Below are positions 1-50,385 of a stretch of DNA of 50,385 nucleotides, one piece after another. This DNA comes from Hyphomicrobiales bacterium. GTDB lineage: Bacteria; Pseudomonadota; Alphaproteobacteria; Rhizobiales; JACESI01. The stretch's first letter is position 1. The number at the start of each line of letters is the position of its first letter. The DNA is taken from assembly GCA_039973685.1 (NCBI GenBank), contig JBDWKL010000034.1, positions 1 through 50,385 of the forward strand, written 5' to 3'. Position numbers and translations under genes: made by a program. The notes under the pieces were generated by a model, which saw only the letters and a program-made list of their open reading frames with translations, had not been told where the DNA came from and did no database searches.

Positions 1-255
1 CACGCGGTCTTTATATTTAGCAGCGCAAATACAAGCTGTACTGCTTGTCGTTGCTAGCTCGTCCAAATATTTGGGATTATCTATGAAGGTTAAGTGCCCC
101 GCGCCCGCATCAGAAAGCGGTGCTACACCTATAATTTCGTCAGTTGTGCTGCCATTCTCGATGAAATCGGCCTTTAAAGAAGCAGCAACCGCTCTCACTG
201 AGAGCGGTTGTGGATCATCGAAGAATTTTTGGTCAGTGTCTTTCAAATCGATCAC
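1..255 (-). CDS. lpxD: UDP-3-O-acylglucosamine N-acyltransferase, N-terminal part (runs off left edge)
   Basis: LpxD adds the second 3-hydroxyacyl chain to UDP-3-O-acyl-glucosamine in the cytoplasm during lipid A synthesis. Only the first 85 codons are present; the frame stays open to base 1. The translation has the LpxD N-terminal uridine-binding domain pattern: an early FFDDPQPLSVRAVA stretch, then GVAPLSDAGAGHLTFIDNPK, then a CICAAKY strand. I chose a GTG start at 255-253; a TTG at 246-244 is an alternative, and neither has a strong Shine-Dalgarno sequence. It lies 32 bases downstream of bamA on the same strand, the usual order (bamA-lpxD-fabZ-lpxA) in alphaproteobacteria. The identity rests on this motif stretch plus context. 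Confidence 0.85.
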   Translation of the reverse strand, partial: MIDLKDTDQKFFDDPQPLSVRAVAASLKADFIENGSTTDEIIGVAPLSDAGAGHLTFIDNPKYLDELATTSSTACICAAKYKDRV

Positions 256-287
256 TTGATGTTTTCAGTGCATTTCATTGGGTGACA

Positions 288-2624
288 CTAGAAGCGTGTA
301 CCGCCACCAATTCTGAAGAATTGCTCTTCATCGAAGCTTTCACTCGATAGCACGTGAGCAAAGTCACCGCGCAACGGGCCGAGTGGTGAATCCCATAGGA
401 AGCCAACACCCACTGATGAACGAATGTTGAAATCTGTTGAGCCTTCAACTGGTGTAATACCTTCTTGCTCGTCAAATCCGAAAACAGAACCCGCATCAGC
501 GAACAATGCAGCTTTAAGACCCAAAGAGCGTGGTAAAAGTGGAACTGGGAATTGCAACTCAGCTGATACGCCAAAGAAGTTTGTACCACCAATCGCGTCA
601 TTACCTTCGGTGTCACGTCCACCGATACCTCGGTTTTCGAAACCGCGAACCAAATCGCCACCAGCAAAGAAATTATCAAGAAGGCGCACATCTTCGCCAA
701 GGCCAGTAATGTTACCTGCCCGACCACGCACCAAACCGATTACCTCATGGTTCGCATTCAACTCTTTATAGAATGCAACTCTCGCATCAGTTTTGATGAA
801 ATTAACATCTCCACCAAGGCCCGCAAACTCTTGTTCGAATACAGCTAACAAGCCGTTTGTTGGATCTTGCGTGTTATCTAAAGAGTTATAAGTGATGCTA
901 TATGAGACCGATGATGTGTTTGTCGTCGAGTCACCGTCAGCACCAACAAGCGCCTGAATAGACAGCGGTGCTGATTCCACGTCTACATCTGAAATGGTTT
1001 CCCGATCGAATGTATAACGTATGCCGGCCGACAAGTTGTTCGTTAACGGCAATCCAAAACGTAGGCTACCACCTGTATTACTCACATCGAAACTACGACC
1101 GTCTTGGTCTGTACTATCGCGTCGGAACAGATCGAAACCAGCAGATGCACGGCGACCGAGGAAATAAGGCTCTGTAAAGCTCAAATCATAAGTTTGATTG
1201 CCTGTACCAAGCCCAACCGCTGCACGTAGGAATTGTCCACGACCAAGGAAGTTACGCTCAGCGATAGAGAGGTTGGTCAAGAAACCACCTGACAAGTCAG
1301 CACCAAGGCCGAATGAAATGTCACCAGTAGGTTGTTCTTCTACTTGGATATTCACCACGATACGGTCAGACGCAGTGCCTTGGCCTCTCGTGACGCGCAC
1401 ATCTTTAAAGATGCCCAAGTTTCTAATTCTACGTTGTGCCTGATCGAGCAAAGCTTGATTGAATGCGTCACCTTCAGCAAGGTCAAGTTCACGGCGGATC
1501 ACATATTCCCGTGTTCGTGTATTGCCTAGGATGTTGATGCGCTCAACGAAAACTCTCGCACCTTGATCGATTGCATAGGTAATGTTGATGCGATTATCTT
1601 CAGCTTGCTCACCTCTTGGGCGAACTTGAGCAAAGGCAAAGCCTTTTTCTGCTGCAGCGAGTGAGAGTTTTTCGATTGAACGTTCAACTTGACGTGCATC
1701 GTAAACCTTACCTTCTTTTGTTTCCAAAAGAGGACGGAGCTGCTCAGGGTTAACATCGAGAAGGATTGAGTCAATTTCTATTTTACCAAACCGATAGCGC
1801 TCACCTTCACTCACTGTGACAGTGATAAAGAATTTGTTTTTGTTTTCATCAAGGTCGACTACTGACGAAATAACTTCGAAATCCGCGTAACCATGGTTGA
1901 AATAGAAGCGACGTAGACGCTCCTCATCGGCTGCTAGGCGAGCTTCATCGTAAATGTCGTCTGATTTAAGGAAGCTAAGCAGGCCTGACTGGCGTGTGGA
2001 GATTGCGTTTTTAAGACGGCCATCACCGAAAACTTTGTTACCGACGAAACGAATTTTCGCGATACCCGTTTTGTCTGATTCGTCGATACGGTAAGTAACA
2101 TTGACACGATTGCCATCAACAGGACTTACTGTCGCCTTCACTGTCGCATTGAAACGACCGATCGCTTTGTATGCCTGCTTCAAACCTTCAACGTCTGCAT
2201 CAACCTGATCTTGGCTGAACGTAGCGCGCGCTTTAGTCAGCGCAGCGGCTCTCAGATCGTCGTCTTTAATTTTGTCATTACCAACAAAAGAGACACCGTT
2301 TACAATTGGGTTTTCCACAACTGTAACAAGTAGGCGCGAACCGCTAGAGCCAATAGATACATCTCTGAAAAGCCCAGTAGCAAACAATGCTTGGATTGTT
2401 TCATCTTTTTTGATGGAGGTCGCGTTCTGGCCTGGCTCAATTGTGACATAGGTCAAAATGGTGTCGCGGCTAATGCGTTGGTTACCAACAACATCAACAC
2501 CAGAGATTACCTGTGCTTGGGCCTGTGAAGTACTAGCGTCAACAATGGCAGCGCCCGCAACAAATGCGAAGATTGTCATAATTGCGAACACGCTAGCGAT
2601 TGCGCGATTTTGAATAAGTTTCAT
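288..2624 (-). CDS. bamA: Outer membrane protein assembly factor BamA (Omp85)
   Basis: BamA is the central outer-membrane subunit of the BAM complex, which folds beta-barrel proteins into the outer membrane. The 778-residue product has a signal peptide (hydrophobic core about residues 10-30, cleavage near the AQAQ region), then a series of POTRA domains (first at about 38-105 beginning VISGVDVVGNQRIS) and a C-terminal 16-strand barrel from about residue 430. The barrel has the conserved VRGFENRGIGGRD loop (VRGF/Y motif of Omp85 proteins) and ends in aromatic Phe, as expected of a beta-signal. Length fits the family (about 770-810). It follows rseP with a 197-base gap that may hold its own promoter, and precedes lpxD. 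Confidence 0.96.
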   Translation of the reverse strand: MKLIQNRAIASVFAIMTIFAFVAGAAIVDASTSQAQAQVISGVDVVGNQRISRDTILTYVTIEPGQNATSIKKDETIQALFATGLFRDVSIGSSGSRLLVTVVENPIVNGVSFVGNDKIKDDDLRAAALTKARATFSQDQVDADVEGLKQAYKAIGRFNATVKATVSPVDGNRVNVTYRIDESDKTGIAKIRFVGNKVFGDGRLKNAISTRQSGLLSFLKSDDIYDEARLAADEERLRRFYFNHGYADFEVISSVVDLDENKNKFFITVTVSEGERYRFGKIEIDSILLDVNPEQLRPLLETKEGKVYDARQVERSIEKLSLAAAEKGFAFAQVRPRGEQAEDNRINITYAIDQGARVFVERINILGNTRTREYVIRRELDLAEGDAFNQALLDQAQRRIRNLGIFKDVRVTRGQGTASDRIVVNIQVEEQPTGDISFGLGADLSGGFLTNLSIAERNFLGRGQFLRAAVGLGTGNQTYDLSFTEPYFLGRRASAGFDLFRRDSTDQDGRSFDVSNTGGSLRFGLPLTNNLSAGIRYTFDRETISDVDVESAPLSIQALVGADGDSTTNTSSVSYSITYNSLDNTQDPTNGLLAVFEQEFAGLGGDVNFIKTDARVAFYKELNANHEVIGLVRGRAGNITGLGEDVRLLDNFFAGGDLVRGFENRGIGGRDTEGNDAIGGTNFFGVSAELQFPVPLLPRSLGLKAALFADAGSVFGFDEQEGITPVEGSTDFNIRSSVGVGFLWDSPLGPLRGDFAHVLSSESFDEEQFFRIGGGTRF

Positions 2625-2821
2625 AAAACTTCCGGCCCTTGGATTTTCAAAAGTCTGCAGGGTCGAGAAAACAGATTCCCGAACCTACTCCTGTTTTGGC
2701 AAAAAACGCTCTAATACGCAAGCTAAAGTGTGCGCCGATCTTAATATTTTGCTTACAATACATTACGTTGCAGAAATATCACGTGAACGATCCACAACAA
2801 AGAAGAATAAGGCAGTTTGCC

Positions 2822-3955
2822 TTAAAAGAAGCGACTAATGTCGATTGTCGTTACGAAAACCATCATTGATAACACGACTGCTAGTCCAAACTTGAAGCTA
2901 TATTCCTGCGCTTTTTCCGATAGAGGACTGCCTTTCACGGCTTCGATTGCATAAAAAACTAAATGGCCGCCATCTAAAACTGGAATTGGAAGTAGGTTCA
3001 TAAACCCAATACTCACGGATAATACAGCAGTAAGAGAAATGAGCGCGGTAAAGCTTATTGCCGCAACGTGTTTGGATACCTCTGCAATCCGAATTGGTCC
3101 ACCAAGTTGATCGACCGATTCGCGCCCTGTGAATAACCCGATAAAGAAGGTCACTGTGCGTTTAATCACATAACCGGTCTCGGCAACACCTTCAGAGACA
3201 GCGCCAATTGGACCAAATGATTTATGAATGATTGCATCTTTGCTAGAGCTTCTTTGTATGCCGAGCAAACCAATGCGTTGCGTCCCACCAAGGCGATCAT
3301 CAATCTCTCTCAAAGCAGGCGTAGCATTGAGGTCAATTTCATCACCATCGCGCAACACCTTAATCGAGAGCGGAATTTCAGCGCTAACAGAGACGATGCG
3401 TTGCAAGTCAGTAAAACTCGCAATCTTAACGCCATCAATTTCAATAATAGTGTCACCTACTTTGAAGCCAGCTTTACTTGCAGCGCTATCTGCTTGAATT
3501 TCGTCAACCTTCGCTGTCAAAATATCTCGACCATTAACGAGAAAAATACCGGCGAAAATTGCGATTGCTAGGATGAAATTAGCGATCGGACCTGCGGCCA
3601 CCACAGAAGCTCTTTGCCAAAGTTTCTTTTTTGCAAACAGTTTTGATGGATCAACACCAGCAGCTTCAAGCTCGGCCGTTTTATTGGGGCTAGCGCCAGA
3701 CGGATCAGCATCATCGATAAATTTAACGTAGCCACCAAGGGGAATAGCCGATAGCGCCCACCTAGTTCCGTGCTTATCAGTGAAGCCCCAAATGTCAGGG
3801 CCGAAGCCTACGGCAAACTTAGAAACACCAACACCATTCCAGCGGGCAACAAGGAAGTGACCAAGTTCATGGAAAAAAACCACAATGGTCAATACAAAAA
3901 GGAAAGGTAAGACCCAACCAAAAAAGCTCGAAAGGCCGTATTGTATCATTTCCAT
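2822..3955 (-). CDS. rseP: Site-2 intramembrane zinc metalloprotease RseP
   Basis: RseP cuts anti-sigma factors and remnant signal peptides inside the inner membrane. The 377-residue protein has the zinc site HELGH at residues 29-33 in the first membrane helix and the GFGP motif just after it. A PDZ domain follows at about 140-215 (SKAGFKVGDTIIEIDGVKI), and the second metal/active-site motif NLLPIPVLDGG lies in a C-terminal helix. The length suits the alphaproteobacterial form with a single clear PDZ domain; E. coli RseP (about 450 aa) has two. The ORF begins MEM, so Met3 is a possible alternative start. It sits between dxr and bamA, the common envelope-gene order. Confidence 0.95.
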   Translation of the reverse strand: MEMIQYGLSSFFGWVLPFLFVLTIVVFFHELGHFLVARWNGVGVSKFAVGFGPDIWGFTDKHGTRWALSAIPLGGYVKFIDDADPSGASPNKTAELEAAGVDPSKLFAKKKLWQRASVVAAGPIANFILAIAIFAGIFLVNGRDILTAKVDEIQADSAASKAGFKVGDTIIEIDGVKIASFTDLQRIVSVSAEIPLSIKVLRDGDEIDLNATPALREIDDRLGGTQRIGLLGIQRSSSKDAIIHKSFGPIGAVSEGVAETGYVIKRTVTFFIGLFTGRESVDQLGGPIRIAEVSKHVAAISFTALISLTAVLSVSIGFMNLLPIPVLDGGHLVFYAIEAVKGSPLSEKAQEYSFKFGLAVVLSMMVFVTTIDISRFF

Positions 3956-4076
3956 AAATGGCTCCGTTTATCTTAAAAAGGGAATCTCCCCCACCTCACA
4001 TCATAGTCGTTTGAAACCATATAAAATAGGTGAATATTCTGAATGCATGTGAGACTGCACTCTGCTTACGCTATTT

Positions 4077-5300
4077 TTAGGTTAATGAAGTTATAAATTC
4101 GGCTGCTTGCGATCTTGCAAAACCATCAATTGTAACCGCCTGATCATAAGAGGTTATCCCATCTTTGGGATTGAATTGATTGAGACCGGAAGCGAGCACC
4201 TTTTCCACAACATCACTCATGCCATAAAACGATAGATTCTCGTTCAAAAAGTGTTGGACAACAACTTCATTTGCACCATTGATCAAATTGGTCGCAACAT
4301 CACCTTCGCTAAGTGCCTGTTTCGCGATTCTTAACATGGGAAAACGTTCTAGGTCTGGTTCTTCAAAGGTCAGCTGGCTGATTTTGGTTAGGCTCAAGCG
4401 CTCAACCTCAGTTTCGATCCGGTTTGGGTGCGCCATGCAATGAGCAATTGGCGTGCGCATGTCTGGGCAACCCAGTTCTGCGAGCACTGCACCATCAACG
4501 AATGAGACCATGCCATGAATGATTGATTGAGGATGAACCACCACATCAAGCTGGTCGTGGCGAATTGGAAACAGGTGATGGGCTTCGATGACTTCAAGGC
4601 CCTTGTTCATCAAGGTCGCTGAATCGATCGTAATCTTCGCACCCATCGACCAGTTTGGATGTTTTAGTGCGTTGGCTGGGCCTGCTTTAGCAATGTCGTC
4701 CCTAGACCATGTGCGAAATGGGCCACCGGATGCGGTTAGTGTCACCATTTCAACATCTGCAATTCGGTCGCCAAGTAAGGCTTGGTGGATAGCATTATGC
4801 TCTGAATCCAGCGGTAGAACAGTGACGCCCTTTTTAGCCGCCTCGCCCATGACCAAAGAGCCCGCACAAACCAGGCTTTCTTTGTTGGCAAGTGAGAGGT
4901 AGCGACAGGCATCCAGAGCTGCCAATGTTGGTCCAAGACCCGCAAAACCCACGATGGACGAGATGGTCATTTCACAGGGCGCGCGGGCAGCTTCTAAAAC
5001 ACCTTCGTCTCCGCCAAGTACCTCACAAGGCAAGTCGGCGAGTGCCTCTTTTAGAAATGAAACTTTGCTCTCATCAGCAATGGCAACAATGCTTGCGCTC
5101 GTATCGCGCGCAATTTTCGCGAGTTTCTCAGCGTTCGAACCACCTGTTACAGCGATAACCTTGTAGCGGTCTGGCTGATGGGCAACGATTGCAAGCGTGC
5201 TATCGCCAATAGATCCGGTTGCTCCTAAGACGGAGATTGTTCTGACGTTTTCTGAATTGGACTGAGTTTCGCTTGTTGGCGCAGCATTGGTGAAAGTCAT
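4077..5300 (-). CDS. dxr: 1-deoxy-D-xylulose 5-phosphate reductoisomerase
   Basis: Dxr converts DXP to 2-C-methyl-D-erythritol 4-phosphate with NADPH, the first committed step of the non-mevalonate isoprenoid pathway. The 407-residue protein shows the NADPH-binding GATGSIGDSTL motif at about residues 26-36, the catalytic metal-binding LDSEHNAIHQ segment, the substrate loop LTASGGPFR and the NWSMGAKITIDSATLMNKG block. The first 20 residues are a variable, polar tail ahead of the Rossmann strand. It lies 23 bases after cdsA and 121 bases before rseP on the same strand. Its product feeds the isoprenoid supply used by uppS upstream, which makes the cluster metabolically coherent. Confidence 0.96.
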   Translation of the reverse strand: MTFTNAAPTSETQSNSENVRTISVLGATGSIGDSTLAIVAHQPDRYKVIAVTGGSNAEKLAKIARDTSASIVAIADESKVSFLKEALADLPCEVLGGDEGVLEAARAPCEMTISSIVGFAGLGPTLAALDACRYLSLANKESLVCAGSLVMGEAAKKGVTVLPLDSEHNAIHQALLGDRIADVEMVTLTASGGPFRTWSRDDIAKAGPANALKHPNWSMGAKITIDSATLMNKGLEVIEAHHLFPIRHDQLDVVVHPQSIIHGMVSFVDGAVLAELGCPDMRTPIAHCMAHPNRIETEVERLSLTKISQLTFEEPDLERFPMLRIAKQALSEGDVATNLINGANEVVVQHFLNENLSFYGMSDVVEKVLASGLNQFNPKDGITSYDQAVTIDGFARSQAAEFITSLT

Positions 5301-5323
5301 TATCAGGCCGATTCCATCTTATC

Positions 5324-6130
5324 TTAAAACTGGGCGACGCCTAACACATAACAGGCGACAAAAACATAGGCTGATAACACCAGACCATCGACACGATCTA
5401 AAATTCCGCCATGTCCTGGAATTAAATTGCTGGAGTCTTTCACATTAAAACGGCGCTTGATGTGCGATTCAAGCAGGTCACCAACTTGAGCTGCAAGGGC
5501 TGTTATAAAGGCAAGGCCTGCGAAAAGGACTGTGCTGGCTTCGAACAAATAAGATGCGACCAAAGCACCAATGATCACAGCACCAGCCGCACCACCTAAA
5601 AAACCAGACCACGTCTTTTTTGGGGAAACGCGTGGCATTAGTTTGGGTCCGCCAACGGTCCGCCCAACGATATAGGCGAAAATATCGGCTGCCCAAACTG
5701 AGAAGCATAAGAATAACAGTAAGCCTATCCCACTCGGCTCAATGCCTCTTAGATAGATCAAACAAGTGGCAAGGCTGGAGCCGACACCGACGCCTGCGAT
5801 TGTCCAGCCAAGTTTGTTTTTGGCGAATGCGATGACAATAAAGCCGATCACGATCGCTATGAATGAGAAAAGAATGGGCGTTGTGGTTCCGCCCACATAT
5901 CCAGCGATCACCAAAACCAAAACGCATAATACGCCGAAGATATCACGCGGTAGTAAAATGCTCCGCTGTGTCATCACGGTCCATTCCCAGTACATGAGAA
6001 CGGCAATCACAGCCATCATTAAACCGAAGGAGATACCACCAAGCCACGCCATGAAAATCACGATAGGAGCAAGGATCACGGCTGAAAGGATGCGTTTGGT
6101 AAGCTCGCTGGTGGTATTAGGGGTAACCAA
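5324..6130 (-). CDS. cdsA: Phosphatidate cytidylyltransferase
   Basis: CdsA makes CDP-diacylglycerol from phosphatidic acid and CTP in the inner membrane, the branch-point intermediate for phospholipids. The 268-residue polytopic protein has several hydrophobic helices and, near the C terminus, the full family signature S-x-I-K-R-R-x4-K-D-S-S-x2-I-P-G-H-G-G-I-x-D-R, preceded by SPKKTWSG. The start used is TTG at 6130-6128, 9 bases after the uppS stop, with an AGGCGG-like Shine-Dalgarno. No ATG lies nearby in frame without losing the first residues. The tight spacing indicates cotranscription with uppS. Confidence 0.95.
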   Translation of the reverse strand: MVTPNTTSELTKRILSAVILAPIVIFMAWLGGISFGLMMAVIAVLMYWEWTVMTQRSILLPRDIFGVLCVLVLVIAGYVGGTTTPILFSFIAIVIGFIVIAFAKNKLGWTIAGVGVGSSLATCLIYLRGIEPSGIGLLLFLCFSVWAADIFAYIVGRTVGGPKLMPRVSPKKTWSGFLGGAAGAVIIGALVASYLFEASTVLFAGLAFITALAAQVGDLLESHIKRRFNVKDSSNLIPGHGGILDRVDGLVLSAYVFVACYVLGVAQF

Positions 6131-6139
6131 GATAACCGC

Positions 6140-6907
6140 CTAGCTACTTAAGTCGGTTGAAGAGACAGCACCAAAGCGTCGGTCGCGAGAGCTATATTCG
6201 GCTATAGCGGCATAAAAAGCTTCTTCGTCGAAGTCAGGCCATTTGCAATCCGTGAATACAAATTCGGAATAAGCAGCTTGCCACAACAAGAAATTGCTAA
6301 GCCGTTGCTCACCGCTGGTGCGAATGATCAAATCTGGATCTGGGATGTCGCTTGTATGTAGGTTTTGGCTAACCGTATCGGCTGTAATGTCATCAATAGA
6401 TAACTCACCATCAGCGACAGACTTCGCAATCTTCTTCATCGCGCTCGCAATCTCGCCACGCGCACCATAGTTGAACGCAATCACGAGGGTTAAGCCAGTA
6501 TTTGCTTTGGTAAGTTGATGGGCTTCATCCATCATTTTGAGAATATCAGCAGGCACACCATCTTCATCACCAATGATGCGGATGCAAACGTTGTTCTTAT
6601 GCAACTCTGCAAGGTGGCGGCGGATAAACATACGCAACAAGCCGAACAGCTCATTGATCTCGCTTTCAGGGCGCGACCAGTTTTCTGAACTGAAGCTATA
6701 AAGCGTTAGGTAATCAAGACCACCCTCACCCGCGATGCGTGTAATGTTGCGGCCGGTGTCGACGCCACGTCGATGGCCTTCAACACGAGGTAAACCACGT
6801 TCCTTCGCCCAACGACCATTGCCATCCATAATAATCGCAATATGACGTGGCATCTGGAGCGAAGCCGCGTCTTCTTGAGCAATGGGTATGAGGGAGGCGT
6901 CAGACAT
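6140..6907 (-). CDS. uppS: Isoprenyl transferase (undecaprenyl diphosphate synthase)
   Basis: UppS condenses isopentenyl diphosphate onto farnesyl diphosphate to give the C55 lipid carrier for peptidoglycan and other envelope polymers. The 255-residue cytoplasmic enzyme has the cis-prenyltransferase motif HIAIIMDGNGRWAKERG, with catalytic Asp28, then LTLYSFSSENWSRP, and the C-terminal PDPDLIIRTSGEQRLSNFL block. That block carries the diphosphate-binding RTSGE and the S-N-F-L-L-W-Q sequence. It is 44 bases downstream of frr and followed after 9 bases by cdsA. The order pyrH-frr-uppS-cdsA-dxr is conserved widely in proteobacteria. Confidence 0.97.
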   Translation of the reverse strand: MSDASLIPIAQEDAASLQMPRHIAIIMDGNGRWAKERGLPRVEGHRRGVDTGRNITRIAGEGGLDYLTLYSFSSENWSRPESEINELFGLLRMFIRRHLAELHKNNVCIRIIGDEDGVPADILKMMDEAHQLTKANTGLTLVIAFNYGARGEIASAMKKIAKSVADGELSIDDITADTVSQNLHTSDIPDPDLIIRTSGEQRLSNFLLWQAAYSEFVFTDCKWPDFDEEAFYAAIAEYSSRDRRFGAVSSTDLSS

Positions 6908-6951
6908 AGATTAATTCTAAGCTCAGCGTTTCAGTAAACGATCTGCAAGTT

Positions 6952-7515
6952 CTATACTTGCATGATCTCTTTTTCTTTTTCGGCAATCGTCGCATCGATT
7001 TCAGTGATTGTATCATCTGTCATCTTTTGAATGCGATCGGATACTTTGTGCGCTTCGTCTTTACCAAGGTCGCCGTCTTTTTCAGCTTTTTTGGCTTCGT
7101 CCATACCATCACGGCGAACATGGCGAGCAGCAACACGGGCTTGCTCAGCATAGCCGCCAGCAATTTTGACAAGCTCTTTACGGCGCTCTTCGTTGAGTTC
7201 AGGCATTGGAATACGAAGATTTTGGCCGTCCATCACTGGGTTTAGACCAAGATTAGATTCGCGAATGGCTTTGTCAGTCGCGGCAACCATGCCTTTGTCC
7301 CACACTTGAACTGTCAACATACGAGGCTCAGGAACGGAAACTGAAGCAACCTGATTGATCGGCATACTGGAGCCGTAAGCATCAACCATTACTGTATCAA
7401 GCAGGCTTGCAGATGCACGTCCTGTGCGAAGCCCATTGAGATCAGATTTCAATGCGGTGACGGCACCCGTCATTCTGCGTGAAATATCATCAAAATCAAT
7501 TACACCATCTGACAT
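6952..7515 (-). CDS. frr: Ribosome recycling factor
   Basis: RRF splits post-termination ribosomes together with EF-G. The product is 187 residues, matching the family length of about 185. It has the [20 protein letters not shown]-terminal helix, [16 protein letters not shown] and [17 protein letters not shown] in the central domain, then the long coiled-coil C-terminal helix rich in Lys and Glu. It follows pyrH by 82 bases and is followed by uppS on the same strand. The pyrH-frr gap contains a short AT-centred palindrome (AACCGCAA / TTGCGGTT near 7562-7578) that may be a weak hairpin. Confidence 0.97.
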
Positions 7516-7597
7516 ATTATAAAACCTCCACTTCGGCTCACTTGCCGACTCATAATTAGTTTAACCGCAATTTGCGGTTGTGTTTAGAGCGCGTTGA

Positions 7598-8314
7598 TCA
7601 ACTTACGATCGTGCGCCGCCCTCCACCACTGGCAACTTCAAAGAGTGCACCCGGTGTTTGAATTGAAAAGACCACAATTGGAATATCTGCTTCGTTGGTC
7701 AATGCGACCGCAGACACATCCATTACCTCAAGTCCTTGTTTGATGACATCAGCATGGCTGATTTCATCGTAACGTTCTGCATCAGGATCTTTTTTAGGAT
7801 CGGCTGAATAGATGCCGTCAACATTTGTGCCCTTAAACAGCGCATCACAGTCCATTTCAAGCGCTCTTAACGCAGCACCTGTATCGGTAGTGAAATAAGG
7901 AGCGCCGGTTCCTGCAGCAAATAAAACGATTTCACCGTTATACAGTGCTTTTTTAGCGTCGCGTTGTGTAAATGTATCGCAAATCTCTGGCATGGCAATT
8001 GCGGACATAACGCGGGCATCCAAACCTGCTTCAAGCAACCCATCATGCATAGCGATGCAATTCATAACAGTTGCGAGCATGCCCATGTGGTGCCCTGCGA
8101 CACGGTTCTCATCAGCGATTTGCACATCTGCGCCACGAAACAGGTTTCCGCCACCCACAACGATGGCAATGTCGATGCCCATTGTCGCCACAGCGGCCAC
8201 TTCTTCAGCGATGCGGTCTACGACCTTGCGGTCAATGCCAAACTGTTGGTCACCCATCAACGCTTCGCCTGATACTTTCAGCAAAATACGTTTGTAAGGA
8301 ACATCGTCATTCAT
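7598..8314 (-). CDS. pyrH: UMP kinase
   Basis: PyrH phosphorylates UMP to UDP, supplying UTP and CTP. The 238-residue protein belongs to the amino acid kinase fold. It begins with YKRILLKVSGEALMG (phosphate-binding Lys and GEAL), continues with IAIVVGGGNLFRG (glycine-rich loop), and has VEMD-type residues in ALEMDCDALFKGTNVDGIYSADPKKDP, the hallmark of bacterial UMP kinases. It is the first gene of the pyrH-frr-uppS-cdsA-dxr run here. The upstream tsf unit ends in a terminator (8429-8457), so pyrH probably has its own promoter in the 8315-8428 gap. Confidence 0.97.
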   Translation of the reverse strand: MNDDVPYKRILLKVSGEALMGDQQFGIDRKVVDRIAEEVAAVATMGIDIAIVVGGGNLFRGADVQIADENRVAGHHMGMLATVMNCIAMHDGLLEAGLDARVMSAIAMPEICDTFTQRDAKKALYNGEIVLFAAGTGAPYFTTDTGAALRALEMDCDALFKGTNVDGIYSADPKKDPDAERYDEISHADVIKQGLEVMDVSAVALTNEADIPIVVFSIQTPGALFEVASGGGRRTIVS

Positions 8315-8428
8315 AGTAGTAAAACTGCCTTAAACTGAATCTCCAAATCGCATACACGATGGAACGCGATATGTGAACATAGGCGTTGGTTTAAAGCAAA
8401 CGGATTTCCTGTTTATTAAGCCCTAAAC

Positions 8429-8457
8429 AAAGAAAGCTCCGGCTTTTAAACCGGAGC
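8429..8457 (-). terminator. Rho-independent terminator after tsf
   Basis: A 7-bp GC-rich stem (GCTCCGG / CCGGAGC, 8436-8457 on the plus strand) is followed on the minus strand by TTTCTTTG. It lies about 50 bases past the tsf stop and before pyrH, and so separates the rpsB-tsf unit from the pyrH unit. Confidence 0.8.
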
Positions 8458-8504
8458 GTTCAAAATTGTTGTCACCTCAGTATTCAAAAGAGGTGAAAAG
8501 CAGA

Positions 8505-9428
8505 TTAGTTGCCTGACATTGCAGCAACTTCAGCTGCGAAATCATCTTCTTGCTTTTCAATGCCGTCACCGAGAACGAAACGCTCAAACGCTTTGATCTT
8601 GATTGGTGCGCCGACAGAGCTTTCTGCATTTTTCGCAGCTTGTTCAACAGTGTTCTCACCGTCGATTACGAAAACTTGCGAAAGAAGAACGACTTCTTTG
8701 TAATATTTCTGGATACGGCCTTCGACCATTTTCTCAACGATGTTTTCTGGCTTACCAGAATCTTTCGCTTGATCCATATAAACAGCACGTTCGCGCTCAA
8801 CAACTTCCTGATCCAATTCATCAGAAGAAAGTGCGAGTGGGTTTACCGCTGCAATGTGCATAGCAACTTGGCGGCCAAACTCGTTGAGTTTGTCTTTGTC
8901 ACCAGTTGATTCCAAAGCAACCAACACACCGATTTTGCCGATGCCGTCTGCGATTGCATTGTGGATGTATGTTGCAACAACACCGTTATCAACGCTCAAT
9001 ACGCTTGAACGACGAAGGTTCATGTTCTCGCCAATTTTTGCGATTGCTTCAGTCAACTCTTCGTTCACTGTGCGGCCTGTATCTGGGTAGCTAGCTGCAC
9101 CAAGTGCCTCAACGCTGCCGTCGCCTTCAAGCGCCACTTTAGAAACATTGCTCACAATTGCTTGGAACGCATCGTTACGTGCAACGAAATCTGTTTCTGA
9201 GTTTACTTCAACAACAGCTGCTTTTGTACCAGCTGAGGCAACACCAACAAGACCTTCAGCCGCAACGCGGTCAGCCTTTTTAGCAGCTTTTGACAAGCCT
9301 TTTGCCCGAAGCCAGTCTACTGCTGCTTCGATATTGCCATCTGTTTCAGATAGCGCTTTTTTACAATCCATCATGCCAACGCCAGTTTTTTCGCGTAGCT
9401 CTTTAACCATGGATGCTGAAATAGCCAT
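8505..9428 (-). CDS. tsf: Translation elongation factor Ts
   Basis: EF-Ts is the nucleotide exchange factor for EF-Tu. The 307-residue protein has the N-terminal UBA-like domain [21 protein letters not shown], the core with [13 protein letters not shown], and the [20 protein letters not shown] segment. These are the standard EF-Ts signatures, and the length fits. It follows rpsB by 109 bases with an intercistronic hairpin, and ends 48 bases before a terminator hairpin, so rpsB and tsf form the usual two-gene operon. Confidence 0.97.
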
Positions 9429-9495
9429 TTGATCCTCGTTTCAGGTTCAGCGCCCGCATTTTCTCAAGCAGGCGACACTATTAAAGAAAATATAT

Positions 9496-9528
9496 GCCCC
9501 TCACCTGCGACAGTTCGCAGAGAGAGGC
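9496..9528 (-). terminator. Intercistronic hairpin between rpsB and tsf (attenuator-like)
   Basis: An imperfect stem-loop is visible: inner stem CTGCG/CGCAG, outer GCCCCTC/GAGAGGC with one mismatch. On the minus strand it is followed by a T-rich run with ATATATTTTC. It could reduce tsf expression relative to rpsB or protect mRNA ends. It is not a strong terminator because the U-tract is interrupted. Confidence 0.4.
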
Positions 9529-9537
9529 AATTATTGA

Positions 9538-10599
9538 TTAGCCAGCAGCAAGTGTTGCTGCTTGCTCAAGCCAGTTGTCACGCTCGATACGACCTTTGAA
9601 TGACAATGCATCGTCTACCTTAGCAATGTCGTCAGCCGTAAATGCTGCAACTTGTGCAAACTTCGTAATACCGAGATCGTGAAGTTTTTTCTCAAGAACT
9701 GGACCAACACCAGAAATCTGTTTCAGATCGTCTGGCTCACCTTCAGGTGCTGCAAACAAAGCAGCAGGAGCCGCGTCGCTTGATGCTTCAGCTGCTGGTG
9801 CAGCTGCAACAGGTGCAGGCGCTGCTTCAACAGCAACTGGCGCTTCTTCTACAAGTGCAGGTTCAGCAACTTCAACAGCTGAGCCCATATCGATACCAGC
9901 AGAACCAGCACCGCGAGCAATACCGTCGAGTGAAGCGCGAGCAATGAGATCGCAATAAAGCGAAATCGCACGGCCAGCATCGTCGTTGCCTGGGATTGGG
10001 TAATCGATACCTTCTGGTGAACAGTTAGAATCGAGAATAGCAACCACTGGGATGCCAAGGCGTTTTGCTTCTTTAATCGCGATTGATTCTTTGTTTGTAT
10101 CGATCACGAAAATAAGGTTCGGAATACCGCCCATGTCTTTGATACCACCGAGCGAACGCTCTAGCTTTTCAAGTTCACGAGTACGGGTCAAACGCTCTTT
10201 CTTTGTGAAAGACGCTGCTTCTGGACCTTCAAGCATTGCTTCAAGTTCACGTAGGCGTTTGATCGAATTTGAGATTGTTGACCAGTTTGTCAACGTACCA
10301 CCGAGCCAGCGTGCGTTCACATAGTACTGTGCGCAGCTTTTAGCTGATGTTGCGATTGATTCTGCAGCTTGGCGCTTTGTGCCAACGAAGAGAACACGAC
10401 CACCACCTGCAACTGTGTCGCTTACAACTTTAAGCGCTTGGTGCAGCAAAGGAACTGTCTGTGACAGGTCAATGATGTGAATGTTATTGCGTGAGCCGAA
10501 GAGAAACTTCTCAACGCGGGGGTTCCAACGGTGTGTTTGGTGACCAAAGTGAACGCCTGCTTCGAGCAATTGACGCATAGAAAAATCTGGCAGTGCCAT
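9538..10599 (-). CDS. rpsB: 30S ribosomal protein S2 with C-terminal helix-hairpin-helix extension
   Basis: S2 is a late-assembling protein of the small ribosomal subunit. Residues 1 to about 230 are a standard S2 ([58 protein letters not shown]). Instead of stopping near 240-260, the protein continues through an Ala/Pro/Val-rich linker (about 240-285) into a compact domain at 291-353. That domain starts [20 protein letters not shown] and ends with [16 protein letters not shown]. The GVGP turn identifies a helix-hairpin-helix fold, and nearly the same domain ends NuoE in this window. The start has a strong Shine-Dalgarno AAAGGAG 9 bases upstream. Confidence 0.96.
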
Positions 10600-10631
10600 G
10601 GTGGCCTACTCCTTTTATTCGGTTTGTCCTC

Positions 10632-10688
10632 CACGAGCCCTATGTTCTCACCGAATGGAACCGTAACGAATACGGCACCTGGCTCGTG
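10632..10688 (-). promoter_or_regulatory. Structured leader of rpsB mRNA
   Basis: Upstream of rpsB an 8-bp outer stem CACGAGCC/GGCTCGTG (10632-10639 with 10681-10688) encloses a 5-bp hairpin CCGTA/TACGG (10661-10675). Such nested structure in the leader of an r-protein operon fits S2 feedback control, which is known for rpsB-tsf in enterobacteria. The link here is inferred. Confidence 0.45.
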
Positions 10689-10743
10689 TGTGTGATGGCG
10701 CGGTGGTTACAGGGGAATCGCACCTAATGCAAGCAAAAACGAC

Positions 10744-10768
10744 GATAAATCCGCAGGCAGTGCGGATT
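10744..10768 (-). terminator. Rho-independent terminator at the end of dnaE
   Basis: An 8-bp stem AATCCGCA/TGCGGATT (10748-10768) overlaps the last two bases of the dnaE stop codon. On the minus strand it is followed by TATCGTCGTTTTTG. The U-run begins late, so efficiency is uncertain, but the position directly at the gene end supports a terminator role. Confidence 0.6.
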
Positions 10769-13700
10769 ATTGTAAGCGCGCGTCCACAATGCCAGGCATT
10801 TGTTTGATCGCTTTAGCAATTTTCGGCGTCAATACGTAGCGATTCCGCAACTTTACTTCGACCTCACGCCCACTCTTATCATCAAGGATAATCAAGCTCA
10901 CCTCACCGCCGCGTCCGCCCTGTTCCGGCGACAATTGATTGGCGATATATGCAAGTGGTTTATCGTCTCGCACGAAGATGTTGAGCGCGCCTTGGAAACC
11001 GGATGCGGCCTTATCCAATGGCTCAACACTGTTGATGCGAACATTGACACCTTCTGGTCGGTCTTCGGCTGCAACAATTATCACGACGGACGACCCCGCC
11101 TCAAGATTATCGCGGTGTCTTTCCAATGTTTCGGAAAAACAGACGGCTTCGAATTGTCCCGACGGGTCAGAAATCTGTAGAATCGCCATTTTGTTGCCGG
11201 TGCGGGTCGTGCGTTCTTGCTTGCTGATAATGGTGCCCGCAATTTTGCCGACGGGTGAGCCGCGTTTGACGTTTTCTTCAAACACATTCCATGGTTTGAC
11301 ACCGAGTTTCTGCAGAAGTTCCAAATGCTCATCAAGTGGATGGGCGCTGAGATAAAAGCCGATGGATGATTGTTCGCGTGATAGCCGCTCAGACGGTTCA
11401 AAGTCTGGCAACGGTTTCAAGCGCACAGGTTCAGGGCCGCTGACGGCGGAGAACATGTCATTTTGACCGCTCTGTTTGGCCTGATGTTCGCGGGTGGCGA
11501 GTGCGACGATTTGCTCGAGCGAATCCAATACTTGCGCACGATTATCAACCAGACAATCAAAAGCGCCTGCACATACGAGGTTTTCGAGCAATCGTTTGTT
11601 GACTGATTTCGGGTCTAATCGGTGCGCGAAATCAGCGAGGTCTTTGAAGCCCTCTTCAGGACGAACGGCAATAACGTCCGCGACCGCTTGGTGGCCAACA
11701 CCCTTCACGGCTGTAAGGGCATAATAAATGGTTTCGCCATCAACATCGAACTCTACTTGGCTCTTATTGATGTTTGGAATTTCCACATTAAAACCAAGGC
11801 GTTCGGCCTCTCTCTTAAAGTCGTTGAGTTTGTCCGTATTGCCCATATCCAAAGTCATGGTCGCGGCCAAGAATTCAACGGGATAGTTGGCTTTCAAATA
11901 CGCAGTTTGATAGGCAACCAGAGCATAGGCTGCTGCGTGTGATTTGTTGAAGCCGTAACTCGCGAATTTTGCGAGGAGATCGAAAATCTCGTTGGCTTTG
12001 GATTTAGCCAAGCCACGCTCCACAGACCGCTCCACGAATGGAATGCGCTGTTCTTCCATTACCGCTTTGATCTTCTTACCCATAGCGCGGCGCAAAACGT
12101 CTGCTTCGCCGAGGGAGTAACCAGCAAGTTCCTGCGCGATCTGCATCACTTGTTCTTGGTAGATGATGACGCCTTGGGTTTCTTTGAGGTACTTCTCGAT
12201 GCGCGGGTGGATGAAGTCAGGTTCTTCTTCGCCGTGTTTTCTGGCGTTATAAACTGGAATATTGTCCATCGGACCCGGTCGATAAAGCGCAACCAGGGCG
12301 ATGATGTCTTCAAACACATCGGGCTTCATGCCTAAAAGTGCTTTCCGCATCCCTTGGCTTTCCAACTGGAACACGCCAACGGATTCACCGCGAGAGAGCA
12401 TTTCGTAAGTTTTCGCGTCATCAAGTGGCAGAGCCGCAAGATCAATTTCGACGTTGCGCTTAGCCAGAAGATCAACGGCCTTTTGCAAAACTGTCAGCGT
12501 TTTAAGGCCCAAGAAGTCAAACTTGACGAGGCCCGCCTGCTCTACCCATTTCATATTGAATTGGGTAACGGGCATATCTGAGCGCGGATCGCGGTAAAGC
12601 GGGACCAATTCTTCAAGCGAACGATCACCAATCACGATACCCGCTGCGTGGGTGGATGCGTGACGATAAAGGCCTTCAAGCTTCAAGGATGTTGTGATCA
12701 GACGATCAACAACCTCTTCTTCTTTGCGGGCTTCTTGTAGTTTCGGCTCCCCGTCTACGGCTTCTTTAAGCGTAACAGGATTGGCTGGATTACTTGGTAC
12801 GAGCTTACAAAGGCGATCAACCTGCCCATAAGGCATTTGCAGAACCCGCCCCACATCGCGCAATACGGCGCGCGCTTGCAGCGAACCAAAGGTGATGATT
12901 TGCGCCACTTGCTCACGGCCATAACGTTCTTGGACGTATTTGATAACTTCATCACGGCGATCTTGACAAAAGTCGATATCAAAATCGGGCATTGAGATAC
13001 GTTCAGGATTGAGGAAACGTTCAAAAAGCAGCGAGAAGCGCAGCGGATCTAGATCCGTAATGGTGAGCGCCCATGCAACCACCGACCCCGCACCAGAACC
13101 ACGGCCTGGGCCGACGGGGATGTTTTTCGATTTCGCCCATTTGATGAAGTCGGCAACGATGAGGAAGTAGCCGGGGAATTTCATGTTCTCGATCACATCG
13201 AGTTCAAAATTGATCCGATCAAAATATTCTTGCTCCGTGCGATCAGGTGCAAGACCGTGAAAATCAAGCCGAGCTTTCAGACCCTCAATGGCCTGATCGC
13301 GCAAAACTTTGGCTTCTGCGGCCACAGCCTCATCACCCTCAAGACCTTCCGCTGCGAACAATGGCAAGATTGGATCACGCATGAGCGCACGCACATGGCA
13401 GCGTTGGGCAATCTCATAGGTGTTGTTGATGGCTTCTGGAAGGTCACTAAAGAGCGCGACCATTTCATCGCTCGATTTGAAATAGCACGAATTGGACAGA
13501 CGCCTGCGATCATCCATCGAGACGACTGCACCTTGCGATATGCAGATCAACGCATCGTGGGCATCATAATCATCTTGTTTTTCGAAAAATGGTTCGTTGG
13601 TGGCAACAATCGGAATGTCATGCTTATAGGCGATATCGAGCAGTTTAGGCTCCCGCTTGTCTTCACCTTCTAACGCCATACGTTGAAGTTCGATATAGAA

Positions 13701-14234
13701 ACGGTCGCCAAACAGTTCTTTCAGGCCAATCGCCTTTTGCTCGGCCACATTGGCTTTGTTGTCTAGGATTGCGAGATCGAGTGCACCATCTAGCCCGCCT
13801 GATAAACAAATCAATCCGTTACTCAATTCGCTCAACAATTCAAAACTAATATGAGCGCGTTGGTCGGAGCCCGTCTCAAGGAAACTGCGAGAAACTAGTT
13901 TGACTAAGTTTGCATAGCCATCGTCATCCATCGCTAATAAAACGATAGTGGCAAAATCATCATGCTTATTGGTGTTTAGATGGGCGTTCGGGTCTTTTGT
14001 CTCAGATTCCCATGATAGCAGGAGCTGACAACCGATGATCGGCTGAATGCCCATGCCCTTGGCTTTTTCAGAAAATTCCAAAGCCCCAAACAGATTACCA
14101 GTATCGGTCAAACCAATCGCTGGCATCTTGTTTTTCTCAACCAAGCTCAAAAGCTTTGGCAGCTTTATCGCCCCTTCAAGAAGCGAATAGGCTGAATGGC
14201 TTCTTAAATGAATAAAGTTAGAGGTATTGCTCAT
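10767..14234 (-). CDS. dnaE: DNA polymerase III alpha subunit (replicative, DnaE1 type)
   Basis: This is the catalytic subunit of the chromosomal replicase. The 1155-residue product opens with the PHP domain (FIHLRSHSAYSLLEGAIKLPKL) and carries the palm motif PDFDIDFCQDRRDEVIKYV near residue 420 with the catalytic aspartates. The GPGRGSGAGSVVAWAL block precedes it, and YQEQVMQIAQELAGYSLGEADVLRRAMGKK marks the fingers. An HhH segment (KGVGHQAVADVI, about 840) and an OB fold (VGKIAGTIISKQERTTRTG, about 1010) follow. The N terminus and length are those of DnaE1, not the SOS mutagenesis polymerase DnaE2/ImuC. Even so, two LexA-type boxes lie within 275 bases upstream, the nearer at 14344-14358. 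Confidence 0.97.
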   Translation of the reverse strand: MSNTSNFIHLRSHSAYSLLEGAIKLPKLLSLVEKNKMPAIGLTDTGNLFGALEFSEKAKGMGIQPIIGCQLLLSWESETKDPNAHLNTNKHDDFATIVLLAMDDDGYANLVKLVSRSFLETGSDQRAHISFELLSELSNGLICLSGGLDGALDLAILDNKANVAEQKAIGLKELFGDRFYIELQRMALEGEDKREPKLLDIAYKHDIPIVATNEPFFEKQDDYDAHDALICISQGAVVSMDDRRRLSNSCYFKSSDEMVALFSDLPEAINNTYEIAQRCHVRALMRDPILPLFAAEGLEGDEAVAAEAKVLRDQAIEGLKARLDFHGLAPDRTEQEYFDRINFELDVIENMKFPGYFLIVADFIKWAKSKNIPVGPGRGSGAGSVVAWALTITDLDPLRFSLLFERFLNPERISMPDFDIDFCQDRRDEVIKYVQERYGREQVAQIITFGSLQARAVLRDVGRVLQMPYGQVDRLCKLVPSNPANPVTLKEAVDGEPKLQEARKEEEVVDRLITTSLKLEGLYRHASTHAAGIVIGDRSLEELVPLYRDPRSDMPVTQFNMKWVEQAGLVKFDFLGLKTLTVLQKAVDLLAKRNVEIDLAALPLDDAKTYEMLSRGESVGVFQLESQGMRKALLGMKPDVFEDIIALVALYRPGPMDNIPVYNARKHGEEEPDFIHPRIEKYLKETQGVIIYQEQVMQIAQELAGYSLGEADVLRRAMGKKIKAVMEEQRIPFVERSVERGLAKSKANEIFDLLAKFASYGFNKSHAAAYALVAYQTAYLKANYPVEFLAATMTLDMGNTDKLNDFKREAERLGFNVEIPNINKSQVEFDVDGETIYYALTAVKGVGHQAVADVIAVRPEEGFKDLADFAHRLDPKSVNKRLLENLVCAGAFDCLVDNRAQVLDSLEQIVALATREHQAKQSGQNDMFSAVSGPEPVRLKPLPDFEPSERLSREQSSIGFYLSAHPLDEHLELLQKLGVKPWNVFEENVKRGSPVGKIAGTIISKQERTTRTGNKMAILQISDPSGQFEAVCFSETLERHRDNLEAGSSVVIIVAAEDRPEGVNVRINSVEPLDKAASGFQGALNIFVRDDKPLAYIANQLSPEQGGRGGEVSLIILDDKSGREVEVKLRNRYVLTPKIAKAIKQMPGIVDARLQ

Positions 14235-14343
14235 GGGTCATGGTCTGCAATCAGTTGAAATCAGCAAACAGTTTGCCACGTCAAAGCGCTGTTCCTAAGA
14301 CCCAATATAATTGTTCCCCGCAAAATGTGGGAAACAGACCCTT

Positions 14344-14358
14344 GTTCATTATTTGTTC
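14344..14358 (-). promoter_or_regulatory. LexA (SOS) box, proximal to dnaE
   Basis: The sequence reads GTTC-N7-GTTC on the plus strand (GAAC-N7-GAAC on the minus strand), an exact match to the alphaproteobacterial LexA operator. It lies 5 bases past the stop of the 31-codon ORF and 110 bases before dnaE. An AT-rich TATATT with suitable surroundings lies downstream, near 14305-14312, and could be a dnaE promoter -10. Confidence 0.65.
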
Positions 14359-14363
14359 TTAAT

Positions 14364-14459
14364 CTAAGATAGGCTAGAAACAATGTCCGCCCAATAGGTT
14401 GCGGCTAAAAAGAATGATGATAGGGAAGCTAGGGCTGCAAGGTCACGAAGTATAGGCAT
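14364..14459 (-). CDS. SOS-regulated 31-aa membrane peptide, SidA-like candidate
   Basis: A 31-codon ORF (ATG at 14459-14457, TAG at 14366-14364) encodes MPILRDLAALASLSSFFLAA followed by TYWADIVSSLS. It has one hydrophobic span (about residues 7-24) that could cross the membrane once. Translation signals are good: GGTGGAG lies 7 bases before the ATG. A TTGACT -35 (14516-14511) and AT-rich -10 candidates near 14486-14493 lie upstream, with a perfect LexA box between them. Size, single helix and SOS control match the Caulobacter cell-division inhibitor SidA (29 aa), which I recall lying next to dnaE; homology is not proven. It lies between lolD and dnaE, codirectional. No other function suggests itself. 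Confidence 0.7.
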   Translation of the reverse strand: MPILRDLAALASLSSFFLAATYWADIVSSLS

Positions 14460-14492
14460 TGGTTATCTCCACCGTTGTTATGAAGATAATAT

Positions 14493-14507
14493 GTTCTTGT
14501 TTTGTTC
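14493..14507 (-). promoter_or_regulatory. LexA (SOS) box in the promoter of the 31-aa ORF
   Basis: This is an exact GTTC-N7-GTTC direct repeat on the plus strand. It sits between a TTGACT -35 element (14516-14511) and the probable -10 (TATTAT 14491-14486, or CATATT 14493-14488), so bound LexA would block RNA polymerase. It is 34 bases upstream of the small ORF start. Confidence 0.8.
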
Positions 14508-14556
14508 TAAAGTCAATGAGTAGTAATAAGCGCTACTATTTATGCTTTATGAAATC

Positions 14557-15273
14557 TTAAAAGTCGACGATTTGGCCATCACGCAAAGTGACACGGCGAT
14601 CCATTTTGGCCGCAAGTTCCATGTTATGCGTGGCGATCAACGCCCCAAGCCCACTGCCCCGTACAAGCCCCATAAGAGCATCGAATACATGGGCGGATGT
14701 GCCTGGATCAAGATTGCCTGTTGGCTCATCAGCCAAGAGCACCCGTGGACCGTTGATGACAGCACGAGCAATCGCAACACGTTGTTGTTCACCGCCTGAT
14801 AGTTCTGCGGGTCTGTGGTCGTGGCGATGAGCAATCTTGAGATATTCCATCACTTGCATCGCGCGTTCACGAGCAGCGTCTGGTGCCATGCCGCGAATAA
14901 GTTGCGGCAATATTAGGTTCTCTGCTGCGTCAAATTCTGGAAGTAGATGGTGGAATTGATAGACGAAACCAATCTCGAGACGACGAAGCATGGTGCGATT
15001 TTCATCATTCATCGCAGCACAGGGCCGCCCATTGATGATGACCTCGCCTGAATCTGGTTGTTCTAGAAGGCCTGCAATTTGGAGCAAAGTAGATTTACCC
15101 GCGCCAGAAGGTGCGACAAGTGCGACCATTTCGCCGTCGGTGATGGTAAGGTTTGCGCCATCCAAAACGGTCAAATGCCCTTCGGTCTGCTTAAAGCGGC
15201 GTTCCACATTGATCATTGATAAGGGTGGTACAGTTTCAACAGGTGCTTCTGTAAAGAGGTCTACATTATTCAT
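14557..15273 (-). CDS. lolD: Lipoprotein-releasing system ATP-binding protein
   Basis: LolD is the ATPase that powers extraction of outer-membrane lipoproteins from the inner membrane. The protein (238 aa from the chosen start) has Walker [11 protein letters not shown]-loop [16 protein letters not shown] (the histidine-rich Q-loop typical of LolD/MacB), ABC signature [14 protein letters not shown], Walker [13 protein letters not shown], and switch ATHN. An upstream in-frame ATG at 15333 exists. I chose the ATG at 15273 because TGGAGG lies 9 bases before it and it overlaps the lolC stop by 8 bases (ATGAATAA), a translational coupling arrangement. It is followed by the SOS small ORF and dnaE. 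Confidence 0.96.
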
Positions 15274-16543
15274 AACGAAGAGCCTCCACAGGGTCGAGTT
15301 TTGCAGCGCGCCATGCAGGATAGATTGTTGCAAGGAACGACAAGAACAAAGCCATCAATATAATGGAAACGACCTCAGAAGGTTCAAGCTTCGCAGGTAA
15401 TTGCGATAGGTGATAAATATCAGTTGGGAAAATTTGAGCACCGGTCAATCGAGAGATGAATTGGCGAATATCCTCGATATTGAGCGCAAGAATGATACCA
15501 AGGATTGTCCCTGCAATGGTCCCGACTGTGCCAATTGCAGCACCCGTGATGAAGAAGATACGCATCACCGAACCACGACTTGCGCCCATTGTACGAAGGA
15601 TAGCGATGTCCCTGCCTTTATCTTTCACCAGCATCGTAAGACCGGAAATGATGTTTAAAGCAGCAACGAGGATGATCATGGTCAAGATCATGAACATGAC
15701 GTTTCGCTCCACCTCGAGGGCTGAGAAGAACGTTTTGTTTCGGGCTCGCCAATCTGTCACCAAGGCCGTTTGATCAACGGCTTCCTCAACCCTTGGTCGG
15801 AGAATATCAACAAGATCAGGATCAGTGGTTATCACCTCGATGGCGTCAACCAAATCCTCCTTGTTAAAATAGAGCTGCGCTTCCGGTAGTGGCATGATGA
15901 CCAAAGCGGCATCGTATTCCGACATACCAATTTGGAAGATCACATTAATTGGATAGGACTTGACCCGAGGCGTGACACCAAAGGCGGTGACATTTCCTTC
16001 AGGCGCAATCAATGTTAGTTTATCACCGATAGAAAGCCCAAGCTTGATCGCAAGCCCTGCCCCAACCGCGACACCGTTGCCCTTATCGAAATTCGAAAAG
16101 TCACCCAGCGTTACATTTTGCGCTAGTGCGTCCATTTTCAAGATTTCTTGCTGGCGAAGACCTCGAACCAGCGCGCCTGTTGGCGTGCGGCCTTGAGCGC
16201 CTTTCGCTAACACCTGACCTTCGATGAAAGGGATGGCTTGGACAACATTGCCAACTTTTTCAATGCGCTTTTTAATCTCGTCAAATTCTTTGAGCGCGTT
16301 GCCGTCCATCGGTTGCACGATGAGATGGCCGTTAATGCCGAGTATGCGGTCCAGCAGTTCTGTTCTGAAGCCATTCATAACCGCCATGACAACGATCAAC
16401 GTTGCAACACCCAGCAAAATGCCAAGGAATGAGAGGCTGGCAATGACTGAAATGAAGGTTTCTTTACGCCGCGCTCTTAGATAACGGCCAGCGACGAGCC
16501 ATTCAAAGCGACTAAATGCAGATGTTTTCACTGGTAGGTCCAT
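15266..16543 (-). CDS. lolC: Lipoprotein-releasing system permease (LolC/LolE family)
   Basis: This is an inner-membrane FtsX-type permease that hands mature lipoproteins to LolA. The 425-residue protein has an N-terminal membrane helix (about 25-52, after [16 protein letters not shown]), a large periplasmic domain (about 55-270), and three C-terminal helices (around 280-300, 330-350 and 385-410). It ends [18 protein letters not shown], the family's usual tail. Only one permease gene is present beside lolD, so a homodimeric LolC/E or LolF-type transporter is likely; the exact subclass cannot be set from sequence reading. It lies 36 bases after proS. Confidence 0.93.
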
Positions 16544-16579
16544 GCTTGCTTCACAATTTGGATTATGTGGTTGGTTGGA

Positions 16580-17902
16580 TTATGCCGTTAGTTTGTTGAT
16601 TAACGCCTCAACGCTCATTGTTTCACGATCACCAGTAGCGCGATTCTTTAATTCTACCACACCATCAGCCATACCGCGCGGTCCAACAACAATCTGTTGT
16701 GGCAAACCGATAAGGTCCATTGTGGCAAATTTCGCACCAGCTCGATTGTCAGTGTCATCGTACAACACATCTTTATTTGCGGCTTGAAGCGCTTTGTAGA
16801 GCGTTTCGCATGCTGCATCAGTTTCCTCATTACCAACTTTCATATTGATAATGCCAACATCAAATGGCGCGATACCTTCTGGCCAGATAATGCCGTTTTC
16901 ATCATGGCTTGCTTCAATAATGCCACCAACGAGGCGCGACGGGCCGATGCCGTATGAGCCCATATGAACAGGTGTTTCTACGCCATCAGGGCCAGTAACT
17001 TTCGCGCCCATGGATTCAGAATACTTGGTACCAAAATGGAAGATATGGCCGACTTCAATACCGCGAGCTGAAACTCGATCTGCTTCTGGCACTGCCTCAT
17101 AGGCTGCTTCATCATGCATTTCATCAGTGGCTGCATAATCAGTGGTCCAGTTTTCAAAGATTGCTTCCAAAGCTTTGGTATCTGAAAAATCGAGGTCTTC
17201 TGGCGGTGTTTTGCGCTCAAGGTGCGAACGATGGCAAAACACGCCGCTTTCGCCTGTATCAGCAAGAACGATGAATTCATGGCTTAGGTCGCCACCAATT
17301 GGACCTGTGTCAGCTTTCATCGGGATAGCCTGCAAGCCAAGCCGTTTAAAGGTTCGAAGATAAGCCGCAAACATGCCTTGATAGGCTTTTTTTGCACTCT
17401 CATAATCAAGATCGAATGAATAAGCATCTTTCATCAAGAACTCACGCCCACGCATAACCCCAAAACGAGGACGCACTTCGTCGCGGAATTTCCATTGAAT
17501 ATGATAAAGGTTCAAAGGCAGGTTTTTGTATGACTTGATTGAGGAGCGGAAAATATCCGTCACCATTTCCTCATTGGTCGGGCCGAACAACATTTCACGT
17601 TCTTGGCGGTCTTCAATGCGCAGCATCTCTTTGCCGTAAGCTTCATAACGCCCACTTTCGCGCCAAAGGTCTGCAGATTGGATCGTTGGCATCAAGATTT
17701 CAACGGCGCCTGCCCTGTCCATCTCTTCGCGAACAACAGTGTTGATTTTCTCCAAAACCTTCAACCCAAGTGGCAACCACGAATAAATGCCCGCAGATTG
17801 TTGCTTGATCATGCCAGCGCGTAGCATAAGACGGTGCGAAACGATTTCTGCTTCTTTAGGATTGTCGCGCAAAATTGGGAGGAAATAGCGAGAAAGCCGC
17901 AT
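16580..17902 (-). CDS. proS: Prolyl-tRNA synthetase, short alphaproteobacterial form
   Basis: ProS charges tRNA-Pro. The 440-residue class II synthetase shows motif 1 ([17 protein letters not shown]), motif 2 ([32 protein letters not shown] region), motif 3 ([21 protein letters not shown]) and a C-terminal anticodon-binding domain with [16 protein letters not shown]. The E. coli enzyme is about 570 aa because it carries an editing insertion between motifs 2 and 3; that insertion is absent here. The lack is known for alphaproteobacteria and implies that mischarged Ala-tRNA-Pro must be cleared by a separate factor. The gene heads the proS-lolC-lolD run. Its upstream gap holds a probable small RNA on the other strand. 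Confidence 0.97.
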
Positions 17903-18215
17903 GAGGAAATTCCTGTTGAATGAAGGTACTTAATAGCAAATATCGGGTGTTTGCGATGACCGCTAGTCTAAACTCGTTATACGCCCAACAAATATGCCTT
18001 CCTGTCACGATTTCTGAATTTGGTAAACAATGTTCTCGCCGCCAATTATGGCCAAATAACTACGAAATACATCATTTTCCAAACGTAATTGGAGGAAAAT
18101 ATTCCAGTTCCTGTTACTTTGTCATACAAATAATTCAAATATATCGAAAAACTGGGATGACAAATGAAAACGTCTGGTATAGCTTCTTTAGGCTAGGTTT
18201 GAATATAACATACCG

Positions 18216-18348
18216 GCCATACGTTCTAAGTCTTGGGAGGGACTGATCTATCAGCGCAATCACGTTGTGAAATGCAGCGCCACCTCGGTGGAAGCATAGA
18301 GCAGAGAGCGAATTACTTTTTCACAGGGCGTAAGCCCTGTTTTTTTTG
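18216..18348 (+). ncRNA. Probable small RNA in the proS / DUF1467 intergenic region (alpha-r9-like by position)
   Basis: The 528-base interval 17903-18430 has no credible gene. On the plus strand, opposite to both neighbours, a TATAAC -10-like hexamer lies at 18204-18209. Downstream come a CCACC/GGTGG hairpin (about 18281-18292) and a perfect 7-bp stem ACAGGGC-GTAA-GCCCTGT followed by eight T (18324-18348). This layout indicates a transcript of roughly 130-150 nt. From memory, the Sinorhizobium sRNA Smr9C (alpha-r9 family) lies between the homologues of these same two genes. The 5' end is an estimate. Confidence 0.5.
18324..18348 (+). terminator. Strong Rho-independent terminator of the putative sRNA
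   Basis: The stem ACAGGGC / GCCCTGT with a GTAA loop is followed by eight T on the plus strand. No protein gene on that strand precedes it, which is the main evidence for an sRNA. On the minus strand the hairpin is not followed by T, so it does not serve proS or DUF1467. Confidence 0.8.
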
Positions 18349-18416
18349 ACTAAAATTAGCGCGCGTAAGCCCTGTTTTTTTTGACTAAAATTAGTGTGCG
18401 TAAGTCCTGTATTCGC
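18328..18416. repeat. 35-bp tandem repeat, about 2.5 copies
   Basis: Units begin at 18328, 18363 and 18398, exactly 35 bases apart. The first two are almost identical (GCGTAAGCCCTGTTTTTTTT then GACTAAAATTAG); the third is a diverged partial copy. The repeat duplicates the distal half of the sRNA terminator and its downstream sequence, but only the first copy has the upstream arm needed to form the hairpin. Confidence 0.85.
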
Positions 18417-18430
18417 AGCATTCCAATGGA

Positions 18431-18703
18431 TTAGTTTATTCGGAAATCCGGAATGAACGGAATGTCCTCGATGCCAACACCTAACCCAACCACAACCCAA
18501 ATGATCAAGCCGAGAATGAGCGCTGAGACAAATGTTGTGATGATCATCTTCTTGACGATCATAGGTTTTGCTGGCGCACTATCAACCGTACCAAGAGTGA
18601 CATCGCTCTCTTCGCCCTGCGTTTTTACGCCGAAAGGCAAAATGCAGAACAATGTCAGCCACCAAAGGATGAAGTAAAACGCGAAGATTGTTATCGGTTC
18701 CAT
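18431..18703 (-). CDS. DUF1467 family small membrane protein
   Basis: This is a 90-residue protein with two predicted membrane helices: about 5-25 (ITIFAFYFILWWLTLFCILP) and about 55-78 (TTFVSALILGLIIWVVVGLG). Between them is a short polar loop containing PFGVKTQGEE. The FxxWWLTLFxxLPFGVxxQ pattern is that of DUF1467, an uncharacterised family found in alphaproteobacteria. It is 11 bases downstream of mce and is the last gene of the nuo-birA-rnj-mce run. No function is known to me, and the conserved placement beside mce and proS gives no mechanism. Confidence 0.85.
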   Translation of the reverse strand: MEPITIFAFYFILWWLTLFCILPFGVKTQGEESDVTLGTVDSAPAKPMIVKKMIITTFVSALILGLIIWVVVGLGVGIEDIPFIPDFRIN

Positions 18704-18714
18704 GAGTTGATGCC

Positions 18715-19119
18715 TTACACTTGTTCTAGTTCGATAAGAGTGCCTTGGAAATCTTTGGGATGCAGGAACAAGACAGGCTTATTATGAGCACCGATCTTTG
18801 GTTCGCCGTCACCCAATACACGCGCGCCTTCGCTGACCAATTTATCACGGGCAGCGATGATGTCTTCCACTTCATAACATAGATGATGAATACCACCTGC
18901 AGGATTTTTCTCTAAGAAACCAGCAATCGGAGATGCTTCGCCGAACGGATGTAAAAACTCGATCTTGGTATTTGGCAGTTCAACAAAAACAACCGACACA
19001 CCATGCTCGGGCAAATCTTGTTGTTCTGTGATCGTTGCACCGAGCGAGTTTTTATAACTTGCGCAGGCTGCTTCCATGTCTGGCACAGCAATTGCGACGT
19101 GATTTAATCGGCCAATCAT
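18715..19119 (-). CDS. mce: Methylmalonyl-CoA epimerase
   Basis: Mce interconverts (2S)- and (2R)-methylmalonyl-CoA, linking propionyl-CoA carboxylase to methylmalonyl-CoA mutase. The 134-residue protein is a vicinal-oxygen-chelate fold. It starts GRLNHVAIAVPDMEAAC with metal-ligand His7, has the mid-protein GGIHHLCYEVEDI with a second His, and ends GTLIELEQV with the ligand Glu. Length is typical (about 134). It begins 9 bases after the rnj stop, so it is cotranscribed with rnj. No mutase or carboxylase gene is in the window. Confidence 0.92.
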   Translation of the reverse strand: MIGRLNHVAIAVPDMEAACASYKNSLGATITEQQDLPEHGVSVVFVELPNTKIEFLHPFGEASPIAGFLEKNPAGGIHHLCYEVEDIIAARDKLVSEGARVLGDGEPKIGAHNKPVLFLHPKDFQGTLIELEQV

Positions 19120-19128
19120 TTTCAGCTC

Positions 19129-20805
19129 CTATGAGCGAAGCAATAAAACCGAACAGAACGGTTTTTTGCCCCAGATATAATTCACCTTGGCACGAACAGC
19201 CCGATAGACTGCATCGCGTACGAGGGCTTCATCGCGCCGCTTTTTGCGTGGCAAACCTTCAATGGTGTTTAGAACCACCTCGAATACGATGTCTTCCATC
19301 AACTCGTCATCGTCATCTTCGAGTGGCAGGCCGATACATTCAACAGCGGGATCATCAGGAATGTCACCTTTTTGGTCGATGACAATCGCAATATTCACAA
19401 CACCTGCAAACGACAATTTACGCCGCTTAATAACGCCAGCGCCCTCTTCATCTCTGATGAGTTTGCCATCACGCACCAAAATGCCCGCTGGTATTTCGTC
19501 GACCTTTTGCAATGCATTTGGTGCGACGTGGACGACATCACCATTATCGATGACCATCACGTCGCTGATGCCATTTTCTAAACCAAGTTGCGCTTGAGCT
19601 TTAAGGTGCATCGCTTCGCCGTGGACAGGCACAAGCGAACGTGGTTTTACCCAGTCGTACATTTGCAAAAGTTCGTTGATGCGCGGGTGGCCCGTGACAT
19701 GCACTTCTGCGTCTTTATCCGTCACCACATCAACGCCTGACGCGGCTAGTTGATTGATGATGTTGCCGACAAGCTTCTCATTACCAGGAATAGCGCGGGA
19801 GGAGAAAATCACCATATCGCCTTTTGAAAAAGCTATATCGCGGTGATCGTTGCGGGCAATGCGTGCCAAAGCTGCGCGGGGTTCGCCTTGTGTACCTGTA
19901 AGGATTACCAACACTTTTTCACGTGGCAGATAGCCATATTCATTCTCGCTGATAAACGGCGGTACGTCGTCGAGATAACCTAGCTCGCGCGAGACATCGA
20001 CAACGCGGCGCATGGAAGCACCCATCAACACCACTTGGCGATCACAGGCTGCAGCAGCTAGAGCAATTGCACGGATCCGCGCAACGTTAGATGAGAATGT
20101 TGTAACGGCCACACGGTTCTTAGCCGACTTGATGACAGATACTAAGTTCTTTTGAATATCGGCTTCGCTCGGGCTTACCCCTTCGCGCATGGCGTTGGTG
20201 GAATCACAAATCAGCGCATCAACGCCGCCTGTTTCGCCAATTTCTTTTAGTCGAGCTACGTCTGTCGCTTGACCAACACCAGGGTTCGGGTCGAGTTTCC
20301 AATCACCTGTATGAAGCACGCGGCCTGCGGGTGTTGTGATCAACAAAGAGCAAGGATCAGGGATGGAGTGTGAGACGGCGATAAATTCAATATTGAATGG
20401 ACCAAGGTCGATGCTCTCGCCTTGCTTCACATTGTTGGACGGTATCTTATCATATTCACCAAACCGTGCGGCCTTGGCGTTCAACAGTCCGCTGACAAAT
20501 TCAGAACAATAAAGCGGGCGTTCTATGGCAGGCCAAAGTTCTAACAGCGCACCATAGTGATCTTCATGGGCGTGGGTAATGAGAATACCAAGAATGTCTT
20601 TCTTGATGTCTTCAAGAAATTTGATGTCTGGAAAAATAACATCAACACCAGGCTGATGAGGACCGGGGAAAGAAATACCGAAATCGACGACAATCCAATC
20701 ACGCTTATCGCGATTACCATAGCCATAAAGCGCCAAGTTCATGCCAATTTCGCCGACCCCTCCGAGGGGCGCGAAGACGAGGTCTTTTTTATCGTTCTTC
20801 GTCAT
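19129..20805 (-). CDS. rnj: Ribonuclease J
   Basis: RNase J is a 5'-3' exonuclease and endonuclease of the metallo-beta-lactamase/beta-CASP class, used by alphaproteobacteria in rRNA maturation and mRNA decay. The 558-residue protein has the zinc motif THAHEDHYGAL (HxHxDH), the HTGDWKLDPNP motif, the CDSTNA segment, the beta-CASP TTFSSNVARI region and the C-terminal HVTGHP and PVHGEAMHL histidines. The start ATG at 20805 follows birA by 48 bases. Coordinates and motifs agree with the family. Confidence 0.95.
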   Translation of the reverse strand: MTKNDKKDLVFAPLGGVGEIGMNLALYGYGNRDKRDWIVVDFGISFPGPHQPGVDVIFPDIKFLEDIKKDILGILITHAHEDHYGALLELWPAIERPLYCSEFVSGLLNAKAARFGEYDKIPSNNVKQGESIDLGPFNIEFIAVSHSIPDPCSLLITTPAGRVLHTGDWKLDPNPGVGQATDVARLKEIGETGGVDALICDSTNAMREGVSPSEADIQKNLVSVIKSAKNRVAVTTFSSNVARIRAIALAAAACDRQVVLMGASMRRVVDVSRELGYLDDVPPFISENEYGYLPREKVLVILTGTQGEPRAALARIARNDHRDIAFSKGDMVIFSSRAIPGNEKLVGNIINQLAASGVDVVTDKDAEVHVTGHPRINELLQMYDWVKPRSLVPVHGEAMHLKAQAQLGLENGISDVMVIDNGDVVHVAPNALQKVDEIPAGILVRDGKLIRDEEGAGVIKRRKLSFAGVVNIAIVIDQKGDIPDDPAVECIGLPLEDDDDELMEDIVFEVVLNTIEGLPRKKRRDEALVRDAVYRAVRAKVNYIWGKKPFCSVLLLRS

Positions 20806-20853
20806 TTAAACCTGTCTTTCAAACAGCGGCGAACCGTTCGCCTGAACATTTAA

Positions 20854-21618
20854 CTAGAGTACCATAGAGGGAAAGAAAACATCGCCTGCAGAGAATTTTT
20901 GGCTGCGGCCACGACTTAGACCCAAAACGAGGTTTCCTTCATGATCTAAATCTTGGAAGATGCCTCTAATCTCGTCATTTTCAAGCCGCACAACAATCTC
21001 GTCACCAAGGCCCGTTGCTTTTTCTAACCAACGTTTGCGGATGAGTTCAAAGTTATTACCCTGATCCCACGTTTTCAAATTGAGCAGAAAATGATGTTTG
21101 AGCGCTTTGAATAATTCGTCTGGCAAGAGCTCGATGTTTTCATTGGCAAAACTGGTTGCAGGATACGGCGTATCGTCAGGAAAGTGAGTGCAATTGGTGC
21201 CCATGCCAATCACGATTTTGGTGTCGTCACCACCGCCCCTTGCCTCTAACAACAAGCCACAGACTTTGCTTTTGTTAAACAGCACATCATTGGGCCATTT
21301 TAACGCACACATGTTGCGGTCGTCATCAATGGACGATGAAATTGCATCGTGGAGTGAAATGGCGGCAACAAAAGACAATTGCGCACATTGTTCCATGGGA
21401 GCTGGATTGCGAAGGAATAAGCTTGCGTAGAGGTTTCCCTCTTCTGACACCCAAGGCCGACCACGACGCCCGCGCCCGGCTAGTTGGCGTTTGCCGGTCA
21501 CAAAAAGCTTGTTAGCACCCGTTTCCTCACCCAAACGAAATGCCTCATCATTGGTTGATGAGACATCTCCAAACGCAAAATGCGTTATGTCGTGTGACGG
21601 GTCATAAAACTCTTGCAC
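20854..21618 (-). CDS. birA: Biotin--[acetyl-CoA-carboxylase] ligase (no DNA-binding domain)
   Basis: The enzyme attaches biotin to carboxylase carrier domains via biotinyl-AMP. The 254-residue product begins directly with the ligase domain: SSTNDEAFRLGEE, the biotinyl-AMP loop GRGRRGRPWVSEEGNLYASL, KWPNDVLFNKSKVCGLLLE, and a short C-terminal SH3-like domain. It lacks the N-terminal winged helix of E. coli BirA, so it should not act as a biotin-operon repressor. The start codon is GTG at 21618, 15 bases after nuoN. Placement at the end of the nuo operon is the usual rhizobial arrangement. Confidence 0.94.
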   Translation of the reverse strand: MQEFYDPSHDITHFAFGDVSSTNDEAFRLGEETGANKLFVTGKRQLAGRGRRGRPWVSEEGNLYASLFLRNPAPMEQCAQLSFVAAISLHDAISSSIDDDRNMCALKWPNDVLFNKSKVCGLLLEARGGGDDTKIVIGMGTNCTHFPDDTPYPATSFANENIELLPDELFKALKHHFLLNLKTWDQGNNFELIRKRWLEKATGLGDEIVVRLENDEIRGIFQDLDHEGNLVLGLSRGRSQKFSAGDVFFPSMVL

Positions 21619-21633
21619 CTTGCGCGCCTAAGC

Positions 21634-23085
21634 TTAGCCAGCAAAGAAGGTCTTTGCCGCTACTGTTGCAATTTCTCCAACTGGACCAACGATCAGCATA
21701 AAGCCAATTACGAAGAGACCAGCAATCGTCATGATCACACCAAGCTCTGTTGGCGCTTTGACGAATTCGGTTTTCACCTCATCAAAATACATGATCTTCA
21801 CGATACGAAGATAATAGAACGCGCCGACCACACTGGATAGAACACCGATGATTGCGAGAGCATAAAGATCAGCCTCGATCGCAGCGACGAATACGAACCA
21901 TTTGCCGAAGAAACCTGCAAGTGGCGGAATGCCTGCGAGTGAGAACATGATCATTGCGAGGACAAAGGCCATCCAAGGATGAGTTTTTGAAGCACCAGCC
22001 AGTGCATCAATGTTCTCAACCATGCCGTCTTTCTCGCGCATTGACAAAATGCAGGCGAAAGCACCGAGCGTCATTACCATGTAAATCAGCATGTAAATGA
22101 TCACACCTTCAACACCCACTTGGCTACCAGCGGCAAGGCCAACAAGTGCGTAGCCCATGTGACCGATGGATGAATAAGCCATCAGACGTTTGATGTTGTT
22201 TTGGCCAATCGCTGCGAAGGCACCCAAAATCATTGAGGCGATCGAGATGAAGACAACAATTTGCTGCCAGTCTTTGGTGATTGGTTCAAACGCATCATAA
22301 ACAACCCGAACGAAGAGCGCCATTGCGGCAATCTTTGGGGCGGCTGCAAAGAAGGCTGTAACAGGTGTTGGAGAACCTTGATAAACATCTGGTGTCCACA
22401 TATGGAATGGGACTGCTGAAATTTTAAAGGCAAGACCTGCAAGCACGAAGACCAAGCCGATAACGATACCGACAGAGGATGAATCTGCTTGAAGCGCTTC
22501 TGCGATAGCACCGTAACCTGTATGACCCGTAAAGCCATAAATCAGCGACATGCCGTAAAGCAGGAAGCCTGAAGACAACGCGCCAAGCACGAAGTATTTC
22601 AAACCAGCTTCAGTTGAGCGTGTTGAATCTCTGTTGATTGATGCGATCACGTATAGTGAGAGAGACTGCAACTCAAGACCGAGATACAAAGCAATCAAAT
22701 CGTTTGATGAAATCATCATCATCATGCCGAGTGTGGCAAGCACGATCAGAATTGGATATTCAAACCGATCAAACTTCTCTCGGCGCACAAACCCAACAGA
22801 CATGGCGATAGCGGCAATGGAGCCTACTAGCGTCAAAATCTTCATCAGGTTTGAAAATGGATCGACGACAAACGCGCCGTCAAATATCTCAACAGTCTCA
22901 CCGCCGCCATTCATCACCAAAATTCCGGAGACAACGAGCAAAGCAATTGCCAAGCCTGTAACTGTGTTGGTTGATTTCTCGTTTGTGAAAACACCAATCA
23001 TCAACAACGCCATTGCACCAACAGCCATTACCACTTCTGGCATGGCAGGCATGATGTTGAGCGCTTCCAAATACTTATCTTGCAT
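21634..23085 (-). CDS. nuoN: NADH-quinone oxidoreductase subunit N
   Basis: NuoN is an antiporter-like proton-channel subunit of the complex I membrane arm. The 483-residue protein is almost entirely hydrophobic (about 14 helices). It has the conserved segments [63 protein letters not shown] (with the pumping-channel Lys) and [15 protein letters not shown]. It is 12 bases after nuoM and closes the nuo gene set. Confidence 0.97.
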
Positions 23086-23097
23086 GGTCCCTGCCCT

Positions 23098-24621
23098 CTA
23101 CTTCACGCTTGCGGCAGCGGTTTGCTGCAACTGTTCGGCTGCAGCGAGTGCTGCTTCATAGCCTTGAATGAGATTGTCGACTGATGCGGCTGTCACATCG
23201 AATACTGGTGATGGATAGACACCGAAGAAAATTGTGAAGATCACCAATGGTGCGATGATCACTTTTTCACGCAGCGACATATCGAGAATTTGTTTCAAGC
23301 TCTCTTTTTCAAGTCCGCCGAAGACAACGCGGCGATAAAGCCACAGTGCATAAGCTGCGGACAAAATCACACCAGTTGTGGCAATCAACGCCACCCATGT
23401 GTTCGCTTTGAAGGCACCCATCAACGTCATGAATTCACCGACGAAGCCACTGGTTCCCGGCAAGCCCACATTGGCCATCGTGAACAATAAGAACACAACA
23501 GCATAAAAAGGCATGCGGTTTACAAGGCCGCCATAGGCTGAAATTTCCCGTGTGTGCATGCGGTCATAAACAACGCCGACACAAAGGAAGAGCGCGCCTG
23601 ATACAAGACCGTGTGACAACATCTGGAAGATGCCGCCCTGAATGCCCTGCTCGTTGGCTGCAAAAATGCCCATCGTCACATAACCCATATGGGCAACGGA
23701 TGAATAAGCAATCAGCTTCTTAATGTCGTGCTGCATAAGAGCGACCAGCGATGTGTAGACAATCGCAATGACTGAGAGCGTGAACACGAATGGAGCAAAG
23801 TCTGCAGAGGCGAGCGGGAACATTGGAAGTGAGAACCGCAGGAAGCCGTAGCCACCGAGCTTCAACAAGATACCCGCCAAGATAACAGAACCAGCAGTCG
23901 GCGCTTCAACGTGTGCATCTGGCAACCATGTATGAACCGGCCACATTGGCATCTTCACCGCGAAAGAAGCGAAGAAGGCAAGCCATAGCCAGGTTTGCAT
24001 TTCAGCTGGGAATTGGTGTGCGAGCAACACTTCAATGTTTGTCGAACCTGCATCCCAATACATCGCCATAATCGCAAGCAGCATAAGAACTGAACCGAGA
24101 AGCGTATAGAGGAAGAACTTGAACGATGCATAGATGCGGCGCTTACCACCCCATACACCGATGATGATAAACATCGGAATGAGGCCTGCTTCAAAGAAGA
24201 CATAGAAGAGCACGATATCAAGCGAAGAGAACACACCGATGACAAGTGTTTCAAGCACCAAGAAGGCGATCATATATTCTTTGACGCGCTTTTGAACGGA
24301 TACCCAACTGGCCAAGATACAAAGCGGCATCAAGAAGGTTGTTAGGATAATGAACAGCATTGAAATACCATCAACACCCATGCGGTAGGCAATACCACTG
24401 CCCGCAAACCATTCCAGCTCTTCCTTCATTTGGAAAGAGGCTGAAGCATTATCAAAGTTGATCCAAATACCGAGTGACAAGATAAATGTCACCAATGTTG
24501 TGATCAACGCAATATAGCGGATGTTTTGACGAGCGAGATGATCGTCGTTTCGGACAATCAATATCATCGCAACCCCGATTAGGGGCAGAAATGTCACCGT
24601 GGAGAGGATCGGAAATGACAT
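23098..24621 (-). CDS. nuoM: NADH-quinone oxidoreductase subunit M
   Basis: NuoM is the second antiporter-like subunit of the membrane arm. Its 507 residues include [18 protein letters not shown] with the channel glutamate, [36 protein letters not shown], and [15 protein letters not shown], all standard NuoM signatures. The C-terminal tail is Ala/Gln-rich (about the last 20 residues) and probably cytoplasmic. It is 25 bases downstream of nuoL. Confidence 0.97.
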
Positions 24622-24646
24622 GGTTTGGTCTTCTTTCCCTTAATTC

Positions 24647-26623
24647 TTAAAACATCATCCAGGTGACGAGGGCCGCAAGGCCGATCATCATGGCGAACGC
24701 ATAGTGATAAATGAAACCGGACTGTAGCTTGACGACACGGTCGGTAATGTTGAGGACACGGGCTGAGATGCCATCTGGACCGAAGCCGTCGATCAACCAA
24801 CCGTCGCCCCGCTTCCAGAAGAATTTGCCGAGCCACATGGCAGGACGAATAAACACCACATTATAGAGTTCATCCATGTACCATTTGTTGAGCAGGAACT
24901 TGTAAAGCCCCGGATGCTCTTCAGCCAAAGTTTTCGGCAGATCTGGTTTGCGGATATAGAAAACGTAAGCAATCACGAAGCCCAAAATCATCACGATAGT
25001 TGCCGCCGCTTTCACAAGGAAAGGCACATGGTGGAATTCATGGATGATATTATTTGTTGGACCTGTAAAGAGCGCACCCTTCCAGAAATGATCATATCCG
25101 TGACCAATGAAGTGGCCGTAGAATGCAACACCTGCAAACAGAGCACCCACTGACAAGATGAACAATGGCACAGTCATGATTTTTGGTGATTCATGCACAT
25201 GGCTCATAACAGACGCAGACGCGCGTGGTTTGCCGTGGAATGTCATAAACACCAAGCGCCATGAGTAGAAGCTTGTAAACAAGGCGGCCAGAACAGTCAT
25301 AGCGAAAGCGAAGCTTGCCATTGAGTTTTGACCCACGAAGGCCGCTTCGATGATGGCATCTTTTGAGAAGAAGCCAGCTGTACCAACAAGCGTGCCTGGA
25401 ATGCCAACGCCTGTCAGGGCGATTGTACCGATGAACATGGTCCAATAGGTCACAGGCACCAAATTCTTAAGGCCACCCATTTTGCGCATATCTTGTTCGT
25501 CGGAGACCGCGTGGATCACTGAGCCTGCGCCTAAGAACAACAACGCTTTAAAGAAGGCGTGTGTGAAGAGGTGGAAGATGCCGATTGAATAAGCGCCAAG
25601 GCCCATTGCAACAAACATATAGCCAAGCTGCGAACAGGTTGAATAAGCAATCACGCGCTTGATGTCGTTTTGCACGAGACCAACACTTGCTGCAAAGATT
25701 GCAGTGAACGCACCAATAAAGGTGATGAAGGTCAACGCTGTTTGTGACAGTTCGAAAATCGGAGACATACGAGCAACAAGGAAGACACCAGCTGTCACCA
25801 TTGTTGCAGCGTGAATAAGCGCTGAAACTGGCGTTGGGCCTTCCATAGCGTCTGGCAACCAAGTGTGCAGCAGGAACTGCGCTGATTTACCCATAGCGCC
25901 CATAAAGAGCAAGAAGCAGGTTACTGTAATCGCGCTATCAAGAGCTAGGCTGTAACCGAGGAAGTTGAGCACTGGCTCAGCGGCTGCAACAGAACCATCT
26001 TCGCCAATCATGCCTTTAGCTGCTGAGAAGATTGTATCAAACTCAACGGAACCGAAGATGATGAAGGTTGCGAAAATACCAAGTGCGAAGCCGAAGTCAC
26101 CGACACGGTTGACGATGAACGCTTTCATTGCTGCCGCGTTTGCAGAAGGTTTGTGATACCAAAAACCAATCAGCAGATAAGACGCAAGGCCAACGCCCTC
26201 CCAACCAAAGAACATTTGGATGAGGTTGTCTGATGTTACAAGCATCAACATCGCAAAAGTGAAGAGCGACAGATAAGCAAAGAAACGCGGACGGTGTAGG
26301 TCGTGGTGCATATAGCCGATGGAGTAGATGTGCACGAGTGTGGAAACAGAGTTCACCACCACAAGCATGACCACGGTGAGCGTATCAATACGGAACGCCC
26401 AGTCGGCCACAAAATCACCAGACTGGATAAAGCGTAACACAGGCACCGTGAAGGCTTCTGCATCGCTGAAACCAACTTGAATGAAGGCAATCCATGACAG
26501 CACAGCTGCAACAATCATAAGGCCGCTTGTTACATATTCACTGGCTTTTGCACCGATGGCGCGGCCAAAGATGCCGGCAATCAGGAAGCCAATAAGAGGA
26601 AGAAAGACAATCGCTGTATACAT
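24647..26623 (-). CDS. nuoL: NADH-quinone oxidoreductase subunit L
   Basis: NuoL is the distal proton-pumping subunit with the long lateral helix along the membrane arm. The 658-residue protein shows FFGWEGVGLASYLLIGFWY, MGKSAQFLLHTWLPDAMEGPTPVSALIHAATMVTAGV, and KRVIAYSTCSQLGYMFVA. A C-terminal extension corresponds to the lateral helix HL and the final membrane helix. It begins 5 bases after nuoK, so translation is likely coupled. Confidence 0.97.
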   Translation of the reverse strand: MYTAIVFLPLIGFLIAGIFGRAIGAKASEYVTSGLMIVAAVLSWIAFIQVGFSDAEAFTVPVLRFIQSGDFVADWAFRIDTLTVVMLVVVNSVSTLVHIYSIGYMHHDLHRPRFFAYLSLFTFAMLMLVTSDNLIQMFFGWEGVGLASYLLIGFWYHKPSANAAAMKAFIVNRVGDFGFALGIFATFIIFGSVEFDTIFSAAKGMIGEDGSVAAAEPVLNFLGYSLALDSAITVTCFLLFMGAMGKSAQFLLHTWLPDAMEGPTPVSALIHAATMVTAGVFLVARMSPIFELSQTALTFITFIGAFTAIFAASVGLVQNDIKRVIAYSTCSQLGYMFVAMGLGAYSIGIFHLFTHAFFKALLFLGAGSVIHAVSDEQDMRKMGGLKNLVPVTYWTMFIGTIALTGVGIPGTLVGTAGFFSKDAIIEAAFVGQNSMASFAFAMTVLAALFTSFYSWRLVFMTFHGKPRASASVMSHVHESPKIMTVPLFILSVGALFAGVAFYGHFIGHGYDHFWKGALFTGPTNNIIHEFHHVPFLVKAAATIVMILGFVIAYVFYIRKPDLPKTLAEEHPGLYKFLLNKWYMDELYNVVFIRPAMWLGKFFWKRGDGWLIDGFGPDGISARVLNITDRVVKLQSGFIYHYAFAMMIGLAALVTWMMF

Positions 26624-26628
26624 AATCT

Positions 26629-26937
26629 CTAGCCTTTCATCGCATTGATGTCTTCAACCGCAATCGACCCTTTGTTGCGGAAGAAAGCGACGAGAATTGC
26701 AAGACCGATCGCAGCTTCTGCAGCTGCAACGGTTAGGATCAAGAGTGCGAAGATTTGACCAACAAGATCACCGCTGAACGATGAGAATGCGACCAGATTG
26801 ATGTTCACTGATAACAGGATCAATTCGACTGACATCAAAATGATGATGACGTTTTTACGGTTCACGAAAATACCAAACACACCAATGGTGAATAGGATCG
26901 CTGCTAGAACCAAATAATGAGATAGACCGATTTCCAT
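26629..26937 (-). CDS. nuoK: NADH-quinone oxidoreductase subunit K
   Basis: NuoK is a small three-helix subunit of the complex I membrane arm. A longer frame begins at 27015, but I chose the ATG at 26937 ([19 protein letters not shown]). This start gives the canonical length of 102 residues and the usual first residues, and it lies 4 bases after the nuoJ stop. The helix-2 [11 protein letters not shown] glutamate and the helix-3 [15 protein letters not shown] glutamate, both used in proton transfer, are present. Confidence 0.96.
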
Positions 26938-26941
26938 CTGA

Positions 26942-27559
26942 TTAGATCCCCTTTCCTGTCTCAACCTTGACGACTTCAATCGCCGTCTCACGGGTGCGCG
27001 CATTTTGTGCGGCAATGTCTTGGCGCTTCACGCCTTCTTTGTGGCGCAGTGTCAAAACAATCGCACCAATCATCGCAACCAAAAGCACAAGGCCGGCTGC
27101 TTGGAAGAAATAGATGTAGCGAGTGTATAGCAACAAGCCGATAGCCTTGGTGTTGCCGATCTCAGTCACATCGGGAATTGGCGCTGTACCTGTTCCAATT
27201 GCAAAATTCGGATCGAATAAAGAGCCGCCTAGTACAACGACAAGTTCGACGGCCAATACAACCGCAACCAAACCGCCAAGCGGAACATATTGCAGGAAGC
27301 CTTGTTTCAACTCCACGAAGTCAACGTCGAGCATCATAACAACGAACAAGAACAATACCGCGACCGCGCCGACGTAAACAATCACCAACAACATGGCGAG
27401 GAATTCAGCGCCGACCAGAACGAAAAGGCCTGCCGCATTAAAGAAAGCGAGGATCAGAAACAACACTGAATGAACAGGGTTTCTGGATGAGATCACCAAG
27501 AATGCCGACAATACGAGGATTGTCGAAAACAGGTAGAAGAAGATTGAAGCCAGTCCCAT
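26942..27559 (-). CDS. nuoJ: NADH-quinone oxidoreductase subunit J
   Basis: NuoJ is a five-helix subunit near the quinone end of the membrane arm. The open frame extends to 27631 inside nuoI. The ATG at 27559 ([20 protein letters not shown]) is preferred because AAGGA lies 8 bases upstream and the N terminus then matches the family (205 aa). Conserved features are [28 protein letters not shown] (helix 3, the pi-bulge region) and the final [13 protein letters not shown]. It starts 10 bases after the nuoI stop. Confidence 0.95.
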
Positions 27560-27569
27560 TACGGTTTCC

Positions 27570-28061
27570 TTAGCGATATGGCGCGTCAAGCGCGATATTC
27601 TGTGCCAGCTCACGCTCCCAGCGCGCGCCATTGTCTAAAAGTTTGTCTTTATCGTAGTAGAGTTCTTCGCGGGTTTCCGTCGCGAACTCAAAGTTTGAAC
27701 CCTCAACAATCGCATCCACCGGACATGCTTCTTGGCAAAAACCGCAATAGATGCATTTCACCATGTCGATGTCATAACGCGTAGTGCGGCGGGTGCCGTC
27801 GTTGCGTCGTGGGCCTGCTTCGATGGTGATAGCTTGTGCCGGACAAATTGCTTCACACAATTTACAGGCAATGCAACGTTCTTCGCCGTTTGGATAACGA
27901 CGCAATGCATGCTCACCACGAAAACGCGGGCTGATTGCCCCTTTTTCATAAGGGTAGTTGATGGTTACTTTAGGTCTGAAGAAATAGCGCATCGTCAACA
28001 CGATGGCGCTGAAAAATTCCTTCAAGAAAAGTGCCTTACCGGCTTGAACAAGTGAATTCAT
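27570..28061 (-). CDS. nuoI: NADH-quinone oxidoreductase subunit I
   Basis: NuoI carries two [4Fe-4S] clusters (N6a, N6b) in the hydrophilic arm and passes electrons to NuoB. The 163-residue protein has the two CxxCxxCxxxCP motifs at Cys63/66/69/73 ([12 protein letters not shown]) and Cys103/106/109/113 ([12 protein letters not shown]). An amphipathic N-terminal helix anchors it to the membrane. Length is exactly that of rhizobial NuoI. It follows nuoH by 18 bases. Confidence 0.97.
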
Positions 28062-28079
28062 AAGTCTGCATCCCCGTCT

Positions 28080-29123
28080 TTACGGGCCCCATCCTGTCAG
28101 TAAGAGAATAAAGGCCACAAAGAAGACCATGAAGAGTGAAATTGGGAGGAACACTTTCCAACCAAGGCGCATCAATTGGTCGTAGCGATAACGTGGAACG
28201 AACGCTTTAACCAATGATACCATAAAGAACACCAAGCCGACTTTGAGTACGAACCAAACGACACCTGGAACCCAAGTGAATGGTGCGAAGTCAAACGGCG
28301 GCAACCAACCACCCAAGAAGAGCACGGTTGTCATAGCGCACATGAACAAGATCGCGGCATATTCGCCGAGCATGAACATCACGTAAGGAGTAGATGAATA
28401 CTCAACCATGAAACCTGCTACCAATTCAGATTCAGCTTCTGGCAAATCGAATGGCGGACGGTTTGTTTCTGCCAACAGTGACACAAAGAAGATGATGAAG
28501 AGTGGGAACAGTGCGAACCAGTGCCAATCAAGGAAAGACGCTGGAAGGCCAATCATTGTGCCCGGTCCTTCTTGTTGCGCTAGAACAATTTCGCTCATGT
28601 TGAGTGACCCAACGCATAGCAGCACGGCAACGATAACAAAGCCGATAGAGACTTCGTAAGAGATCATTTGAGCAGCTGAACGAAGTGCACCAAGGAATGG
28701 GTATTTAGAGTTTGAAGCCCAACCGCCCATAATCACGCCGTAAACTTCGAGCGATGTAATGGCGAAAATGAAGAGGATGCCGACATTAATGTCTGAAATC
28801 ACCCAGCCCGCATTAACAGGCATAACAACCCAAGCGGCCAAACCGAGCGTCACTGTGACGAGTGGTGCAAGCAAGAAAACCGCTTTGTTGGAACCTGAAG
28901 GAACAATAGGCTCTTTCAAGATAAATTTCAGCGCATCAGCAAAAGCTTGCAACAAACCCCATGGGCCAACAACGTTTGGACCACGGCGCATTTGCACGGC
29001 TGCCCAGATTTTACGGTCGGCATAAGTTGAATAAGTCACACCGATGAGAACAATTGCTAGTAGCAAAAAGCTCTGACCGACAATGATCGCACCGGGGATG
29101 ATATAGGTATCAATAAATTCCAT
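28080..29123 (-). CDS. nuoH: NADH-quinone oxidoreductase subunit H
   Basis: NuoH forms the membrane part of the quinone chamber and the first proton half-channel. The 347-residue, eight-helix protein contains [21 protein letters not shown] (quinone-chamber loop), [39 protein letters not shown] with its cluster of glutamates, and the C-terminal [17 protein letters not shown]. It starts 9 bases after nuoG. Confidence 0.97.
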
Positions 29124-29132
29124 TGTCCTGCC

Positions 29133-31220
29133 CTACTCCGCCGCTTCTGCGCGTTGCTTCATGGCGAGTGCTGAACAATCAGCCATCACTTTAGAAGCCC
29201 GTGCAATCGGGTTCGTGAGATAAAAATCGCTGACAATCGAACTGAATGCCGCTTTGTTTATTTTGCCGCCTGCTTTCGCGATACCTGCCACAGCAGATGC
29301 ATCACTTTCAGCAATATCGCCAACAAGTGCCATGTGAGGATGCGCTTCATAAAGTGCAGCACGCAAGGCGCCTAGATTGTCGTATGGGAGTGTGTGACCT
29401 AGCACATCAGACAAGGCACGTAAGATTGCCCAATCTTCGCGCGCTTCACCAGGGGCGAATGCGGCGCGGGTTGTCATTTGCACACGGCCTTCTGTGTTGA
29501 CGTAAGTTGCTGACTTCTCAGTATATGTCGCCGCAGGCAAGATAACGTCAGCGCTATGTGCGCCGTTGTCACCGTGTGAACCGATGTAAACTTTAAAGGC
29601 ATCGCCCTTTAGGGAGACTTCGTCAGCGCCGAGCATAAAGACAACATCAAGGCCGCCCATGTCTGCTGCTTTTACACCGTCGTTTGCCGGAACAAAACCG
29701 ATGTCCAAGCCGCCAACCATGCTGGCTGCGTTATGAAGAACAGCAAAGCCATTCCAGTCAGCAGTCGTTGCGCCGAACTTGTCAGCTACTGCCGCAGCGT
29801 TGGCTAAAATCACAGCACCATCAGCACGCGTCAATGCGCCTTGACCGATGATGATCAACGGACGTTTTGCTGATTTCAATGCTTTTGCAAAAGACCCTTT
29901 GCCACCAGCAAGTTCTGCAAGGCTATCACCGCCTGCGCCGATGTATGTGGTGTCATATGTAAGGTCAGCAGCTTCGCCGATCACGCCAATTGGCAATGTG
30001 CCTTCTGACGCACGCCATGCTTTGCGGATGCGAGCATTAAGAAGTGCGGCTTCCACGCGTGGGTTTGTGCCAACAAGCAAAATCGCGTCAGCATCTTCGA
30101 TGCCTTCAATTGTGGCATTGAATGTGTAGCTTGCACGGCCCTTTGATGGGTCAAGTGCATTGCCTGATTGGCGACAATCAACGTTTGATGAGCCGAGTGC
30201 TTCAAGCAATTGTTTTGCCGCAAACATTTCTTCAACGCCAGATAGATCACCAGCAATTGCGCCGATTTTCTCACCAGATGTTGCCGACACTTTTTCAGCA
30301 ATTGCTGCAAAAGCTTCTGACCAGCTTGCCGGAGCAAGTTTGTCGCCGCTACGAATATAAGGGCGATCGAGGCGCTGTGTGCGAAGACCATCCCAGATGA
30401 ACCGTGTCTTGTCTGAAATCCACTCTTCGTTGATTTCTTCGTTCAACCTTGGCATCACGCGCATTACTTCGCGACCACGTGTATCCACACGGATAGCAGA
30501 ACCAAGCGCATCCATAACGTCGATGCTTTCCGTCTTGTTCAGTTCCCAAGGACGGGCCTGATCTTGATACGGACGAGATGTCAACGCACCAACAGGGCAA
30601 AGGTCAACCACATTGCCTTGCAGTTCTGATGACATAGAACTTTCAAGGTATGTTGTAATTTCTGCATCTTCACCGCGGCCAATAAGACCGAGGTCTGAAA
30701 CGCCAGCTACTTCGGTAGTGAAGCGAACGCAGCGTGTGCAGTGAATGCAACGTGTCATTTTTGTGCGAACAAGTGGGCCGATATATTTGTCCTCAACCGC
30801 ACGTTTGTTTTCTTGGAAGCGGGAGCCATCAATACCGTAAGCCATGGCTTGGTCTTGCAGGTCGCATTCGCCGCCTTGGTCGCAAATTGGGCAATCAAGT
30901 GGGTGGTTGATGAGAAGGAATTCCATCACCCCTTCCCGCGCTTTTTTGACCATTGGTGTCTTGGTGAAAATCTCAGGCGCTTGACCTTCTGGACCCGGAC
31001 GCAAATCGCGCACGCCCATAGCACAAGAGGCCGCAGGCTTTGGCGGGCCACCTTTTACTTCAACCAGACACATCCGGCAGTTACCAGCAACTGACAGACG
31101 GTCGTGAAAACAAAAACGTGGCACTTCTGCCCCAGCTGCTTCTGCGGCTTGCAGAAGAGTAAAGTGGCTTGGTACTTCGATTTCTTCGCCATCTACGACG
31201 ATTTTAGATGTATCGGACAT
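29133..31220 (-). CDS. nuoG: NADH-quinone oxidoreductase subunit G
   Basis: NuoG is the largest peripheral-arm subunit, with a [2Fe-2S] and two to three [4Fe-4S] clusters on the electron wire from NuoF to NuoI. Its 695 residues start with a ferredoxin-like domain (PRFCFHDRL, GNCRMCLVEV), then the His-Cys cluster motif HPLDCPICDQGGECDLQ, then RCIHCTRCVRF. The molybdopterin-oxidoreductase-like domain follows to the C terminus, with no molybdopterin expected. It is 19 bases after the small repeat-protein ORF that separates it from nuoF. Confidence 0.97.
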   Translation of the reverse strand: MSDTSKIVVDGEEIEVPSHFTLLQAAEAAGAEVPRFCFHDRLSVAGNCRMCLVEVKGGPPKPAASCAMGVRDLRPGPEGQAPEIFTKTPMVKKAREGVMEFLLINHPLDCPICDQGGECDLQDQAMAYGIDGSRFQENKRAVEDKYIGPLVRTKMTRCIHCTRCVRFTTEVAGVSDLGLIGRGEDAEITTYLESSMSSELQGNVVDLCPVGALTSRPYQDQARPWELNKTESIDVMDALGSAIRVDTRGREVMRVMPRLNEEINEEWISDKTRFIWDGLRTQRLDRPYIRSGDKLAPASWSEAFAAIAEKVSATSGEKIGAIAGDLSGVEEMFAAKQLLEALGSSNVDCRQSGNALDPSKGRASYTFNATIEGIEDADAILLVGTNPRVEAALLNARIRKAWRASEGTLPIGVIGEAADLTYDTTYIGAGGDSLAELAGGKGSFAKALKSAKRPLIIIGQGALTRADGAVILANAAAVADKFGATTADWNGFAVLHNAASMVGGLDIGFVPANDGVKAADMGGLDVVFMLGADEVSLKGDAFKVYIGSHGDNGAHSADVILPAATYTEKSATYVNTEGRVQMTTRAAFAPGEAREDWAILRALSDVLGHTLPYDNLGALRAALYEAHPHMALVGDIAESDASAVAGIAKAGGKINKAAFSSIVSDFYLTNPIARASKVMADCSALAMKQRAEAAE

Positions 31221-31239
31221 TATTCAGCAGCCTCTACAA

Positions 31240-31470
31240 TTAACTAAATATAACGGTGGCACCATCAGGTGAACCAGTAGCTATAAATCTAAGGTCTTCG
31301 CGAGAAAACCTCCCTACATCGGTAATCTTTAGAAAGGCTCCGCTTTGCAATCCGGATGCTATAAAGCGGAGATCTTCCCTTGAACGGGGCGATGAGCTTA
31401 TTTCTAAACTAGCACCGCCAGATACAACAAATCTTAGGTCTTCCCGAGACCATGCTTGGAAGTTTGTCAT
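31240..31470 (-). CDS. Unrecognised 76-aa protein with three SREDLRF repeats, inside the nuo operon
   Basis: I do not recognise this family. The protein has three copies of S-R-E-D-L-R-F-[IV]-[AV]-[ST]-G, starting at residues 8, 30 and 56. Each is followed by a short loop and a hydrophobic strand (ASLEI, AFLKI, ATVIF), so a repeated strand-turn-strand fold is likely. There is no signal peptide, cysteine or membrane helix. The three seven-residue cores are identical in protein but differ at up to six synonymous positions in DNA, so the sequence is kept by selection and is not a recent duplication. The start overlaps the nuoF stop as ATGA (31467-31470), and nuoG follows after 19 bases. It could be a complex I accessory or assembly protein; that is inference from position only. 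Confidence 0.75.
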
Positions 31471-32783
31471 TCAGCAGCCTCCAATACAGCACCGTCTTTG
31501 TCTGCACGGTGTGAATATTGATCGATGCGTTCTTCAATGAGTGGGCGGAAATGGCGGATCAAACCTTGAACCGGCCATGCTGCCGCATCACCCAATGCAC
31601 AAATTGTGTGGCCTTCAACCTGCTTCGTAACATCAAGAAGCATGTCGATTTCACGTTTTTCAGCGCGGCCCTCAGACATACGCACAAGCACACGCCACAT
31701 CCAGCCAGTGCCTTCACGACACGGCGTACATTGGCCGCAGCTTTCGTGTTTGTAGAAGTAAGCCAATCGGGCGATTGCTTTGATCATGTCGGTGGATTTA
31801 TCCATCACGATCACAGCCGCCGTACCAAGACCAGATTGCAGCCCACGAAGGCTATCAAAGTCCATCGGGCAATCCATAATCTGTTCAGCAGGCACACAAG
31901 GAACCGACGAACCGCCAGGAATAACCGCCAAAAGATTGTCCCAACCACCACGAATACCGCCGCAGTGCTTATCCATCATATCTTTGAATGGAACAGACAT
32001 TGCTTCTTCAAAAGTAGCTGGATTGTTGACGTGGCCTGATACGCAAAAGAGCTTGGTGCCCTTGTTGTTATCAGCACCGAATGAAGAGAACCAAGACGCG
32101 CCACGACGTAGGATTGTCGGCACCACGGCAATTGATTCAACGTTGTTCACTGTTGTCGGCGCACCATAAAGACCCGCATTGGCAGGGAATGGCGGCTTCA
32201 AGCGTGGTTGGCCTTTTTTGCCTTCCAAACTTTCAAGCAAAGCTGTTTCTTCACCGCAGATATAAGCACCTGCCCCGTGATGAACGTAAAGGTCGAAATC
32301 CCAACCAGATTTTGCCGCGTTCTTGCCGAGCAGTCCCGCATCATAAGCTTGGTCGATCGCTGCTTGCAGACGTTCGCGCTCACGAATGAACTCACCGCGC
32401 ACATAGATGTAACCCGCTTTAGCACCCATGGCGAAACCTGCAATCAAGCAGCCTTCAACCAGCGTATGCGGATCATGGCGCATAATTTCGCGGTCTTTAC
32501 ATGTACCCGGCTCTGATTCGTCAGCATTGACGACGAGGTAATGTGGACGACCATCAGATTCTTTCGGCATGAAAGACCATTTAAGGCCAGTCGGGAAACC
32601 CGCACCACCACGACCACGAAGGCCGGAAGCTTTCATTTCATCAATGACCCAATCGCGGCCCTTCTTGATGATGGAACCCGTTTTATCCCACTGACCACGT
32701 GCTTGAGCACCCTTTAGGCCCCAATCATGGAAACCATGAATGTTTGTGAAAATGCGGTCTTTATCTTCGAGGAATTGAACCAT
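31467..32783 (-). CDS. nuoF: NADH-quinone oxidoreductase subunit F
   Basis: NuoF binds NADH and FMN and holds cluster N3 at the tip of complex I. The 438-residue protein has the NADH glycine motif [18 protein letters not shown], the FMN motif [38 protein letters not shown], and the [4Fe-4S] motif [12 protein letters not shown]. It starts 3 bases after nuoE, and its stop overlaps the start of the small repeat ORF. A paralogous module is fused in the formate dehydrogenase subunit at 48689-50383. Confidence 0.97.
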
Positions 32784-32786
32784 GAT

Positions 32787-34052
32787 CTATTTCCCCTTTG
32801 TTGTTTTGGACGAGCGTTTTGAGAACTCAGTCTCACCGCCAGTCGCTAAAATTGCAGCTTGTTTCAACCAAGTGTCGCGGTCGATACGGCCTTTGAAGCT
32901 CAAGAATTGATCGAACCATTGAACCGCACCGCGGTCCCATGCGGCGATTTGGTCAAAATGCCAAATGCCTTTGTCATTCAATTTCGTCTCGATCACTGGA
33001 CCAACACCCTTGATGAGTTTCAAATCATCAGCACCCGCTTTGCGTGCCTTTGGAAGGCCACGCGGCTTTTTGCCAACAGCATTGGCGCGGTCTTCAGCGC
33101 TTGCACCTTTTGGCAAAGCGGCTAAGGCTGCATCAGCTGCTTTTTCTTCTTTGGCAAGCTCCGCTTTGGTCGGCGCTTTAATTTTTGCAGGCTTTGCTTT
33201 AGCCGCTGCTGCCTTAGCAGGAGCCGCTTTGGCCACTACTGGCTTAGCGGCTGGTTTCTTAGCTACAGCTTTTGTTGCTGGCGCTTTCGCAGCCGCTGGC
33301 TTCGCCGCACTTGTCTTTTTAGGCGCGGCTTTCTTCTTACCAGCGCCTGTTGCTAGTCCGCTATCACGCGCATCATTGGCGATCATGGCAGCGTTACCAG
33401 CCATCACATAGGGAGCAATATAGGCGTTGGCTTCTGGTCCATATTCAATTGCGCCTTCGTGAAGCTGCGTGCGGCCTTCTGAGTGAACAGCCAAATAACG
33501 ATCTGTCTGTGGGCCTGGGCTGACTTTGCGCCCTGCTTCAATATCGTCGAGCATTTTCTCGAATGTTTCAGGTGTCAGGTCTTCAAATGTATCTTTGAAA
33601 ATTTGAACCATCGGCGCGTTTACACAGGCACCGAGGCATTCAACCTCTTCCCATGAATATTTGCCATCTGCTGTTACTTCATGCTGGTTCGGTGAGATGC
33701 GGCTTTTGCAAACCTTCATCAAATCTTCTGAACCGCGCAACATGCAAGGCGTCGTGCCACATACTTGAATGTGAGCGACAGAACCAACCGGCTTCAACTG
33801 GAACATAGTGTAGAATGTTGCCACTTCCATCACACGGATGAACGGCATTTCTAGCATGTCGCCGATATAGCGCATGGCAGGCTCTGGCAACCAACCGTTA
33901 TGTTGCTCTTGGGCACGCCAAAGCAATGGAATGACAGCAGATGCCTGCTTTCCTTTTGGAAACTTGCCAATCTGATCCTTCGCCCATTTAAGGTTTCCCT
34001 TATCAAAGACGAAACTATCTGGTTGTTCCTCAGCTATTCGACGAACGGCCAT
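32787..34052 (-). CDS. nuoE: NADH-quinone oxidoreductase subunit E with Ala/Lys linker and HhH tail
   Basis: NuoE carries [2Fe-2S] cluster N1a. Residues 1 to about 180 are a normal NuoE, with ligands Cys98, Cys103, Cys139 and Cys143 (VCGTTPC, CLGAC). The protein then runs on to 421 residues. A segment at about 238-300 is built of Ala, Lys and Pro and is surely disordered. A folded tail at 344-404 begins LKLIKGVGPVIETKLNDKG and ends SFKGRIDRDTWLKQAA. The GVGP turn marks a helix-hairpin-helix domain that matches the S2 tail at 9538-10599. Extended NuoE proteins are known in rhizobia; the domain's job is unclear. nuoF follows 3 bases later. Confidence 0.96.
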   Translation of the reverse strand: MAVRRIAEEQPDSFVFDKGNLKWAKDQIGKFPKGKQASAVIPLLWRAQEQHNGWLPEPAMRYIGDMLEMPFIRVMEVATFYTMFQLKPVGSVAHIQVCGTTPCMLRGSEDLMKVCKSRISPNQHEVTADGKYSWEEVECLGACVNAPMVQIFKDTFEDLTPETFEKMLDDIEAGRKVSPGPQTDRYLAVHSEGRTQLHEGAIEYGPEANAYIAPYVMAGNAAMIANDARDSGLATGAGKKKAAPKKTSAAKPAAAKAPATKAVAKKPAAKPVVAKAAPAKAAAAKAKPAKIKAPTKAELAKEEKAADAALAALPKGASAEDRANAVGKKPRGLPKARKAGADDLKLIKGVGPVIETKLNDKGIWHFDQIAAWDRGAVQWFDQFLSFKGRIDRDTWLKQAAILATGGETEFSKRSSKTTKGK

Positions 34053-34054
34053 CC

Positions 34055-34417
34055 TTAAAGTCCTTCAGCTTCTGCCATGTCGAAAGAGACGACAGACATG
34101 ACTACACTCACAACAGCAGCACCAACATGTGGAAAGACTTTTCCACCGCGCCGTTTTTCAATTAAAATGTCGAACAAAGCGACAAATGCAAAACTAGCAA
34201 ACGCAACGCCAAGCGACGCGCGATCTGCAAGCAGATATAAACCCAATACCAATACCGCCATCATAAGATAGCGCCCGCCAACAACCTGCGTCATGCCTTC
34301 GATGGTATGCCCAGTTTGTACAATCAATTTTTTGTTTTCGTTTAGATAAACGAAGCCCAAAAATATCAAGTTGGCAACGCCAGCCAAGATCAGAAAAAGG
34401 TAGAGTGTTTGGCTCAT
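34055..34417 (-). CDS. Unrecognised 120-aa membrane protein between nuoD and nuoE
   Basis: I cannot assign a family. The protein has about four hydrophobic segments: residues 4-24, 50-66, 70-87 and 96-113. A polar loop after helix 1 (NENKKLIVQTGHTIEGM) and a basic patch IEKRRGGK suggest topology, and the tail is acidic (DMAEAEGL). The start overlaps the nuoD stop by one base (TAATG), and nuoE starts 2 bases after its end, so it is translated as part of the operon. It is not one of the 14 standard complex I subunits. A lineage-specific accessory or assembly role is possible, but only position supports it. Confidence 0.8.
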   Translation of the reverse strand: MSQTLYLFLILAGVANLIFLGFVYLNENKKLIVQTGHTIEGMTQVVGGRYLMMAVLVLGLYLLADRASLGVAFASFAFVALFDILIEKRRGGKVFPHVGAAVVSVVMSVVSFDMAEAEGL

Positions 34418-35607
34418 TAGCGATCCACCTCACCAAACACGATGTCGAGTGAACCAAGAACCGCTGACACATCAGCAAGCATGTGGCCACGACAAAGGAA
34501 GTCCATGGCTTGCAAGTGAGCAAAACCTGGCGCTTTGATTTTACAGCGGTATGGTTTGTTAGAACCATCTGCCACAAGATAAACACCGAACTCACCCTTA
34601 GGTGCTTCAACAGCGGCGTATACTTCGCCTTCTGGAACGTGGAAGCCTTCAGTGTAGAGTTTGAAGTGATGAATCAAGCTTTCCATCGACTTCTTCATTT
34701 CTTGGCGCTTAGGTGGCACAACTTTGCCATCAATCGCAGAGATTGGCGTTCTGCCCTTCTCACCAGATAGAAGCTCACAACACTGTTTCATGATCTTCAC
34801 GCTCTCGCGCATTTCTTCCATGCGGATCACGTAGCGATCATAGTTGTCGCCGTTCTTACCGATTGGAATATCGAAATCAAGATCAGGATAGCACTCATAA
34901 GGCTGAGATTTACGCAGATCCCAAGGAGCGCCAGAACCGCGAACCATTACGCCTGAGAAACCCCATTTCCAAGCATCATCGAGACTGACATAGCCAATAT
35001 CAACGTTACGTTGTTTAAAGATGCGGTTTTCAGTTAGCAGCGTTTCGATGTCGTCACATGTATTGAGAAACGGATCGCACCACGCGTGAATGTCATCAAC
35101 CAGCTTTTGCGGTAGGTCTTGGTGAACACCACCAGCACGCACATAAGCTGAGTGCATACGGGCGCCAGAGGCGCGCTCATAAAACACCATCAATTTTTCA
35201 CGTTCTTCAAAGCCCCATAGTGGCGGCGTCAAAGCGCCAACGTCCAAGGCTTGTGTTGTCACGTTCAAGAGGTGCGAGAGAATGCGGCCAATTTCTGAAT
35301 AGAGCACACGGATCAATTGACCACGGTATGGCACTTTAATGTCCAGCATCTTTTCAATCGCAAGCGCATAGGCATGCTCTTGGTTCATTGGTGCAACGTA
35401 ATCAAGACGGTCGAAGTATGGAACCGCTTGAAGATATGTCTTCGTCTCAATCAGCTTTTCTGTGCCACGATGCAAAAGACCGATATGCGGATCAACCCGC
35501 TCGACCACTTCGCCATCAAGCTCAAGAATAAGGCGCAACACCCCGTGTGCCGCAGGGTGCTGCGGACCGAAGTTGATATTGAAATTTCTTACCTGTGCCT
35601 CAGCCAT
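34417..35607 (-). CDS. nuoD: NADH-quinone oxidoreductase subunit D
   Basis: NuoD (49-kDa homologue) lines the quinone-binding cavity with NuoB. The 396-residue protein has [22 protein letters not shown] at the N terminus, [14 protein letters not shown], the [15 protein letters not shown] helix, and ends with [22 protein letters not shown], the invariant NuoD tail. It is separate from nuoC (57-base gap), unlike the fused NuoCD of enterobacteria. Confidence 0.97.
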
Positions 35608-35664
35608 TAAGCGTCTCCAGAACTGGATTTACAAAAGGTCATCGTCAAATCCCGTCCCTCTTTT

Positions 35665-36273
35665 TTACTGCGTTGCTTTTTCATCACCGGGTAGCTCATA
35701 TTCTGTGCCTTCCCAAGGTGATTCGAAGTCAAATTGTCTAAATTCTTGCGCCAGTTTCACGGTGTCATAAACAACGCGCTTTTGCTCGTCATCATAACGC
35801 ACTTCCACATAACCAGTGGTCGGGAAATCTTTGCGTAGCGGATAGCCTTCAAAACCATAATCTGTAAGCAGACGACGAAGGTCTGGATGGCCCGAAAACA
35901 AGATGCCGTACATGTCATAAGCTTCACGCTCAAACCAATCTGCTCCTGGGAACAGCGGCGTGGCTGAAGGCACAAGCATATCTTCGTCTGCCTGCAACTT
36001 CACACGGATGCGCATGTTATGTTTTGGTGAAAGCAAGTGGTAGACCACGTCAAAGCGACGTTTGCGTGCAGGATAATCAACACCGCAAATATCGGTAAAA
36101 TTCACGAACAAAGACTGTGCGTCATCACGAAGGAAGCGCAAGACATCCAAGATGTTTTCAACGGCAACTTGAATAGTCAATTCGCCAAATGCAAATGATG
36201 ATGCTTCTACCTGATCGCCCAATTTGGCTTCAAGATAGTCTGCATAGTCTTTGAGACCTGTATCAACTTCCAT
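35665..36273 (-). CDS. nuoC: NADH-quinone oxidoreductase subunit C
   Basis: NuoC (30-kDa homologue) is a structural subunit that bridges NuoD and NuoI in the peripheral arm. The 202-residue protein contains [24 protein letters not shown], the diagnostic [41 protein letters not shown] region, and ends with an acidic tail. It is 32 bases after nuoB. Confidence 0.96.
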
Positions 36274-36305
36274 AGCGTCTAACGCTTTCCGCTTGCTTTA
36301 CTTAA

Positions 36306-36881
36306 TTATCGTTCGATCGTGCCTGTGCGGCGGATCTTCTTTTGCAGCAACAACACGCCATAAAGCAGTGCTTCTGCTGTTGGAGGGCAACCTGGCACGT
36401 AGATGTCTACTGGAACCACACGGTCACAGCCACGCACCACAGAATAGGAGTAGTGATAATAACCACCACCATTAGCGCAGGAGCCCATTGAGATCACATA
36501 ACGTGGCTCAGGCATTTGGTCGTAAACTTTGCGCAGTGCCGGAGCCATCTTGTTGGTCAACGTACCTGCAACAATCATCACATCAGACTGACGGGGTGAA
36601 CCGCGCGGTGCAAAGCCGAAACGCTCACAGTCATAACGTGGCATCGACATTTGCATCATTTCTACAGCGCAACAGGCAAGACCAAACGTCATCCACATCA
36701 ATGAGCCTGTTCTGGCCCAATTGATCAGATCGTCTGTGCTGGTTACGAGAAAACCTTTGTCGGCAAGCTCGTTGTCCATTTCTACGAAGAATGGATCGTC
36801 AGCGCCAATAGGCTTGCCAGTATTCGGATCGATGATCCCTTTTGGCTGTTCTGCAATTAATGTGGACGTTGTATTTGCCAT
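36306..36881 (-). CDS. nuoB: NADH-quinone oxidoreductase subunit B
   Basis: NuoB (PSST homologue) binds the terminal cluster N2 next to quinone. The frame opens with a GTG at 36893, but I use the ATG at 36881 ([12 protein letters not shown]), giving 191 residues; a GTGAGTG sequence lies about 11 bases before it. Cluster ligands are visible in the CC pair of [13 protein letters not shown], in [15 protein letters not shown], and in [14 protein letters not shown]. It starts 23 bases after nuoA. Confidence 0.95.
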
Positions 36882-36904
36882 AATTTTATTCACTCACAAG
36901 TGGT

Positions 36905-37270
36905 TTAGTCCCACTCAAGCGCGCCCTTCTTCCACTCATAGATGAAGCCAATCGTCAAAACGCCTAAGAAGATCATCATTGATGAAAAGCCGAACCAACC
37001 AAGATCCTTAAAGGCAACTGCCCAAGGAAAGAGGAAAGCAACTTCGAGGTCAAAAATGATGAAGAGAATAGCGACCAGATAAAACCGCACATCGAACTTC
37101 ATGCGGGCATCGTCGAATGCATTGAAGCCACACTCATAGGCAGACAGTTTTTCGGTGTCAGGCGCTTTGTAAGCCACCACGAAGGGCGCAACTAGAAGTC
37201 CCAATCCAATGACAAGACAAAGACCGATAAAAACAATAATCGGCAGATACTCGGACAGAAGAACTTCCAT
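36905..37270 (-). CDS. nuoA: NADH-quinone oxidoreductase subunit A
   Basis: NuoA is a three-helix subunit at the heel of complex I whose cysteine loop moves with quinone turnover. The open frame begins at 37312, but the ATG at 37270 ([19 protein letters not shown]) fits the family and is preceded by a purine-rich GAAGGGAAGCGG stretch. This gives 121 residues. The [41 protein letters not shown] block is the NuoA hallmark. It is the first gene of the nuo operon. Confidence 0.96.
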
Positions 37271-37667
37271 TATCCGCTTCCCTTCTCCAAAACCTCTCCA
37301 ACAAGGCAACAATCGCTTTGATAAGCGTATCTATGGCCTACGTCGTACCCACTGAGTCGTCAAGGTGACAACATGGCGAAAGTACGACCTGTTCAGCTCA
37401 TAAACTGATTAAATAGTGGCTTAATAGGTTGATCCCTCTTGCGCAAGTATCCGAACGTTCAAAAACTAAACAACTAGGGGGAAAAATGCATGAAGCTGAA
37501 AAAAGCATAAACAAAACGCTCGTTCAGCGAAAATGCCCGCAAAATGTATGAACAATCAAACCAACGCAATACAACGGTGGTGATCGACAAAACAATGAAC
37601 TGTAAAAGGAAGTGTTTTGAAAAGCGCGGCATCTAGGCGCCACTTTCACTTTATCAAAAAAGGAAAG
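37271..37667 (-). promoter_or_regulatory. Upstream region of the nuo operon (no gene seen)
   Basis: These 397 bases lie between the tRNA-Asp gene and nuoA and contain no credible ORF. A CTTGACG hexamer on the minus strand (37364-37358) resembles a rhizobial -35 element, but the -10 at standard spacing (TAGGCC) is poor, so the promoter is only a candidate. At the tRNA side there is an 11-bp inverted repeat (GCGCCACTTTC / GAAAGTGGCGC, about 37638-37674) that includes the last bases of the tRNA. Confidence 0.3.
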
Positions 37668-37744
37668 TGGCGCGAGTGACGGGACTCGAACCCGCGACCT
37701 CCGGCGTGACAGGCCGGCACTCTAACCAACTGAGCTACACCCGC
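37668..37744 (-). tRNA. tRNA-Asp (GTC)
   Basis: The 77-base gene folds as a complete cloverleaf: acceptor GCGGGTG / CACTCGC, D-arm with AGCTCAGTTGGTTAGA, anticodon stem CCGGC/GCCGG around loop CTGTCAC (anticodon GTC), T-arm GCGGGTTCGAGTCCCGT, discriminator G and encoded CCA. Confidence 0.97.
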
Positions 37745-38008
37745 GCATTTCCGCTTCGTTCTAGAAGCGTGCGAACGAGATACGGAATGGAGCACGGCAA
37801 GTCAAGCACGAAATACCCCTCTGGAGACATTTTATTGCAACAGAATTTTTCGGGCAAATTAAGAAGCTATTGAAAGGTGGAGAATGCTTGGCATAAAGAG
37901 CCAAATATAGGCTTCTTTAGCTGATGTTTTTTTTACACAGCTAGAGCGCACGCAATCAATTCATCGCCCGTGAAGGCGAAAATTAGATATATCGAAGAGA
38001 AGAAAAAA

Positions 38009-38084
38009 TGGTGGGTGGTAAGAGGCTCGAACTCCTGACCCTCTCGGTGTAAACGAGATGCTCTACCAACTGAGCTAACCACCC
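38009..38084 (-). tRNA. tRNA-Val (TAC)
   Basis: The 76-base cloverleaf has acceptor GGGTGGT / ACCACCC, D-arm TAGCTCAGTTGGTAGAGCA, anticodon loop TTTACAC (anticodon TAC), T-loop with GTTCGAG, discriminator A and encoded CCA. Confidence 0.97.
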
Positions 38085-38200
38085 GACCGTGAAGGGGAAA
38101 TAGCCTGAATTCGCAATCAATTGCAAGCCCTTTATCCATTCAATTTGATCAAATCGCACAAAAAATTATTTTCACTCATTTGAATGCGGATCAAAAAGCA

Positions 38201-38224
38201 AAAGGCCCGCCAGAGCGGGCCTTT
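38201..38224 (-). terminator. Rho-independent terminator after hupB
   Basis: A perfect stem AAAGGCCCGC / GCGGGCCTTT with a CAGA loop is followed on the minus strand by TTTTGCTTTTT. It lies 26 bases past the hupB stop. Confidence 0.85.
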
Positions 38225-38250
38225 CAATATTCGTTTCAAAGACTAGGGAA

Positions 38251-38526
38251 TTAGCCGTTGATTGCGTCTTTCAAGCCTTTACCAGCTTTGAATTTAGGAG
38301 ATTTAGACGCTTTAATTTGGATTGTTTCACCAGTGCGTGGGTTGCGGCCTGTTGTGGCAGCACGGTCTGTTACACTGAAGTTACCAAAACCGAGGATCTT
38401 AACCTCATCACCACCTTTAAGGCTGCTTGTGATCGCATCAAAAGTTGCGTCAACTGCTTCGCCTGCAGCTGCTTTTGACAAGTCTGTTTTTTCCGCAACT
38501 GCTGCGATAAGCTCGTTTTTGTTCAT
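38251..38526 (-). CDS. hupB: DNA-binding protein HU
   Basis: HU is a small nucleoid protein that bends DNA as a dimer. The frame extends to 38604, but the start at 38526 gives the exact 91-residue family length (MNKNELIAAVAEKTDLSKAAA) and has AAGGAT 11 bases upstream. The DNA-binding arm GFGNFSVTDRAATTGRNPRTGE and the terminal KSPKFKAGKGLKDAING are typical. It is flanked by its own terminator and by the lon terminator, so it is a single-gene unit. Position next to lon is conserved in many proteobacteria. Confidence 0.96.
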   Translation of the reverse strand: MNKNELIAAVAEKTDLSKAAAGEAVDATFDAITSSLKGGDEVKILGFGNFSVTDRAATTGRNPRTGETIQIKASKSPKFKAGKGLKDAING

Positions 38527-38658
38527 GGTAAAAATATCCTTCGTTTTAGCCATATCATGAATTTCACTGTCTTTGTCTGTGAATTGAATCGTACTAAAAA
38601 ACAAGGCTTTTTCAGGCTTTTCGGAGGTTTTTATTCATCGTTTCACAAGAAATGACAT

Positions 38659-38688
38659 AAAAAGACCCGGACCAAAATGATCCGGGTC
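38659..38688 (-). terminator. Rho-independent terminator after lon
   Basis: A stem of 8-10 bp (GACCCGGA / TCCGGGTC, extendable by a G-U pair) is followed on the minus strand by TTTTT. It lies 25 bases past the lon stop and upstream of hupB. Confidence 0.88.
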
Positions 38689-38712
38689 ATAATTATTACT
38701 ATAATTGCCACA

Positions 38713-41124
38713 TTAGTGAGCAGTGACACCGCTTTCAGCGTCTTTACCGGATTGAGTCGGCTGTTGGCTTTCGTCCCATTCGATGGCTTCTGGTTTTTCC
38801 AAAAGCGCATGTTCCAGCACTTCATCCATGCGAGAAACGGGTACTATTTCCAGTCCGTTTTTCACACTATCTGGTATGTCGGCAAGGTCTTTCGCATTCT
38901 CTTCAGGAATCAGCACTTTTTTGATTCCGCCACGAAGAGCCGCTAAGAGCTTTTCTTTCAAGCCACCGATTGGCAAGACGGTACCGCGAAGGGTCACCTC
39001 ACCTGTCATGGCAATGTCTTTAGAAACTTTAATGCCAGTCATCATAGAAACGATTGCCGTTGCCATGCCGATACCTGCTGATGGACCATCTTTCGGTGTT
39101 GCACCTTCAGGCACGTGAACGTGGATGTCGCGCCGATCAAATAATGGCGGCTCGATACCAAAATCAACAGCGCGCGACTTCACATAGGATGCCGCAGCAG
39201 AGATTGATTCTTTCATCACGTCTTTAAGATTACCAGTAACAGTCATCTTGCCCTTACCCGGCATCATGACACCTTCAATGGTCAGCAATTCACCGCCCAC
39301 CTCAGTCCATGCAAGTCCGGTGACAACACCAACCTGATCTTCCCCTTCAGCCTCACCGTGGCGGTATTTTGTAACGCCAAGATAGTCTTCAAGGTTCTTA
39401 GTGGTGATCTTGATAGTCTCAACTTTTGTGGTGATGATTTCTTTCACAACTTTACGAGTGAGTGAGGCCAATTCGCGCTTCAAATTACGCACACCAGCTT
39501 CACGCGTATAGCGTTGGATCACCATCAAAGTGGCAGCATCGTCAATTTCAAACTCATCGTCTTTCAACGCGTGATCTTTCACGGCTTCGGGAATCAGATG
39601 GCGTTTAGCAATCTCGAGTTTTTCTTCTTCGGTGTAACCTGCAATACGGATAATCTCCATGCGGTCCATCAGTGGACCTGGAATATTGAGCGTATTAGAT
39701 GTGGTGACAAACATCACATTGGATAGATCATAATCCACTTCGAGGTAGTGATCTGCAAACGTGCTGTTTTGTTCTGGATCAAGAACTTCCAAAAGGGCAG
39801 ACGACGGATCGCCTCTGAAATCCATGCCCATCTTGTCGATTTCATCAAGCAAAAAGAGTGGGTTAGACTTCTTCGCCTTCTTCATGGACTGAATAACTTT
39901 ACCCGGCATTGAACCGATATATGTACGGCGGTGACCGCGAATTTCCGATTCGTCCCTCACTCCACCAAGTGACATGCGCACATATTCACGGCCCGTCGCC
40001 TTGGCGATTGATTTGCCGAGTGATGTTTTACCAACACCTGGAGGGCCAACAAGACAAAGGATTGGGCCTTTGAGTTTATTGGCGCGTGATTGCACGGCAA
40101 GATATTCAACGATGCGCTCTTTGACTTTTTCCAAGCCATAGTGATCGGTATCGAGAACCTCTTCAGCATAAGCAAGATCGCCTTTGACCTTTGATTTTGT
40201 TGACCATGGAATGCCAAGCAACCAATCAAGGTAATTACGAACAACCGTTGCCTCAGCCGACATTGGGCTCATCTGGCGAAGCTTCTTCAGCTCAGCATTA
40301 GCTTTGTCTTTGGCTTCTTTGGAAAGCTTGGTCTTTTGAATTTTATCATCAAGTTCTTGAAGCTCATCCTTACCGTCTTCGCCCTCGCCCAGTTCCTTCT
40401 GGATCGCTTTCATCTGTTCGTTCAGATAATACTCACGTTGGGTCTTTTCCATTTGGCGCTTAACACGCGAACGGATGCGTTTTTCGATTTGGAGAACTGA
40501 AATTTCGCTCTCCATTAAACCAAGAACATGCTCAAGACGTTTAATGACGCTGGTATAGCTAAGGATTTCCTGCTTTTCAGGAATTTTGATCGCAAGGTGT
40601 GATGCAACAGTATCAGCCAGCTTCGCGTAGTCTTCGATTTGGCCAACGGCGCCAATAACTTCTGGTGAAAGCTTCTTGTTGAGTTTTACATAGCTCTCAA
40701 ATTCAGAAATGACAGAGCGAGACAAAGCTTCAACTTCAGCAGCATCGCCAAGTTCTTCTTCCAGAACACGGCCAGTTGCTTCGAAATATTCTTCGCGGTC
40801 AGAATATTGTTCAATCTCAGCGCGTGCCTTACCTTCAACAAGCACCTTCACAGTACCATCAGGCAATTTCAAAAGCTGGAGAACAGAGGCAACTGTACCA
40901 ATCGGATAGATGGCTTCTGGAGATGGATCATCGTCGCTTGAGTTGATTTGGGTGGCGAGCAAGATTTGCTTATCTGCTTGCATTACCTCTTCCAACGCAT
41001 TGATTGATTTTTCACGCCCAACAAAGAGCGGAACAATCATATGCGGAAACACAACAATGTCGCGCAACGGGAGAACCGGATATAAATTGCTACCAGTAGA
41101 CAGACCAATTGTATCAGTTGTCAT
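38713..41124 (-). CDS. lon: ATP-dependent protease La (Lon)
   Basis: Lon degrades misfolded and regulatory proteins in the cytoplasm. The open frame reaches 41139, but the ATG at 41124 (MTTDTIGLSTGSNLYPVLPLRDIVVFPHM) has AAAGGATG just upstream, giving 803 residues. It has the N-terminal substrate domain, a coiled region around 190-270, the AAA+ module (Walker A GPPGVGKTSLGKS, Walker B LFLLDEIDKMG) and the protease domain with catalytic Ser in PKDGPSAGIG and Lys in GGLKEKLLAAL. The upstream 200-base gap contains a perfect CIRCE operator and a heat-shock-like promoter. Confidence 0.97.
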   Translation of the reverse strand: MTTDTIGLSTGSNLYPVLPLRDIVVFPHMIVPLFVGREKSINALEEVMQADKQILLATQINSSDDDPSPEAIYPIGTVASVLQLLKLPDGTVKVLVEGKARAEIEQYSDREEYFEATGRVLEEELGDAAEVEALSRSVISEFESYVKLNKKLSPEVIGAVGQIEDYAKLADTVASHLAIKIPEKQEILSYTSVIKRLEHVLGLMESEISVLQIEKRIRSRVKRQMEKTQREYYLNEQMKAIQKELGEGEDGKDELQELDDKIQKTKLSKEAKDKANAELKKLRQMSPMSAEATVVRNYLDWLLGIPWSTKSKVKGDLAYAEEVLDTDHYGLEKVKERIVEYLAVQSRANKLKGPILCLVGPPGVGKTSLGKSIAKATGREYVRMSLGGVRDESEIRGHRRTYIGSMPGKVIQSMKKAKKSNPLFLLDEIDKMGMDFRGDPSSALLEVLDPEQNSTFADHYLEVDYDLSNVMFVTTSNTLNIPGPLMDRMEIIRIAGYTEEEKLEIAKRHLIPEAVKDHALKDDEFEIDDAATLMVIQRYTREAGVRNLKRELASLTRKVVKEIITTKVETIKITTKNLEDYLGVTKYRHGEAEGEDQVGVVTGLAWTEVGGELLTIEGVMMPGKGKMTVTGNLKDVMKESISAAASYVKSRAVDFGIEPPLFDRRDIHVHVPEGATPKDGPSAGIGMATAIVSMMTGIKVSKDIAMTGEVTLRGTVLPIGGLKEKLLAALRGGIKKVLIPEENAKDLADIPDSVKNGLEIVPVSRMDEVLEHALLEKPEAIEWDESQQPTQSGKDAESGVTAH

Positions 41125-41224
41125 AAAACATCCTTTCATGGGGCTCAGCTTAAAATTGCTGACTCAACCCTGACCACATAGTTGCTGATTTGTGGCAACA
41201 AACCAACATGACTTATTGCTTACC

Positions 41225-41254
41225 AACATGGTATTCCGCAATCAGGAATACAAG
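41225..41254 (-). promoter_or_regulatory. Candidate sigma-32 (RpoH) promoter of lon
   Basis: On the minus strand CTTGTAT is followed after about 14 bases by TACCATGTT, resembling the alphaproteobacterial RpoH pattern CTTG...CCCATnT. It lies about 100 bases before lon and just downstream of the CIRCE element. The -10 is imperfect. Confidence 0.4.
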
Positions 41255-41260
41255 CATCAT

Positions 41261-41287
41261 TTAGCACTCTCGTTAAAAGAGTGCTAA
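41261..41287. promoter_or_regulatory. CIRCE element (HrcA operator) upstream of lon
   Basis: The perfect inverted repeat TTAGCACTC-N9-GAGTGCTAA is identical to the CIRCE consensus. It lies between the clpX stop (41326) and lon (start 41124), both on the minus strand, so the likely target is lon. CIRCE normally marks groESL or dnaK operons. Confidence 0.93.
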
Positions 41288-41325
41288 ATTACATGTGATT
41301 ACAAATATTGTATTTTTGAGGCTGG

Positions 41326-42594
41326 TTAGGCGCTTGTGCCAGTATCTTCAGCGCGTTCGCTATAGATATAAAGCGGCTGCGCGCTTCCTTCTACCACGTC
41401 ACCTGAGATCACAACCTCGTCAACACCATCTAAGCCAGGAAGCTCATACATTGTGTCGAGTAGGATCGTTTCCATGATAGAACGAAGACCACGGGCGCCT
41501 GTTTTGCGCTCAATTGCTTTGTTTGCAATTGCTTTCAATGCATCTTCGTTGAATGTCAGTTCGACGTCTTCCATTTCGAAGAGACGCTGATACTGTTTCA
41601 CGAGAGCATTTTTAGGTTCAGACAAGATTTCGACAAGAGCCGCCTCATCCAAATCTTCCAATGTAGCAAGAACAGGCAAACGACCAACAAATTCTGGGAT
41701 AAGACCGAATTTCAATAGATCTTCAGGTTCCACAGCTTGGAAAAGCTCGCCAACACGGCGGTCATCTTCTGCTGCAACGTGTGCACCGAAACCGATTGAT
41801 GTTGCTTCACCACGATCAGAAATGATTTTATCAAGGCCAGCAAACGCACCACCTGAAATAAACAAGATGTTGGCTGTATCTACTTGCAAGAATTCTTGCT
41901 GTGGATGTTTGCGTCCGCCTTGTGGAGGAACAGAAGCGACTGTCCCTTCCATGATCTTCAACAAGGCCTGCTGAACGCCCTCACCTGAAACATCACGTGT
42001 GATGGATGGATTGTCGGACTTGCGAGAAATCTTGTCGATCTCATCAATGTAAACGATACCGCGCTGGGCACGCTCAACGTTGTAATCAGCAGCTTGAAGA
42101 AGCTTCAAAATGATATTTTCAACGTCTTCACCAACATAACCAGCTTCGGTCAATGTTGTGGCATCAGCCATTGTGAAAGGAACATCGATGATGCGCGCTA
42201 GTGTTTGAGCAAGGAGTGTTTTACCGCAACCTGTCGGGCCGATAAGCATGATGTTCGACTTAGCAAGTTCAACATCATTGTTCTTAGCTGCGTGGTTCAG
42301 GCGCTTATAGTGATTGTGCACGGCAACAGCCAAAACACGCTTGGCTTTAAATTGGCCGATTACGTAATCATCCAAAACGCTGCAGATTTCTGCTGGAGAC
42401 GGTACGCCCTCAGTTGATTTCACAAGTGAAGATTTGTTCTCTTCACGAATGATATCCATACAAAGTTCGACACATTCATCACAGATAAAAACATTTGGAC
42501 CAGCAATGAGTTTTCTTACCTCGTGCTGACTTTTACCGCAAAAAGAGCAGTAAAGTGTGTTTTTAGAATCGCCAGAGCCGCTCACCTTGGTCAT
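41326..42594 (-). CDS. clpX: ATP-dependent Clp protease ATP-binding subunit ClpX
   Basis: ClpX is the AAA+ unfoldase that feeds ClpP; in alphaproteobacteria it degrades cell-cycle regulators such as CtrA. The 422-residue protein has the N-terminal zinc-binding domain with Cys16, Cys19, Cys38 and Cys41, Walker A GPTGCGKT, Walker [11 protein letters not shown], the [24 protein letters not shown] sensor region, and the [16 protein letters not shown]-terminal motifs. GAGGAAAATGC upstream of the ATG is a good ribosome-binding site. It is 151 bases downstream of clpP. Confidence 0.98.
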
Positions 42595-42745
42595 GCATTT
42601 TCCTCACTTCGCCCTTCCCATTATGAAGAAGGGTCATAATCCTGTGATTCTCATACTAACTTGAAACACTTCAAGAGAACTTAACACAGAACAAATCAGC
42701 GTAAAGCGCCTTTTTTTACTTAATAAAGCGCTACCGCGTGAATAA

Positions 42746-43378
42746 TTAACTTTCGTCTTCGTCGCCACCAACACGTTCGTTGAGCACTTCATCAATCAAA
42801 CCAAACTCTTTTGATTCTTGTGCAGTCATGAAATGATCGCGATCTAGCGTCTTTTCTACCACATCATAAGATTGACCAGTGTGTTTTACATATACGTCGT
42901 TAAGACGCTTTTTCAACTTCACAATATCTTGTGCATGGCGCTCAATGTCTGATGCTTGACCTTGGAAACCACCAGAAGGCTGATGAAGCATAACGCGGGC
43001 ATTTGGAAGGCTGAAGCGCTTGCCAGCTTGGCCAGCACCCAAAAGCAATGAACCCATTGATGCAGCTTGGCCGAAGCACAATGTCGACACTTCAGGACGA
43101 ATGAATTGCATCGTGTCATAAATCGCCATGCCAGAGGTCACGACACCACCTGGTGAGTTGATGTAGATCGCAATATCTTTTTTCGGGTTTTCTGCTTCAA
43201 GAAAAAGCAATTGCGCGCAAACCAGCGATGCCATTCCATCTTCAACAGGACCAGCGATAAAAATAATACGCTCTTTCAACAAGCGTGAGAAAATATCATA
43301 GGCACGTTCACCACGGTTTGTTTGTTCAACAACCATTGGCACGAGGTTCATAAAGGTCTCAGTCGGATTGCTCATCAT
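42746..43378 (-). CDS. clpP: ATP-dependent Clp protease proteolytic subunit
   Basis: ClpP is the serine peptidase of the ClpXP and ClpAP machines. The 210-residue protein keeps the triad Ser107 (GQAASMGS), His132 ([10 protein letters not shown]) and Asp181 (DRDHFMTA), each exactly ten residues beyond the E. coli numbering. A propeptide-like N terminus ends before [23 protein letters not shown]. Two ATGs are adjacent (43378 and 43375); spacing from the GGAG favours the second slightly. It is 143 bases after tig, with a hairpin between. Confidence 0.98.
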
Positions 43379-43427
43379 ATCTCCATAAGGCGCGTTTTAG
43401 TGCGAAGGTAAGCCTTTAATCCAACAA

Positions 43428-43447
43428 AGGCAGCCGATGGGCTGCCT
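43428..43447 (-). terminator. Hairpin between tig and clpP
   Basis: A perfect 8-bp stem AGGCAGCC / GGCTGCCT with a short loop is followed on the minus strand by TTTGTTGG, a weak U-tract. It lies 75 bases after the tig stop and could terminate tig transcripts partially. Confidence 0.5.
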
Positions 43448-43521
43448 CTAAAGGAATCGCTCACCCTCATATTAGGAAAGCATTGATACATTTAAACCCT
43501 TAAGGGTTCGTCTATAGGGAC

Positions 43522-44865
43522 TTATTCTTCGTCATCTTCTGCAAGCAATTCTTCTTTTGTGACTGTCTTTTCAGTAACCGTTGCTAATTCTAGAATGTAA
43601 TCAACAACCTTTTCCTCAAAGATCGGTGCACGAAGGCCAGCAAGTTGCTCTGTATTTTTTTGGTAAAACTCGAAAACTTCTTTTTCTTGACCCGGAAATT
43701 GCGACGCTTGCTGCATTACTGCATTGCGCATTTCGTCTTCCGTCACCTGAATTTTCTTGCTGTCGCCGATTTCGGCCAACACCAAACCAAGGCGAACACG
43801 ACGCTCAGCGATTTTAGAATAATCTTCGCGTGCTTGTTCTTCAGTCGTGTCGTTGTCTTCAAAAGAAGTACCAGCTTCTTCCATTTCTTTTTCAACCTGA
43901 CCCCAAATGCCGTCAAATTCTTGAGACAACATTGTTGGTGGTAGTTCGAAATCATATTTTTCATCGAGTTGGTCAAGCAATTGACGCTTAACTTTCTGGC
44001 GGCTTGCACCAGCATATTGACCATCGATTTGGCTTTTGATGATTTCTTTCAAATTATCCAAGCCTTCTAGGCCAAGATTTTTAGCAAAATCATCGTCAAT
44101 TACGAGTTCGCCAGGGGCTGCTACTTCTTTAACAACAACGTCAAATTCAGCTTCTTTGCCTGCAAGGTGCGCGGCTTGGTATTCTTCTGGGAATGTAACT
44201 TTAACAACAGTCTCGTCGCCAGCTTTTTTGCCAACAAGCTGCTCTTCAAAGCCAGGAATAAACTGACCAGAACCGAGAACAAGTTGACCATTTTCGTCAG
44301 CGCCGCCTTCAAATGCTACGCCGTCAACCTTACCAAGGTAAGACATGCTGATACGGTCGCCGTCTTCAGCTTTGCCCTTTTTCTCTTCATAAGGGCGGCT
44401 TTGGCTGCCGATTTGTTCGATTTGGTCCATGACCTCTTGATCAGCCACTTCAACAACTGGCTTTTCAATGGTGACTCCAGAAAGATCGCCAACTTCGAAT
44501 TCAGGCATCAACTCATAAGAAACATCGAGATCTAGGTCGCGTTTGCCGTCCAAGATTTCGTTTGCTTCGTCTTGGTCTTCTGTCATTTCGATAGCAGGCT
44601 GCATTGCTGGGCGCTCTTTGCGCTCTTCTAATGCTGCTTGGCTAGACTGCGTCACTGTCTCTTGAACAATGTCTGCCATGACCGAACGGCCATATGTCTT
44701 TTTCAGATGCGCGAGTGGCACTTTACCCGGGCGAAAACCGTTGATGCGAACCTGATCTTTGATCTCAACGAGTTTTTCCATCATTTTAGATTCAAGCTCA
44801 GAAGCTGGAATGGTGATTTTCAAACCGCGCTTCAGGCCATCCGAGAGGGTTTCAGTGACTTGCAT
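43522..44865 (-). CDS. tig: Trigger factor
   Basis: Trigger factor is the ribosome-bound chaperone and peptidyl-prolyl isomerase that meets nascent chains. The 447-residue product has the ribosome-binding signature FRPGKVPLAHLKKTYG (about residues 43-58), the FKBP-type domain (EDGDRISMSYLGKVDGVAFEGG to about 250), and a long helical C-terminal chaperone domain ending in the acidic LLAEDDEE. It precedes clpP and clpX, the standard tig-clpP-clpX order. Confidence 0.96.
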   Translation of the reverse strand: MQVTETLSDGLKRGLKITIPASELESKMMEKLVEIKDQVRINGFRPGKVPLAHLKKTYGRSVMADIVQETVTQSSQAALEERKERPAMQPAIEMTEDQDEANEILDGKRDLDLDVSYELMPEFEVGDLSGVTIEKPVVEVADQEVMDQIEQIGSQSRPYEEKKGKAEDGDRISMSYLGKVDGVAFEGGADENGQLVLGSGQFIPGFEEQLVGKKAGDETVVKVTFPEEYQAAHLAGKEAEFDVVVKEVAAPGELVIDDDFAKNLGLEGLDNLKEIIKSQIDGQYAGASRQKVKRQLLDQLDEKYDFELPPTMLSQEFDGIWGQVEKEMEEAGTSFEDNDTTEEQAREDYSKIAERRVRLGLVLAEIGDSKKIQVTEDEMRNAVMQQASQFPGQEKEVFEFYQKNTEQLAGLRAPIFEEKVVDYILELATVTEKTVTKEELLAEDDEE

Positions 44866-44894
44866 CGTCGTGTTTCCTTATTCAATCGAAATAT

Positions 44895-44914
44895 GCCCGC
44901 AATGATATGCGGGC
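44895..44914 (-). terminator. Hairpin in the tRNA-Leu / tig interval
   Basis: A 7-bp stem GCCCGCA / TGCGGGC is followed on the minus strand by ATATTTCG. It may end the tRNA-Leu transcript, or a short RNA, before tig; the U-tract is weak. Confidence 0.35.
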
Positions 44915-45018
44915 CATGTGTACACAGATAAAAGGAGGTTGCTTGTTCAACTTCACCTTACAATGTTCAACATTCCCAAAAGTCAGCATCAGAAATCTGA
45001 TCTTGCCGCTTGAGGGGA

Positions 45019-45103
<85 letters not shown>

Positions 45104-45498
45104 ACATTGTAAGTCACGAAGTCAAGAACGAGGATGCCCTCATTAAATCTTGAAATCAGGCGCCTCTATACCACCCCAAAACGCGTGGTCAAATTAAAAA
45201 AGCTCAAAAAAAGCATCGTTTTAGATTTTTTTTCTGAAAACGTTAAATTTGGGGACTTTCGGATCGTTAAAAAAGTGACTTTTATACAAAGGAGCCAATT
45301 GCCCAATTGGACCGAGGGGCAGAAGAAATTATCCGCCGCCTCAATATATGCTCATTAATTAGTCAATTGCATAAATATAAGCCATAGATATTGCCTATTT
45401 TTTGACCTCCCCTCCATTGCGGTGAATTTCGTCTGCGTTAATATGCGGAAAATTACGCCAATCCCTTTGCTACTTAAATTTTTGAATAGTTGGGTCAA
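45104..45498. other. AT-rich gene-free region upstream of glnB
   Basis: No convincing gene is present. One 74-codon plus-strand frame (45134-45358) is Lys-rich and unlike any protein I know. The only clear structure is a perfect palindrome with arms CCAATTG / CAATTGG and a 2-base centre (45295-45310), which could be an operator or chance. NtrC boxes that would fit the downstream sigma-54 promoter are not obvious. Confidence 0.5.
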
Positions 45499-45516
45499 TT
45501 TGGCACAAGGGATGCA
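45499..45516 (+). promoter_or_regulatory. Sigma-54 (-24/-12) promoter of glnB
   Basis: The sequence TTGGCAC-AAGGG-ATGCA has the -24 GG and -12 GC dinucleotides at correct spacing for RpoN (consensus TGGCAC-N5-TTGCA). It lies 94 bases before the glnB start. Nitrogen control by NtrC is expected for glnB-glnA in rhizobia. Confidence 0.75.
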
Positions 45517-45579
45517 TAAGGTGGTGCGTAGGGTAATCACAACAACGCTATGGGGCGTTATTTTGTTATACGCCCCTGA

Positions 45580-45948
<369 letters not shown>

Positions 45949-46081
45949 GAGACAGTCAAAGGCTTATGCCTAAAATTTGTGCATCCGTGTCGTTCTAAAC
46001 ATGACGCGACATGCTATAGAAACCGCCAAAATCGCATGCAGCGATGAAGGTAAATGATAGAGTGACCAAGGAAACTAGCTT

Positions 46082-47491
46082 ATGACATCAGCTAACGACA
46101 TTTTAAAACAGATCAAAGACGAAGACATCCAGTATGTAGATCTTCGTTTCACAGACCCACGCGGTAAAATGCAACACGTGACAATGCATTCTTCATGCGT
46201 TGACGAAGACATGTTCGCTGATGGCGTGATGTTTGACGGTTCATCAATCGGTGGTTGGAAAGCCATCAATGAATCAGACATGGTAATGATGCCTGATACA
46301 TCAACTGTAACAGCAGACCCATTCTACGCGCAGTCAACACTCGCAATCTTCTGTGATATTCTTGAGCCAGACAGTGGCGAAGCTTACAACCGTGACCCAC
46401 GCATGACTGCTAAGAAAGCAGAAGCATATGTGAAGTCTTCTGGTGCTGGCGATAGCATTTTCATGGGCCCTGAAGCTGAGTTCTTCATCTTTGACGATGT
46501 TAAATTCTCAACAGACCCATACAAAACTGGTTTCGAACTTGATTCTGTAGAGCTTCCATCAAACACGGACGCAGACTACGAAGCAGGCAACATGGGCCAC
46601 CGTCCACGTAACAAAGGCGGCTACTTCCCAGTAAACCCAATTGATTCTGGCCAAGACATCCGCGGCGAAATGCTTTCAGTTATGGGTGAAATGGGCGTGT
46701 TGATCGAAAAGCACCACCACGAAGTGGCGGCTGCACAGCACGAACTCGGCATGAAATTCGCGCCGTTGACACAAGTTGCTGACCACCTACAAATCTACAA
46801 GTACTGCATCCACAACGTTGCACACGCTTATGGCAAAACAGCTACATTTATGCCGAAGCCTGTATTTGGTGACAACGGTACTGGCATGCACGTTCACCAG
46901 TCTATCTGGAAAGACGGCGAGCCTACATTTGCTGGTTCTGAATATGCTGGCCTTTCTGAAAGCTGCTTGTTCTACATTGGTGGCATCATCAAGCACGCTA
47001 AAGCATTGAACGCTTTCACTAACCCATCAACCAACTCATACAAGCGTTTGGTTCCTGGTTACGAAGCACCAGTTCTTCTTGCTTACTCAGCACGCAACCG
47101 TTCAGCTTCTTGTCGTATTCCTTTCGGCAACAGCCCGAAAGCAAAACGTGTTGAAGTTCGCTTCCCAGATCCAACAGCTAACCCATACCTAGCATTCTCT
47201 GCAATGTTGATGGCTGGCCTTGATGGCATCAAAAACAAAATTCACCCAGGTGAAGCAATGGACAAAGATTTGTACGATCTGCCACCAGCAGAACTTGCAC
47301 AAATCCCAACTGTTGCTGGCTCACTTCGTGAAGCATTGAACAGTCTTGAAGAAGACAATGACTTCCTTTGTGCAGGTGACGTATTCGATAAAGACCAAAT
47401 CGAAGCGTACATGGAGCTTAAATGGGAAGAAAACACTGTTTATGAGCAAACTCCACACCCAGTTGAATTCGACCTTTACTACTCAGTCTAA
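46082..47491 (+). CDS. glnA: Glutamine synthetase type I
   Basis: GlnA makes glutamine from glutamate, ammonia and ATP. The 469-residue protein has the GSI signatures [17 protein letters not shown], the [13 protein letters not shown] metal site, [15 protein letters not shown], the ATP region [11 protein letters not shown] and [10 protein letters not shown], and Tyr398 in DLYDLPP, the adenylylation site (Tyr397 in E. coli numbering). So it should be regulated by GlnE under GlnB control. The start has AAGGAAA nine bases upstream. Codon use is biased to C-ending and preferred codons, as expected for a highly expressed gene. Confidence 0.98.
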
Positions 47492-47536
47492 TTCGACAAC
47501 TGGACTATCCCATTAAATAATGGGCCCTCCCAAATC

Positions 47537-47574
47537 AAAGCCGCCGGTGTTCTCATCGGCGGCTTTATTTTTAA
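47537..47574 (+). terminator. Rho-independent terminator after glnA
   Basis: A 10-bp stem AAAGCCGCCG / CGGCGGCTTT with a 10-base loop is followed by ATTTTTAAT on the plus strand, 45 bases past the glnA stop. Confidence 0.9.
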
Positions 47575-47700
47575 TAACCCGTCGCAACGAGATAAGATTT
47601 TGCGGTATGCTGCCGCTAACGTATGGTCAATCATTGAGGATTTTCGCGCGTGCGGCTAAGTTGCTGATTCTCAACGGCATGCTGGTTGGAGGCCTGTTCC

Positions 47701-48591
47701 TTGTTTGATATTCGAGATATGCAGCTATTAGTGGCGTTAGAGCGACACGGACATTTTGCCCGTGCAGCTGATGATTGCGGCATTTCGCAACCTGCGTTTT
47801 CAGCCCGCATTAGAAACCTAGAACTCGATCTTAAGTCATCAATCGTTCTTCGTGGTAACCGTTTCATGGGGTTTACACCTGAAGGTGAAATTGTCCTGAC
47901 ATGGGCACGCAAGTTGCTTGAAGATGTCGACGGGATGAAACAAGAGCTAACGGCAGCAAGATCCGCCATTGAAGGTAGTTTGCGCATCGGCGTTATTCCA
48001 ACGGCCCTCGCCTTTGCAGCGTGCTTGCCAGCCATAATCCGCGTTGACCAACCAAAGCTAAAGGTTGAAATCGTCTCGGCATCTTCGGTTGAGATTAAAC
48101 GAGGGCTCGATAATTTCTCGTTTGGAGCGGGCATTTCCTACATTGAAGACCCTCTACCACCCACGATAACAAGCTCACATCTTTATGACGAAGAGTACGT
48201 GCTCTTGGCACCAAGTCATATGGTTGATGATAAAAAAGACCAGATTACGTGGCAGGACGCAGCTGATTTACCTTTGTGTTTGTTGTCAAAAAGCATGAGG
48301 AACCGTCGGATCATTGATGAAATATTTTCTGACATTAATGTCGAAGTTGACCCCGTGCTTGAAACCAACGCGCTGACTGTATCTCTTGCACAGGTGGAAA
48401 ACGGCACTGCAGCAACGATTGCACCGCGCACGATGGTGGAAATTTTTGGTGTCGGTTCAAACATCAAAGCTTTAGACCTCGTTGAACCGAACATTCTGCG
48501 ACCAATCGGCCTCTTTCTCCCGCGCCGTGAACCTGCCCCGCCCGCCCATGCGGTTTTGAGCAATGCGGCTAAGCAATTGGTAAGCCAATAG
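47701..48591 (+). CDS. LysR-family transcriptional regulator, probable control of formate dehydrogenase
   Basis: This is a 296-residue LysR-type regulator with an N-terminal winged helix-turn-helix (MQLLVALERHGHFARAADDCGISQPAFSARIRNLE) and a periplasmic-binding-protein-like effector domain from about residue 90 (GSLRIGVIPTALAFA). The open frame reaches TTG 47686, but GGAGG sits eight bases before TTG 47701, which I take as the start. It points toward and lies 97 bases before the formate dehydrogenase beta gene. LysR genes beside fds/fdh operons are common, so it likely regulates formate oxidation. The ligand is unknown. Confidence 0.9.
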   Translation: MFDIRDMQLLVALERHGHFARAADDCGISQPAFSARIRNLELDLKSSIVLRGNRFMGFTPEGEIVLTWARKLLEDVDGMKQELTAARSAIEGSLRIGVIPTALAFAACLPAIIRVDQPKLKVEIVSASSVEIKRGLDNFSFGAGISYIEDPLPPTITSSHLYDEEYVLLAPSHMVDDKKDQITWQDAADLPLCLLSKSMRNRRIIDEIFSDINVEVDPVLETNALTVSLAQVENGTAATIAPRTMVEIFGVGSNIKALDLVEPNILRPIGLFLPRREPAPPAHAVLSNAAKQLVSQ

Positions 48592-48688
48592 TCCACGATA
48601 ACAAATGCTGATTGCCCAATCTGTACTTAAAATTTGATGTGAAAGCCCTGCCTCAACTAGCGTCTCCCAAATTGTTGGAGAATTCGCA

Positions 48689-50383
48689 ATGTTGAAAAAC
48701 GTTGAGCGTAAGGGTGTTTGGAAAGATGGAACGGGCAAAGGGCGCAAAACCCCTAAGGGCCGTCAACTCGATGATCAGGCACTGATTGATGTACGTGAAC
48801 TGCTTGGCGACAAGCCACGCCGTCGTGATTTATTGATTGAGCACCTGCATCTTGTCCAAGATAAATTCAAATGCCTTTCATCAGACCATCTTCGCGCACT
48901 GGCCGAAGAGATGAAGCTTGCACAAGCGGAAGTCTATGAAGTTGCAACCTTCTATGCTCACTTTGATGTTGTGCGTGAAGGCGAGCAAACGCCGCCAGAT
49001 CTAACGATACGTGTGTGCGACAGTCTTTCTTGTGAATTGGCAGGCGCTCAAGAACTTTTAAAAGACCTTGGCGATAAATATGGCGGTGGTGGTAATGTCC
49101 GCGTTCTTCGTGCGCCTTGCATGGGTCGTTGTGACACAGCGCCAACGTTAGAACTTGGTCATAACCACATTGATCTTGCGACAGTTGAGAAGGTTGAAGC
49201 AGCCGTTGAAAGCGGTGATACGCATCACAAGATGCCAGATTATCAAAAGTTTGACGCTTACAAAGCAGACGGCGGTTACGAGACACTCACTAAACTGCGT
49301 GGTGGCAGTCAAACAGCAGATGAAGTGCAAGACACTATTCTTGAAGCAGGCCTTCGCGGTCTCGGTGGTGCGGGCTTCCCATCTGGCAAAAAGTGGTCAT
49401 TCGTTCGCGCTGAAGCTGGACCTCGCTATCTTGCCGTCAACGGTGATGAAGGCGAACCGGGTACATTCAAAGACCGCTATTACCTAGAGCGCACGCCGCA
49501 CCTGTTTCTTGAAGGCATGTTGATTGCTGCTTGGGCAGTGGAAGCAGACACTTGCTTCATCTATATGCGCGATGAATATCCAGCGGTGCTTGAAATTCTA
49601 GCAACTGAAATCAAAGCGCTTGAAGCCGCTGGTCTTGTGGCTGAAGGTTATATCGACCTTCGTCGCGGTGCTGGCGCTTATATTTGCGGCGAAGAAAGCG
49701 CGATGATCGAATCGATTGAAGGCAAGCGCGGCATCCCGCGCCATCGTCCGCCATTCGTGGCACAAGTTGGCGTCTTCAATCGCCCGACCTTGGTGCACAA
49801 CGTTGAATCGTTGCTTTGGATCACCCGCATCATGCGTGAAGGGCCACAAGTGCTATCATCCACTGAGAAGAACGGTCGCAAAGGCCTGCGTTCTTATTCA
49901 GTCTCTGGCCGTGTCAAAGAACCGGGCGTGAAACTGCTTCCTGCTGGCTCCACGATCACAGACATTATTGACGCTTGCGGCGGCATGTTAGATGGCCATG
50001 AATTCAAAGCCTACCAACCGGGCGGCCCATCTTCTGGCCTCCTGCCCGCCTCCATCAACGATGTACCGCTTGATTTTGATACATTGCAACCGCTCGGCAC
50101 ATTCATCGGTTCTGCGGCGGTTGTGGTTCTGTCAGATAAAGACAGCGCCCGCGATGCAGCGCTCAATATGCTGAAGTTCTTTGAAGATGAAAGCTGCGGC
50201 CAATGTACGCCGTGTCGTTCTGGCTGCGAGAAGGCTGTGAAACTCATGCAAGCAGACACGTGGGACCAAGACCTTCTTACGGACCTATGCGACGTGATGG
50301 CAGACGCCTCCATCTGCGGCCTCGGCCAAGCAGCGCCAAATCCGATTAAATTGACCATGAAGCATTTTCCGGATGAAGTGTGA
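48689..50383 (+). CDS. fdh1B: NAD-dependent formate dehydrogenase beta subunit, fused NuoE-NuoF type
   Basis: The subunit takes electrons from the Mo/W formate dehydrogenase alpha subunit through Fe-S clusters and FMN to NAD. The 564-residue protein joins two complex I modules. Residues 1 to about 170 are NuoE-like, with [2Fe-2S] ligands Cys110, Cys115, Cys144 and Cys148. Residues from about 200 are NuoF-like, with GLRGLGGAGFPSGKKWSF (NADH), NGDEGEPGTFKDRYYLERTPH (FMN), [20 protein letters not shown], and [16 protein letters not shown] ([4Fe-4S]). This matches the fused Fdh1B of Methylobacterium extorquens; Cupriavidus-type fds genes keep the two parts separate. GGAG lies eight bases before the ATG. 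The stop overlaps a following ATG (TGATG at the right edge), probably the alpha subunit. Confidence 0.9.
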   Translation: MLKNVERKGVWKDGTGKGRKTPKGRQLDDQALIDVRELLGDKPRRRDLLIEHLHLVQDKFKCLSSDHLRALAEEMKLAQAEVYEVATFYAHFDVVREGEQTPPDLTIRVCDSLSCELAGAQELLKDLGDKYGGGGNVRVLRAPCMGRCDTAPTLELGHNHIDLATVEKVEAAVESGDTHHKMPDYQKFDAYKADGGYETLTKLRGGSQTADEVQDTILEAGLRGLGGAGFPSGKKWSFVRAEAGPRYLAVNGDEGEPGTFKDRYYLERTPHLFLEGMLIAAWAVEADTCFIYMRDEYPAVLEILATEIKALEAAGLVAEGYIDLRRGAGAYICGEESAMIESIEGKRGIPRHRPPFVAQVGVFNRPTLVHNVESLLWITRIMREGPQVLSSTEKNGRKGLRSYSVSGRVKEPGVKLLPAGSTITDIIDACGGMLDGHEFKAYQPGGPSSGLLPASINDVPLDFDTLQPLGTFIGSAAVVVLSDKDSARDAALNMLKFFEDESCGQCTPCRSGCEKAVKLMQADTWDQDLLTDLCDVMADASICGLGQAAPNPIKLTMKHFPDEV

Positions 50384-50385
50384 TG

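Follow-up and report, generated by a model that had tools for sequence, protein, structure and literature searches.

We find that the gap between lolD and dnaE in a Hyphomicrobiales contig holds a 31-aa ORF on the minus strand, MPILRDLAALASLSSFFLAATYWADIVSSLS (14364..14459), which is probably an orthologue of Caulobacter sidA, the gene of an SOS-induced division inhibitor. That the ORF is a gene and belongs to a family is well supported by comparison of its sequence across genomes, and a function is assigned to it by homology. Our confidence in the orthologue reading is lowered by the two possible starts of the C. vibrioides ORF and by the missing perfect LexA boxes in genus g310, both described below. 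The ORF would be a candidate SOS division inhibitor for the Hyphomicrobiales, so far unannotated and directly testable.

In the window, by which we mean the whole stretch of 50,385 nucleotides that was analysed, the ORF has one possible start codon, and the Shine-Dalgarno sequence GGTGGAG (14467..14473, minus strand), as read from the sequence, lies 7 nt 5′ of the ATG at 14459. The original prediction of a short ORF with a good Shine-Dalgarno sequence and a single hydrophobic helix is thus borne out: the frame runs over 31 codons, and AlphaFold2, given a 28-row alignment, predicts a single helix from residue 2 to 30 with a mean pLDDT of 96.9. Downstream lies dnaE, encoding the replicative DNA polymerase III alpha subunit (10767..14234, minus strand; NCBIfam TIGR00594, 1210 bits). 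The upstream neighbor (14557..15333, minus strand) was named lolD by eye and has relatives in the same place by tblastn; its start codon comes from a mechanical listing, and the true start may be internal. Five members of the family were scanned against the domain collections, with no Pfam match at E up to 1 and no NCBIfam match above the cut-off, a single sub-threshold match being that of YmiC, which scored 12.7 bits on one member (L068) where the cut-off is 42. Between 14200 and 14620 we saw no terminator-like site.

The ORF is preceded by a sigma-70-like promoter that matches in 9 of 12 positions, with the −35 element TTGACT (14511..14516, minus strand), of which TTGAC is common in the homologues, and the −10 element CATATT (14488..14493, minus strand) after a 17-nt spacer; TATTAT at 14491-14486 is an alternative −10. 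As had been described, a GTTC-N7-GTTC LexA box lies between the −35 and its −10. This box 1, GTTCTTGTTTTGTTC when read on the plus strand (14493..14507), is a perfect match and overlaps the −10 by one base. A second perfect box, GTTCATTATTTGTTC on the plus strand (14344..14358), which the original prediction did not include, lies between the ORF and dnaE, five bases past the stop codon of the ORF. By themselves, box and promoter are near chance level. The window has 2 perfect boxes where 1.69 are expected, the region has 3 promoter-like matches against 1.1 expected, and the 3.23-Mb genome has 75 perfect boxes, which is fewer than the 221 occurrences of a reversed control pattern. The ORF, its place and its box, on the other hand, are conserved beyond chance, and it is the comparison across genomes, not the DNA motifs, that leads us to accept the ORF as a gene.

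The exact 15-base sequence of box 1 is found at three sites in the genome including this one, and a fourth site carries a one-letter variant that directly precedes an ORF resembling imuA by eye. A second polymerase match, on the same contig as the imuA-like ORF and the box variant, is taken for dnaE2. Other boxes adjoin uvrA/ssb-like and parE-like ORFs, as judged by eye in an inspection that covered a minority of the 75 boxes; genes of these kinds, like imuA and dnaE2, are typical LexA targets. The identical 15-base box is also seen near a 157-codon ORF and near a radical SAM-like ORF (by eye; L021 and L168 in genome G000). Box 2 is kept in place in two of the three other genomes of the genus, G003 (8/8 letters) and G002 (7/8), 148-149 bp from box 1, and was not found between sidA and dnaE in G001, which are separated there by other ORFs. 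From its position, box 2 may put dnaE under LexA in this genus, or may help to repress the ORF.

Absence of the ORF from close relatives, or a dN/dS near 1, had been named beforehand as findings that would speak against a gene, and neither was seen. All four genomes of the genus that were compared carry the ORF, and pooled over them the nonsynonymous differences lie well under the synonymous ones (pN 0.26, pS 0.85), as expected under purifying selection. In shifted frames of three genus genomes pS was below pN in five of six comparisons, the sixth giving 0.47 against 0.36. The corresponding ORFs of Caulobacter have a pN/pS ratio of 0.24 (ten sequences). One genome of the same genus, G001, in which the ORF was located by whole-genome search, is instructive in another way. 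Here the ORF still lies behind lolD with its own box and a TTGACA, and between it and dnaE stand two ORFs on the opposite strand, 268 and 462 codons long (L185, C6:763900-768500). Cut off in this way, the ORF evidently does not need dnaE.

A search of small ORFs upstream of dnaE across the order had been proposed, and its outcome agrees with the original prediction. Regions upstream of dnaE were obtained from 59 of 61 genomes, G009 (no DnaE match) and G035 (match at a contig end) being dropped. A first profile, built from 13 seed ORFs chosen by hydrophobicity and by eye, revealed a homologue on the plus strand in 29 of these regions at E up to 0.11 (the 13 seeds and 16 non-seeds); on the minus strand the same profile gave two matches at E up to 1, the better one at E 0.069. 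Of the 28 homologues of the order that were aligned, 27 have a perfect LexA box just 5′ of them, and 18 have TTGAC at the same distance from the box as in the window. Seven of the 30 regions without a profile match have a perfect box on that strand, and in four of these seven a diverged hydrophobic ORF could be discerned by eye. In G012, G034 and G060 a perfect LexA box precedes dnaE, and no peptide ORF was recognized there by eye.

The aligned homologues make up profile A1, which has 28 rows and was built without Caulobacterales; where several start codons were possible they were picked by eye, also for C. vibrioides and Mycoplana. G013 was left out (open frame of 204 codons). There (L066) the homologous stretch ends a longer ORF of 114 codons from its ATG, which also begins after a LexA box and is possibly an N-terminally extended form. 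In six-frame searches of whole genomes with a limit of E 0.01, A1 had matches in 131 of the order's 249 genomes, including 26 that had built the profile, and none in the other 118. For a check outside the profile we took 60 matches from 56 of the 105 remaining genomes, mostly the better-scoring ones; besides those 56, G001, G011, G013 and G217 were inspected separately. Among the 60 matches, dnaE lies downstream on the same strand in 54, a perfect LexA box within 160 nt in 42, and lolD upstream in 28. The profile finds the family by sequence, place and box. Ten of the 18 matches without a perfect box have a box of 7/8 letters within 200 nt, where shuffling gives an expectation of 1.25. In four of the ten, all from genus g310, it lies 141 bases upstream, off the usual place, and seven of the eight dnaE-side copies inspected in g310 are without a perfect box within 160 nt. 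Since the perfect boxes are missing, LexA control is doubtful in this genus.

We also used another profile, A2, on 32 genomes of the first set, which had no dnaE-adjacent match or, in two cases, no usable region, and 9 of the 32 gave a match at E up to 0.5. Three of these were inspected, of which G001 is the sole convincing one; the matches in G011 and G055 have no perfect LexA box at the locus. In Mycoplana dimorpha (Rhizobiaceae, Hyphomicrobiales) the order is lolD, box, MTEFMRDLAAFASITMFVASLSVLALGM, dnaE. A rough DnaE tree puts Mycoplana amid the genomes of the window's order, which we therefore take to be Hyphomicrobiales; the tree is poorly resolved, with the Caulobacterales not together.

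Caulobacter SidA is described, in excerpts of the source, as a 29-aa, SOS-induced inhibitor in the inner membrane that interacts with FtsW (PMC4211646), and a second source states, in an excerpt, that a lexA mutant no longer filaments once sidA is lost (PMC12700426). Among the paper titles listed for SidA relatives, none concerned bacterial SidA outside Caulobacter. Caulobacter-like genomes were chosen by CtrA, and the loci of C. vibrioides OR37 and DSM 9893 were added. Both C. vibrioides loci have a LexA-box ORF directly before dnaE, in agreement with the neighborhood of sidA and dnaE given in the original prediction. This ORF has two possible starts, the first ATG giving 40 codons and the second 29, and in some relatives of Caulobacter, for instance G402 and L155, the longest ORF is itself 29 codons. 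To judge from its length, box and place, the C. vibrioides ORF is probably the published sidA, and the homology of the window ORF to SidA depends on this. A perfect box is found just upstream of 16 of the 17 Caulobacterales ORFs checked, a set that leaves out others, among them G406, which has no perfect box there.

The comparison of the peptide with Caulobacter SidA by profile, which had been suggested as a check, gave matches in both directions, to be read with the caveat that short hydrophobic peptides are prone to resemble each other in composition. When A1 was compared with the 1347 six-frame segments of 30 regions upstream of dnaE in Caulobacterales, its first 21 matches were the expected ORFs of 21 different regions (E 2.9e-6 to 0.55, 11 of them below E 0.005), and the 22nd was a minus-strand segment. 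In genome-wide searches of the two C. vibrioides strains, A1 ranks the ORF before dnaE first in each; the E values are weak (0.035 and 0.050), and the ranking supports the view that the window ORF is a counterpart of SidA. In the reverse search with a Caulobacteraceae profile, the window ORF came third of 2562 segments (E 0.12); the first seven were all expected ORFs, and only these were clean.

In the 288 other alphaproteobacterial genomes A1 gave five matches. Four of the matches follow a perfect box, and three of these four precede a DnaE ORF, as judged by eye; the remaining match, within a frame of 469 codons, is probably due to chance. A1 was also run on eight named genomes and had a match in the expected place in three, Mycoplana and the two C. 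vibrioides. There was no match at E up to 1 in the Brevundimonas, Cypionkella psychrotolerans and Acetobacter genomes, and the matches in Dongia (best 0.175) and Cypionkella aquatica (0.664) are weak and lie inside long frames. No perfect box was found in the 700 bases before dnaE at the Dongia, Rhodospirillaceae, Cypionkella, Pseudorhodobacter and Acetobacter loci (L156, L158-L166; 321 bases of L157), nor was a homologue found before dnaE at the inspected Dongia, Rhodospirillaceae, Rhodobacterales-type and Acetobacter loci. Because boxes and matches are missing in these groups, the family is by no means universal in the class.

Five genomes of the order have two A1 matches each. In four of the five, all from g310, the second copy is away from dnaE (L257, L259, L265, L266) and has no box of at least 7 letters within 200 nt. 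Three of eight neighboring ORFs were matched by PHROGs, to a single-stranded DNA-binding protein (SSB), an Erf-like annealing protein and a RusA/clamp-like protein. Furthermore, three IMG/VR contigs (L270, L271, L272) encode close relatives; one IMG/VR contig, which at 41,685 bases is exactly as long as the G599 contig, is probably the same record. Transcriptional repressors are encoded on two of the three viral contigs and an integrase on one of these (6 of 7 scanned ORFs matched). No LexA box lies just upstream of the ORF on the viral contigs, L271 having a perfect one 649 bases before it. Annotated phages gave no match to one 27-aa query. We regard as an evenly balanced proposition the view that SidA is an old checkpoint peptide at the lolD-dnaE junction of Hyphomicrobiales, Caulobacterales and some other alphaproteobacteria, where it would run the damage arrest of rhizobia, and that temperate phages took the peptide up, freed from LexA and amid genes of DNA metabolism, to stop division of the host on their own schedule.

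We infer LexA binding, induction by damage, membrane insertion, target and division block by analogy with Caulobacter. LexA bound between the −35 and the −10 would hold the promoter off, and RecA on damaged DNA would trigger cleavage of LexA, upon which the promoter would fire. The product, a 31-residue peptide predicted to pass the inner membrane once, would associate with late membrane proteins of the divisome, namely FtsW, together with FtsI and FtsN. The FtsW/FtsI/FtsN complex would then be held inactive and septal wall synthesis kept off until the damage is repaired. That SidA and DidA hold the complex inactive in this way has been proposed for Caulobacter (PMC4211646, in excerpt).

Of the putative target, FtsW, the genome of the window (G000) has one family gene. 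G000 and five other genomes of the order have a single FtsW/RodA-type match, versus two in Caulobacter-like G382 and three in Caulobacter-like G402, so that a second SEDS protein is apparently absent from those six genomes. Suppressors of SidA described for Caulobacter FtsW in the excerpted source are A31K and F145L, with others including position 246 (PMC4211646). Assuming that the FtsW of Caulobacter G382 is numbered like that of NA1000, residue 31 is Gly in the genus and Ala in G382, and residues 145 and 246 in the genus are those of Caulobacter. In G017 residue 145 is Leu, and in G058 residue 246 is Ser. The FtsW of G017 (L190) thus has naturally the Leu145 of the Caulobacter suppressor, and the peptide is present in that genome all the same.

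These residues bear on the best surviving alternative, namely that the peptide acts on a divisome target other than FtsW, such as FtsN or FtsI, and that binding to FtsW is confined to Caulobacter. This overlaps with the orthologue reading and differs from it in the target only. Gly at position 31 and the coexistence of Leu145 with the peptide would fit such a shift, as would the C-terminal halves of the peptides, which by eye are less constant than the N-terminal R-[DE]-x-x-A-[LF], and the contact of SidA with FtsN seen in two-hybrid tests (excerpt of PMC4211646). Against it, FtsW positions 145 and 246 carry the same residues in the genus as in Caulobacter, and we consider the alternative rather unlikely. 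In either case, the divergent natural versions of the peptide could reveal which residues of SidA are important for the divisome.

TisB is an SOS-controlled short peptide with one hydrophobic helix, and a peptide of this build could instead be a toxin that depolarizes the membrane upon SOS induction. DinQ, so far as the source excerpt goes, shares the same build of SOS control, short length and one hydrophobic helix. We give little credence to a toxin of the TisB or DinQ sort, as the ORF is homologous to the Caulobacter ORF at the position of sidA, and as SidA, in the part of the source at hand, acts on FtsW, FtsI and FtsN and does not disassemble the divisome (PMC4211646).

As a further alternative, translation of the ORF could regulate dnaE, which would make it a leader ORF (uORF). 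The constancy of the downstream neighbor (dnaE in 54 of the 60 matches outside the profile) could suggest this, and in Sinorhizobium meliloti sORF25, in the 5′-UTR of dnaE1, is translated, some sORFs in 5′-UTRs being considered possible uORFs in the excerpted text (PMC10117765). In G001, however, the ORF is parted from dnaE and has kept its promoter, its box and its place behind lolD; dnaE does not adjoin the phage-type copies either, and it is the amino-acid sequence itself that is conserved, beyond mere translation. We therefore see only a very slight chance for the uORF and favor the sidA orthologue, which would offer an alternative reading of the S. meliloti ORF before dnaE1 as a separate checkpoint gene. 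That the window ORF is no gene at all and lies beside a LexA box by chance would agree with the near-chance level of the box and promoter matches, but is hardly conceivable given the constraint at codon level and the recurrence in the same place.

Several known systems resemble the one proposed here. By its description in the excerpted source, Bacillus YneA is likewise a membrane protein that is induced by SOS, inhibits division and interacts with FtsW, but in addition to its single transmembrane segment it has a LysM domain (PMC13396833). Caulobacter DidA is also a damage-induced division inhibitor with a single helix, but is described in the excerpt as a 71-aa protein that is SOS-independent and interacts with FtsN, whereas the peptide described here has 31 aa and a LexA box (PMC4211646). 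S. meliloti sORF25, compared by position alone, is similarly small, translated and placed before the replicative dnaE, although the source, as excerpted, ties it to growth and possible uORFs and not to DNA damage (PMC10117765). We suggest that sORF25 may well belong to the sidA-like family. The closest likeness is to Caulobacter SidA itself. Differences are found in the promoter region, where TTGAC at the spacing used here occurs in 0 of 17 Caulobacterales ORFs, and in the second LexA box behind the ORF; the identity to the C. vibrioides OR37 peptide is 32%, and seven Caulobacteraceae rows lie at 21-36% (computed alignment). The two nevertheless share the length class, the one helix, the LexA box, the place behind lolD and before dnaE, and the motif R-[DE]-x-x-A-[LF].
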